From contig CANREQ010000002.1 in the NCBI GenBank assembly GCA_947629695.1, positions 1 through 50,567 of the forward strand: DNA of 50,567 bases, read 5' to 3'. Both the position numbers and the translations under genes were made by a program. Origin of the DNA: an uncultured Clostridia bacterium. Lineage in GTDB: Bacteria; Bacillota; Clostridia; Christensenellales; Borkfalkiaceae. Under the pieces are notes generated by a model. That model did no database searches. It saw only the letters and a list, made by a program, of their open reading frames with translations, and had not been told where the DNA came from. Below, in pieces: positions 1 through 50,567 of the stretch; the stretch's first letter is position 1, and each line of letters starts with the position of its first letter.

Positions 1-462
<462 letters not shown>

Positions 463-468
463 TTAAAA

Positions 469-753
469 TCAGTCAACAACCGCCAGAATATCGCTCTGAC
501 GGATTATGGTATATTCCTTGCCGTCGATTTTGACTTCCGTCCCGCTGTATTTGGAAAGAAGCACTTTATCGCCGACTTTGACTTGCATTGTAACTTCCTT
601 GCCGTCCACGACTCCGCCGGGGCCAACCGCGACGACTATACATGTAGAAGGCTTTTCCTGAGAGGCGGCAGTCAAAATTATTCCGCCCTTGGATTTCTCT
701 TCGGCTTTTACAGCTTCAACGACAACTTTATCGAATAAAGGTCTGATGCTCAT
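469..753 (-). CDS. groES: Co-chaperonin GroES
   Basis: 94 aa, MSIRPLFDKVVVEAVKAEEKSKGGIILTAASQEKPSTCIVVAVGPGG...; immediately upstream of groEL. Confidence 0.96.
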   Translation of the reverse strand: MSIRPLFDKVVVEAVKAEEKSKGGIILTAASQEKPSTCIVVAVGPGGVVDGKEVTMQVKVGDKVLLSKYSGTEVKIDGKEYTIIRQSDILAVVD

Positions 754-835
754 TTATAAAAATTCCTCCGCAAAAATTTTTTACAAATAATTTATAAACT
801 TGGCAAAATTAAATCAAACATACTAAATTAAAAAA

Positions 836-864
836 TTGCATTTTGCGTTAAATTATGGTAAAAT
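836..864 (+). promoter_or_regulatory. Sigma-A type promoter for the deaminase gene
   Basis: TTGCAT-17 bp-TAAAAT; followed by SD AAAGGGGG and ATG at 895. Confidence 0.6.
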
Positions 865-894
865 ATTTGCAACTTGATTAAAGGGGGTGCGCCG

Positions 895-1347
895 ATGGAT
901 AAATGGGACGCAAGATTTATGCAAATGGCGGAGCTGATCGGAACGTGGTCAAGCTGTTTTCAGGAAAACAGGCATATCGGTGCGATAATCGTAAAAAACA
1001 AGCGCGTTATCGCGACGGGCTATAATGGCGCTCCGCAGGGAATAAAAAGCTGTGCGGATAAGGGCGAGTGCCTTCGCAAGAAGCTCAATATCGAAAGCGG
1101 CACCAAGCAGGAAATTTGTTATGCCGTACACGCAGAGCAAAACGCCATAATCCAGGCGGCGAGAGTGGGGTGCAGCGTCGAGGGCTGTACGCTTTATTGC
1201 ACTCACCAGCCCTGCGTCATTTGCGCGAAAATAATAATAAATTCGGGCATTTCCCGCGTTGTCTACAAAGAGGGCTATCCCGATAAATTCTCCATTCAGC
1301 TCTTCGAAGAGGCGGGTGTAACCGTGCAGAAGTTCTGCGAGCTGTAA
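895..1347 (+). CDS. comEB: dCMP deaminase / ComEB family zinc deaminase
   Basis: Motifs HAEQNAI and PCVICAK (zinc deaminase); start placed at 895 after SD rather than 874. Confidence 0.9.
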   Translation: MDKWDARFMQMAELIGTWSSCFQENRHIGAIIVKNKRVIATGYNGAPQGIKSCADKGECLRKKLNIESGTKQEICYAVHAEQNAIIQAARVGCSVEGCTLYCTHQPCVICAKIIINSGISRVVYKEGYPDKFSIQLFEEAGVTVQKFCEL

Positions 1348-1386
1348 AGTAGCCCCGCAATAATATATAAATAAGGAGTAAGCGAT

Positions 1387-1911
1387 ATGAAAAACCCCAT
1401 AGCAACCATAACAATGAAAAACGGGAAGAAAATCGTGCTGGAATTATATCCCGATAAAGCTCCCAATACGGTAAACAACTTCATTTCACTTGCAAATTCG
1501 GGCTTTTACGACGACTTGATTTTTCACCGCGTGATAAAGGGCTTTATGATACAGGGCGGCGACCCTGCGGGCGTGGGTACGGGCGGCCCGGGGTACTGCA
1601 TAAAGGGCGAGTTTGCCCTCAACGGGTTCAAATCCAACGATATAAAGCATTCGCGCGGGGTTATTTCCATGGCGCGCGCCGTAAATCCCGACAGCGCGGG
1701 TTCGCAATTTTTCATAATGCACGCAAACGCCTCCTACCTCGACGGGCAGTACGCGGCGTTCGGCAAAGTAACAGAGGGCATGGATACGGTTGATGAAATC
1801 GCCCAAACCGTCACAGATTACCGCGATAAACCTAAAAACGAACAGGCAATGGCCTCGGTGCGCGTGGAAACTTTCGGCGTTGATTATCCCGAGCCCGTAA
1901 AAGCAAGATAA
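1387..1911 (+). CDS. Cyclophilin-type peptidyl-prolyl cis-trans isomerase
   Basis: NFISLANSGFYDDLIFHRVIKGFMIQGGDPAGVGTGGPGY ... GSQFFIMHANASYLDGQYAAFGKV cyclophilin signature. Confidence 0.95.
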   Translation: MKNPIATITMKNGKKIVLELYPDKAPNTVNNFISLANSGFYDDLIFHRVIKGFMIQGGDPAGVGTGGPGYCIKGEFALNGFKSNDIKHSRGVISMARAVNPDSAGSQFFIMHANASYLDGQYAAFGKVTEGMDTVDEIAQTVTDYRDKPKNEQAMASVRVETFGVDYPEPVKAR

Positions 1912-2135
1912 TGAACGTTAAGACGCTGACGGCGATTTTATTCGGCATTTTGGTTGCGGCTATGCTGTGCCTTGTGACCGGGCTGATACTTTATTTTGCC
2001 GTAAAAGTAAACGCGCTTGTGACTTTGGTCGGGCTTTATATGATATTTTTGGGCATAGTTATGGGCTCGTTGCCCGCAATAGGCCTCATAATAATTCTTA
2101 TAGTTACGCTTGTCAAAAGAAAAAACAACAAATAA
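1911..2135 (+). CDS. Small membrane protein, unknown function
   Basis: 74 aa with two hydrophobic segments; TAATG overlap with upstream gene. Confidence 0.6.
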   Translation: MNVKTLTAILFGILVAAMLCLVTGLILYFAVKVNALVTLVGLYMIFLGIVMGSLPAIGLIIILIVTLVKRKNNK

Positions 2136-2147
2136 AACGGAGTAAAT

Positions 2148-3584
2148 ATGGCAGACAACAGCATTTATACAAATCCACTCATCACGCGTTACGCAAGCAG
2201 GGAAATGGCGGAAGCTTTTTCGGACGAAAAGCGCTTTAAACTTTGGCGCAAACTTTGGATAGCGCTTGCGGAATCTGAAATGGAGCTCGGCCTCAATATA
2301 ACCGAAGAGCAGATAGAAGAGCTCAAAAAATACGCAGACGATATAAATTTCGAGGTCGCGGAAAAGTACGAAAGAGATGTACGGCACGACGTAATGGCGC
2401 ACGTCAAGGCATACGGCGACCAGGCAAAAAGCGCCCGCCCCATAATCCACCTCGGCGCGACAAGCTGCTTCGTCGATTGCAATTCGGAGCTCATTATGTA
2501 TATGGACGCGCTCAAAATCATAAAGAAAAAGCTCGTCAACGTAATGGATAAGCTCAAAAATTTCGCGTTGAAATACAAGGATCTGCCCACGCTGGGATTT
2601 ACTCATCTCCAACCCGCACAACTGACGACCGTCGGCAAGCGCGCAACGCTTTGGCTTCAGGACCTCGAGATGGATTATATCGACCTCGAAAACCTCGAAA
2701 ATTGCTTCAAACTGCGCGGGGTAAAGGGCACCACGGGCACGCAGGCGAGCTTTATGGAGCTGTTCGGGGGAGACAGCGGGAAGATAAAGCAGCTTGAAAG
2801 CAAAGTCGTATCAAAAATGGGTTACGACAAAGTATACGGCGTAACCGGGCAGACATATCCGAGGAAATTCGATTACAACATGCTTTGCGTGCTGTCGCAG
2901 ATAGCCCAAAGCGCGTACAAATTTTCCAACGATATAAGAATTTTGCAGAACATGAAAGAGGTCGAGGAGCCGTTTGAAAAATCCCAGATAGGTTCTTCGG
3001 CAATGGCGTATAAGCGCAACCCGATGAGGTGCGAGAGAATGGGCTCGCTTGCCCGCTTTGTCATATCGCTTCCGATGAACACGGCGATAACGGCGGCGAC
3101 GCAGTGGTTCGAAAGGACGCTTGACGATTCCGCCAACCGCAGGATAGTAATAGCACAGGCGTTCCTCGCGCTCGACGGCATTTTGAATATCTACATGAAT
3201 GTAAGCGAAAATCTCGTCGTGTACGATAAAGTCATCGCAAAGCACATCGCGGCGGAGCTTCCCTTTATGGCGACTGAAAACATAATAATGGAATGTGTAA
3301 AGGCAGGGGGAGACAGACAGGATCTGCACGAAGAAATACGCGTTTTGTCCATGCAGGCGGGCAAAAACGTCAAGGAAAACGGCGGGGATAACAACCTGTT
3401 GGAGCTTATCAAAGCCGACAAAATGTTTGCGGCGGTGCACTCCAAGCTGGATGAGATACTAGACGCGCGCAAATTCATAGGCCGCGCGCCCGAGCAGACC
3501 GTGGAATTTATAGAGGCCGAAATCATGCCCATATTGAATAAAAACGCGGGGGATTTAGGCCTCAGCGGAAGCGTAAAAGTATAA
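2148..3584 (+). CDS. purB: Adenylosuccinate lyase
   Basis: 478 aa; fumarase/lyase signature GSSAMAYKRNPMRCE; DVRHDVMAHVKAYG. Confidence 0.96.
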   Translation: MADNSIYTNPLITRYASREMAEAFSDEKRFKLWRKLWIALAESEMELGLNITEEQIEELKKYADDINFEVAEKYERDVRHDVMAHVKAYGDQAKSARPIIHLGATSCFVDCNSELIMYMDALKIIKKKLVNVMDKLKNFALKYKDLPTLGFTHLQPAQLTTVGKRATLWLQDLEMDYIDLENLENCFKLRGVKGTTGTQASFMELFGGDSGKIKQLESKVVSKMGYDKVYGVTGQTYPRKFDYNMLCVLSQIAQSAYKFSNDIRILQNMKEVEEPFEKSQIGSSAMAYKRNPMRCERMGSLARFVISLPMNTAITAATQWFERTLDDSANRRIVIAQAFLALDGILNIYMNVSENLVVYDKVIAKHIAAELPFMATENIIMECVKAGGDRQDLHEEIRVLSMQAGKNVKENGGDNNLLELIKADKMFAAVHSKLDEILDARKFIGRAPEQTVEFIEAEIMPILNKNAGDLGLSGSVKV

Positions 3585-4045
3585 TGGTGGAAAGGTTCAA
3601 AACCCCTTCTGCGGCTATTTTGTTGTTACTTAGCGAAAAAGACGGGGTAAAACGCGTGCTTTTGCAACGCAGGCAAAACACGGGCTTTGCGGACGGACTG
3701 TGGGATTTCTCTTGTTCGGGTCACGTGGAGCACGGGGAAAGCCTGAGCGAGGCGGCCGTGCGCGAGGCAAAAGAAGAGTTGGGGATAATTATCGGCCCCG
3801 AAAAGGTGAAATTTGCCGCGCTCGTGCATAAATACGAACGCGAAAGGGATCTCACCTACTATAACGGCTATTTTATCTGCGACGAGTTCGACGGCGTTCC
3901 GCGCATTTGCGAGAGTAACAAATGCTCCGAATTGCGCTGGTTTGATTTCAACGGGCTTCCGTCAGACCTTATAGACGACAGGAAAAAGGTGGCGGAAGCG
4001 ATTTCAAAGGGCGTACATTACATAGAATATGGGTGGGAAAAATAA
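3584..4045 (+). CDS. NUDIX hydrolase
   Basis: NUDIX box GHVEHGESLSEAAVREAKEELGI. Confidence 0.92.
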   Translation: MVERFKTPSAAILLLLSEKDGVKRVLLQRRQNTGFADGLWDFSCSGHVEHGESLSEAAVREAKEELGIIIGPEKVKFAALVHKYERERDLTYYNGYFICDEFDGVPRICESNKCSELRWFDFNGLPSDLIDDRKKVAEAISKGVHYIEYGWEK

Positions 4046-4069
4046 AAAGAGCCGCCGTTTGGCAACTCT
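4038..4069 (-). terminator. Rho-independent terminator of tRNA-Trp
   Basis: On minus strand AGAGTTGCC-AAAC-GGCGGCTCT stem (two G.U) followed by TTTTTATTTTT. Confidence 0.75.
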
Positions 4070-4090
4070 CGATATTCCCCAAAAGGGCTG

Positions 4091-4165
4091 TGGCAGGGGA
4101 GACGCGATTCGAACACGCAACCGACGGTTTTGGAGACCGCGACTCTACCGTTGAGCTACTCCCCT
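4091..4165 (-). tRNA. tRNA-Trp (anticodon CCA), 3' CCA encoded
   Basis: Minus strand AGGGGAG TA GCTC AACGGTA GAGT C GCGGT CTCCAAA ACCGT CGGTT GCGTG TTCGAAT CGCGT CTCCCCT G CCA; folds as a cloverleaf. Confidence 0.95.
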
Positions 4166-4232
4166 GTAAATTCAACGATATTTATTATATATAAACCGTC
4201 TGTTTTAGTCAACTGTTTTCGGGAGATTTATT

Positions 4233-5048
4233 ATGAAAAAACAATTCAGATTGGGCGTTATCGGGTGCGGATTTATGGCGCAGTCGATATTGCGCGGGGC
4301 CGTGCTTTCGGATTTCCTCCGCGCAAAGAAAGTAATTGTGAGCGACGTGGATATGGACAAGCTCCGCGCAGTAAACGACGAGCTCGACGTTTACTTTACG
4401 CAGGACAACAGATATGTCGCGGAAAACTCCGAGTTTGTGTTATTCGCCGTAAAGCCCCAGAATTTTGCGGCCGTTGCGGCAGAGCTGGAGGGTATACTCC
4501 CGCCTAAGATCATCAGCATAATGGCGGGCGTTAAAAAGAGCACAGTTAAAAATTCGCTGGGTGTGGGGATTATGCGCGTAGCCCGTTGCATGCCCAATCT
4601 TCCCTGCAAAATAGGAAGCGGAATGATAGGCGTGGATATGTCGGATTTCAACGGCAATCCCGACGACACTGAGTTTATAGATAAGCTTTTCGGCAGTATG
4701 GGCACGGTTCTCAGCATTTCAGAGGATAAAATGGACGCCGTTACGGGCATAAGCGGGAGCGGCTCGGCTTACGTCTTTATGTTCATGGAGGCATTGATAA
4801 AGGCGGGCATGAAGAACGGGTTGACAAAAGACGAGGCTACGACTTTGACAGTGCAGACGGTTTTGGGCGCGGCGGAAATGGCGGGGAGCGAAGAAAAACC
4901 CCTTTCGGAGCTGATTTCAAGCGTTTGCAGTAAGGGCGGCACGACTATAGAGGCGGTAAACGTCTTAAACGACAGAGATTTCGAAGGAATAATTCAAGAG
5001 GCGGTGGACGCGTGCGTCAAACGCTCGGTTCAACTTTCCGGAAAATGA
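4233..5048 (+). CDS. proC: Pyrroline-5-carboxylate reductase
   Basis: GVIGCGFMAQSILRG Rossmann motif; C-terminal SGSGSAYVFMFMEAL and SSVCSKGGTTIEA. Confidence 0.95.
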   Translation: MKKQFRLGVIGCGFMAQSILRGAVLSDFLRAKKVIVSDVDMDKLRAVNDELDVYFTQDNRYVAENSEFVLFAVKPQNFAAVAAELEGILPPKIISIMAGVKKSTVKNSLGVGIMRVARCMPNLPCKIGSGMIGVDMSDFNGNPDDTEFIDKLFGSMGTVLSISEDKMDAVTGISGSGSAYVFMFMEALIKAGMKNGLTKDEATTLTVQTVLGAAEMAGSEEKPLSELISSVCSKGGTTIEAVNVLNDRDFEGIIQEAVDACVKRSVQLSGK

Positions 5049-5494
5049 AGAAGGTTACATTGTATACGGACGGCGCATGCTCCGGAAATCCCGGTACGGG
5101 CGGCTGGGGCGCGGTTCTCATCTACGGCGGATTCGAAAAGAGAATTTGCGGCGCAGTGGAAGATACGACCAACAACAGAATGGAAGTTTTGGCGGTAATC
5201 AGCGGGCTGGAGTGCCTCAAAGAGCCGTGCGAGGTGGAAGTTTTCAGCGATTCCGCCTATACCGTAAATGCTATAAACAACGGCTGGCTGTCCTCATGGG
5301 AGGCAAGCGGCTGGCTCAAGGCGGACAACAAACCCGTTTTGAATTGCGATTTGTGGCAGAAATTATCCGCGCTTATGAAGGTACATACAGTAAGATTCGT
5401 AAAGGTAAAGGGTCACGCCGATAACGAATACAACAACATTTGCGACAAACTCGCAATCGGCGCTATTAAGGATTTCCGCGCGAACAAGCAATAA
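5045..5494 (+). CDS. rnhA: Ribonuclease HI
   Basis: MKKVTLYTDGACSGNPGTGGWGAVL ... TTNNRMEVLAVISGL ... FSDSAYTVNAINNGW ... VKGHADNEYNNICD. Confidence 0.95.
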   Translation: MKKVTLYTDGACSGNPGTGGWGAVLIYGGFEKRICGAVEDTTNNRMEVLAVISGLECLKEPCEVEVFSDSAYTVNAINNGWLSSWEASGWLKADNKPVLNCDLWQKLSALMKVHTVRFVKVKGHADNEYNNICDKLAIGAIKDFRANKQ

Positions 5495-5611
5495 TTTTGA
5501 AATTATCGCGTCGGTTTGCTTCGTTTTAGGGGCGATGCCGGAATAAAATCCCTTCTTTTTACCATAATATTATATTAGCAGAGTATAATATTTAAGTGTG
5601 AGGAGCGGTTT

Positions 5612-6541
5612 TTGAATAAAAAGGGTCGATCCGGATTTGGCAACGCTGTCAAGCACGCCGTCAATATAACATTCGCTCTTGTCTGCGCGGCTACGGCTTT
5701 TCTTTTTGCGGGCTACGCTTTGGCATACAAGGGTTTGCCGTTCATCGAAAGGCATTTCGGAATTTTATTGGGATTGACGGGCGCGGCGGTAAGCGTTTTG
5801 ACCGTAGCATATATTTTATTTTACGCCTTTAAAAAGCAGGCGTTTTATCGGCTGATATTATGCGCATTGATTTGCCTCGATATCGTAGCCGTTATTTTTT
5901 TTGCGCTCAGCGCGAGCGGCGTTTTAGACGAGCTTACGGATATAAACGCCCTGCGCGATTATATAGCCGGCTTCGGCGGTACGGCGGTTTTCATATTTAT
6001 TCTTTTCCAATTTTTACAGGTCGTGATCCTGCCCGTTCCGGGCTCCGTCACGGTTGCCGTGGGCGTTGCGCTTTTCGGGCCGTTGCGCAGTGCGCTGTTC
6101 AGCTTTATAGGCATACTCGCCGGCTCTTTCGTCGCGTTCTTTATAGGCAGAGTGGTGGGCTACAAGGCGGTTTGTTGGATAGTGGGAAAGGACGACCTCG
6201 ACAAATGGCTTAAAAAAGTCAAGGGCAAGGATTATCTTCTCCTGTCGATAATGTTCCTTTTGCCTCTTTTCCCCGACGACGTCTTATGCTTTATCGCAGG
6301 GCTCTCGTCGATGACTTGGGGCTATTTCACCGTAATGATCATAATAACACGCGCAATATCAGTGCTGACAACGTCGTACTCCCTCGATCTGATACCCTTC
6401 AACACGTGGTGGGGGCTATTGATATGGGCGTTTTTGATAGGCGCGATAGTAGTAATTTTTTGGCTTGTCTGCAAATATTCGGACAAAATCGACGCGTTTA
6501 TCAAGAAAAAATTGCCCTTTCTCGGCAAGGGCGACAAATGA
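5612..6541 (+). CDS. VTT-domain (TVP38/TMEM64, DedA-like) membrane protein
   Basis: VVILPVPGSVTVAVGVALFGPLRSALFSFIGILAGSFVAFFIGRVVG and LPLFPDDVLCFIAG signatures. Confidence 0.85.
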   Translation: MNKKGRSGFGNAVKHAVNITFALVCAATAFLFAGYALAYKGLPFIERHFGILLGLTGAAVSVLTVAYILFYAFKKQAFYRLILCALICLDIVAVIFFALSASGVLDELTDINALRDYIAGFGGTAVFIFILFQFLQVVILPVPGSVTVAVGVALFGPLRSALFSFIGILAGSFVAFFIGRVVGYKAVCWIVGKDDLDKWLKKVKGKDYLLLSIMFLLPLFPDDVLCFIAGLSSMTWGYFTVMIIITRAISVLTTSYSLDLIPFNTWWGLLIWAFLIGAIVVIFWLVCKYSDKIDAFIKKKLPFLGKGDK

Positions 6542-6565
6542 AATCCGATTTACATCTCCCCAGCG

Positions 6566-6590
6566 GCGGGCGCAAGCCCGCTTTTAATTT
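6566..6590 (+). terminator. Rho-independent terminator
   Basis: GCGGGC-GCAA-GCCCGC followed by TTTTAATTT. Confidence 0.7.
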
Positions 6591-6629
6591 AGTAAGCAAA
6601 ATATTTTTGGCGAAAAGTTAGTTTTTCAG

Positions 6630-6658
6630 TTGATTTTTTTGCCTTTGGCTGTTAAAAT
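6630..6658 (+). promoter_or_regulatory. Sigma-A type promoter of decarboxylase operon
   Basis: TTGATT-17 bp-TAAAAT upstream of the CDS at 6695. Confidence 0.55.
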
Positions 6659-6694
6659 TGTATTTGTGAAAATTTTGTCATCGGGAGTTTTTGC

Positions 6695-8071
6695 ATGGAT
6701 AAATTAAAATTATTGCAGTCGAGAAAGCAACAGCTTTTTGAGGCCGGCAAAGTTATTCGTGAAGAAATCAATGAACTGATAGATAAGGATAGTTTCGTGG
6801 AGTTTTCCTCATTTTCCTTTTCGGAAAGCGATTTTTACGGGGAAAAGGCAGAGGGCGAAGGCGTAATAACGGGCTTCGCCACGATCGAGGACTATCCTTA
6901 TTATATTGTCGCGCAAAATCCCGCCGTCTTGAGCGGAGGCGTGAGCAAGGCCAATTGCGAGAAGATATCTAAGTGCCTGGAGCAGGCGGAAAAAAACCAA
7001 ACGCCCGTAATTTATATTCTTTCGTCTCTCGGCGTGCGTATCGGCGAGGGTGTAAACGTGCTCGAGGGATTGGCACAGCTTATATTGCGCGTTTCCCGTC
7101 TGAAGGACAGCGTGCCCCAATATCTCGTCGTTGACGGCGAGGTGTACGGGCAGATATCTTTGCTTTCGGGGCTGTGCGATTTCACGTTCTTTATCGATAA
7201 AAAATCCCGCCTCGCTACGACGAGCCCGCTCGTCATTACGGCGGCGGCTGGGCAGAATTTGTCAAAGGACGCCGTCGCGGGCGCGGATGCAATCGCAAAG
7301 AGCGGGCTGGTTACTTTCAAAGTAAAGGACCTTGCGGAAGTCAAGTCAAAAATAATTTCTCTGAACAACATCATAACTTCCGAAGTCATCGATTGCGGGG
7401 AGCTGAATATTTCCCTTCCAGCGCTCAACAAAAAATGCGATTTCAACGCACTTTTGGGCGTGTTTGACAAGGGAAGCGTCATAGAGGTAGGCGCGTCTTA
7501 CGGCAAAAGCGCAAGGTGCGTTCTCGGCCGCATAGGAGGAATAGCCGTAGCGGCGGTTATTTTCGACGGCGAGGGCGGGGCCAAAATTTGCCCTTGCATG
7601 GCCGAAAAGATCAACGACTTTGCAGAGCTTGCAAGTTATTATTCGCTTCCCTATATAACTTTTGTAAATACCCTCGGCATAAAGGAAACGCCGGATGTAG
7701 CCGAAAGCCGCATAATCAAAACCCTCGGGAAATACGTTGCGACGCTCGACGGAATGAATTGCGCAAAGATTTCCGTAGTTTACGGCAAGGCCGTAGGCCT
7801 CGGATATACGCTTTTTGCGGCAAAATCCATGGGTTATGATTTCACCTATGCCTTTGCAAATGCGGAAATTGCGCTTTTCGACAGCGTGCAGGGCGCGGAA
7901 ATAGAGCTTGCAAAGGGCAAAAACTCAAACGCCGAAAAGCTTGCGGCCCAGTACGCCGAGGAAAATTCCGACCCCGTGAATGCGGCTAAGGGCGGATATA
8001 TAGATAACATCATAGAACCCGCATTTGTAAGGCAGTATCTTATAGCTTCCCTGCAAATGCTAATAAAGTGA
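6695..8071 (+). CDS. Divergent acyl-CoA carboxyltransferase-family (12S/MmdA-like) subunit
   Basis: Two-half crotonase-like CT fold hallmarks: GEGVITGFATIEDYPYYIVAQNPAVLSGGVSKANCEKI ... RIGGIAVAAVIFDGEGG ... AKISVVYGKAVGLGYTLFAAKSMGYDFTYAFANAEIALF; short (458 aa) and missing canonical Gly-rich motifs. Confidence 0.8.
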   Translation: MDKLKLLQSRKQQLFEAGKVIREEINELIDKDSFVEFSSFSFSESDFYGEKAEGEGVITGFATIEDYPYYIVAQNPAVLSGGVSKANCEKISKCLEQAEKNQTPVIYILSSLGVRIGEGVNVLEGLAQLILRVSRLKDSVPQYLVVDGEVYGQISLLSGLCDFTFFIDKKSRLATTSPLVITAAAGQNLSKDAVAGADAIAKSGLVTFKVKDLAEVKSKIISLNNIITSEVIDCGELNISLPALNKKCDFNALLGVFDKGSVIEVGASYGKSARCVLGRIGGIAVAAVIFDGEGGAKICPCMAEKINDFAELASYYSLPYITFVNTLGIKETPDVAESRIIKTLGKYVATLDGMNCAKISVVYGKAVGLGYTLFAAKSMGYDFTYAFANAEIALFDSVQGAEIELAKGKNSNAEKLAAQYAEENSDPVNAAKGGYIDNIIEPAFVRQYLIASLQMLIK

Positions 8072-8078
8072 GGCGGCT

Positions 8079-8486
8079 ATGCTTGATAATCTTTTGGCAA
8101 TGGTGAACGGAGACGGCACCTATTGGGCGGGACAACTGCGCGACCCGGATAAAATCTATTTCGACAATTGGGGAGAGCCCTTTCTCTACGCATTGATAGG
8201 TTTTTTGGTCGTGTTTGTGGGCATCGCGCTCATAATATTCATAATTTGGCTTGTCGGTTTTGTAATGCGCAAGACAAATAATTTGGAACTTCTGACCAAA
8301 AAGAAGGAAAAGGGCGGGGAAAAACCCCAAATTTCGCCGGAAAGCCTTGCAAGCGAAAAAGAGGCGGGCGGCGAGGAAGATATTCCCGACGAGGTCAAAG
8401 CGGCAATTGTCGCCGCAATTATGGCCTATTACCAAGAAAAAGAAGAAAAATGCCAATTTACGGTTAAGAGAATAAAGAGGTTATAA
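8079..8486 (+). CDS. OadG-like decarboxylase gamma subunit
   Basis: Single TM plus charged linker and C-terminal DEVKAAIVAAIMAYYQEK typical of OadG; operon context. Confidence 0.75.
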   Translation: MLDNLLAMVNGDGTYWAGQLRDPDKIYFDNWGEPFLYALIGFLVVFVGIALIIFIIWLVGFVMRKTNNLELLTKKKEKGGEKPQISPESLASEKEAGGEEDIPDEVKAAIVAAIMAYYQEKEEKCQFTVKRIKRL

Positions 8487-8496
8487 GGAGATCATT

Positions 8497-8853
8497 ATGC
8501 GTAATTTTGTTGTGACAATAGACGGAAAAAGCTATTCCGTCGGCGTTGAAGAAGTTGGGGAGAGCGAAAGCGCAACACCCGTCGTAACTTCCGTCAAGAA
8601 GCAGGAAGAGGTAAAAGTTGCGCAAAGCGCCGCTGACGTAAAGGGAGAAAAAGTTCTCTCGCCATTCCCCGGTCTCATCAAAAAAATACTCGTAAACGAC
8701 GGCGATGCGGTTAAAAAGGACCAGCCCGTGATCGTCCTCGAAGCGATGAAGATGGATAATGAAATTACCGCACCCTGCGACGGAAAAATTTCCGTTCGGG
8801 TCGCCAAGGGCGCAAACGTAGAGACCAACGCCGTGCTTGCAATAATCGGCTAA
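8497..8853 (+). CDS. Biotin carboxyl carrier protein of decarboxylase
   Basis: Biotinylation motif VLEAMKMDNEI in a C-terminal biotinyl domain, preceded by a short linker. Confidence 0.92.
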   Translation: MRNFVVTIDGKSYSVGVEEVGESESATPVVTSVKKQEEVKVAQSAADVKGEKVLSPFPGLIKKILVNDGDAVKKDQPVIVLEAMKMDNEITAPCDGKISVRVAKGANVETNAVLAIIG

Positions 8854-8865
8854 GCGGAGGAAACA

Positions 8866-10071
8866 ATGCTTAATTCGTTACTTGAAAGCAACGGAATGGG
8901 GCAAATTTTCGTCAATCTGTTCAACGACATGGGATTTATGAACGGCAGCTGGCAAAATTACGTAATGTTGCTGATATCGTTCGTCCTCATGTATCTTGCG
9001 ATAGTCAAGAAATTTGAACCCATGTTGCTTTTGCCGATAGCTTTCGGTATGTTTTTGATAAATTTGCCCGGCGCGGAGGCAGAGCTTTGGGGCACGCCCG
9101 GAACGGACCCCGAGACGGGTTTGTTATCCGATAAATACGATTATGTCCAAAATAAAGGCCTCTTGTGGTATCTGTATTTCGGCGTAGACAAAGTAATTTA
9201 TCCGCCGCTGATATTCCTCGGCATAGGCTGTATGACCGATTTCGGCCCGCTTATCGCAAACCCCAAGAGCATGTTGATCGGCGCAGGGGCACAGCTGGGT
9301 ATATTCATCGCGTTCATATTCGCAATATTTTTGGGCTTCTCCGTCGCAGAAGCGGCGTCCATTGCGATAATAGGCGGCGCGGACGGACCCACCGCGATAA
9401 TGGTTACGTCAAAACTTGCAAGCGACCTTCTTCCGATGATAGCCATAGCGGCGTATTCCTATATGGCGCTCATTCCCATAATACAAAAGCCCATAATGAA
9501 GCTTTTGACGACTAAAAAAGAGCGAACCATCAAGATGAAGCAGTTGAGGCAGGTGAGCAAAATAGAAAAGATTTTATTCCCCATAATCGTGACGCTTGTC
9601 GTCGGATTGCTGTTGCCTGCGTCTGTTCCGCTTTTGGGAATGTTGATGCTCGGCAACCTGTTCAGGGAATCGGGAGTTGTGGACAGACTTTCGTCACAGG
9701 CGCAAAACGGCCTCATGAATACCATAACGATATTCCTCGGCGTTGCCGTGGGGTGCAAGGCAAAGGGTGAAATATTCCTGCAGATACGCACGCTTTATAT
9801 AATAATGTTAGGCTTGTTCGCCTTCATTTGCGGCACGATAGGAGGAATACTCGTCGCAAAACTTATGTGCAAACTCACAAAGGGCAAGATAAATCCTTTG
9901 ATAGGCTCGGCAGGCGTTTCCGCAGTGCCTATGGCGGCGAGGATTTCCGAGGATGTGGGAAGGGAATACGACCCGCAGAATCACTTGTTGATGCACGCAA
10001 TGGGGCCCAATGTCGCGGGTGTAATAGGCTCTGCGATAGCGGCCGGCATATTGCTTGCTTGTTTCGGATAA
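8866..10071 (+). CDS. Na+-translocating decarboxylase beta subunit (OadB family)
   Basis: Polytopic; IIGGADGPTAIMVTSKLA, GNLFRESGVVDRLS, GSAGVSAVPMAARI, LMHAMGPNVAGVIGSAIAAGI motifs of OadB/GcdB. Confidence 0.95.
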   Translation: MLNSLLESNGMGQIFVNLFNDMGFMNGSWQNYVMLLISFVLMYLAIVKKFEPMLLLPIAFGMFLINLPGAEAELWGTPGTDPETGLLSDKYDYVQNKGLLWYLYFGVDKVIYPPLIFLGIGCMTDFGPLIANPKSMLIGAGAQLGIFIAFIFAIFLGFSVAEAASIAIIGGADGPTAIMVTSKLASDLLPMIAIAAYSYMALIPIIQKPIMKLLTTKKERTIKMKQLRQVSKIEKILFPIIVTLVVGLLLPASVPLLGMLMLGNLFRESGVVDRLSSQAQNGLMNTITIFLGVAVGCKAKGEIFLQIRTLYIIMLGLFAFICGTIGGILVAKLMCKLTKGKINPLIGSAGVSAVPMAARISEDVGREYDPQNHLLMHAMGPNVAGVIGSAIAAGILLACFG

Positions 10072-10103
10072 AAATTTTATCGCGCTTTTGACCGGAGATA
10101 ATT

Positions 10104-11531
10104 ATGAAAGGTAAAAAAATACTTATAACTGATACGATTTTAAGGGACGCGCACCAATCCCAGGCGGCGACGAGAATGAGATTTGACGAGATGGAACCCG
10201 TCTTGCCTTTGCTCGACGAAATAGGCTATTATTCGCTTGAGGCCTGGGGCGGCGCGACATTCGATTCCTGTCTGAGATTTTTAAACGAAGACCCTTGGGA
10301 TAGGCTGAGAAACCTCAAAAAATACCTCAAAAAGACGCCTATCCAGATGCTTTTGAGGGGGCAGAATTTGCTCGGATACAGGCATTATGCGGACGACGTG
10401 GTCGAAAAATTCGTCGAAAAGTCCATAGAAAACGGCGTTGGCGTAATCAGGGTGTTTGACGCGCTCAACGACCCGAGAAACCTCGAGGCCTCGATGAAGG
10501 CCATAAAGAAGTACGGAGCCGGCGGTAAGTGCGTATGCGAGGCGACGATTTCTTATACCACGAGCCCCGTGCATACGACGGAATATTTCTTAAAACTCGC
10601 CAAAACGCTTGAGGACATGGGCGCGGACAACATCTGCATAAAGGATATGGCAAATCTTCTGTTGCCTTTTACCGCTTACGAGCTGGTCAAAGAGCTGAGG
10701 GCGGAGCTTAAACCCGAAACCAAGATACATCTGCACACGCACAACACGTCGGGCACAGGCGACATGATAAATCTTATGGCGATACAGGCGGGCGTGGACA
10801 TAGTCGATTGCGCGCTTTCGCCTCTCGGCAACGGCACTTCTAACCCCGCGACCGAACCGCTTGTAGCCACTTTGAAGGGCACCGAATACGATACGGGAAT
10901 TGATATTGAAAAGCTTTTGCCCATTGTCAAGCACTTCAACGGTGTTGCGGCGCGCCTCGAAAAGGACGGATTTCTCAATCCCAAGGTCAGAAAGGTGGAC
11001 ATCAACACGCTTTTATACCAGGTACCGGGCGGAATGCTTTCCAATCTGATGAACCAACTCAAGCAGGCAGGCAAAGAAGATAAGCTCATGGAGTGCCTCG
11101 CCGAAGTGCCCGTCGTACGCAAGGACTGCGGTTATCCGCCCCTCGTTACGCCTTCAAGCCAAATCGTGGGAACGCAAGCCGTGTGGAACGTGCTTATGGG
11201 CAGATACAAGACGATCACCGCGCAGTACAAGGATCTGCAGCTTGGTAAATACGGCAAGGTGCCGGGCGAGGTCAATCCCGAAGTGCTTGCAATGTGCACC
11301 AAGAACGGTGAAGAAGTCATAACCTGCCGCCCTGCTGATCTGTTGCACGACGAAATGGCGGAGCTTACCGAAAAGGTAAAGTCGGACGGATTCTATAAAA
11401 AGGAAGAGGATGTGCTGTCCTACGCGCTGTTCCCTGAAGTTGCGACAAATTATTTCAAATGGCGCAAGGCGAAGGAAAGTGCGGTCGATACGGATATGGC
11501 GGCAAATCCCGATAAAGTTTATCCCGTATAA
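10104..11531 (+). CDS. Oxaloacetate decarboxylase alpha / 5S-type carboxyltransferase (no biotin domain)
   Basis: ITDTILRDAHQSQAATRM, MLLRGQNLLGYRHYADDVV, NICIKDMA, HLHTHNTSGTGD; C-terminal PYC_OADA domain, no AMKM. Confidence 0.94.
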   Translation: MKGKKILITDTILRDAHQSQAATRMRFDEMEPVLPLLDEIGYYSLEAWGGATFDSCLRFLNEDPWDRLRNLKKYLKKTPIQMLLRGQNLLGYRHYADDVVEKFVEKSIENGVGVIRVFDALNDPRNLEASMKAIKKYGAGGKCVCEATISYTTSPVHTTEYFLKLAKTLEDMGADNICIKDMANLLLPFTAYELVKELRAELKPETKIHLHTHNTSGTGDMINLMAIQAGVDIVDCALSPLGNGTSNPATEPLVATLKGTEYDTGIDIEKLLPIVKHFNGVAARLEKDGFLNPKVRKVDINTLLYQVPGGMLSNLMNQLKQAGKEDKLMECLAEVPVVRKDCGYPPLVTPSSQIVGTQAVWNVLMGRYKTITAQYKDLQLGKYGKVPGEVNPEVLAMCTKNGEEVITCRPADLLHDEMAELTEKVKSDGFYKKEEDVLSYALFPEVATNYFKWRKAKESAVDTDMAANPDKVYPV

Positions 11532-11542
11532 ATGTAAAAAGG

Positions 11543-11570
11543 CACGGTGAGGGCTCAGGCGCTCACCGTG
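11543..11570 (+). terminator. Inverted repeat, candidate terminator / processing hairpin after decarboxylase operon
   Basis: CACGGTGAG-10 nt-CTCACCGTG perfect 9-bp stem; no strong U-tract. Confidence 0.45.
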
Positions 11571-11580
11571 ATTTGATTAT

Positions 11581-12807
11581 ATGAAAGTTGCCATAATCGG
11601 GGCGGGAGCTTCGGGCCTGTTGGCCGCGTATGCGGCCGCATCAAACGGAAACGAAGTCACCGTGTTCGAAAAAAACGAAAAATGCGGTAAGAAAATTTAT
11701 ATAACCGGGAAAGGGCGGTGCAACGTGACAAACGATGTGCCGCCAAGGGATTTTTTACCCAATATCGTCACTAACCCGAAATTTATGACAAGCGCGATAT
11801 ATTCTTTCCCGCCCGAAAGATTGAAATCGCTTTTGCAGGAGGGCGGTCTAAAGCTTAAAACCGAAAGGGGAAACCGCGTTTTCCCCCAAAGCGATAAAGC
11901 GAGCGACGTAACTAAATGCCTTGTGAATTTGTGCGAAAATGCGGGCGTGACATTTAAATTTGACAGTGAAGTGCAGAATTTAGATGTTTTAGAAAGTACT
12001 ATGCGTGGCATAATCGTTAAAAATAACTTTATTCAGTTTGACAAAGTTATAGTCTGTACGGGCGGAATGAGTTATCCCGCGACCGGCTCGACGGGGGACG
12101 GATATAAATTTGCGGAAAAATTCGGGCACAAAATAGTCGAACCCAAACCCGCGCTTTGCGGGTTGGAACTTAAAGGCAATTATTTTTGCGGATTGCAGGG
12201 GTTGACATTGAAAAATGTGGAGCTTGTCGCCTTATATGGCGGCAAAAGACTGTTTTTGCAGAGGGGCGAGCTTCTGTTTACCCACTTCGGAATATCCGGT
12301 CCGCTTGTGTTATCTCTTTCAAGCTTGGTCAACAGGTTGCCTTTAAGTGAATTAGAACTTTATATAGATTTAAAACCCGCGCTTGATGACAGACAATTGG
12401 ACGAGCGTATTTTGCGCGATTTTTCCCAAAATCCCAACAAATCCATAGGCAATTGTCTTAAAAATTTATTGCCTAACGCAATAATCGGCGAAGTTTTGTC
12501 CCGCAGCGGAATAGACGCGGCCAAAAAGGTCAATTCGGTATCCAAGGCGGAACGCAAAGTTTTGTTGACAAATATAAAAAAATTTGGTATGATTATCAAG
12601 TCATTGCGTGGTTTTGACGAAGCCGTCGTAACAAGCGGCGGCGTTGACGTAAGCGAAGTCGATCCCAAGACCATGGAAAGCAAGCTCATAAAGGGCCTAT
12701 ATTTTTGCGGAGAAGTTCTGGATGTAGACGCTTTTACGGGCGGATTCAATCTTCAAATTGCGTTTTCAACCGGCTTCGCGGCGGGAAACAGCATAAAGCG
12801 GGGGTAA
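11581..12807 (+). CDS. HI0933/BaiN-family FAD-dependent flavoprotein
   Basis: MKVAIIGAGASGLLAAYAAA ... GKKIYITGKGRCNVTND ... GLYFCGEVLDVDAFTGGFNLQIAFSTGFAAG. Confidence 0.93.
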   Translation: MKVAIIGAGASGLLAAYAAASNGNEVTVFEKNEKCGKKIYITGKGRCNVTNDVPPRDFLPNIVTNPKFMTSAIYSFPPERLKSLLQEGGLKLKTERGNRVFPQSDKASDVTKCLVNLCENAGVTFKFDSEVQNLDVLESTMRGIIVKNNFIQFDKVIVCTGGMSYPATGSTGDGYKFAEKFGHKIVEPKPALCGLELKGNYFCGLQGLTLKNVELVALYGGKRLFLQRGELLFTHFGISGPLVLSLSSLVNRLPLSELELYIDLKPALDDRQLDERILRDFSQNPNKSIGNCLKNLLPNAIIGEVLSRSGIDAAKKVNSVSKAERKVLLTNIKKFGMIIKSLRGFDEAVVTSGGVDVSEVDPKTMESKLIKGLYFCGEVLDVDAFTGGFNLQIAFSTGFAAGNSIKRG

Positions 12808-12809
12808 AT

Positions 12810-13817
12810 ATGAAAGCAATACGCGGCGCAACAACTGTAGATAATGACACGCCCGAGGAAATCAGGCGGGCTGTCGGCGGTCTTTTAAGCGAGATTATGG
12901 CAAAAAATAACCTGTCTTACGGCGAAATAATCTGCATTATGTTGTCCAACACGCAGGATATAAAATCGCTTTATCCCGCAAAAGCCGCGCGGGAGTGCGG
13001 GTTTGCCCACTGCGCGCTCTATTCTTCTTTGGAGCCGGACATAGATAACTCCTTAAAGCTTTGTATCCGCGTTATGATATTGGCCGAAATCGACAAAGCC
13101 CCTACGCATGTGTATCTGGGCAAAGCGGAGTGCCTGCGGAAGGATATAACAAAAATCATTAACATTGCGCTGGACGGACCCGCGGGTAGCGGCAAGAGTA
13201 CGGTTTCCAAGCTCGTTGCAGAAAAATTGGGCATTTTGTATCTCGACACGGGCGCGATGTACCGCGCAATTGCCTTAAAATGCGTGCGCGAAAACGCCGA
13301 TTATTGCGATAAAGACGCTGTAAAGCATATTTTGAACGGATTGGATCTTACAATCGACTACCGTGACGGCAAGCAAATTACCATGCTCGACGGCGCGGAC
13401 GTCGGGGAAAGTATCCGCACGCCGCAGGTTTCTCTTCTCGCCTCTTACGTATCGGCATACAGCTTTGTCCGCAACAAAATGGTGGAGTTGCAACGGCAAA
13501 TAGCCGCAAAATTTTCCTGTATTCTGGACGGAAGGGATATCGGCACCAACGTTCTCCCGGGGTGCGAGTTTAAATTTTTCCTAACGGCCTCGCCTGAAGT
13601 CAGGGCGAAGAGAAGATACGAAGAGCTGTGCGCAAAGGGTTCTGCCCAGCCATACGAAGATGTGTTGAAAGAGATAAACGAGCGCGATTTCCAGGATAAA
13701 AACCGCGCCGTTGCGCCTTTGAAACAGGCTTCGGACGCGATTTTGATAGATACTTCCGCACTTACGGCGGAGCAGGTAGCGGCGGTTATTGTCGAAAACG
13801 TTCAAAGGAAAATTTGA
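12810..13817 (+). CDS. Fusion protein: AroH-type chorismate mutase + (d)CMP kinase
   Basis: N-terminal MKAIRGATTVDNDTPEEIRRAVGGLL ... LEPDIDNSLKLCIRVMI ... HVYLGKAECLRKD (AroH), directly followed by INIALDGPAGSGKSTVSKLVAEKLGILYLDTGAMYRA (Cmk) in one frame. Confidence 0.9.
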   Translation: MKAIRGATTVDNDTPEEIRRAVGGLLSEIMAKNNLSYGEIICIMLSNTQDIKSLYPAKAARECGFAHCALYSSLEPDIDNSLKLCIRVMILAEIDKAPTHVYLGKAECLRKDITKIINIALDGPAGSGKSTVSKLVAEKLGILYLDTGAMYRAIALKCVRENADYCDKDAVKHILNGLDLTIDYRDGKQITMLDGADVGESIRTPQVSLLASYVSAYSFVRNKMVELQRQIAAKFSCILDGRDIGTNVLPGCEFKFFLTASPEVRAKRRYEELCAKGSAQPYEDVLKEINERDFQDKNRAVAPLKQASDAILIDTSALTAEQVAAVIVENVQRKI

Positions 13818-13852
13818 TCGCCTAAAAATTAAGGCGGCATCAAGGTGAAAAA

Positions 13853-14542
13853 ATGAGAGATAAAAGCGAAAAAGAAACGGAAAAAACCGTAAAAGCAAAG
13901 AAATCGGGTCTGGAAAAGTTTTTCGGCTTTCTTCATTTTTGGGAAAGGCACCTGTTCAGGGTGGTGTTCCCCTATAAAAGATACGGCAATCTGACGAAAT
14001 ACAACGAGGGCCCGCTTATCGTCATAGGCAATCACTACAGCGTGCTCGACGTGGTTTATCCCTGTCTTTTGACAGACCGGCCCATTCACTTTATGGCAAA
14101 GCAAGAGCTTTGGCGGGGCGGCCTCATGAAAAAATTCGTGATAAAATGCGAGTGTATTCCCGTCAAGCGCGACGGAAGCGACGTGCAGGCCATCAAAGAC
14201 GCCATGCGCTATCTTAAAAACGACGGCGTAGTAAATATCTTCCCCGAGGGAACGCGCAACCATTCTTACGCCGATTTGTTGCCATTCCACAGCGGAGCGG
14301 CCGCGCTCTCCATAAAGATGAGGGCGCCCATCGTTCCCATCGTGCAGGTGAAAAAGCTCAGGGCGTTTCACAGATCGCATATAATTTACGGCGACCCCAT
14401 AGAGTTCAGACAGTTTTACGGCAAGAAGGTGAGCAAAGAGGATATCGAAGCGTGCGATAAACAGCTTCGCGACGCAATAATAAATATGCGTCTCGCCTTT
14501 ATTGAAAAGCACAATATAAAATTCAAGAGCGATAAGGTCTGA
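13853..14542 (+). CDS. plsC: 1-acyl-sn-glycerol-3-phosphate acyltransferase
   Basis: NHYSVLD (NHX4D-like) and FPEGTRNH motifs. Confidence 0.92.
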   Translation: MRDKSEKETEKTVKAKKSGLEKFFGFLHFWERHLFRVVFPYKRYGNLTKYNEGPLIVIGNHYSVLDVVYPCLLTDRPIHFMAKQELWRGGLMKKFVIKCECIPVKRDGSDVQAIKDAMRYLKNDGVVNIFPEGTRNHSYADLLPFHSGAAALSIKMRAPIVPIVQVKKLRAFHRSHIIYGDPIEFRQFYGKKVSKEDIEACDKQLRDAIINMRLAFIEKHNIKFKSDKV

Positions 14543-16623
14543 TGCAGGTTTACGTTGCCAAAAACAGCGGCTTTTGCCGCGGTGTGAAAAACGCCGTCGA
14601 TACGGCTTTGAGCGTTCCGGCGGAAAACACATATATCCTCGGCGAGATCATACACAACGCCGAGGTCGTCAAGAGCATAGCGGACAGGGGGCTGAAAGTT
14701 GTTGAAAACTTTTCGGAGATCCCCGACGGGGCGACGGTTATTTTCCGCTCCCACGGGGTGCCGCTTTCCTATTATGCCGAGTGTGAAAAACGCAATATCA
14801 AAATCATCGATTGCACTTGCAAATTCGTCAACAACACTCAAAAAATCGTGCGCGACGAGTATGCCAAGGGTAATTTTATAGTTATTTGCGGGGAACCGAC
14901 TCATCCGGAAGTTATAAGTTTGCAGGGGTGGTGTGAAAACAGCGCTCTCGTCGTCAATTCCGAAGATTGTAATTTTTGGCAAATTCGCGAAAAAAATGTC
15001 TCAATTGTCGCTCAAACGACGTTTTCTGTAGAAAAATTTGAAAAAATAATAAAAAATATTGGAAAACTCTGTGAAAAATCAGTTGCCGTTTTTAAAACTA
15101 TTTGCTATACTACTGTTGATCGGCAACTTGAAGCAAAACAGCTCGCTTCCGTATGCGACGCAATGATAGTTATAGGCGGGCTGAACAGCAGTAACACAAA
15201 CAAGCTTTACGATATATGCCGCGAAAGTTGCGCAAACGTGATAAGGCTTGCCGACGCCGATAAATTCGATTACGATAAAATCAGAAATTTTAATAAAATA
15301 GGTATTGTTTCGGGGGCGTCAACCCCGAACGCGCAAACCCGGGAGGTTCTCTTAAAGATGGAAGAAAAAAGCACAGAAGTAAATGCGACTAGTTCCATGG
15401 CGGACGTAGTTGCAAAGATTGACAGCGAATCGAAGTTCAGAAAGGGTCAGATCGTAACCGCTACCATTTCCGAAGCGACGGAGGACGGTTTACAGATCCT
15501 TTTGCCTTACTCTAAAAAGGAAATTCCGCTGAGCAAGGACGAGCTTGATTGCGAGGAGTATAAATCCGAAGATTACGCAAGCAAGATCGGCGAACCTATC
15601 GATTTGATGGTTGTCGAGCTTAAGCCTTCTTTAAAACTTTCCCAGAAGATGATCAAATTGCTCGAGCAGGAAGAGCAGGTCATCGCCGACATTGAGGCGG
15701 GCAATGAATTCCAGACGGTTTGCACGGGCTTCAACAAAGGCGGACTTGTAGGGCAGGTTGGCACGTATTCCGTATTCGTGCCCGCAAAGGAGATCCGCCC
15801 CGGCTTCGTTCAGGATCTGTCCAAATACGTGGGCAAGAATTTGCGCCTCCGCATGATCGAGATCAAGCGCGAGAGGAGAACGGAGATCATCGCTTCCCAG
15901 CGCGTCATTATTCAGGAAGAGCGCGACGCCAAAGCGGCTGCAAAAGCGGCCAAAGAGGCGGAGTTCTTCGACGCGATTTCCGAAGGCGATATAGTCGAGG
16001 GCAAGGTTGAAAGGGCGACAAATTTCGGCGCGTTCGTATCCGTCGGCGGTTTTGATTGCCTCGCACACATTTCCGATTTGTCCTGGACGGGCGTTAAAGA
16101 AGTAACGGACGTTCTGGAATTGGGCAAGACCTATCAGTTTAAAATACTCAAGATAGACAGGGAGAACAAGAAGGTCTCCATAGGCTATAAACAGCTTCAG
16201 CCCCAGCCTTGGGATCTTGCGGCGGATAAATATCATGTCGGCGAGGTCATCAAGGGCAAGGTCGTAAGGATTGTTCCTTTCGGCGCGTTTGTGGAAGTCG
16301 AAAAGGGAATCGACGGCCTCGTCCACGTATCCCAGATCAGCCACGAGAGGATCGAAACTCCCGCAACCGTGTTGAACGTAGGCGACGAAGTGGAAGCCAA
16401 GATAATGGCGTTCGACGTCGAAGCAAAGAAGATGAATCTCTCCATCAAAGCTCTTTTGCCCGAGCAGGAAAGAAGGCCCCGCGCGGAGAGGGCGGAAGGT
16501 GAAGAAAAACGCGGCCGCGCCCCTAGGAAAGACGACGGCGAGCTTTCAAGCTGGAGCGACGGAAGCATTTCCGTAGGCACGTCCATAGGCGATTTGCTCA
16601 ACAAAGCAGAGAAGAAAGACTGA
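14542..16623 (+). CDS. ispH-rpsA: 4-hydroxy-3-methylbut-2-enyl diphosphate reductase fused to ribosomal protein S1
   Basis: IspH part: NSGFCRGVKNAV, FRSHGVP, DCTCKFV, KTICYTTVDRQ. C-terminal S1 repeats: GDIVEGKVERATNFGAFVSVGGFDCLAHISD and GEVIKGKVVRIVPFGAFVEVEKGIDGLVHVSQIS. Confidence 0.95.
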   Translation: MQVYVAKNSGFCRGVKNAVDTALSVPAENTYILGEIIHNAEVVKSIADRGLKVVENFSEIPDGATVIFRSHGVPLSYYAECEKRNIKIIDCTCKFVNNTQKIVRDEYAKGNFIVICGEPTHPEVISLQGWCENSALVVNSEDCNFWQIREKNVSIVAQTTFSVEKFEKIIKNIGKLCEKSVAVFKTICYTTVDRQLEAKQLASVCDAMIVIGGLNSSNTNKLYDICRESCANVIRLADADKFDYDKIRNFNKIGIVSGASTPNAQTREVLLKMEEKSTEVNATSSMADVVAKIDSESKFRKGQIVTATISEATEDGLQILLPYSKKEIPLSKDELDCEEYKSEDYASKIGEPIDLMVVELKPSLKLSQKMIKLLEQEEQVIADIEAGNEFQTVCTGFNKGGLVGQVGTYSVFVPAKEIRPGFVQDLSKYVGKNLRLRMIEIKRERRTEIIASQRVIIQEERDAKAAAKAAKEAEFFDAISEGDIVEGKVERATNFGAFVSVGGFDCLAHISDLSWTGVKEVTDVLELGKTYQFKILKIDRENKKVSIGYKQLQPQPWDLAADKYHVGEVIKGKVVRIVPFGAFVEVEKGIDGLVHVSQISHERIETPATVLNVGDEVEAKIMAFDVEAKKMNLSIKALLPEQERRPRAERAEGEEKRGRAPRKDDGELSSWSDGSISVGTSIGDLLNKAEKKD

Positions 16624-16636
16624 TAATCAGCTTTTT

Positions 16637-16664
16637 AAGCGCCCCGAAATCGGGGCGCTTTTAA
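16637..16664 (+). terminator. Rho-independent terminator
   Basis: AAGCGCCCCGA-aat-CGGGGCGCTT + TTT. Confidence 0.85.
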
Positions 16665-16671
16665 AATGCCG

Positions 16672-16701
16672 TTGAACAAATCGGAGTTTTATTTATATAA
16701 T
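16672..16701 (+). promoter_or_regulatory. Candidate promoter of htpG
   Basis: TTGAAC-18 bp-TATAAT. Confidence 0.4.
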
Positions 16702-16761
16702 AAGGTTTAACGAAGCGCAGGATTGTTTATATAAATTGAGTAAGAAACGGAGGTATTCAAC

Positions 16762-18609
16762 ATGAAAAAGGGCAAAATACGCATTTCAAGCGAAAATATG
16801 ATGCCTATAATCAAAAAATGGCTTTATTCCGATAAGGATATATTTTTGAGGGAGATAGTGGCAAACGGCATCGACGCGATAACAAAGTTCAAAAAGCTTG
16901 CCACCATGGGCGAGGCTACGGAGGCCGAAGGCGAAGGGTATTGCGTAAAGATTTCCGTTGACCCGGACCAAAAAACCCTGTGCGTTGAAGATAACGGCAT
17001 AGGCATGAGCGAGGAAGAAGTCGAAAAATACATAACCCAGATAGCCTTTTCAGGCGCGTCGGATTTCCTTTCCAAGTATGAAAAGGCGGGCGGAGACGGC
17101 ATAATCGGGCATTTCGGCCTCGGTTTTTATTCCGCCTATATGGTATCGTCGCTTGTAGAGATAGAGACGAAATCCTATAAAGAGGACGCTCCCGCCGTAA
17201 AGTGGTCGTCCGACGGAAACTCCACTTATCAGATAGGCGAGTGCGACAGAAAAGAGCGCGGCACAAAGATAATAATGCACATCGCCGACGAGGAAAAGGA
17301 ATTTTTAAACGAGAGCAACATCAAAGGCTTGGTTAGAAAGTATTGCTCGTTTATGCCCTACAACATTTACGTCGGCTATAAGGGCGACGGCAAGGACGAG
17401 CCCTTGAATACGACCCTTCCGCTCTATGCCAAGGCGCCCAAGGATTGCACCGACGAGGAGTATAAAGAGTTTTACACAAACACCTTTATGGATTACGACG
17501 CTCCCATATTCTGGGTGCACCTCGATATGGATTATCCATTCAAGTTAAAGGGTATTCTCTATTTCCCCAAAGTCAAAAACAAGGTGGAGCTTGAAAGGGG
17601 CAAGGTAAAGCTTTATTGCAACCAGGTTTTCATAGCAGACAATATCAAGGAAGTTATTCCCGAATTTTTAATGCTTTTGAACGGCGTTATCGACTGTCCG
17701 GATATTCCGCTCAACGTGTCGCGCAGTTTCCTGCAAAACGACCGGCAGGTACAGCGCATTTCCAAATATATAACCAAAAAAGTGGCGGATAAGCTCATAG
17801 GTCTGTTCAACGACGACAGGGCAAAATATGAGGAATATTGGAGTGATTTGGCCAATTTCGTCAAATTCGGCTGTATAAAGGACGGCGAGTTCTACGACAA
17901 GGTCAAAGATATAATAATATGGAAAGATATTGACGGCAATTACAAAAATTTAAAGGAATTTTTAGGCAAAACCGAAACGGATGAAGCGACCGCGGAAAAT
18001 GGCGTGGACGGGGAAAAGAAAGATGAAAAGCCCAAGCAACCCGAAACGGTTTACTATGTATCTGATACGGAACAGCAGGCGCAATACATCAAAATGTTTA
18101 AGGACGCCGGCCTGAACGCTTTGACATGCGATACATTTATAGACCCTCATTTTATTAGCTTTGTGGAGTATAAAGTGCCCGATAAAGTCAAGTTTATGAG
18201 GATAGACGCCGACGTTGCCGACGCTCTCAAGGGCGAGGACGGCGCGGAGGACAGCGCATTGCAGGAGATATTCAAAAAGGCCATAGCTGACGATAATGTA
18301 AAGGTTGTGACCCGCAAATTGAAAAACAGCGAAGTCCCCGCGATAATCAACGTAGAGGAGTATATAAGAAGATATTCGGAGATGGGTCAGTTCTACGGAA
18401 TGACGGACGGACAAATTGCCAAAACCTTGGTAATAAACACCGCAAATCCCGTGGTTGCGCGCATTAAAGAGCTTCCGGACGACAAGCAGGGGTTTGTGGC
18501 AAAGTATGTTTATACGCTCGCGCTGTTGTCATTCAAAAAGCTTTCCCCCGAAGAGCTCAACTCCTACATGGCGGATACGCTCACGTTACTCGGGGAATAT
18601 GTTAAGTAA
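16762..18609 (+). CDS. htpG: Molecular chaperone HtpG (Hsp90)
   Basis: LREIVANGIDAITKFKKL, VEDNGIGMSEEEV, IGHFGLGFYSAYMV, ERGTKIIMHI. Confidence 0.97.
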   Translation: MKKGKIRISSENMMPIIKKWLYSDKDIFLREIVANGIDAITKFKKLATMGEATEAEGEGYCVKISVDPDQKTLCVEDNGIGMSEEEVEKYITQIAFSGASDFLSKYEKAGGDGIIGHFGLGFYSAYMVSSLVEIETKSYKEDAPAVKWSSDGNSTYQIGECDRKERGTKIIMHIADEEKEFLNESNIKGLVRKYCSFMPYNIYVGYKGDGKDEPLNTTLPLYAKAPKDCTDEEYKEFYTNTFMDYDAPIFWVHLDMDYPFKLKGILYFPKVKNKVELERGKVKLYCNQVFIADNIKEVIPEFLMLLNGVIDCPDIPLNVSRSFLQNDRQVQRISKYITKKVADKLIGLFNDDRAKYEEYWSDLANFVKFGCIKDGEFYDKVKDIIIWKDIDGNYKNLKEFLGKTETDEATAENGVDGEKKDEKPKQPETVYYVSDTEQQAQYIKMFKDAGLNALTCDTFIDPHFISFVEYKVPDKVKFMRIDADVADALKGEDGAEDSALQEIFKKAIADDNVKVVTRKLKNSEVPAIINVEEYIRRYSEMGQFYGMTDGQIAKTLVINTANPVVARIKELPDDKQGFVAKYVYTLALLSFKKLSPEELNSYMADTLTLLGEYVK

Positions 18610-18634
18610 CTTAAAAAAAATTCAATACGAAATC

Positions 18635-18666
18635 AAAATAATCGCTTCGGCGATTATTTTTTTTGC
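18635..18666 (+). terminator. Rho-independent terminator of htpG
   Basis: AATAATCGC-TTCG-GCGATTATT followed by a run of T. Confidence 0.85.
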
Positions 18667-18705
18667 CCTTGTTCTACTTTCGTTTGCTAATTTATAAATT
18701 ATAAT

Positions 18706-19605
18706 ATGAATTTGAGCTTCCTGCCGCCTCATATACGGTCGGCGCTGGACAACCTCAACATAAATTATCTGACCGAAATCAGGCTAAGGGCGGGACAGCC
18801 CGTGATAATTTCATATAAAGACGGATATTGTTTTCTCGGCCGCTCGGGCGTTACGGAGAGAAAAGACGGCGCAATTTTGTGCGAAGAGGTGCAAAGCGTC
18901 TTGGGCACGGCCATGGAAAGGAGCGTTTTCGCCTATACGGAACAGCTTAAAAATTCGTATATTACCGTTGGCGGCGGCATAAGAATAGGCATCGGCGGGG
19001 AATATGTTTGCGAAAACGGAGGGATAAAGACGGTTAAAAATCCCACATCGCTCAATATACGCATCCCGCACGACGCGGCTGGATGCGCGGCCGAAATATA
19101 CAAACACTACCTTGATACGGGAGATTCGATATTGATATTCTCCCCGCCGGGATACGGAAAAACGACTCTTTTGCGCGATTTTGCCCGCCGAACAGGGGGA
19201 AATATCGGCTTAAACGCGCTTGTTTTCGATGAGCGGTACGAGCTTTCGGCTATGGACGGAAACGGGCGGGGATATGATTTGGGAATGAATTGCGACATAG
19301 TGCGTGGTGCGGACAAGCTAAGCGCATTTGCCAACGCCATACGCGTTATGCGGCCGGAAATTATAATTTGCGACGAGTTGTACGGCGAGGGCGATTTCAA
19401 GGCGGTAGGTCACGCAGCGGATTGTGGCATAAAGATAGTTGCTTCATCGCACATTTGCGATAAAAACAAGCTTTCGCGACTCCCGTTCGATTGCTTTATC
19501 GGGCTCACGGGGATAGGCAAACAGGCTGAAATTTATGATAAAACTTTTAATATTATCGGCTATTGTAATACTTTCGGCGTTGTTCGGGATAATATTGGCG
19601 GCTGA
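18706..19605 (+). CDS. spoIIIAA: Stage III sporulation protein AA (ATPase)
   Basis: Walker A SPPGYGKTTLLRDFARR; IIICDELYGEGD; head of intact spoIIIA gene order. Confidence 0.94.
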   Translation: MNLSFLPPHIRSALDNLNINYLTEIRLRAGQPVIISYKDGYCFLGRSGVTERKDGAILCEEVQSVLGTAMERSVFAYTEQLKNSYITVGGGIRIGIGGEYVCENGGIKTVKNPTSLNIRIPHDAAGCAAEIYKHYLDTGDSILIFSPPGYGKTTLLRDFARRTGGNIGLNALVFDERYELSAMDGNGRGYDLGMNCDIVRGADKLSAFANAIRVMRPEIIICDELYGEGDFKAVGHAADCGIKIVASSHICDKNKLSRLPFDCFIGLTGIGKQAEIYDKTFNIIGYCNTFGVVRDNIGG

Positions 19606-19960
19606 AAAGAAGAAAGAAGTCAATATATTCACGCAATTTTACGAGTTCAACGAAAAACTTCTTTTAAATCTCAAGTACGGCAAAATTAAGGTGAACGAAA
19701 TAGCCGCGCAATACCCGTCGGTTAGGAGTTCGTTTGAGGGCAAAAGTTTGTTAAAGGGCGACAAAGAGGAGTTTTTGAAAAGTTATATCTCCAACATCGG
19801 CTCCACCGACGCGTTTTCGCAGGTGGAATATCTCAACGAAAGAAAGGAAATGCTTAAAAAATACTTGGCCGAAAGCGAGGAAAATTACAAAAAATACGGC
19901 TCGCTTTACTTTAAAATAGCTTTGATGATCGGTATTCTCGTGGCGGTCTTGTTGGTTTGA
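19535..19960 (+). CDS. spoIIIAB: Stage III sporulation protein AB
   Basis: N-terminal TM and C-terminal TM, ~140 aa, position between AA and AC. Confidence 0.85.
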   Translation: MIKLLILSAIVILSALFGIILAAEKKKEVNIFTQFYEFNEKLLLNLKYGKIKVNEIAAQYPSVRSSFEGKSLLKGDKEEFLKSYISNIGSTDAFSQVEYLNERKEMLKKYLAESEENYKKYGSLYFKIALMIGILVAVLLV

Positions 19961-19961
19961 T

Positions 19962-20159
19962 ATGGATATAAGTATTTTATTTAAAATAGCCGCGGTAGGC
20001 ATAATCGTCACGATAATTTGCCAGATTTTGAAAAAATCGGACCGCGACGACATAGCGACGGTTGTCAGCTTGGTCGGCCTCATTATCGTGCTCACCGTCG
20101 TGATTACCATGATCGGCGACTTGTTCGCGCAGATCAAACAGCTTTTCGATATTTTCTGA
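19962..20159 (+). CDS. spoIIIAC: Stage III sporulation protein AC
   Basis: 65 aa, two TMs, ILKKSDRDDIATVVSLVGLIIVL typical of SpoIIIAC. Confidence 0.92.
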   Translation: MDISILFKIAAVGIIVTIICQILKKSDRDDIATVVSLVGLIIVLTVVITMIGDLFAQIKQLFDIF

Positions 20160-20551
20160 TGGGAATCGTAAAGCTGTGCGCGGTGGCGATTGTCACGGCC
20201 GTATGCGCGTTTATTTTGAAATCCCATAAATCCGATCTGGTGCCCCTGTGCGTGACGGCGGGCGGCATACTCATCGCTTTGACCGCGTTCGATTATCTAT
20301 CCGAAAGCCTCGATTTTATCCGAAGGTTTACGGAACAGACCAACATAGACAAGTCTGTTATAAGGATAATTTTCAAAGCGGTGGGTATAGGGTATATAAT
20401 CGAACTCACTGCAAGCTCGGTCAAGGATTTGGGATTTCCGTCAATTGCGGACAAGTTGATTTTATGCGGAAAACTTATAATATTCGTGATGTCCGTGCCG
20501 ATTTTGCAATCGCTTTTCGACGTCATCGTAAAGTTAATAAAACTCGCCTGA
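20159..20551 (+). CDS. spoIIIAD: Stage III sporulation protein AD
   Basis: MGIVKLCAVAIVTAVCAFILKSHKSDLVPLCVTAGGILI... GIGYIIELTASSVKDLG; overlaps AC stop by ATGA-type junction (start re-assigned from ORF track). Confidence 0.92.
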   Translation: MGIVKLCAVAIVTAVCAFILKSHKSDLVPLCVTAGGILIALTAFDYLSESLDFIRRFTEQTNIDKSVIRIIFKAVGIGYIIELTASSVKDLGFPSIADKLILCGKLIIFVMSVPILQSLFDVIVKLIKLA

Positions 20552-21726
20552 TACTCTTTGCGCTGTTCGGGATGGCGGTAATGCTGGTTTTATTTCTCAC
20601 TTTATGTCCCATGCCCGTTTATGCGGACGGCGGGAGTTCTTCGGATTTGTCGGACAACATAAATTCAGTAATCGAAGGGCTGGATCTCAGCGAAATAGAG
20701 CAATATTTGAGCCAATACGGCAACGAATATGTCTTTTCTTTCGGGGACAGCGCGAGGGAGATAATAGAGTTTTTCGTAAGCGGCGACCTCGGGATAAGTT
20801 ACGGTGAGTACATAAGCAAGCTGTTTTCGGTACTATTTAAGGGCGTCGCGTCGCTTATCCCCGCATTTGCGCAGATAGTAGCTATAAGCATTTTGTGCAG
20901 CGTGTGCACGGATGTGGAGGGCGGAGTGCTGGGAAAAACCACAGCTAAAACCATTCGCCTTGCGTGTCTTTCTTTGATTCTCTTGATAATGTCATCCATG
21001 CTTTTGAGCATTGTCGGTTCTGCGGTCAAAAGCATAACGCGAATACGCAAGCAGGTGGAAATAATTTCGCCCATTCTGATAACTTTGACTGTGCTGACCG
21101 GCGGATCAGCGGCGGGCGCGGTGTACAGACCGTCCGCGTTGTTTTTAAGCGGCGGGGCGATAGAGCTTGTGACGGGCTTCATATTTCCCGCGACGATTGC
21201 GGTCATGCTTTTGAACTTTTTATCCCGCCTCAATCCCGATATAACTTTTACGGGCGTTGCGTCGCTGATAAAATCGGTGATGAAGTGGACGATCGGGCTT
21301 ACGGTGGCCATTTTCGGGCTGTTTATCACCGTGCAGAGCTCGGCTTCCTCGCTGTTCAACGGCATATTTTTCAAAGTCACGAAATATCTCGTGGGAAATT
21401 CCGTGCCGATCGTGGGAAGTTTTTTGTCCGCGGGCGTAGATATGGTTGTAATGGCGGGGTCTCTCGTACGGAGCTCGGTGGGCGTTTTCGGGATAATTTT
21501 GTTGCTTTCGGAAATAATCCAACCCGTGTTGCTCTTGATTGCGTTTTCCGTTTTGCTGAAAATCTGCGGGGCAATTGTCCAGCCGCTCGGCGAAAAGGTG
21601 ACTTGCGCGATGTTTTCCGATTTATCCAAGGATGTTGAGTTTTTCATCGCCGGGATACTTATGGTGGCGTTTATGTATTTGCTCGTCGTCATGCTCATTA
21701 TAAATTCGGCGGGAAACTTTATATGA
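20464..21726 (+). CDS. spoIIIAE: Stage III sporulation protein AE (start uncertain; alternative ATG at 20572)
   Basis: Signal-like N-terminus then polytopic SpoIIIAE sequence (TGVASLIKSVMKWTIGLTVAIFGLFITVQS; RSSVGVFGIILLLSEIIQPVLLLIAF). Confidence 0.88.
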   Translation: MRKTYNIRDVRADFAIAFRRHRKVNKTRLILFALFGMAVMLVLFLTLCPMPVYADGGSSSDLSDNINSVIEGLDLSEIEQYLSQYGNEYVFSFGDSAREIIEFFVSGDLGISYGEYISKLFSVLFKGVASLIPAFAQIVAISILCSVCTDVEGGVLGKTTAKTIRLACLSLILLIMSSMLLSIVGSAVKSITRIRKQVEIISPILITLTVLTGGSAAGAVYRPSALFLSGGAIELVTGFIFPATIAVMLLNFLSRLNPDITFTGVASLIKSVMKWTIGLTVAIFGLFITVQSSASSLFNGIFFKVTKYLVGNSVPIVGSFLSAGVDMVVMAGSLVRSSVGVFGIILLLSEIIQPVLLLIAFSVLLKICGAIVQPLGEKVTCAMFSDLSKDVEFFIAGILMVAFMYLLVVMLIINSAGNFI

Positions 21727-22154
21727 CAGCGTACCTTTTGACCGCCGCCGGAGTAATATTTCTGACCGTGCTGGTGAGCTTCATAATCCCCGACGGCAAG
21801 CTGAACAAAAGCGTGAATTTTATTTTGAGAATGGTCTGCATAGGCGTTTTATTAAAGCCCGTCATGGGTTTTTTCTCCTTCCCGGCGGATGAGGACAAAG
21901 AGCTTGCGGATTATACCTACGTTTGCAAAATATATGCCGATACGCAATCTCAGGCTCTCGAAGAGGACTTAAATAAAAATTTCGGCTTGGATTGCGCGTG
22001 CGAGGTGGATGTAAGCTACTTTGACGGCGAGATAAGGGAAAACGGAGTGGCGGTTTTTATCGAAGATTGCGACAGTGCAAAACTTGATAGTATTTGGGAA
22101 TATTTAAAAAGCCTCGGATATATAAATATAACAGTAAATGAAAAAGGCGGCTGA
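21723..22154 (+). CDS. spoIIIAF: Stage III sporulation protein AF
   Basis: Two N-terminal TMs (IIPDGKLNKSVNFILRMVCIGVLLKPV) and position. Confidence 0.85.
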   Translation: MTAYLLTAAGVIFLTVLVSFIIPDGKLNKSVNFILRMVCIGVLLKPVMGFFSFPADEDKELADYTYVCKIYADTQSQALEEDLNKNFGLDCACEVDVSYFDGEIRENGVAVFIEDCDSAKLDSIWEYLKSLGYINITVNEKGG

Positions 22155-22506
22155 TTTCTTAAAACGGAATAAAAGCGCGGTCATCGTATTGTTGCTCTTG
22201 ATAGTCTTAATAGTTATCGCCGTATCCATAGGCGGCGGAAAGGCGGAATACACCTCGGGCTCTGGCATAAGCGACTACAATAAAAGCGACACGGAGTTGA
22301 AGCTCGAAAGCATTTTATCCAATATCGTGGGTGTCGGCCGCGCGGAAGTAATGATAACCGAAGGAAGCGAGGGCATCGAGGGCGTGATAATTGTTTGCGG
22401 CGGCGCGAATAATATCATGACCCGCAACGATATAATAAAAGCGGTAACAACACTGCTAAACGTCAAATCGAACAATATAGCAATATACGCTATGAATAAT
22501 CAATAA
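22138..22506 (+). CDS. spoIIIAG: Stage III sporulation protein AG
   Basis: TM then LESILSNIVGVGRAEVMITEGSEGIEGVIIVCGGANNIMTRNDIIKAVTTLLNV. Confidence 0.9.
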   Translation: MKKAADFLKRNKSAVIVLLLLIVLIVIAVSIGGGKAEYTSGSGISDYNKSDTELKLESILSNIVGVGRAEVMITEGSEGIEGVIIVCGGANNIMTRNDIIKAVTTLLNVKSNNIAIYAMNNQ

Positions 22507-22525
22507 ATAAAGGAGACAAAATTTT

Positions 22526-23011
22526 ATGACCAAGAAGAAAAAAATCATCATCATGACGTCGCTCGTATTCCTGCTTGCGGTAACCGCCGTTTTAAACGTG
22601 TTGCTCGTAAACCGCAATTCGAGCGCGCAGGCCGACGTAATCACAACGTCCAACTATTTCTCATCCTATCGCGCAGAGAGGACGAGCAAGAGAAACGAGG
22701 AGATTTTGCAGCTCGATAACGTAATCGGTCTGTACGAGCCGGGAAGCGAAAAGTACGAAGAAGCCGTCGATATGAAGATGAAAATAGTAGGCATTATGGA
22801 AAACGAGCTTGTCATAGAGACAATGGTCAAATCCCTCGGGTTCAGCGAAGCGGTAGTCTCGATAGGAATGGATTCGGACAACGTAAACGTTTTCGTAAAC
22901 ACCAACGAGCTCGATACTCCCGCGGCCCTGTCTATATACAATCTTTTGAGAAACGAACTCGGCGTCCCCAGCACAAATATCATAATTATGCCTGTTTATA
23001 CACAAATTTAG
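22526..23011 (+). CDS. spoIIIAH: Stage III sporulation protein AH
   Basis: N-terminal TM; SKRNEEILQLDNVI ... MVKSLGFSEAVVSIGMDSDNVNVFVNTNEL typical of SpoIIIAH. Confidence 0.9.
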   Translation: MTKKKKIIIMTSLVFLLAVTAVLNVLLVNRNSSAQADVITTSNYFSSYRAERTSKRNEEILQLDNVIGLYEPGSEKYEEAVDMKMKIVGIMENELVIETMVKSLGFSEAVVSIGMDSDNVNVFVNTNELDTPAALSIYNLLRNELGVPSTNIIIMPVYTQI

Positions 23012-23021
23012 GCCATAACCG

Positions 23022-23050
23022 TTGCAAAAATTTATGATATGTGTTATACT
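23022..23050 (+). promoter_or_regulatory. Sigma-A type promoter for asp23-nusB operon
   Basis: TTGCAA-17 bp-TATACT. Confidence 0.6.
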
Positions 23051-23093
23051 TATAATGCCGTAACAGATAAAGACGGCATGTAAGGAGATCAAA

Positions 23094-23429
23094 ATGGCTC
23101 ATATCAGACATGACCCTACTTCGACCCAAAAGGGGAAGATATCATACAACAGCGGAATAGTCAGCGGAATTGTGGCATTGGCTATATCCGAAGTAGACGG
23201 CGTAAGCCTGTTGAATACGAAAAATAAAGGCATAAAACTGAGTTTCGATAAGCAAGGAATAGTCGCCGACATCAGCGTGAAAGTGGATTACAGCTACAAT
23301 GTTCCCTCGCTTGCGTTCAGGATACAGCAATCCATCAAACACAATGTCGAATCGATGACAAAGTACAAAGTAGACAAGGTGGACGTTCATATTCAGGACG
23401 TAAACTTTCCCGCAAACTCGGTGATATAA
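23094..23429 (+). CDS. Asp23/Gls24 (YqhY) family protein
   Basis: GKISYNSGIVSGIVALAISEVDGVSLL ... ADISVKVDYSYNVPSLAFRIQQSIKHNVESMT; position upstream of nusB. Confidence 0.92.
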   Translation: MAHIRHDPTSTQKGKISYNSGIVSGIVALAISEVDGVSLLNTKNKGIKLSFDKQGIVADISVKVDYSYNVPSLAFRIQQSIKHNVESMTKYKVDKVDVHIQDVNFPANSVI

Positions 23430-23440
23430 AAATTCAAAAT

Positions 23441-23470
23441 TATTCCCTTAAATTTTTTAAGGGAATATTT
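23441..23470 (+). terminator. Terminator-like hairpin between asp23 and nusB
   Basis: TATTCCCTTAA-atttt-TTAAGGGAATA followed by TTT. Confidence 0.6.
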
Positions 23471-23487
23471 CTATTTAAGGTTGTTCT

Positions 23488-23883
23488 ATGAGAACTGTTG
23501 CAAGAGAAACGCTCTTTAAATTGCTTTTTTCGTCCCAATTCAACGATGAAGCGGACGATAATTTCAAACAGGCTTTATACAAAGCCGATAAACTTTCGGA
23601 TGACGACATAGCCTATTGCGAAAGGATCTTTTCGCTTATTGCCGCGCACGGGGAGGAGATATTGAAGGAAATCGACAAGCGCTCCACGCTGTTTCCCGAA
23701 AAGCGCATTTTTCCCGCGGACAGAAGCATTCTGACTATCGCCATCTGCGAGATAATGTATTGCGACGATATTCCCGACAAAGTTTCCATGAACGAGGCGG
23801 CCGACATAGCTTCTAAGTATTCGTCCGCAAAGAGCGCTTCGTTTATAACGGGTATTCTATCGTCCGTTTCGGAGGACAAGTAA
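23488..23883 (+). CDS. nusB: Transcription antitermination factor NusB
   Basis: ARETLFKLLFSSQF ... RSILTIAICEIMYCDDIPDKVSMNEAADIASKYSSAKSASFITGILS. Confidence 0.93.
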   Translation: MRTVARETLFKLLFSSQFNDEADDNFKQALYKADKLSDDDIAYCERIFSLIAAHGEEILKEIDKRSTLFPEKRIFPADRSILTIAICEIMYCDDIPDKVSMNEAADIASKYSSAKSASFITGILSSVSEDK

Positions 23884-24732
23884 ATGGCTGTGATCATAGA
23901 CGGCAAAAAGCACTCTGCCGAAATGCGCAAAACAATTGCGGACAGGGCGGCAAATTATAAATCAATAACAGGTAAGGACATCGGCCTTGCCGTAGTTTTG
24001 GTGGGCGATGACCCCGCTTCGGCCGTATATGTGCGCAACAAAATAAAGGGGTGCGAAGAAGTCGGAATAAAATCTTTTGCGTATTATCTTCCCGCAGACA
24101 GCGCGCAGGAGCAGGTTGAAAATTTAGTCGGGGGTTTGGCGGAGGACGACGCGGTAAACGGTATTTTGGTACAGCTTCCCCTGCCGGGGCACCTCGACGC
24201 TAAGAAAATACTTTCCCGCATACCCAAGTCTAAAGACGTAGACGGCTTTTGCGAGGAAAATATCGGCAGTCTGTGCATGAACGAAGATTGCCTCGTCGCC
24301 TGCACGCCAAATGGCATAATGAAGCTTTTAGAGCGGGAGAATATCCCCGTAAAGGGCAAAAACGCAGTGGTAGTTGGGCGCTCAAACATAGTCGGAAAGC
24401 CAATGGCATTGCTCCTTTTGAACGCCGACGCGACGGTTACGATCTGCCACAGCAAGACGCGGAATTTGAAGGAAATATGCTCCCGCGCGGATATTTTGGT
24501 CGCGGCGATCGGCAAAGCCAAGTTTATCACGGCAGATTACGTTAAGCAAGGCGCGGTCGTCATCGACGTGGGCATGGACAGGGACGAAAACGGAAAATTA
24601 TGCGGCGACGTGGATTTCGAAGCCGTCAAGGATAAATGTTCCCATATAACTCCCGTGCCCGGCGGCGTGGGGCCGATGACAATAACAATGCTTCTTTATA
24701 ACACCGTAACAGCGGCCGAAAGGTGCCTATGA
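23884..24732 (+). CDS. folD: Bifunctional methylenetetrahydrofolate dehydrogenase/cyclohydrolase
   Basis: GILVQLPLPGHLD, VVGRSNIVGKPMALLLL, TPVPGGVGPMTITMLLYNT. Confidence 0.97.
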   Translation: MAVIIDGKKHSAEMRKTIADRAANYKSITGKDIGLAVVLVGDDPASAVYVRNKIKGCEEVGIKSFAYYLPADSAQEQVENLVGGLAEDDAVNGILVQLPLPGHLDAKKILSRIPKSKDVDGFCEENIGSLCMNEDCLVACTPNGIMKLLERENIPVKGKNAVVVGRSNIVGKPMALLLLNADATVTICHSKTRNLKEICSRADILVAAIGKAKFITADYVKQGAVVIDVGMDRDENGKLCGDVDFEAVKDKCSHITPVPGGVGPMTITMLLYNTVTAAERCL

Positions 24733-25610
24733 GTAAACAATTTGACGAAAAATACGCCGAATACTTAAACTATTTCAACGTAGAGCTGGAAAAATATTGC
24801 CGTGAAAGCCTAACCACAAAGCCCGAAATTTTGGGTGAAAGCATGCGCTACAGCGTGCTTCTCGGTGGCAAACGCATCCGCCCCGTGCTCATGCTCGCTG
24901 TCGGTGATATAGTCGGCGTGCCGAGGGAAAAACTCATTCCCTTTGCGATTGCGCTGGAGCTTATTCACACATATTCTTTAATTCACGACGATTTGCCCGA
25001 AATGGACGACGACGATTACCGCCGCGGAAAGCCTTCCAACCACAAGGTCTACGGGCAGGGGAACGCGGTTTTGGCGGGCGACGGACTGTTGAACAGCGCC
25101 TATTCACTCCTATTTTCGCAGTGTTTTAACGGAAAAGAATACGTCAGCGCGGCAAAATACATCTGCGATTGCGCCGGAATTGCGGGCATGATCGCAGGCC
25201 AATCGGCGGATCTGTTGTACGAAAAGGCATCGTCCGATGAGGATAACCTCAATTTCATATACGAGAACAAGACGGCAAAGCTCATAAAAGCGGCGGTGGT
25301 CACGCCCTGCATTTTCAACGGCGTGGAGTATTTCGGCCAGTTGCAGTCTTTCGGCAGTTATTTGGGATATTTATTCCAGCTTACCGACGATATTTTGGAC
25401 GTGTGCGGGAAATTTTCCGACCTCGGCAAGAGTATCGGCAAGGACGAGGCGGAGGGAAAACTTTCCGCGGTGCGCCTGTACGGGCTGGATGAGTGTAAAT
25501 TACGCGTGGATATGGTGGGCGACGGATGCCTTAAAATTATCGACGGTCTGAACGGCGATTGCTCCTTTTTATATGAATTTGTCAACTTTGTCAAATCGCG
25601 GCTCGGCTGA
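24729..25610 (+). CDS. ispA: Polyprenyl (farnesyl/geranyl) diphosphate synthase
   Basis: GGKRIRPVLMLAVG, IHDDLPEMDDDDYRRG (FARM-type DDxxxxD), QLTDDILD (SARM). Confidence 0.95.
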   Translation: MSKQFDEKYAEYLNYFNVELEKYCRESLTTKPEILGESMRYSVLLGGKRIRPVLMLAVGDIVGVPREKLIPFAIALELIHTYSLIHDDLPEMDDDDYRRGKPSNHKVYGQGNAVLAGDGLLNSAYSLLFSQCFNGKEYVSAAKYICDCAGIAGMIAGQSADLLYEKASSDEDNLNFIYENKTAKLIKAAVVTPCIFNGVEYFGQLQSFGSYLGYLFQLTDDILDVCGKFSDLGKSIGKDEAEGKLSAVRLYGLDECKLRVDMVGDGCLKIIDGLNGDCSFLYEFVNFVKSRLG

Positions 25611-25625
25611 TGGGATTATTCATTT

Positions 25626-27359
25626 ATGCTTGAAAACATAAACGGTGAAAAACTCAAAAAACTGAATATTGCGGAGCTTAAACTCCTGTGCGAAGAAATT
25701 CGCGCCGAAATAATAAAGACGGTGATGAGCAACGGCGGACATCTCTCTTCCAACCTCGGAATTGTGGAGCTGACCGTTGCGCTTCACTATGTTTTCGATT
25801 TTCCCGACGACAAGATCATCTTTGACGTCGGCCACCAATGCTACCCCCATAAGCTGCTGACGGGCCGGTACGATAAATTCAGCACCTTACGCAAGAGGGG
25901 CGGGCTTTCGGGATTTCCCAAGCGGGAAGAAAGCGCGTATGATTGCTACAATACGGGCCACGCGGGTACGTCCGTATCCGCCGCTCTCGGCATCGCAAAG
26001 GCGAGGGACGTAAAGGGAGAGCATTTCAACGTCATCTCTGTAATAGGCGACGGGTCCTTCAATAACGGGCTGATTTACGAGGCTTTTAACAGCCTCAGGC
26101 CGCTTAATACCAATATTTTGGTTATATTGAACGACAACGGCATGTCGATTTCCCCTACGGTGGGGAGCATGCACGAGTATCTTGAACAGCTCAGCCGCGA
26201 CGATATACATAAGGCGAAAGTCGAAAAACACAGCAATATTTTTGCGCGGTTCGGCTTTTCCTACGACGGCGTGTACGACGGCAACGATTTAACCGTTTTA
26301 ATAGAAAAGCTTTCGGAAATCAAGGAAAAGCTCAAGACCCAATCGGTGATTTTGCACGTTTTGACGAAGAAAGGCAAGGGTTATTCATTTTGCGAGGAGG
26401 ACCCGGAGCGCACCCACGGCATCTCCGGCGGCGATAAAAAGGCGCGCACGGAGTATTCCGCCGTATTCGGCAAAACGCTGTGTGCTCTGGCGGAAAAGGA
26501 TAAATCAATAGTTGCGGTTACTGCGGCCATGACCCCGAGTTTGGGGTTGTCCGAATTTTTCGATAAATTCCCCGAACGCGCAATTGACGTCGGAATTTGC
26601 GAAGAGCATGCCACAATTTTGTGCTCCGCGCTCGCAACGCAGGGTTTAAAGCCCTATTATGCGGTGTATTCTACATTTTTACAGCGCTCTTTCGATGAAA
26701 TAATCATCGACATTTGCAGTCAGAAACTGCCCGTTACGATTTGCGTGGACAGGGCGGGGGTTTCGGGCGCGGACGGAGAAACGCACCAAGGCGTTTTTGA
26801 TTTGTCCTTTTTGAGTCTGATTCCCGATCTGACAATAGCCGTCCCCAAGGATACGGACGAATTTGCGCGCATGATAGAGTGGAGCTGTACTTTCAACGCC
26901 CCGCTTGCAATAAGGTATCCGAGGGAAGGGGTGCGGCTGTTTTCAAAGGTCTCGCCGATACAAGCAGGCAAATGGGAAATTTTGGAAGAGGGTCAATGCG
27001 CCGCGATACTCGCGTGCGGGGAAAGGGCAATATCTTTGGCCTATGCCGTGCGGGAAAGTTTGAATTTATCCGGCATTGGCGTAAGCATCATAAACGCGCG
27101 CTTTGTAAAGCCTCTCGATTGCGAAATTTTAAATTCTATGGAGCAAAATCTTATAATTACCATCGAGGACAATGCTCTGATAGGCGGGTTCGGAAGTATG
27201 ATCTGCTCCTATTTCGCACAGGACGGTGAGAAAACCGTCAAGCCTTTCGGGTATAACGACCGGTTTATCGAGCATGGCGGCGTAAGCGATTTAATGGACG
27301 ATTACGGGCTGAACATACAATCGATAGTGGATTTCATCAAAGAAAATGCGCATAGATAA
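25626..27359 (+). CDS. dxs: 1-deoxy-D-xylulose-5-phosphate synthase
   Basis: GHLSSNLGIVELTVALHYVFD, DVGHQCYPHKLLTGR, GHAGTSVSAALGIAKAR, CVDRAGVSGADGETHQG. Confidence 0.97.
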   Translation: MLENINGEKLKKLNIAELKLLCEEIRAEIIKTVMSNGGHLSSNLGIVELTVALHYVFDFPDDKIIFDVGHQCYPHKLLTGRYDKFSTLRKRGGLSGFPKREESAYDCYNTGHAGTSVSAALGIAKARDVKGEHFNVISVIGDGSFNNGLIYEAFNSLRPLNTNILVILNDNGMSISPTVGSMHEYLEQLSRDDIHKAKVEKHSNIFARFGFSYDGVYDGNDLTVLIEKLSEIKEKLKTQSVILHVLTKKGKGYSFCEEDPERTHGISGGDKKARTEYSAVFGKTLCALAEKDKSIVAVTAAMTPSLGLSEFFDKFPERAIDVGICEEHATILCSALATQGLKPYYAVYSTFLQRSFDEIIIDICSQKLPVTICVDRAGVSGADGETHQGVFDLSFLSLIPDLTIAVPKDTDEFARMIEWSCTFNAPLAIRYPREGVRLFSKVSPIQAGKWEILEEGQCAAILACGERAISLAYAVRESLNLSGIGVSIINARFVKPLDCEILNSMEQNLIITIEDNALIGGFGSMICSYFAQDGEKTVKPFGYNDRFIEHGGVSDLMDDYGLNIQSIVDFIKENAHR

Positions 27360-28104
27360 GTTTTTGAGCGAAAAATTCGGCTCCCGCACAAAGGCCGCAG
27401 ACGCCGTAACAAAGAGACTTGTAACCGTCAACGGAAAGCGCGTTTCGCCCTCTTACGATATAAAAGAGGGGGATAAATTGGTTTTTTTAAAGGCGGAGGA
27501 GAGCTTTGTATCCAACGGCGGATATAAACTTTCCAAGGCAATTAAGGATTTCGGCTTTTCCGCTGACGGAAAAATTTTTGCGGACATTGGCGCGAGCAAC
27601 GGAGGATTCACCGATTGTCTTTTTCAAAACGGCGCGAAAAAGGTGTATTGCATTGATGTCGGCGAGAGCCAGCTGGATAAAAGCCTGCTAGATAAAAACG
27701 TAGTTATATACGATAATTTCAACGCGCGCAATCTTACGCGCGATTTGTTTGAGGAGGATCTCGACGGCATCGTGATTGACGTAAGCTTCATTTCGCTTAC
27801 ATACATTCTCGAAGCGGCGGCGGGTGCGATTTCCGACGGAAAGGAAATAATTGCGCTTATAAAACCCCAATTCGAGTGCGAAAGCAAGTCCTTTGCCAAG
27901 CGCGGAATAGTCAAAAGCGCGGAAATTCATAAAAAGGTAATATACAAAATATACAATTTTGCCCTCAGTTGCAATCTTATGGCTGTCGATATTACCGACG
28001 CGCCCAAAGTTGAGGGTAAAAACAGGGAATATCTGATACGTCTTGTCAAAAACGGCAAAACGCAGTTGGATTTCAATCAAATTTTAAATAGAATTAGTCT
28101 GTGA
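27346..28104 (+). CDS. tlyA: TlyA family rRNA methyltransferase / hemolysin-like
   Basis: N-terminal S4 domain (MRIDKFLSEKFGSRTKAADAVTKRLVTVNG), FADIGASNGGFTDCLFQNGAKKVYCIDVGESQLD. Confidence 0.94.
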   Translation: MRIDKFLSEKFGSRTKAADAVTKRLVTVNGKRVSPSYDIKEGDKLVFLKAEESFVSNGGYKLSKAIKDFGFSADGKIFADIGASNGGFTDCLFQNGAKKVYCIDVGESQLDKSLLDKNVVIYDNFNARNLTRDLFEEDLDGIVIDVSFISLTYILEAAAGAISDGKEIIALIKPQFECESKSFAKRGIVKSAEIHKKVIYKIYNFALSCNLMAVDITDAPKVEGKNREYLIRLVKNGKTQLDFNQILNRISL

Positions 28105-28121
28105 AAAATTGCATAAATATA

Positions 28122-28150
28122 TTGCATAATTGTATAAGAAGTGGTATAAT
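28122..28150 (+). promoter_or_regulatory. Near-consensus sigma-A promoter immediately upstream of nadK
   Basis: TTGCAT-17 bp-TATAAT; -10 ends 7 nt before ATG 28158. Confidence 0.65.
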
Positions 28151-28157
28151 TACGCAT

Positions 28158-28973
28158 ATGAGGGTCGGCGTATATTTCAACAAAAATTTTATCGAAGTCA
28201 ACAAAGCTTATATCGATAGGATATTTGCCGAATTGTCCTCATGCGGGTGCGATTGCCGTATTGTCGATTGCGCGGAAAATGTCAAAGGCCTCGATATTGT
28301 CATAGTCCTCGGCGGCGACGGAACTATTCTTACAATCGCCTCGGAATGTGCTGTAAACGGCGTTAAAATTCTCGGCATAAACTATGGGCACGTCGGTTTT
28401 TTGGCCGATTTCGAGCCTAACCAACTTACCGACGCGCTTAATCTTTTAAGAAGCGGCAAATTTAACGTTGAAAAGCGCAGCATGCTGGAAGTTTTTCACT
28501 CCGATGGCGGCGTTTATTATGCGTTGAATGACGCCGTCGTACAGCGCAGTACATCGGGCGACAGCTTCAGCAACACAATAAGCCTTCATGCCGAAATCGA
28601 CGGGGCGACGGTGGACAACATCGCGTCCGACGGGCTTATCGTAAGCACGCCGACGGGTTCCACGGCCTATTCTCTTGCGGCCGGCGGCTCCGTTTTGACG
28701 CCCGATATTAACGCATTTATAATGACGCCCATATGCGCCCATTCGCTTCATTCGCGGCCGATAGTTTTCGGCGACGGCTGCACGGTGCGCATCAGTAGGA
28801 TAGATTCAAGGGGCGTGCTCAATCTGATAATAGACGGAAGGGCAGTAAGCACCGTCAAAAAGGGCGATATTATAACCGTAAAAAAAGCCGACCGCTTTGT
28901 GGAGTTTATATCACTTCCCGGCGGAAACTTTTTTGATAAATTATTATATAAACTAAATGTATGGGGTAAATGA
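28158..28973 (+). CDS. nadK: NAD kinase
   Basis: VLGGDGTILTIASECA, NYGHVGFLADFEPNQ, VSTPTGSTAYSLAAGG. Alternative upstream GTG start at 28101. Confidence 0.95.
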   Translation: MRVGVYFNKNFIEVNKAYIDRIFAELSSCGCDCRIVDCAENVKGLDIVIVLGGDGTILTIASECAVNGVKILGINYGHVGFLADFEPNQLTDALNLLRSGKFNVEKRSMLEVFHSDGGVYYALNDAVVQRSTSGDSFSNTISLHAEIDGATVDNIASDGLIVSTPTGSTAYSLAAGGSVLTPDINAFIMTPICAHSLHSRPIVFGDGCTVRISRIDSRGVLNLIIDGRAVSTVKKGDIITVKKADRFVEFISLPGGNFFDKLLYKLNVWGK

Positions 28974-29425
28974 TGCACAGAAACTCAAGACAAGCCGCGA
29001 TTTTGGAAATTATTGCGGAAAAGGACATCGAAACTCAGGAAGAGCTCTGTGAAGAGCTTGTAAAGAGAAATTACAACGTCACGCAGGCTACGATTTCGCG
29101 CGATATTAAAGATTTGAAGCTTTACAAGGTCACGGGCACGACCAAAAAGTACAAATACGCGTTTATTGAAAGCGAAGGAGACGCCGTAAGCACCAAAATG
29201 CGCAATCTCTTCCGCGAATGCGTACAATCGGTAAATTGCGCAAACAATTTGATTTTGATAAAGACTTTGCGCGGAAACGGCTCTACGGCGGGCACATTTA
29301 TAGATTCGCTCGCATTAAAAGAGGTAATCGGCACGGTTGCGGGCGACGATACGGTTCTTGTAGTCATCGATAATAATGAGAACGCGGCCAACCTTGTCAA
29401 TAAATTCAGAGAATACATAAAATAA
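28970..29425 (+). CDS. argR: Arginine repressor
   Basis: RQAAILEIIAEKDIETQEELCEELVKRNYNVTQATISRDIKDLKL ... GNGSTAGTFIDSLALKEVIGTVAGDDTVLVV. Confidence 0.95.
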   Translation: MMHRNSRQAAILEIIAEKDIETQEELCEELVKRNYNVTQATISRDIKDLKLYKVTGTTKKYKYAFIESEGDAVSTKMRNLFRECVQSVNCANNLILIKTLRGNGSTAGTFIDSLALKEVIGTVAGDDTVLVVIDNNENAANLVNKFREYIK

Positions 29426-29426
29426 A

Positions 29427-31106
29427 ATGCTTTCGAGATTGTACGTTAAAAATATCGCGCTCATCGAAGAAGCCGATATAACTTTTAACGAAAAATTCAA
29501 TGTGCTGTCAGGCGAAACGGGATCCGGTAAATCTATAATATTGGATTCCGTTAACTTCGTATTGGGTTCAAAGGCCGATAAAAATCTCATACGCTACGGC
29601 GAGGCCGAGGCGTTTGTCAAGGCAGAGTTCTCTGTAGGAGAGGACAGCGACGCGGTGCGCACCCTCCGCGAAATGGATATAGAATGTGACGGAAATATAA
29701 TAATTTCCCGCAAGTTATCAATTGACGGCAAAGGCGGAATCAAAATAAACGGCTGTGCTGTCACGCTGACGATGCTCAAAAAGCTGACATGTTGCCTTGT
29801 TGACGTGTACGGGCAAAGCGAGCATTTCTTTTTGCTGGATGAAGATAACCAGCTTAAAACAGTTGACGGGCTTTGCGGCGACGAGGCAAAGAGCATAAAG
29901 GATAAGCTTTCATTAAAAATAGGCGAAAAACGCGATTGCAAGAGGATGATAGCCGAACTCGGCGGCAACGAGCAAGAGCGTGCGCGCGCCCTCGATCTTC
30001 TTTCTTATCAAATAAATGAAATTGAAAGGGCCGATTTAAGAGAGGGCGAGCTTGAGGAACTAAACGCAAAGCGCAAAATCATAGAAAATTCGGAAAAGAT
30101 TTTATCCGCGCTCTCCGCAATAAAAGGCGCGTTTTCTGACGACAACGGGTGCGTCGATATGCTTTCCTATGCAATGCGGCAAGCCGGAAGTATTTCCGAT
30201 ATAGACGAAAAATACTCCGATCTTTACGGCAGAATCGATAATCTGTGCGTAGAAGCGGGCGATTTAAGCGATGAAATTGGCGACCTTTCCGAGGAAATTT
30301 CCTTTGACGGCGAGGAAGCGCAGTGGGTAGAGGACAGGATAATTTTAATCAAGGGGCTAATCAAAAAATACGGGTATGACGAGCCTTCGGTCCTCGCATA
30401 TTTGCAGGACGCGAAAGACAAATACGATAACCTTGTAAACGCCACCGAAAGGGTTGAAAAGCTCAATAAGAAAATCGATGAGCTGGACGAAGACATTTAT
30501 AAGCTTTGCCTTAAATTAACCGAACTGCGCAAAAAAACTTGCGATAAGTTGAGCGCGGATATTGTGGGTGAGCTTAAATCTTTAAATATTCCCAACGCCG
30601 CATTCTATGTTCAATTCAACGATTACGACAGGCAAAGCGCATCACTTGACAGTTCAAACGGGTCGGACAAGCTGTGTTTTATGTTTTCCGCGAACAAGGG
30701 CGAGCCTTTAAAACCGCTCGGTAAAGTCATAAGCGGAGGTGAAATGAGCCGTTTCATGCTCGCAATAAAATCGAGATTAAAGAGTTTGAACGGCATTTCC
30801 ACGTATATTTTCGACGAAATCGACGCGGGCATAAGCGGAGAGACGGCAAGCACGGTAGCGGCAAAATTTGTATCGATCGGCAAAAGCACGCAAATTATCG
30901 CGGTTTCGCACCTGCCGCAGGTCTGTGCGGCGGCGAATGCGCAATATCTCATATATAAGACGGACGACGGCAAAAAGACCGTGACAAACGTCAAGCCGCT
31001 CGACAGGGCCATGCGCATCAAAGAGATAATGCGGCTTACGGGCAATACAAATTCCGACGCGGCGAAAACTCACGCGGAGGAACTGCTTTCAAGCTTCGGT
31101 AATTGA
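29427..31106 (+). CDS. recN: DNA repair protein RecN
   Basis: FNVLSGETGSGKSIILDSVNFVLG; ISGGEMSRFMLAIKS; YIFDEIDAGISGETASTVA; VSHLPQVCA. Confidence 0.96.
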   Translation: MLSRLYVKNIALIEEADITFNEKFNVLSGETGSGKSIILDSVNFVLGSKADKNLIRYGEAEAFVKAEFSVGEDSDAVRTLREMDIECDGNIIISRKLSIDGKGGIKINGCAVTLTMLKKLTCCLVDVYGQSEHFFLLDEDNQLKTVDGLCGDEAKSIKDKLSLKIGEKRDCKRMIAELGGNEQERARALDLLSYQINEIERADLREGELEELNAKRKIIENSEKILSALSAIKGAFSDDNGCVDMLSYAMRQAGSISDIDEKYSDLYGRIDNLCVEAGDLSDEIGDLSEEISFDGEEAQWVEDRIILIKGLIKKYGYDEPSVLAYLQDAKDKYDNLVNATERVEKLNKKIDELDEDIYKLCLKLTELRKKTCDKLSADIVGELKSLNIPNAAFYVQFNDYDRQSASLDSSNGSDKLCFMFSANKGEPLKPLGKVISGGEMSRFMLAIKSRLKSLNGISTYIFDEIDAGISGETASTVAAKFVSIGKSTQIIAVSHLPQVCAAANAQYLIYKTDDGKKTVTNVKPLDRAMRIKEIMRLTGNTNSDAAKTHAEELLSSFGN

Positions 31107-31122
31107 GCAAAATGACAATCCG

Positions 31123-31161
31123 TTATACGGCATGTAAAATTTTTACTGCCGTATATTTTAT
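31123..31161 (+). terminator. Terminator hairpin between recN and spoIVB
   Basis: TATACGGCA ... TGCCGTATA long stem with inner GTAAA/TTTAC pairing, then TTTTA. Confidence 0.65.
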
Positions 31162-31184
31162 ATGTTAAAGGCCAAAATATTTGT

Positions 31185-32201
31185 ATGCTTTCTGTTAAAA
31201 AGTTTACGAAAAGAATACTGATTTCGGCCTTTTTTCTCGTTTTTGCATTAGTTTTATCCATTTCGACGGTATTAGCGGCTCCTTGCGGCGAGGTATATCT
31301 CGGAGGATTTGCGGCCGGGTTTATGTTAAATACACAAACCGTGGAAGTTATAGGCGTGTGCGATGTCTTAAGCGACAACGGCTTGGTCTGTCCCGCCAGG
31401 GATAGCGGCATAAAAAGCGGAGATATAATCAGTAAGGTAAACGATTATGACGTAACTTCAGCGGAAGAGCTGACTAACCTTCTCAACGAAAGCTTTAAAA
31501 ACTACAAACTTACCGTAGTGCACGGCGGAGAAGAAAGAATTGTTGAAATTACTCCGGCCAAGGACAAATCGACGGGCAAAAACAGGTTTGGATTGCTGGT
31601 AAAAGACAGCGTAAACGGAATAGGAACGATAACTTATATTGACAAAAACAACAATACATTCGCCTCTTTGGGGCATCCAGTGACGGACTTGGAAGGAAAT
31701 TTGGTCAAAATAAACGGCGGAAGCATATACGGATGCCTTATCTACGACGTAAAGAAGGGATGGAGAGGCAACCCCGGGGAGCTTAAAGGCGTTTTCGAAA
31801 ACGACAATATGATAGGAAGCGTCACCCTCAATTGTCCAAGCGGAATATACGGACAGGTTTCTCAAGATTTTTCCACCGAAAATCTAATAAAAATCAAACG
31901 GGGAACGGTGAGCGAGGCGGAAATAGGCAAAGCCAAAATCTATTCATCGCTTGAGGACAACGAGGTATGCGATTACGATATAAGCATAGTAAAGGTAGAC
32001 GCGGGAAATAAAGATAACAGAAATTTCGTAATAAAAATAGACGATAAACGCCTTATAGATAAATCGGGCGGAATAGTACAGGGAATGAGCGGAAGCCCCA
32101 TCGTGCAAAACGGAAAACTTATCGGCGCAGTCACCCACGTATTTGTAAACGACCCGACGCGGGGCTACGGAATAGCGATAGACAATATGACAGGTTCATA
32201 A
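31185..32201 (+). CDS. spoIVB: SpoIVB peptidase (S55 family)
   Basis: PDZ-like RDSGIKSGDIISKVNDYDV; GLLVKDSVNGIGTITYID; ASLGHPVTD; GIVQGMSGSPIVQNGKLIGAVTHVFVNDPTRGYGI catalytic region. Confidence 0.95.
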   Translation: MLSVKKFTKRILISAFFLVFALVLSISTVLAAPCGEVYLGGFAAGFMLNTQTVEVIGVCDVLSDNGLVCPARDSGIKSGDIISKVNDYDVTSAEELTNLLNESFKNYKLTVVHGGEERIVEITPAKDKSTGKNRFGLLVKDSVNGIGTITYIDKNNNTFASLGHPVTDLEGNLVKINGGSIYGCLIYDVKKGWRGNPGELKGVFENDNMIGSVTLNCPSGIYGQVSQDFSTENLIKIKRGTVSEAEIGKAKIYSSLEDNEVCDYDISIVKVDAGNKDNRNFVIKIDDKRLIDKSGGIVQGMSGSPIVQNGKLIGAVTHVFVNDPTRGYGIAIDNMTGS

Positions 32202-32229
32202 TATTTTTCAAATCCTCATATAATTCAAT

Positions 32230-32772
32230 ATGGGGATTTTAAAATTACAAAGCAAAAAACCTGACAAAAAATATTTAATAGTCTGTCTGATCTCTTTAAT
32301 TTTAGCAATTATATGTGGCATAGTACTTCACATTTGCTGTGGTATAAGCGTCTATTCCTATAATTTTGCCGATACTTATATCTATTATGTGTTGAATTTT
32401 GCCAACGCGAGGCTATTCTTTTCCCATCTCGCTGTAGATATTTTTTACTTTTATGTTTTCTTTTTAATAGGATATTTCTGCAAATATAAATATTTTTCCT
32501 GTCCTGTTCTGTTTTTAAAGTGCTTTTTCGCCGTAATCTATTCCATAATTCTGTTCTCTTGCTTTTCTTTTGAAGGAATAATCGTATCATTGGTCGTATT
32601 TTTGCCGAGCTTTTTAATATCCTCGCTATGTTGTATAATAATTTGCGGGGAGTGCAAAGGGCTTAAAAAGAGCATTGTCTTTTTCTGTCCCGCGATTTTG
32701 GCGCTTTTAAGCTCTGTCCTGATGCTCATTTTGGTAAATGTTTTTTTCAGACTGCTGATAATTATAGTATAA
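32230..32772 (+). CDS. Polytopic membrane protein, SpoIIM-like topology (tentative)
   Basis: 180 aa, about five TMs with a central LPSFLISSL segment; located between spoIVB and a DacF-like gene. No diagnostic motif. Confidence 0.4.
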   Translation: MGILKLQSKKPDKKYLIVCLISLILAIICGIVLHICCGISVYSYNFADTYIYYVLNFANARLFFSHLAVDIFYFYVFFLIGYFCKYKYFSCPVLFLKCFFAVIYSIILFSCFSFEGIIVSLVVFLPSFLISSLCCIIICGECKGLKKSIVFFCPAILALLSSVLMLILVNVFFRLLIIIV

Positions 32773-32800
32773 AAATTTCAAGCGGCGGCAAAATAATAGT

Positions 32801-33970
32801 ATGAAAAAATTTACCGCTGCAATTATTTCTTTAAGTTTGGCCGCGTCGTCTCTTTCGGCGCTATCCGCACCGGTTTTTTGTGCCTGTGCTGATTCAAATG
32901 AAGATTTAACCGTCGGATGCAAAAGTGCATATCTGTGCGATTATTACTCCGGCGAGTGCGTTTACAAGCAAAACGAATGCGCGAGAATGCCAATTGCGAG
33001 CGTCTGTAAAGTCATGACTTTGATTTTATGTTTCGACGCGGTGGAAGAGGGCAAATTGGCTTTGACCGACAATATCACGGTAAGCGAAAGGGCGTCGGGA
33101 ATGGGAGGTTCGCAGGTTTTTCTTCAAAAAGGGCTTTCTTATCCTTTAAACGAGTTGATTAAAAGCATCATCGTTTGTTCGGCTAACGACAGTTGCGTAG
33201 CCGTCTCAGAAGCGGTTTGCGGCACTGAAGAGCAGTTTGTGGCTTTGATGAACAAGCGCGCCGAAGAGTTGGGTTGCGCCGATACGCTTTTTGCAAATTG
33301 CACCGGGCTTCCGAAGGATACGCAGTATTCCTGCGCAAAGGATGTTGCTGTAATGTTTTCCAATCTTATCAGCCGTCCAAAGTATTTCGATTACAGCGGA
33401 ATCTGGCTGGAGGATTTTTCTCATCCCGATAACAGAACGACCACGATGACGAACACAAACAAGCTAATCAAAAAATATCCTTCTTGCGACGGCGGAAAGA
33501 CGGGCTTTACAAACGAAGCCGGATTTTGTCTCGCATCTACCGCCCAAAAGGGCGATTCCCGCCTAGTTTCTGTAGTTCTCGGCGCCGATTCAAGCGACAA
33601 CAGATTTAAATCGGCCGTAAACCTTTTCAATTACGGTTTTGCCAATTACAACAACAAAATCGTGCTTGATTGCAACGTCAATTTAAATGAGAGAATGTCT
33701 GTGGAATGCGGCAAAAAGGAGAGTATTTCCGTAAAAGCCGTGAGAAATTGCTATGTTTTCTGTAAGAACGGAACAACGCCGGAAATAACCCGTAACGTCG
33801 TCATCAATTCCAAAAAAGCTCCCGTAGCCAAGGGAGAATGCGTGGGTTATGTGGAGATCTACAAAGACGGAATAATTTGCGATACTGTCGATCTGGTCGC
33901 CGCAGAGGACGTTGAAAGGTGCGGTTTTAAAGATAATTTCAAAAAAGTAGCGAATAATTGGGCTATGTAA
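32801..33970 (+). CDS. D-alanyl-D-alanine carboxypeptidase (DacF-like, S11)
   Basis: Signal peptide; SxxK (ASVCKVMT), SxN (SANDS), KTG (GKTGFT) motifs. Confidence 0.92.
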   Translation: MKKFTAAIISLSLAASSLSALSAPVFCACADSNEDLTVGCKSAYLCDYYSGECVYKQNECARMPIASVCKVMTLILCFDAVEEGKLALTDNITVSERASGMGGSQVFLQKGLSYPLNELIKSIIVCSANDSCVAVSEAVCGTEEQFVALMNKRAEELGCADTLFANCTGLPKDTQYSCAKDVAVMFSNLISRPKYFDYSGIWLEDFSHPDNRTTTMTNTNKLIKKYPSCDGGKTGFTNEAGFCLASTAQKGDSRLVSVVLGADSSDNRFKSAVNLFNYGFANYNNKIVLDCNVNLNERMSVECGKKESISVKAVRNCYVFCKNGTTPEITRNVVINSKKAPVAKGECVGYVEIYKDGIICDTVDLVAAEDVERCGFKDNFKKVANNWAM

Positions 33971-34022
33971 AGGCAAATCACACCGCCAATTCATTATAAA
34001 TGAATTGAATTAAAAAATTCAT

Positions 34023-34051
34023 TTGACTATTTTTATGACCTTTGGTAAAAT
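34023..34051 (+). promoter_or_regulatory. Sigma-A type promoter of lysA
   Basis: TTGACT-17 bp-TAAAAT, followed by SD GGAGG. Confidence 0.65.
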
Positions 34052-34082
34052 TATCTTACGTTAATTTACCGGAGGTCTTTTT

Positions 34083-35411
34083 ATGCACCAAAGAGAAACG
34101 CTGAAAGTCAACGGCGCGGGTCACCTCGAAATAGGCGGATGCGATTGCACCCGTCTTGCCGCCGACTACGGCACGCCTTTATATGTTTTCGACGAAAGTT
34201 ACATGCGCAATATGATGCGCGTTTATAAAAATACAATAGATAAAAATTACGGCGGAAACGGCCTCGTTTTGTACGCATCCAAGGCCTTTTCCTGCATGGC
34301 GGTTTACGTCATCGCAAAGCAAGAAGGGATCGGTTGCGACGTGGTTTCAGGCGGTGAATTGTACACGGCGTTAAAAGCCGGGTTCCCGGCCGATAAGATT
34401 TATCTTCACGGCAATAACAAGACGGAAAATGAGCTTGTGGAAGCGGTAGAAGCGGGAGTGGGCGGCATAATAGTCGATTCTTTCCGCGAAGCCGACCTTT
34501 TGGATAAAATTGCGCGCGGTCACAACGTAAAGCAGAACGTTTTGTTGAGGATAAACCCCGGCGTTGAGGCGCATACGCATGCGTTTGTGCAGACGGCGCG
34601 CACCGATTCCAAATTCGGCTTTTCCATATCCGACGGAGCGGCCCAAAGGATAACCGAACACGTGTTATCCCTTAAAAACCTGAATTTACAGGGCTTTCAT
34701 TGCCACATCGGCTCCCAGATTTTCGAAAGCAAGTCATTTGTCCTCGCCGCAGAAAAGGTCATGGATTATATCGCGGAAGTTAAAAAGAGCTTAAACTTTA
34801 CCGCAAGCGTTTTAAATATAGGCGGCGGATTCGGCATACATTATACCGACGAGGACCCCGTGCTCACCGATAAAGATTACGCCGGATATCTCGACGCGCT
34901 GATAGAAGCCGTAAAATCCAAGGCGAGCCAATACGGCCTCGATTTGCCCTATCTTTTGATAGAGCCCGGCAGATCCATCGTCGGAGAAGCGGGCATTACG
35001 CTTTACACGGTCGGGTCGGTTAAGGATATTCCCGGCATAAAAAAATATGTCGCGATAGACGGAGGCATGTTTGAAAATCCCCGCTATGCACTATATCAAT
35101 CAAAATACACCGTCGTAAAAGCTTCCGACATGAACGCGGTATGTACTCAAAAGGTAACTATTGCGGGTAAGTGTTGCGAAAGCGGCGATTTGATAGCCGT
35201 TGACGTGCCCTTGCCCGAAGTTGAGGCGGGCGATATTTTGGCCGTGCTCTCGACGGGGGCATACAATTATTCGATGGCAAGCAATTATAACAGGAATTTT
35301 ATCCCGCAATGCGTTCTCGTCAAAGACGGCAAAGCGGATACGATAATAAAAAAGCAGACGTACGAGGATCTGGTCAGAAACGATCTTATTCCCTCGCGAT
35401 TGGGTAAATAA
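34083..35411 (+). CDS. lysA: Diaminopimelate decarboxylase
   Basis: LYASKAFSCMAVYVIA, GFHCHIGSQIF, LNIGGGFGIHYT, IEPGRSIVGEAG, KCCESGDLIA. Confidence 0.97.
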   Translation: MHQRETLKVNGAGHLEIGGCDCTRLAADYGTPLYVFDESYMRNMMRVYKNTIDKNYGGNGLVLYASKAFSCMAVYVIAKQEGIGCDVVSGGELYTALKAGFPADKIYLHGNNKTENELVEAVEAGVGGIIVDSFREADLLDKIARGHNVKQNVLLRINPGVEAHTHAFVQTARTDSKFGFSISDGAAQRITEHVLSLKNLNLQGFHCHIGSQIFESKSFVLAAEKVMDYIAEVKKSLNFTASVLNIGGGFGIHYTDEDPVLTDKDYAGYLDALIEAVKSKASQYGLDLPYLLIEPGRSIVGEAGITLYTVGSVKDIPGIKKYVAIDGGMFENPRYALYQSKYTVVKASDMNAVCTQKVTIAGKCCESGDLIAVDVPLPEVEAGDILAVLSTGAYNYSMASNYNRNFIPQCVLVKDGKADTIIKKQTYEDLVRNDLIPSRLGK

Positions 35412-36116
35412 GTGTACGCATTTATTCAGTTACTCGCAAGATTGATAGCATTGGTTTGTGTCTTTTCTCCCCATGAATTCGCCCACGCATACGTCGCATA
35501 CAAAAACGGCGACCCGACGGCGAAGATGAGAGGAAGGATGACGCTCAACCCGCTCAGACACCTCGACCCGATAGGCTATGTAATGGTCGTCGCGGTGGGC
35601 TTTGGTTGGGCAAAACCCGTGCCGATCGATCCGTACAACTTTAAAAAATACAGGCTCGGCATGTTTACGACGGCCGTTGCAGGTGTCGTTGTAAATTATA
35701 TCATAGCGTTTTTCGCTTATCTTTTATATGTGCTCGTCATAAGGTTTTTTATAGTACCGGCGGCGGCTATGCCTATCGTCTATTACATGTACTATTTCCT
35801 CGAAATGACGTTCTTCCTGATTTTTGCCTATAGTTTGTATTCCGTCGTGTTCAATCTTTTACCGCTGTTTCCGCTGGACGGGTTCCGCGTAGTCGAAGCG
35901 TTGACGCGGCAGATAAACCCCGTACAGAAATTTTTACGGAATTACGGGCAGATAATCTTGATAATATTGATAGTTGAAGCGTTTTTGTGCAAAATTGTGG
36001 CTAATTACTTGCCTGTTGCGATAAATTTCAGCGTTTTGCATTACGTATCGTGGTTTGCGGAGAACATAGTCGGCTTCCCCATAACGGCGGCGTGGAGGTG
36101 GATTTTAAGCGTATGA
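35412..36116 (+). CDS. Site-2 protease (M50 family)
   Basis: HEFAHAYVAYKNGDPTAKMRGRMTLNPLRHLDPIG; FPLDGFRVVEAL; GTG start. Confidence 0.93.
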   Translation: MYAFIQLLARLIALVCVFSPHEFAHAYVAYKNGDPTAKMRGRMTLNPLRHLDPIGYVMVVAVGFGWAKPVPIDPYNFKKYRLGMFTTAVAGVVVNYIIAFFAYLLYVLVIRFFIVPAAAMPIVYYMYYFLEMTFFLIFAYSLYSVVFNLLPLFPLDGFRVVEALTRQINPVQKFLRNYGQIILIILIVEAFLCKIVANYLPVAINFSVLHYVSWFAENIVGFPITAAWRWILSV

Positions 36117-36928
36117 ATGATGAAAATTATTCCGATTTCGAATCTATCGTAGATTACAACACCGTCCTCGACGACTTCGAGGGCCCGTTGGATCTTCTTC
36201 TGCACCTCATAAATATAAACAAGATACAGATCGAGGACATATTTGTATCCAAAGTTACCGAGCAGTTTTTGCAGTACATAGATTATATGAAGACGCAACC
36301 CAGCCGCGACGTCGATAAAGAGAGCGAGTATCTCGCGATGGCCGCCCAGATAATCTATATCAAGTCAAAGGCCATGGTGCCCGTAGTCGAAGTAAACGGC
36401 GAAGAAATGGGCGGCGCGGACGAGGAACAGCAGGAGCTCATCGAACAGCTCCGGCAGAGAGAATTTGAGCTTATCAAAGAGCAAACGCCCAAACTCAAAT
36501 CTCTTGAAACCATAGGCTATTACTACAAGGAGCCGGAGCCTTCCATAACCAAACCGAAAATAGTTTATAAGGACTTCACCCTCGACGCGCTGTTGCAGGC
36601 CTTTGCAAATATGCTGATAAGGAACGAAAGCCTCCAGCGCGAGAAGGACAGCTTTAAAGAGATCCCAAAGGACAGATACACAGTACAAGACAGGGTGAGC
36701 CACATAAAGAGCAAACTATCCGAAAGCGGGGAGATAAATTTCGAAGATCTTTTTACGCGCTTTTCGAGAAACGAGATTATAACGACCTTCCAGGCGCTCC
36801 TTGAAATGCTTAAATTCCAATTTATTTTCGTCGAACAGCAGGACGTTTTCGGCAACATAAGAATAAAATTAAATCCCGACGCGGATATGAAGGATATTAA
36901 CAGTGAACAATTTGACGAATATAATTGA
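36113..36928 (+). CDS. scpA: Segregation and condensation protein A
   Basis: FEGPLDLLLHLININKIQIEDI; EYLAMAAQIIYIKSKAMVP. Confidence 0.95.
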   Translation: MNDENYSDFESIVDYNTVLDDFEGPLDLLLHLININKIQIEDIFVSKVTEQFLQYIDYMKTQPSRDVDKESEYLAMAAQIIYIKSKAMVPVVEVNGEEMGGADEEQQELIEQLRQREFELIKEQTPKLKSLETIGYYYKEPEPSITKPKIVYKDFTLDALLQAFANMLIRNESLQREKDSFKEIPKDRYTVQDRVSHIKSKLSESGEINFEDLFTRFSRNEIITTFQALLEMLKFQFIFVEQQDVFGNIRIKLNPDADMKDINSEQFDEYN

Positions 36929-37655
36929 GGGCATGGTTTTTGCCTCGGGCGTTTCGTTGCCCGTTAAATACATAGTTGAAAAATTGGGTTGCAGTGTAAA
37001 AGAGGTAAACGCGTCCATAGCCGAGCTGTTGAAAAAATACGGCCCGGACGACGGCGTTGTGCTTCTGACATTTAACGGAAAGTTGCAGTTTGCCTCCAAC
37101 CCGAAGTACCACGAGCAGATTTCAAGGGTTTTGACGCCGATTAAGGAAAAGGAGTTTACCAAAACCATTTTGGAATGCGCCGCGCTGATTGCGTATAAAC
37201 AGCCCGTGACCAAGGGCGAGCTTGAGGACATCAGGCAGGTCAATTGCGATTACGCTATCCATACGCTATTGGAGATCGGAATGATAGAGCCCTGCGGAAG
37301 GAAAGACGCGATAGGCAAGCCTATTTTGTACTGCACGACGGATAATTTTTTGAAGAGATTCAAGCTAAATTCCATAGACGAGCTTCCCGATTACGACGAA
37401 CTCATGGAGCAGATCGCCGAGCTCAAGGATACGATTTTGCGCGAAGAAGAGGACGCAAGCTATCTGTATAAGAAAGAAGAGTATAATCCCGACGAGGATC
37501 CGCAATATGCCGAAAGTCCGGCAAAACCCGATAAAGCGGAAGATGGCGTAAAAGCCGCTGACGAGCCCGTCACAACCAAGGAAAACGCCACAGCCGACGA
37601 TTACGACGTGCCCGAATTTTTAAACGGAGAAGAAGACGTAATCAAAATAGAGTAA
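36903..37655 (+). CDS. scpB: Segregation and condensation protein B
   Basis: LTNIIEGMVFASG ... LECAALIAYKQPVTKGELEDIRQVNCDYAIHTLLEIGMIEPCGRKDAIGKPILYCTTDNFLKRFKL. Confidence 0.94.
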   Translation: MNNLTNIIEGMVFASGVSLPVKYIVEKLGCSVKEVNASIAELLKKYGPDDGVVLLTFNGKLQFASNPKYHEQISRVLTPIKEKEFTKTILECAALIAYKQPVTKGELEDIRQVNCDYAIHTLLEIGMIEPCGRKDAIGKPILYCTTDNFLKRFKLNSIDELPDYDELMEQIAELKDTILREEEDASYLYKKEEYNPDEDPQYAESPAKPDKAEDGVKAADEPVTTKENATADDYDVPEFLNGEEDVIKIE

Positions 37656-37693
37656 ATTATAAAAAAATTCAAAAGCGTCTGCGCATAAAGCAA

Positions 37694-38305
37694 TTGCCTA
37701 AGCGCGGGCGCTTTTTTGATTTTCATAATGAGTATAATAAGTTAAATAATACAGATAATATTAACGTGAGCGACGCTTTGGTATATTTATCCGCAATAGG
37801 CTTTTTTATATCGGTTTTTCCCATTCACGTTGTAAATTACGTCTATGTGACTACCCTGCAGCCTTACGCATCGGTGAATGTGTGCCTGTACAGATTTATC
37901 CGCATTTTAAATATTAACACCGTCAAAAACAGCTTAACTAAAATGAGCGTTAACGGCAAAGAGAAGAAGATGGATAAATCCTTTATAAATAAAAACGCTC
38001 TTAAGATATTCAACAATCTCTGCATAACCAAAATCGTGCAGGTGGGAGACTTCGGAATACAAAGCGAGTTCAACATTTACGCGGCATTTTGTCAAAAATG
38101 CCTGACGGAGGCGGTATACGCATTTGTCAGGATAAACGGCGGAAGAACCAAATTGAGAAATTACACATTGCTCAACTACGAACATGATTATATAAATTAC
38201 TACATGAAAGTAGCGGGCATTATAAACTTAATGACGATAGGCAAAATATTTTCTATACTTATTTGGGAGAAATTAAATGAACACAAAACTGAAAAAAGCT
38301 CATAA
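37694..38305 (+). CDS. DUF2953-like membrane-associated protein (start uncertain)
   Basis: Located scpB-X-ytfJ as in many Clostridia; C-terminal IRTKLRNYTLLNYEHDY region; weak family evidence. Confidence 0.45.
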   Translation: MPKRGRFFDFHNEYNKLNNTDNINVSDALVYLSAIGFFISVFPIHVVNYVYVTTLQPYASVNVCLYRFIRILNINTVKNSLTKMSVNGKEKKMDKSFINKNALKIFNNLCITKIVQVGDFGIQSEFNIYAAFCQKCLTEAVYAFVRINGGRTKLRNYTLLNYEHDYINYYMKVAGIINLMTIGKIFSILIWEKLNEHKTEKSS

Positions 38306-38654
38306 AGACAACAAATACAGGGAGGATAGGTTTTCAATAGATAAAATTGCCGACGCCGACACGGTAATAGGCGAATCAATTGTAACCGTGAGCGGCGCGC
38401 AGGTCATTCCGCTTTCTTCCGTCACAATAGTAAACTTGGGGGGAAGCGGTGAGTACGGAGACGTCAAGACCTACCGCGAAGCCGAAGGCTTTAAATTGGC
38501 AGGCGGAAACGGCGCGGTAATTACAGTTAAACCCAAGGGATTTTTGGTTGACGACGGCAAAAATTGCAAGCTTTTGAAAATGGACGACGGCGCGATAGAT
38601 ACGCTCATACAAAAGACGGGAGAGCTGGTTAAAGCTATATCTGATAATGTGTAA
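38277..38654 (+). CDS. ytfJ: GerW/YtfJ family sporulation protein
   Basis: DADTVIGESIVTVSGAQVIPLSSVTI ... FKLAGGNGAVITVKPKGFLVDDGKNCKLLKMD. Confidence 0.9.
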   Translation: MNTKLKKAHKDNKYREDRFSIDKIADADTVIGESIVTVSGAQVIPLSSVTIVNLGGSGEYGDVKTYREAEGFKLAGGNGAVITVKPKGFLVDDGKNCKLLKMDDGAIDTLIQKTGELVKAISDNV

Positions 38655-39657
38655 ACGGCGTTTTTGGCTAATAACTGGGCTGATTTTGTGTGTATCGCTG
38701 TTTTTGCCGTGTACTATGTCAGACATAAATGCCTCTGCCGACGGCGTTGCGGAAATAGCCATGGAGCTTGAAAGCGGCGCCGTATTGCATGAAAAGAATG
38801 CGGACACCGTTTTGCCGATGGCGAGCACGACTAAGATCATGACCGCGCTTTTAATATGCGAAGATTGCGATCTGTCTCAAATAATCGAGGTGCCCGATGA
38901 ATGCGTCGGTATTGAGGGCTCAAGCATATATTTAAAAAAGGGCGAGCAAATTTCAGTAAAGGATTTGCTTTACGGACTTATGCTTCGCTCCGGCAACGAC
39001 GCGGCAACCGCCCTCGCCATTTGTCACAGCGGGAGCATTTCATCTTTTGTCAATAAAATGAACGAAAAAGCGCGCGAAATCGGCGCAAACAACACTAATT
39101 TCACCAATCCAAGCGGTTTGCCGGATAGTAATCATCACACTACCGCGAGGGATTTATGTGAGATCGCGCGTTATGCAATGAAAAACGAAATATTCGCTTC
39201 TGTCGTCAATTGCAAAAGCTATGTCGGGGATTTCCGCTCTTTTACGAACAAAAACAAAATTCTAAGTAATTTAGAGGGGGCGAACGGCGTTAAAACGGGC
39301 TATACGACCAAAGCTGGGCGATGCCTCGTATCTTCCGCAAAGCGGGGCAACATGGACGTTATCTGCGTTGTGTTGAATTGTTATGACATGTACGAGCGCA
39401 GTGAGGAAATAATAGAAAGCTGTTTTGCTAAATATTCCGTGGAAATCATTCCTAAAGATTTAATTTTCGATTTCAACGGTGTATTGTGCTCCCCCGATAG
39501 CGATTATCGGCTGTGTTTAGAGCGCGGACAAAAGATAAATTACAGGCTTCAGGCTGTTGAAAATAGCGAAAATGCGGACAAAGCGGTTGCACAATTATTG
39601 ATTTTTGACGCAAATGGCTTGATTTTCACAAAATTTTTGTATAGTATAAATGCGTAG
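38647..39657 (+). CDS. D-alanyl-D-alanine carboxypeptidase (S11)
   Basis: MASTTKIMTALL (SxxK), RSGNDAATALA (SxN), GVKTGYTTKAGRC (KTG). Confidence 0.94.
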   Translation: MCKRRFWLITGLILCVSLFLPCTMSDINASADGVAEIAMELESGAVLHEKNADTVLPMASTTKIMTALLICEDCDLSQIIEVPDECVGIEGSSIYLKKGEQISVKDLLYGLMLRSGNDAATALAICHSGSISSFVNKMNEKAREIGANNTNFTNPSGLPDSNHHTTARDLCEIARYAMKNEIFASVVNCKSYVGDFRSFTNKNKILSNLEGANGVKTGYTTKAGRCLVSSAKRGNMDVICVVLNCYDMYERSEEIIESCFAKYSVEIIPKDLIFDFNGVLCSPDSDYRLCLERGQKINYRLQAVENSENADKAVAQLLIFDANGLIFTKFLYSINA

Positions 39658-39683
39658 ATAATATACAAAAAGTGATTTTCAAC

Positions 39684-40382
39684 ATGAGACTTAACAAATT
39701 TCTTGCGTCTTGCGGCGTGGCATCGAGGAGAGAATGCGATAATTTAATATCGCAGGGCAGGGTCAAAATCAACGGGAAAACCGCCGCTCTCGGCGATAAT
39801 GTCAATGCGGACGACCAAGTTCTGGTGGACGGTAAAGAAGTAACCGAGCAAAAAAACGAATATTATATTTTGAATAAGCCCAAGGGGTATTTGTGCACGG
39901 TAAAAGACGATAAAGGCAGAAAGACGGTTATGGATTTAATGCCGCAGAATACAGGCAGGATATATCCTGTCGGCCGTCTGGATTACGACAGCGAGGGTCT
40001 TATAATTTTGACTTCCGATGGAGAACTTGCCCGTCACCTCACGCATCCGTCGGCGGAAGTGCCCAAAACCTATCTGGTAAAAATCGAAGGGACGATAACC
40101 GAAGCCGGATTAAATCCCATAAGAAGCGGCATTGATATAGGCGGTTACGTGACGAAAAAATGCAAGGCGCACATTGTCGAGACGAACAAAGAATACACTA
40201 AAATCCATATCACGCTGACCGAGGGGAAAAACAGGGAAATAAGAAAAATGTTTGCCGCTATCGGCAAGCAGGTGGTGTTGCTTAAAAGGATAAAAATAGG
40301 CGATCTGACACTACGCGGCCTCGACAGGGGGAGTTATAGGAAGCTGACCGCGCAGGAAGTTGCCTATCTCATGGCGTTATAA
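39684..40382 (+). CDS. rluB: Pseudouridine synthase (RsuA/RluB family)
   Basis: MRLNKFLASCGVASRRECDNLISQGRVKING (S4); YPVGRLDYDSEGLIILTSDGELA; EGKNREIRKMF. Confidence 0.94.
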   Translation: MRLNKFLASCGVASRRECDNLISQGRVKINGKTAALGDNVNADDQVLVDGKEVTEQKNEYYILNKPKGYLCTVKDDKGRKTVMDLMPQNTGRIYPVGRLDYDSEGLIILTSDGELARHLTHPSAEVPKTYLVKIEGTITEAGLNPIRSGIDIGGYVTKKCKAHIVETNKEYTKIHITLTEGKNREIRKMFAAIGKQVVLLKRIKIGDLTLRGLDRGSYRKLTAQEVAYLMAL

Positions 40383-40468
40383 ATGGATTTTTAAAATAGC
40401 AGAAAAATATTTTTAATAAATAAGGGCCGCGCATACGCAAAATTGTAAGCGCGACCCTTTGATTTTTA

Positions 40469-41065
40469 TTAAATATTTCTCATCAAACCGATAACTTTAC
40501 CCAAAATTGAAACTTCGTCAAAAACAAAATCTTCCATTTCGTCGTTTTCGGGGTGCAAGATAATCTTATTATCGCGCTTGAAGAACCTCTTAACCGTCGC
40601 GCTGTCGTCAACCAAAGCTACGACAATATCGCCGTTATCAGCCGTTTCCTGTTTGCGCACTATGATTTTATCGCCTTCGAACATTCCGATTTTTATCATC
40701 GAATTGCCTTTAACGGTCAGCATGAACAGATCTTCGTTTCCAAACATATTGGAGGGAATGGAGAAGAAATCTTCATAATTCTCTTGAGCAAATATGGGCT
40801 CGCCTGCGGCAACCGTACCGATAAGGGGAATTTTAACCGAATGTTGCTTTATGGACACGGCGCGGCGCTTGTTTTCGCCTACCTTGCTTTTATTTATGTA
40901 ACCTTTTTCGGCAAGCCTGTTCATTATGGTAAAGGCGGTGGCGGTGGAAGGGACATTGCATGCCCTGCAAATCTCTCTCACCGTAGGGGAATAACCGTTT
41001 TCGCCGATGTAATCCTCAATATATTTAAGGACAATTTCATCGGAATAAGTTTTTTTATTTCTCAT
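40469..41065 (-). CDS. lexA: LexA repressor
   Basis: GYSPTVREICRACNVPSTATAFTIMNRL; IPLIGTVAAGEPIFA cleavage site; VKGNSMIKIGMFEGDKIIV catalytic Ser region. Confidence 0.96.
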   Translation of the reverse strand: MRNKKTYSDEIVLKYIEDYIGENGYSPTVREICRACNVPSTATAFTIMNRLAEKGYINKSKVGENKRRAVSIKQHSVKIPLIGTVAAGEPIFAQENYEDFFSIPSNMFGNEDLFMLTVKGNSMIKIGMFEGDKIIVRKQETADNGDIVVALVDDSATVKRFFKRDNKIILHPENDEMEDFVFDEVSILGKVIGLMRNI

Positions 41066-41083
41066 AATTTTACCTCCGAAACT

Positions 41084-41112
41084 ATTATATCACATAAAAA
41101 ATAAAAATGCAA
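41084..41112 (-). promoter_or_regulatory. lexA promoter
   Basis: Minus strand TTGCAT-17 bp-TATAAT. Confidence 0.65.
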
Positions 41113-41123
41113 ACTATCGTTTT
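41110..41123. promoter_or_regulatory. Putative degenerate LexA operator overlapping the lexA -35 box
   Basis: C AAAC TATC GTTT T; retains the AAC-N4-GTT core of the Bacillota SOS box (CGAACRNRYGTTYG) but not its flanks. Confidence 0.35.
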
Positions 41124-41182
41124 AACATTTTTGCTTGTTTTTATAAAAATTTTGCAATATAATTAAATAAAAGGTGACAAAA

Positions 41183-41368
41183 ATGAAAATCGGTAGCGAA
41201 TGTGTTCTCTATGACAGGATATGCACGGGTTGCGGCGAGTGCGAGATATGCGACCTCGACCCAAACAAGATATGCGATAATTGCGGCAAGTGCCTTGATA
41301 TACGCGACGACGCCGTGATCAAAATAGATAAAATAATAATGGACGAAGACGAGGGTAAAGGCGAATAA
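41183..41368 (+). CDS. Cysteine-rich mini-protein, probable metal / Fe-S binding
   Basis: MKIGSECVLYDRICTGCGECEICDLDPNKICDNCGKCLDIRDD...; eight Cys in CxxCxxCxxC-x7-CxxCxxC pattern plus an upstream Cys; SD-like AAAGGTG upstream. Alternative start 41174. Confidence 0.75.
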   Translation: MKIGSECVLYDRICTGCGECEICDLDPNKICDNCGKCLDIRDDAVIKIDKIIMDEDEGKGE

Positions 41369-41392
41369 CGCAAACTTTCGCACAATGATAAC

Positions 41393-42607
41393 TCAAACCC
41401 TTTTAAAGCAAGCAAACTTATCGGCGTTTATTTTTTCTATTTTAAGCTCCACAGTCATTCCCGAATCGTCTACCTCGCGCGAAATCTCCGTGCAGTACCG
41501 CTTTAATTTTTCGTATTTATCCATGCAGGCGAATGGTATTTCGAACTTTGTAAACACATATCTTTCGCAAAAAGACTGCTTTATTTTTTCCTTGAGAAGG
41601 GACAACCCCGTGTTGTACTTTGCCGATATGGGCACGCAGTAATCGGGCAAATGCAAAGTGGTGGAGAGGCAGTCGCATTTATTCAAAACATAAATAACTT
41701 CTTTATCGAATCCGAGCTCGTCCAACGTCTGACGGGTCGTTTTAAATTGCATTTGGAAATCGCCCGTTGCGTCGGCTACAAACAATGCGAGGTCGCAATT
41801 AAGCGCGACTTCCAGCGTCGATTTGAACGCCTCGATTATGTTGTGCGGCAAGTCCTGAATAAATCCTACCGTATCTATAAGCAGATATTTTTCGCCGTCT
41901 ATTTCGAAATTTCTCGCAGTTGGATCCAATGTTACGAACAGCGCGTCGGCGGAGACGACATCCGAGCCCGTCAAAAGGTTCAAAAGCGTGGATTTTCCCG
42001 TATTCGTGTATCCGACAAGCGCGATAGTTTTGACGTTTGTCTTATATCTTCGCTCGGTTTGCAAGCTTCTGCGCTTTTTTGTTTCCTCAATCTTGCGCTC
42101 TAAAAATTTAATCCGATATGCAATGTGCCGCCTGTCGGTTTCGAGGCGCGTTTCACCGGGGCCGCGGGAGCCGATTCCTCCGCCAAGGCGGGAAAGCGCC
42201 GCGCCTTTGCCCTTTAAACGTGGATAAATGTACTTGAGCTGGGCAATTTCAACCTGAATTTTACCTTCGCTTGTAACCGCGTTTTTCGCGAAAATATCAA
42301 GAATGAGCGTCGTCCTGTCGATGACTTTTCTGTCGCCTAACGCGGCGGAAATGTTGAGCGTTTGGGAAGGGGAGAGCTCGCCGTTAAAAAGTATCGTTAT
42401 GTCGTCCAGCCCGTCGAGAGTTGCGGCAATTTCGTTGAGCTTCCCGGAACCTATAAAGGTTGCGGCGTTAATTTCTTTGATCGTCTGATAACTCGTGCCG
42501 ATATAGGTTGCGCCCGCGCTCTTGATGAGCGCCACTGCCTCATCATGCACGACGCGATAATTATCGTTTAAAATTGGTTGAATGACAAAAACTTTCTCTA
42601 TATTCAT
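41393..42607 (-). CDS. hflX: GTPase HflX
   Basis: GGGIGSRGPGETRLETDRRHIAYRI; ALVGYTNTGKSTLLNLLTG; DTVGFIQDLPHNIIEAFKSTLE; NKCD. Confidence 0.97.
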   Translation of the reverse strand: MNIEKVFVIQPILNDNYRVVHDEAVALIKSAGATYIGTSYQTIKEINAATFIGSGKLNEIAATLDGLDDITILFNGELSPSQTLNISAALGDRKVIDRTTLILDIFAKNAVTSEGKIQVEIAQLKYIYPRLKGKGAALSRLGGGIGSRGPGETRLETDRRHIAYRIKFLERKIEETKKRRSLQTERRYKTNVKTIALVGYTNTGKSTLLNLLTGSDVVSADALFVTLDPTARNFEIDGEKYLLIDTVGFIQDLPHNIIEAFKSTLEVALNCDLALFVADATGDFQMQFKTTRQTLDELGFDKEVIYVLNKCDCLSTTLHLPDYCVPISAKYNTGLSLLKEKIKQSFCERYVFTKFEIPFACMDKYEKLKRYCTEISREVDDSGMTVELKIEKINADKFACFKRV

Positions 42608-42612
42608 AAAAT

Positions 42613-43668
42613 TTATTCGTCGTCACGGTGCAATTTGACTTTCCCGACGACCGCTTTGCGCGTATCCTCGCTGATTGCCGCATAGTGTTTACGCGTTGTA
42701 TTTACGTCCTTATGCCCCAAAACGTCGGCCACAATATAAATATCACCCGTCGCCTTGTACAATTGGGTGCCGTATGTGCTCCTTAACTTGTGCGGGGAAA
42801 TTTTTTTGAGGGGAGAGACGATTTTTGCGTACTTATGTACCAAATTTTCAACGGCCCTGACAGTTATGCGCTTTTTTTGGGAAGAGAGGAAGAGGGCGCC
42901 GTCCCCGCTGTTATCAAGCTCGCTTTCTTCCTTATAATCGAGGTATCGCCTAAGAGCTTCCGCAACGTCGTTGTCGAAGTACAAAATGGATTTGCTTCCG
43001 CCCTTACGGGTAACTATAAAGGAATTATCCTTAAAATTTATATCGCTGTTATTCAATCCGACAAGCTCGCTTATACGTATTCCGGTGCCCAAAAACAGCG
43101 TAAGAATGGCGGAATCGCGAATTTTGCTCTTTTCGTGATAGGCGCGCTGGTGCGCAGTTAGCCCGTCGCCGCTCTCCGCCGTATCCAAAATGCCGTAAAC
43201 CTCGTCGCCGTCAAGGCGGATTATCGGCTTTTCGTGCAGTTTAGGGGTGGCAACCTTTGCGGAATTATCGACGGAGATTTGCCCTTTATTGAAAAAATAT
43301 TTAAAAAGTGCGCGAACGGAGGAGAGCTTTCTCGCTTTAGCCCGCTCGTTGCAAGAGTGGTACGAGCCGCAAAATTCATAGTGGGAGAGATACACCAAAA
43401 AATATTCAATATCGTTGTTGGTCACGCCTTCGAGGTCGAGCAATGTCAACTCTTTCGGGTTTTTTTTACCGCCCAAACGCTTGCGGCACAAAAAGTCGAA
43501 AAAAATCTTTAAATCGTGCGCATAATTCAAGCGGGTAAGGGTGCTCGTCTGGCTGTCTATAGCCATAAAATAATCGGCGCAGAAAGGAGGGAGATCTTCA
43601 TCGAGCAGGCGATTTATAACCTCGATATTTTTCAGATTGCGCTGGGCGTAATAATCGGAATTTTTCAT
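42613..43668 (-). CDS. Tyrosine recombinase (XerS/XerH-like, 351 aa)
   Basis: GTGIRISELVGLNNSDINF (catalytic R), TRKGGSKSI (K), PHKLRSTYGTQLY (HxxR), LGHKDVNTTRKHYA (H...Y). Confidence 0.93.
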   Translation of the reverse strand: MKNSDYYAQRNLKNIEVINRLLDEDLPPFCADYFMAIDSQTSTLTRLNYAHDLKIFFDFLCRKRLGGKKNPKELTLLDLEGVTNNDIEYFLVYLSHYEFCGSYHSCNERAKARKLSSVRALFKYFFNKGQISVDNSAKVATPKLHEKPIIRLDGDEVYGILDTAESGDGLTAHQRAYHEKSKIRDSAILTLFLGTGIRISELVGLNNSDINFKDNSFIVTRKGGSKSILYFDNDVAEALRRYLDYKEESELDNSGDGALFLSSQKKRITVRAVENLVHKYAKIVSPLKKISPHKLRSTYGTQLYKATGDIYIVADVLGHKDVNTTRKHYAAISEDTRKAVVGKVKLHRDDE

Positions 43669-43674
43669 GACTCT

Positions 43675-43703
43675 ATTTTATAATATATGAAGCAAAAAGT
43701 CAA
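43675..43703 (-). promoter_or_regulatory. Strong sigma-A promoter of the tyrosine recombinase
   Basis: Minus strand TTGACT-17 bp-TAAAAT; -10 ends 6 nt before ATG at 43668; no SD. Confidence 0.65.
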
Positions 43704-43706
43704 TAA

Positions 43707-43720
43707 TTTTACGAATAGTT
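43707..43720 (+). repeat. Isolated copy of the 14-bp arm TTTTACGAATAGTT
   Basis: Identical to the right arm at 43974-43987; with flanking AAA forms a perfect 17-bp inverted repeat with 43951-43967. Confidence 0.9.
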
Positions 43721-43953
43721 AAAGGGAGAGACAATTAAGCTTTACAACTTAAATGCGATTTTAAATCGGTAAAGTAAAACCGAAATTGAAATCACAAAAA
43801 AAATTATTGAGCAAAAAAATTTAATTTGAAAGGAAAATGAAATAGCACGCGTCATTTTGTATTTAAAATTAAAAAATCGGACGGTGGTACGGGCAAAAAT
43901 TTTATTTGATTGTCTTATTCTATTTTGGTGGGGTGGTATTCAAAAGTATATTT

Positions 43954-43987
43954 AACTATTCGTAAAACACAGCTTTTACGAATAGTT
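43954..43987. promoter_or_regulatory. Candidate tyrosine-recombinase core site (dif/lox-like perfect palindrome)
   Basis: AACTATTCGTAAAA-CACAGC-TTTTACGAATAGTT: perfect 14-bp arms and 6-bp centre, about 290 bp upstream of the recombinase start. Confidence 0.6.
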
Positions 43988-44175
43988 AGGGGTTAAATAA
44001 TGGGGTTTAAAGTAAATCCTGACGATTTAATTAAAATCGGCAATATAAATTATTTTGGAATTTACTTTGTTTTTGCGTTATTTTATTTAAATTATGCTTA
44101 AATTTCCTCATTTGCTTCAAATATCGCTATTTTGATAAAATAAGCTGATTTTATTAAATTTTAAAGATTTACAGC

Positions 44176-44217
44176 AAAAAACGGAGCTATTATGTCACGC
44201 ATAGTAGCCCCGTTTTA
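44176..44217 (-). terminator. (Bidirectional) terminator of glgP
   Basis: AAAACGGaGCTATTATG-tcacg-CATAGTAGCcCCGTTTT hairpin with A/T tracts on both sides. Confidence 0.8.
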
Positions 44218-44233
44218 ATGATTTTACTTAAAT

Positions 44234-46675
44234 TTATTTTTCGTTTTTCGTAACAGGCTTCAAATTCCAGATATTTTCCGCATATTCTTTTATGCTTCTA
44301 TCCGACGAGAAATAACCCGCCGCCGCAATGTTTCGGAGCGATATCTGATTCCACTTGAATTTATCGGATGAATATAATTTGGAAATTTCCTGTTGCGTTC
44401 TGTTATACGCTACGAAATCCGCCATGCACATATAAGGATCGGCGATCGGCGAACCGGTCAGAAGATAATTAGCCATATCGGAGAATGATTGCCCGTTGAA
44501 CCCTATAATAAGCGCTTCCACAATTCTTCTTAATTTGGGAGAATCGTTGTAGTATTTGCTTGAGCTGTAACCGGAGCGCCAAATATCGTCAACCTCGTTT
44601 GATTTCAATCCGAAGATAAAGATATTTTCATCGCCCACTGCATGAGCCATTTCAACATTTGCGCCGTCAAGCGTTCCGATCGTTAGCGCGCCGTTTATCA
44701 TAAACTTCATGTTGCCCGTACCGCTCGCCTCTTTGCCCGCAAGCGATATCTGCTCCGACACTTCGGAAGCCGGCATCAAAAGCTCCGACATGGTAACGTT
44801 GTAATCTTCCATGTAAACGACGTTGAGTTTTTCGTTTATCTTGGGATTTTTGCGGATTTCGTCGGACAGATAATTTATAAGCTTTATTATCTGCTTTGCC
44901 ATCGTATATCCGGGCGCGGCCTTGGCGCCGAATATATATGTTTTGGGCTGGATATTCAAATCGGGATTATCTAACAAATCGAGGTAAGTATCGATAATGT
45001 TGAGCACGTTGAGAAGCTGGCGTTTATACTCGTGCAAGCGCTTCGCCTGCGTATCGAACAGCGTATCGGGATTTATTACAAACCCCTGCTTTTTGCGCGC
45101 ATAATCGACAAATTGTCTCTTCTTTATGGATTTGATTTCCTCCAAACGCTTCAACACGGCCTTGTCGTTTTCAAAATTTTTGAAATCCGCAAGCTTCGCG
45201 CTGTCGTGTACAAATCCGCTACCTATGCAATCGGTCAAAAGCTCGGTAAGCTCCGGGTTTGCCTGACACAACCAACGCCTTAAAACTATGCCGTTCGTTA
45301 CATTGGTGAATTTGTCGGGACTGAAATCATAGAAATCCTTGAATATGGACTGTTTGATTATCTCGCTGTGCAACGCCGCAACGCCGTTTACGCTGTGAGA
45401 GCCGTAAACGCTGAGGTTTGCCATCTTTATTCTGTCGTGCTCGATTATCGCCATCCTTGAAATCTTTGCCCATTCGCCGGGATATTTATTCCAAAGTTGC
45501 TCGCACATGCGCCTGTTGATTTCCTGGATTATGGAGTGTATTCTCGGCACGGTCCTCTGCACGAGGTCCTCTGACCACGTTTCAAGCGCTTCCGCCATTA
45601 CCGTATGGTTGGTATACGCGCAAGTAGCCGTGGTGATTGCCCAGGCGTCCTCCCAATTGTAGTAATATTCGTCGATGAGAATACGCATGAGCTCCGGAAT
45701 AGCCATTGCGGGGTGCGTATCGTTTAAATGAATTGCGGCATACTTAGGCAAATCTCTCAAGTCGCCGTATCTGTGCCTGTGGTCGTCCACAATATTCTGA
45801 AGTGAAGCCGAACACAGGAAATACTGCTGTTTAAGCCTCAAAGATTTGCCGTTCGTATGCGAATCCGAAGGATAAAGCACCTTCGTGAGCAGATCGGCGT
45901 CGTTATCGTCGGTCATTGCCTGATAATAATCGCCCTGCGAGAATAACTTCATGTTAAAGTCCTGCACGGGTTTCGCCTTCCAGAGCCTGAGTACGGAAAC
46001 TGCTTCGCTGTCTTTGCCGGAAATCATCATGTCGTACGCGACGGCTTCAATGTCCTTGGTGTCGGAATAGGTTATCTTCATTCCGTTGTCGATCCACTGC
46101 TCTTCCACCCTTCCGTTGAAGCGAACGATAAAGGATTTATCGCTTCTTTGCGTAAGCCACGTTTCTCCGCCGGGCAACCACACATCGGGCAATTCGGTCT
46201 GCCAACCGTCAACTATTTTTTGTTTGAACAGACCGTACTCATATCTGAGCGAATACCCCATCGCGGGATAATTGCCCGTTGCAAGCGCGTCCATAAAGCA
46301 CGCCGCAAGCCTTCCCAAACCGCCATTACCTAATCCGGCGTCGGGTTCGAGTTCATACAGATCTTCCAGCGAAACTCCGTATGAAGATATTACTTTTGAA
46401 AAAACTTCGGTAGCGTTCAGATTATACAAATTGTTTTTAAGCGAACGCCCCAAAAGAAATTCCATACATAAGTAATAGACTCTCTTTGCCCTTTTTGCCT
46501 TGCACAAATTCCTAAACTGCTGTCGTTTCTGCAATAAAATATCCCTTACGCTCATGACAACAGCTTTGTAAAGTTGTTCTTTGGAAGCCTCAACGGGCGT
46601 TACCCCGTAATATCTCGCAAGTTTTCCCTTTACGAGCGTCTGGACTTCCTTTTCGGTAATAACCGTATTACTCAT
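44234..46675 (-). CDS. glgP: Glycogen/starch/alpha-glucan phosphorylase
   Basis: EPDAGLGNGGLGRLAACFMDALAT; LNDTHPAMAIPELMRIL; EASGTGNMKFMINGALTIGTLDGANVEM (PLP site). Confidence 0.97.
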   Translation of the reverse strand: MSNTVITEKEVQTLVKGKLARYYGVTPVEASKEQLYKAVVMSVRDILLQKRQQFRNLCKAKRAKRVYYLCMEFLLGRSLKNNLYNLNATEVFSKVISSYGVSLEDLYELEPDAGLGNGGLGRLAACFMDALATGNYPAMGYSLRYEYGLFKQKIVDGWQTELPDVWLPGGETWLTQRSDKSFIVRFNGRVEEQWIDNGMKITYSDTKDIEAVAYDMMISGKDSEAVSVLRLWKAKPVQDFNMKLFSQGDYYQAMTDDNDADLLTKVLYPSDSHTNGKSLRLKQQYFLCSASLQNIVDDHRHRYGDLRDLPKYAAIHLNDTHPAMAIPELMRILIDEYYYNWEDAWAITTATCAYTNHTVMAEALETWSEDLVQRTVPRIHSIIQEINRRMCEQLWNKYPGEWAKISRMAIIEHDRIKMANLSVYGSHSVNGVAALHSEIIKQSIFKDFYDFSPDKFTNVTNGIVLRRWLCQANPELTELLTDCIGSGFVHDSAKLADFKNFENDKAVLKRLEEIKSIKKRQFVDYARKKQGFVINPDTLFDTQAKRLHEYKRQLLNVLNIIDTYLDLLDNPDLNIQPKTYIFGAKAAPGYTMAKQIIKLINYLSDEIRKNPKINEKLNVVYMEDYNVTMSELLMPASEVSEQISLAGKEASGTGNMKFMINGALTIGTLDGANVEMAHAVGDENIFIFGLKSNEVDDIWRSGYSSSKYYNDSPKLRRIVEALIIGFNGQSFSDMANYLLTGSPIADPYMCMADFVAYNRTQQEISKLYSSDKFKWNQISLRNIAAAGYFSSDRSIKEYAENIWNLKPVTKNEK

Positions 46676-46699
46676 TACGTTCTCCTGTATGTTAAAAAA

Positions 46700-48226
46700 T
46701 TATTTAAGCATTTCCAAATAAAGATCTTCGTAGTCCTTAGCGGATTTACGCCAGCTGAAATCAGTCGTAGCGGCGCGGTATCTAAGTTTTGACCACTCCT
46801 TCTTATTTTTATAATCTTTAACGGCCTGCCTGATCACGTAAAGCATATCGTGAGCGTTGTAATTGCTGAACGTATACCCGTTCTCAAGCGGCTTGATGCT
46901 GTCGTACAAACCGCCCGTCTCCCTTACTATGGGAACGGTCGCATATCTGCACGCGATCATCTGCGAAAGCCCGCAAGGCTCCGACTTGGAAGGCATAAGG
47001 AATATATCCGAGCCCGAATAAATCTTCCTCGAAAGGTCGCCGTTGAACACGATATTCGCGCTAACCTTGTCGGGATATTTCTGCGCGAGCGAGCGGAAGA
47101 AAGACTCATACTGATAATCGCCCGTGCCGAGTATTACAAGCTGGATATCATCCTGCAACGCTTCCTCGATGACATTCGTCACGAGGTCAAGTCCCTTATG
47201 GGAAACAAGGCGCGAAATCATGGAAATTATCGGCGTATCGGGTTTTACGGGCAGATTGAGCATCTTCTGAAGCTCTTTCTTGCAAACCGCCTTACCGCTC
47301 ATGTCGTCGGGCGTAAAGTTTGCGAAAAGATGCGTATCCAGCTCGCAATTATATCCGACGTCGTCTATGCCGTTGAGTATTCCGCGAAGCTTGAACGCGT
47401 TGTTCCTTATGATGGGATCGAGCCCGTGCGCATAATAAGGGTCTTTGATCTCCTCCGCGTACTTGGGGCTGACCGTCGAAAATCTTTCGCAAACCTCAAT
47501 CGCGCCCTTCATGAGGTTTATGGAGTTGTTGTATTCCACCAGATACTGATATTTTCCGTAAATATCGAACAGCGACGAGAGAATGTCAAGAGAATACTGT
47601 CCCTGATATTCTATGTTGTGTATCGTGAAAAGTGCCCTGATGAATTGATATTCTTCCCTGAAGCAATAATTTGTCTTGAGGTAAATCGCCGCAAGAGCCG
47701 CCTGCCAATCGTGGCAGTGCATTACTTCGGGATAGAAATTCAAAAACGGCATGATTTCCAACACGGCACGCGAGAAGAAAGCAAATCTTTCGCCGTCGTC
47801 GAAATATCCGTAGCACCCGGGACGCTTGAAGTAAAATTCGTTATCGATAAAATAGAATATCACTCCGTCCTTCTCATACGAGAACACGCCGCAGTATTGG
47901 TTTCTCCAGGCGAGGTGCACATACAGATTGCCCAAATATGTAAACTTATCCCTGAATTCCTTTTTGATGTCGGAATACAGGGGAATTACAACCCTCACGT
48001 CGAATTTTCCCGTAGCGGCAAGCGCTTTGGAAAGCGAGCCTATAACTTCCGCAAGTCCGCCCGTCTGAATGAAAGGCGTAGCCTCGGACGCAACGAAGAG
48101 AATTTTCTTCTTGCCCTGAAGCACGGGCTCTTCGGCCTTTTTAACTTCCGCAGTTTGTTTTTTGGTCTGTGCAGTTTTCTTTGCCGCAGGTTTAGCGGCG
48201 GTTTTTTTGGTATTAGATGCAGCCAT
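46700..48226 (-). CDS. glgA: Glycogen synthase with a basic Ala/Lys-rich N-terminal extension
   Basis: KKILFVASEATPFIQTGGLAEVIGSL; HCHDWQAAL; TIHNIEYQG; MPSKSEPCGLSQMIACRYATVPIVRETGGL. Confidence 0.96.
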   Translation of the reverse strand: MAASNTKKTAAKPAAKKTAQTKKQTAEVKKAEEPVLQGKKKILFVASEATPFIQTGGLAEVIGSLSKALAATGKFDVRVVIPLYSDIKKEFRDKFTYLGNLYVHLAWRNQYCGVFSYEKDGVIFYFIDNEFYFKRPGCYGYFDDGERFAFFSRAVLEIMPFLNFYPEVMHCHDWQAALAAIYLKTNYCFREEYQFIRALFTIHNIEYQGQYSLDILSSLFDIYGKYQYLVEYNNSINLMKGAIEVCERFSTVSPKYAEEIKDPYYAHGLDPIIRNNAFKLRGILNGIDDVGYNCELDTHLFANFTPDDMSGKAVCKKELQKMLNLPVKPDTPIISMISRLVSHKGLDLVTNVIEEALQDDIQLVILGTGDYQYESFFRSLAQKYPDKVSANIVFNGDLSRKIYSGSDIFLMPSKSEPCGLSQMIACRYATVPIVRETGGLYDSIKPLENGYTFSNYNAHDMLYVIRQAVKDYKNKKEWSKLRYRAATTDFSWRKSAKDYEDLYLEMLK

Positions 48227-48249
48227 GTTTCCCCTCTTATCCTTTTATA

Positions 48250-49356
48250 TTATATTTTGGAACCCTTGCTGATGAAATAAGGTTGCTGTTCGCAGCCCGC
48301 AAGCGTCCTGCCGCTGCCGATCGTACTGTCTTTGTCGCTGACGACGTAAGCAAGTTTGCAATTTTCGCCTATTGCGTTTTCGCTCATTATTATGCAATTT
48401 TTGAGCACAGCGCCCTTCCCTACTTTGACGTTGCGGAAGATTATGCAGTTTTCAACCGTACCTTCTATGAGGCAACCGTCGTGGATAAGCGAATTTTTAA
48501 CCTTTGCCGTATCGGTAAATTTTGCGGGAGGCGCGTCGTTGACCTTCGTGTAAACGTCGCGGTCGCCGAAAATTTCCTGCCTTACGTCCTTATTGAGGAG
48601 ATCCATATTGGCCTTGAAATATGAAGCCAACGAATCTATACTGCAATAATATGCGTCAAGCTTGTATCCGTACACTCTTCCGGCCTTGACCGAAGGAAGA
48701 AGCAGATCCTTTGAAAAGCTCGTATACCCCCTCGAAATAGCCGTCTGCAATGCGCCCAGCAGGAAGGACGTGCGCGCAACAAATACGTTTATGTAATATT
48801 TCTGAACGCCGCTGCCCTTTATGTTTACGTCGAGCGACTTGACTTTCCCGTCTTTAGCCGTCTCAAGCTGGATGTATTCACGGCGCGCGCCGCAATCATG
48901 CTCGTGATAAACCAATGTGAAATCCGCATTGGAGGCGGCGTGCTGCTCAACTACCTTGCTGTAATCAAGCTTGTAAACCGCGTCGCTGTCCGCAATTACC
49001 ACAAAATCCTCTTTGCTCTTTTTGAGGAAAGCCATCGCGCCCTTCAACGCTTCGAGGCGATTTTTGTAGAGCGCTTCGCTCTCGTCGCTGTAAGGCGTGA
49101 GAAGAATAAGCCCTCCTTCCTTTCTCGCCAGATCCCACTCCTTGCCGGAGCCGAGATGATCCATAAGCGATTGATAGTTGCTGTTGGTTATCATTCCGAC
49201 CGTGGTAATGCCGGAATTTACCATATTAGAAAGTGCGAAATCAACCAAGCGGTATCTTCCGCCGTAAGGAATGGAACCTTTGGATCTTACCTTGGTAAGC
49301 TCGGGTACCTGTTCGTCGTTTATACTTGAAAAAATAACGCCAACCTTAGATGTCAT
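48250..49356 (-). CDS. glgD: Glucose-1-phosphate adenylyltransferase-like subunit GlgD
   Basis: GSIPYGGRYRLVDFALSNMVNSGITTVGMITNSNYQSLMDHLGSGKEWDLARKEGGL; left-handed beta-helix C-terminus. Confidence 0.93.
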   Translation of the reverse strand: MTSKVGVIFSSINDEQVPELTKVRSKGSIPYGGRYRLVDFALSNMVNSGITTVGMITNSNYQSLMDHLGSGKEWDLARKEGGLILLTPYSDESEALYKNRLEALKGAMAFLKKSKEDFVVIADSDAVYKLDYSKVVEQHAASNADFTLVYHEHDCGARREYIQLETAKDGKVKSLDVNIKGSGVQKYYINVFVARTSFLLGALQTAISRGYTSFSKDLLLPSVKAGRVYGYKLDAYYCSIDSLASYFKANMDLLNKDVRQEIFGDRDVYTKVNDAPPAKFTDTAKVKNSLIHDGCLIEGTVENCIIFRNVKVGKGAVLKNCIIMSENAIGENCKLAYVVSDKDSTIGSGRTLAGCEQQPYFISKGSKI

Positions 49357-49369
49357 TTTTTTATCCCCC

Positions 49370-50567
49370 TTATACGCTCTTATCTACAATTTCGCCTGCC
49401 GCAACTTTGCTATTGTTGCTGACGCAAACACCTCTTCCGAGGACGGTTATACCGCTCGTTTTGCCCTCAACCTTGCAAGCTTCGGCCTTTTCCGCGCCGA
49501 CAACCGCCTTCTCTCCGATAGTTACTTCCTCGTCGATTATGGCGTAATTTACCTGCGCGCCGGCTTTTACAACGGTATTGCCCATGAGCACGCTGTCCTT
49601 TACGACCGCGCCCTTTTCAATCACGCAGTTGGTGCCTATTACGGAATTTTCAACCGTGCCCTCGATCTCGCAACCGTTGGCGATCATGGAATTGACCACG
49701 TCGCCTTCAACGTATGCGGGAGGCGCAAGCGGGCTCCTCGAATGAATTACGCGGTCGTTATCGCGAAGCTCGAAGTTGGGAACGGCGCCCAGCAGATCCA
49801 TATTCGCTTCCAGAAGCGAAGTTATCGTGCCGACGTCCTTCCAATAGCCTTCGAACCTGTAAGAATACATCTTTTCGCCCGCGTTGAGCATTGTAGGCAA
49901 TATGTTTTTACCGAAATCCTTTTCGGAATTGGGGTCTTGCTCGTCCAACTCCAGATATTTGAAGAGTTTTGAAGCCGTGAATATGTAAATACCCATAGAA
50001 GCCAAATCGCTCTTGGGCTGCTTGGGCTTTTCTTCAAACTCGTAGATGGAGCCGTCGGGATTGGTATTGAGAATACCGAAACGCGAAGCTTCCTTCATGG
50101 GCACCTGCATGCACGCAATCGTGCAATCCGCACCCGTCTCCTTGTGCGCGGTAAGCATCTTGTCGTAGTCCATTTTATAAATATGGTCGCCCGAAAGTAT
50201 GAGCACATACTCGGGATCGTACATCTTCATAAAACGGATATTCTGATAGATGGCGTTCGCCGTGCCCTTGTACCATGACGTATCCTTCTTTGCCTCGTAA
50301 GGCGAAAGAATATGTACGCCGCCGAAAGTTCTGTCGAGATCCCACGGCTGGCCGTTTCCAACATACTCGTTGAGAACGAGCGGCTGGTACTGAGTAAGTA
50401 CGCCTACCGTGTCAATGCCGGAGTTGATACAGTTTGAAAGAGGAAAATCTATTATCCTGTACTTCGCACCGAACGATACGGCGGGCTTTGCTATGTTACT
50501 CGTCAAAGCGTACAGTCTGCTTCCCTGTCCGCCCGCAAGCAACATTGCAACACATTCCTTTTTTCTT
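49370..50567 (-). CDS. glgC: Glucose-1-phosphate adenylyltransferase GlgC (5' end just beyond window)
   Basis: [55 protein letters not shown]; reading frame continues upstream as [13 protein letters not shown] to the window edge. Confidence 0.95.

Follow-up and report, generated by a model that had tools for sequence, protein, structure and literature searches.

Resolution of chromosome dimers by a single recombinase has been described in streptococci and lactococci, in epsilon-proteobacteria, in Legionellales and in archaea. The 31-bp difSL site of streptococci and lactococci has a centre of 11 bp between arms that are unequal (PMC5357621). The difH site of Helicobacter and Campylobacter has a 6-bp centre and also unequal arms, an asymmetry that sets the order of cleavage (PMC5241119). 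In Legionellales the single recombinase XerL acts on a dif site with uninterrupted inverted arms of 10–12 bp, situated at the GC-skew maximum; this site is also used by an integrating element, and in Legionella xerL itself is found >400 kb from dif (PMC9765430). dif sites are usually marked by their position at the shift in GC skew (PMC3025954), and filamentous phages are known to use host Xer proteins at dif (PMC5666396; PMC5357621). In the literature, surveyed mainly through open papers, we found neither a clostridial single-Xer system nor a case of Xer autoregulation via a half-site.

The window analysed here is a stretch of 50 567 nucleotides from an uncultured Clostridia bacterium (assembly GCA_947629695.1, contig CANREQ010000002.1), in which a preliminary description had pointed out a 34-bp palindrome with a 6-bp asymmetric centre upstream of a lone Xer-type recombinase gene. 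The 34-mer is present at 43954–43987, letter for letter as first written; the perfect repeat is, in fact, one base longer on each side and its arms are 15 bp long (Table 1). On the gene strand the site reads TAACTATTCGTAAAA GCTGTG TTTTACGAATAGTTA, the centre being CACAGC on the plus strand. No other inverted repeat in the window has arms of at least 14 bp and a gap of 3–10. Since Markov-shuffled windows contained 0.025 repeats with arms of at least 12 bp per window, and none with arms of at least 14 bp in 40 trials, the palindrome is not a product of chance. The non-coding gap between the recombinase gene and the next gene is 565 bp long, with 284 bp separating the start codon from the near edge of the palindrome. 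A genome search for further copies of the 34-mer showed it to be unique in the 1.41-Mb draft, as should be the case for the palindromic site, ~30 bp long with a centre of 6–11 bp, of a single-recombinase Xer/dif system. We consider it highly probable that the palindrome is the chromosomal dif site of such a system, one that would resolve chromosome dimers.

Table 1. Positions of the features of the locus (window coordinates, unless a locus handle is given)
Feature	Position	Strand	Description
dif-like site	43953–43988	-	Arms 43953–43967 and 43974–43988, centre 43968–43973; conserved upstream of orthologues
Lone half-site	43707–43720	-	AACTATTCGTAAAA on gene strand; exact arm copy; proposed recombinase operator
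Predicted recombinase promoter	43675–43703	-	TTGACT-17-TAAAAT, consensus match 10/12
Xer-type tyrosine recombinase	42613–43668	-	351 aa; R198, K222, H293, R296, H319 and Y329 invariant in 28 orthologues
Replication-terminus signature	43953–44096	.	Maximum of the window's cumulative GC skew at 44096, 125 bp from site middle
Elements in dif site	L157:1955–9588, L158:4573–11563, L242/L034, L109, L037		Inovirus-like elements or their relatives; found in G075 and G061, and in partial or split form in G343, L109 and L037

Conservation of the palindrome upstream of orthologous recombinases, on which the earlier proposal depended, was observed: the same architecture accompanies orthologues with 47–87% identity and is present in most other families of the order. 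A core pattern that fixes the centre at 6 bp occurred in 145 of 166 recombinase loci; 121 of the 145 were distinct and carried 111 distinct 36-mers with 43 different centres. Looser searches revealed one clear own-genus exception to the 6-bp centre (L030, 9 bp), and some loci (e.g. L182, L190, L195 and L196) had no recognisable site within the available sequence. The median distance from site to recombinase start codon was 173 bp, the largest being 7.7 kb past an inserted element. Variable positions of the arms change in mirror image: we counted 1463 mirror-identical cells against a mean of 1301 and a maximum of 1340 in 1000 shuffles that ignored the relatedness of the loci. For example, TTCG/CGAA is replaced by TGCG/CGCA in other genera and by TTCGTTAAA/TTTAACGAA in another family. 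Arms that differ at one inner base were seen in ∼10 loci from sister genera; thus, for the group as a whole the arms are nearly, but not fully, symmetric. When 121 genomes of the family were scanned with a strict pattern, out of whose reach the site variants of other genera fall, 42 were positive, with exactly one site in 40 of them, which is not the behaviour of a dispersed repeat.

The catalytic roles of the six residues listed in Table 1, the same in all 28 orthologues, were assigned by motif. Among NCBIfam models XerS ranked first, with 193 bits against a cut-off of 267, while the XerC and XerD models gave 158 and 148 bits against cut-offs of 335 and 330; the recombinase is below the cut-off of every family it matched (XerS, XerC, XerA and XerD). 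The same models lead for all the 28 orthologues, the best XerS E-value among them being 4.9e-60. In a quick tree of the proteins of the order, true XerS hits and XerD, the three formed separate well-supported groups, with joins left uncertain by long branches. In this tree the recombinase belongs to a clade of its own. Confidence in the AlphaFold model was moderate (a mean pLDDT of 75, and values below 50 for residues 289–337), and in a fold search it retrieved Xer, lambda Int and Cre structures with TM-scores of ∼0.3–0.5; structure therefore adds little to what is known from sequence. An HflX-like GTPase gene (41393–42613, same strand) begins 5 bp past the recombinase stop codon, and a similar gene is located downstream of the recombinase in a relative (G061). 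Given the spacing, the common strand and the same order in the relative, the two genes may be co-transcribed.

With XerS/difSL the locus shares a single recombinase of ∼350 aa, a gene beside the site and a site at the terminus. Nevertheless, XerS identity was rejected: although XerS is the best-scoring model, the score is under its cut-off, the protein is in a separate clade, and a 6-bp centre between matching arms is not the architecture of difSL. XerC/XerD identity was rejected on the scores given above. With XerH/difH the locus has in common a single recombinase of similar size, a site near the gene and a 6-bp centre; however, the likeness of the proteins is weak (27 bits in phmmer), and the arms match here, whereas those of difH do not. 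As described, XerL/dif has in common with the locus a single recombinase, uninterrupted inverted arms, a position at the GC-skew maximum and use by an integrating element; gene and site are adjacent in our case, however, and the lineage is unrelated. The matching arms are closest to XerL sites, while the adjacency of gene and site is closest to XerS and XerH. The resemblance to XerS and XerH that had been suggested holds for the size of the protein and the gene-site layout. By the tests available, the system is likely to work in the manner of XerS/difSL, XerH/difH and XerL/dif, being neither XerS nor XerC/XerD and weakly similar to XerH.

Of 151 order genomes, 143 carried an orthologue of the recombinase, one per genome, and 77 of the 80 genera were represented among them; the search had no hit in the other eight. 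The orthologue search had no match in two family genomes that are 96–98% complete (G006 and G116), for which either an assembly gap or a true loss may be responsible. In a class-wide sample, with matches counted at E-values up to 1e-60, the XerD and XerC models matched 146 and 179 of 216 genomes, respectively, and none of the 11 genomes of the order that the sample contained. The window's own genome has two PF00589 hits, the recombinase and, where a contig begins, an integrase fragment of 188 aa; 16 family genomes with a completeness of at least 90% have no PF00589 protein other than the orthologue. The advised check for XerC/XerD pairs elsewhere thus returned none, leaving one Xer-type recombinase, as in a single-recombinase system; of 41 family genomes, 40 encode an FtsK-gamma domain, which is also expected in such a system. 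Candidatus Coproplasma, listed by NCBI under Clostridia, Eubacteriales incertae sedis, and Candidatus Gallimonas are named relatives; the GTDB names Borkfalkiaceae and Christensenellales would presumably suit the group. The preliminary description spoke of a poorly characterised Clostridia lineage; the system extends through an order rather than one obscure genome. Outside the order, related proteins are patchy in the class and several occur alongside XerD (e.g. G363, G377, G421, G482 and G547); such co-occurrence may represent a transitional state or a second role of the recombinase relative.

The site was located at the flip of GC skew in five genomes, three of them single-contig, at 125–1355 bp from the cumulative maximum. 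In a relative (G064) the maximum of cumulative skew across 400 kb is ∼315 bp from the site. In the single-contig genomes, which come from two further families (G248, G302 and G229), sampling along the genome placed the sign change at the site, with local maxima at 1355, 846 and 312 bp from it. Of the two roles first proposed for the palindrome, dimer resolution or integration, the former gains positional support from these data.

In such a role, copies of the recombinase would bind both near-identical arms. When a dimeric chromosome has formed, its two sites would meet at the terminus, four recombinase subunits would synapse them, and strand exchange within the 6-bp centre would produce two monomers. 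Alignment of the sites and the start of the reaction are probably the task of FtsK, which is present with its gamma domain. As the sole asymmetric part, the centre would give the site its direction.

Elements that occupy the site bear directly on whether recombination takes place there. Three relatives (G075, G061 and G343) carry an element exactly in the site, phage-like in two of them. In G075 and G061, ∼7 kb separate the site from the recombinase gene and hold small phage-type genes, coding for a Zot-type ATPase (PF05707, in G075), Rep proteins (PF01719 and PF01446) and HTH repressors. The Zot-type protein of G075 has 31–35% identity to gut inovirus records. The G343 element was inferred from two contigs that both break inside it, and a gene adjoining the site has 44% identity to a gene of the G075 element; L109 and L037 have incomplete, less well annotated elements of this type. 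At the G075 junctions CAAATTATTCGCAAAATCATTGTT is common to both ends, the gene-side copy being degenerate beyond it. In G061 and G343 one arm and a part of the centre are common to both ends, and the outer chromosomal halves mirror each other (ATCATTTCG with CGAAATGAT and TATCTATTCG with CGAATAGATA, respectively), so that the crossover fell within the centre and regenerated a good site at the far end. In draft assemblies G111 (C31/C32), G343, G342 and G345 a break separates dif from the gene of the recombinase, as would be expected from a high-copy or variable element in this position.

This pattern matches that of filamentous phages using host Xer at dif. Like CTXphi and XacF1, the elements are small, carry Zot-type and Rep genes, reside in dif and have one good and one degenerate element arm; the differences are that the hosts are Clostridia with one Xer enzyme instead of XerCD and that the Zot-type protein is distant from its nearest phage records. 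Insertions with a crossover in the centre are the strongest available evidence that recombination takes place at the site. The integration role proposed earlier is also true in a secondary sense, in that phage-like elements use the site, the main role being read as dimer resolution.

A third copy of the arm, at 43707–43720, had escaped the preliminary description. This lone half-site precedes the -35 box by 3 bp and the start codon of the recombinase by 38 bp. A half-site near the recombinase promoter was present in 47 of the 121 distinct loci, with TTGAC within 9 bp after it in 38, against a background expectation of ∼0.009 per 130 bp; where the full site is very near the gene, it is placed just downstream of the -10 box instead. 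This arrangement suggests autoregulation: by binding the half-site as well, the recombinase would probably control the expression of its own gene.

The same half-sites, and the close full sites just past the -10 box, would also be expected if the palindrome were a mere operator of an autoregulating recombinase-like protein, with no recombination there. We find this very unlikely, as the full site is often hundreds of bases away (173 bp at the median, kilobases past an element), marks the flip of GC skew and has elements recombined into its centre, and as the catalytic residues are invariant. Even less credence can be given to the palindrome serving as the point of attachment for a mobile element that brings its own integrase, or as an edge of an invertible segment (43707–43967). 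Elements do occupy the site in some relatives, and half-site and palindrome together form 17-bp inverted repeats 227 bp apart. However, a recombinase present once per genome in nearly all genera of the order, with the site beside its gene, does not resemble a mobile integrase, and the half-site is without a second arm and has a fixed orientation relative to the -35 box. That the palindrome is an RNA hairpin or a transcription terminator is barely credible: a consensus scan does call it terminator-like on the minus strand, and mirrored arm changes would fit a hairpin too, but the stem contains just three G-C pairs, the T tail is weak, a G+C-rich hairpin belonging to the neighbouring glgP gene lies closer to the end of that gene (∼44179–44217), the site goes with the recombinase and not with glgP (the far neighbour is the miaA/mutL region in G061 and the his operon in G345), an Rfam search of the region gave a chance-level match and no family, and a hairpin would neither mark the skew flip nor receive insertions. 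On these grounds the operator-only, invertible-segment and terminator readings were rejected.

Within the preferred reading of the palindrome as a dif site, a fuller picture seems to us somewhat better than an even bet: a distinct clade of single Xer enzymes, in an order without XerCD, would act on a near-symmetric dif, control its own expression through a half-site and provide a doorway for filamentous phages. As the arms are near-symmetric, the order of strand exchange would then be set by the 6-bp centre or by FtsK and not by arm asymmetry. A whole order of gut Clostridia would be added to the known single-recombinase systems, with an enzyme under all the NCBIfam cut-offs it matched. For genomes assembled in fragments from metagenomes the site is also an accurate marker of the terminus, and it is an entry point for small phages in these Clostridia hosts.

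Several minor observations concern arms and extra sites. A search for protein columns that track the T-to-G change in the arms pointed to residue 269: 19 of the 20 proteins whose sites have TGCG in both arms carry S there, and those with TTCG in both carry T or other residues; T269 is a possible specificity residue, with the association confounded by phylogeny. In two genomes the site pattern was matched a second time, with unrelated centres, among ordinary genes at a great distance from the recombinase gene (L159:1992–2015 in G061:C37 and L160:5998–6021 in G102:C113); these matches may be hairpins, remnants of dif or contamination. In one genus, upstream of the good site there is another dif-like palindrome, which is degenerate and has a centre of 7 bp (L150, at -270; L151, at -251).
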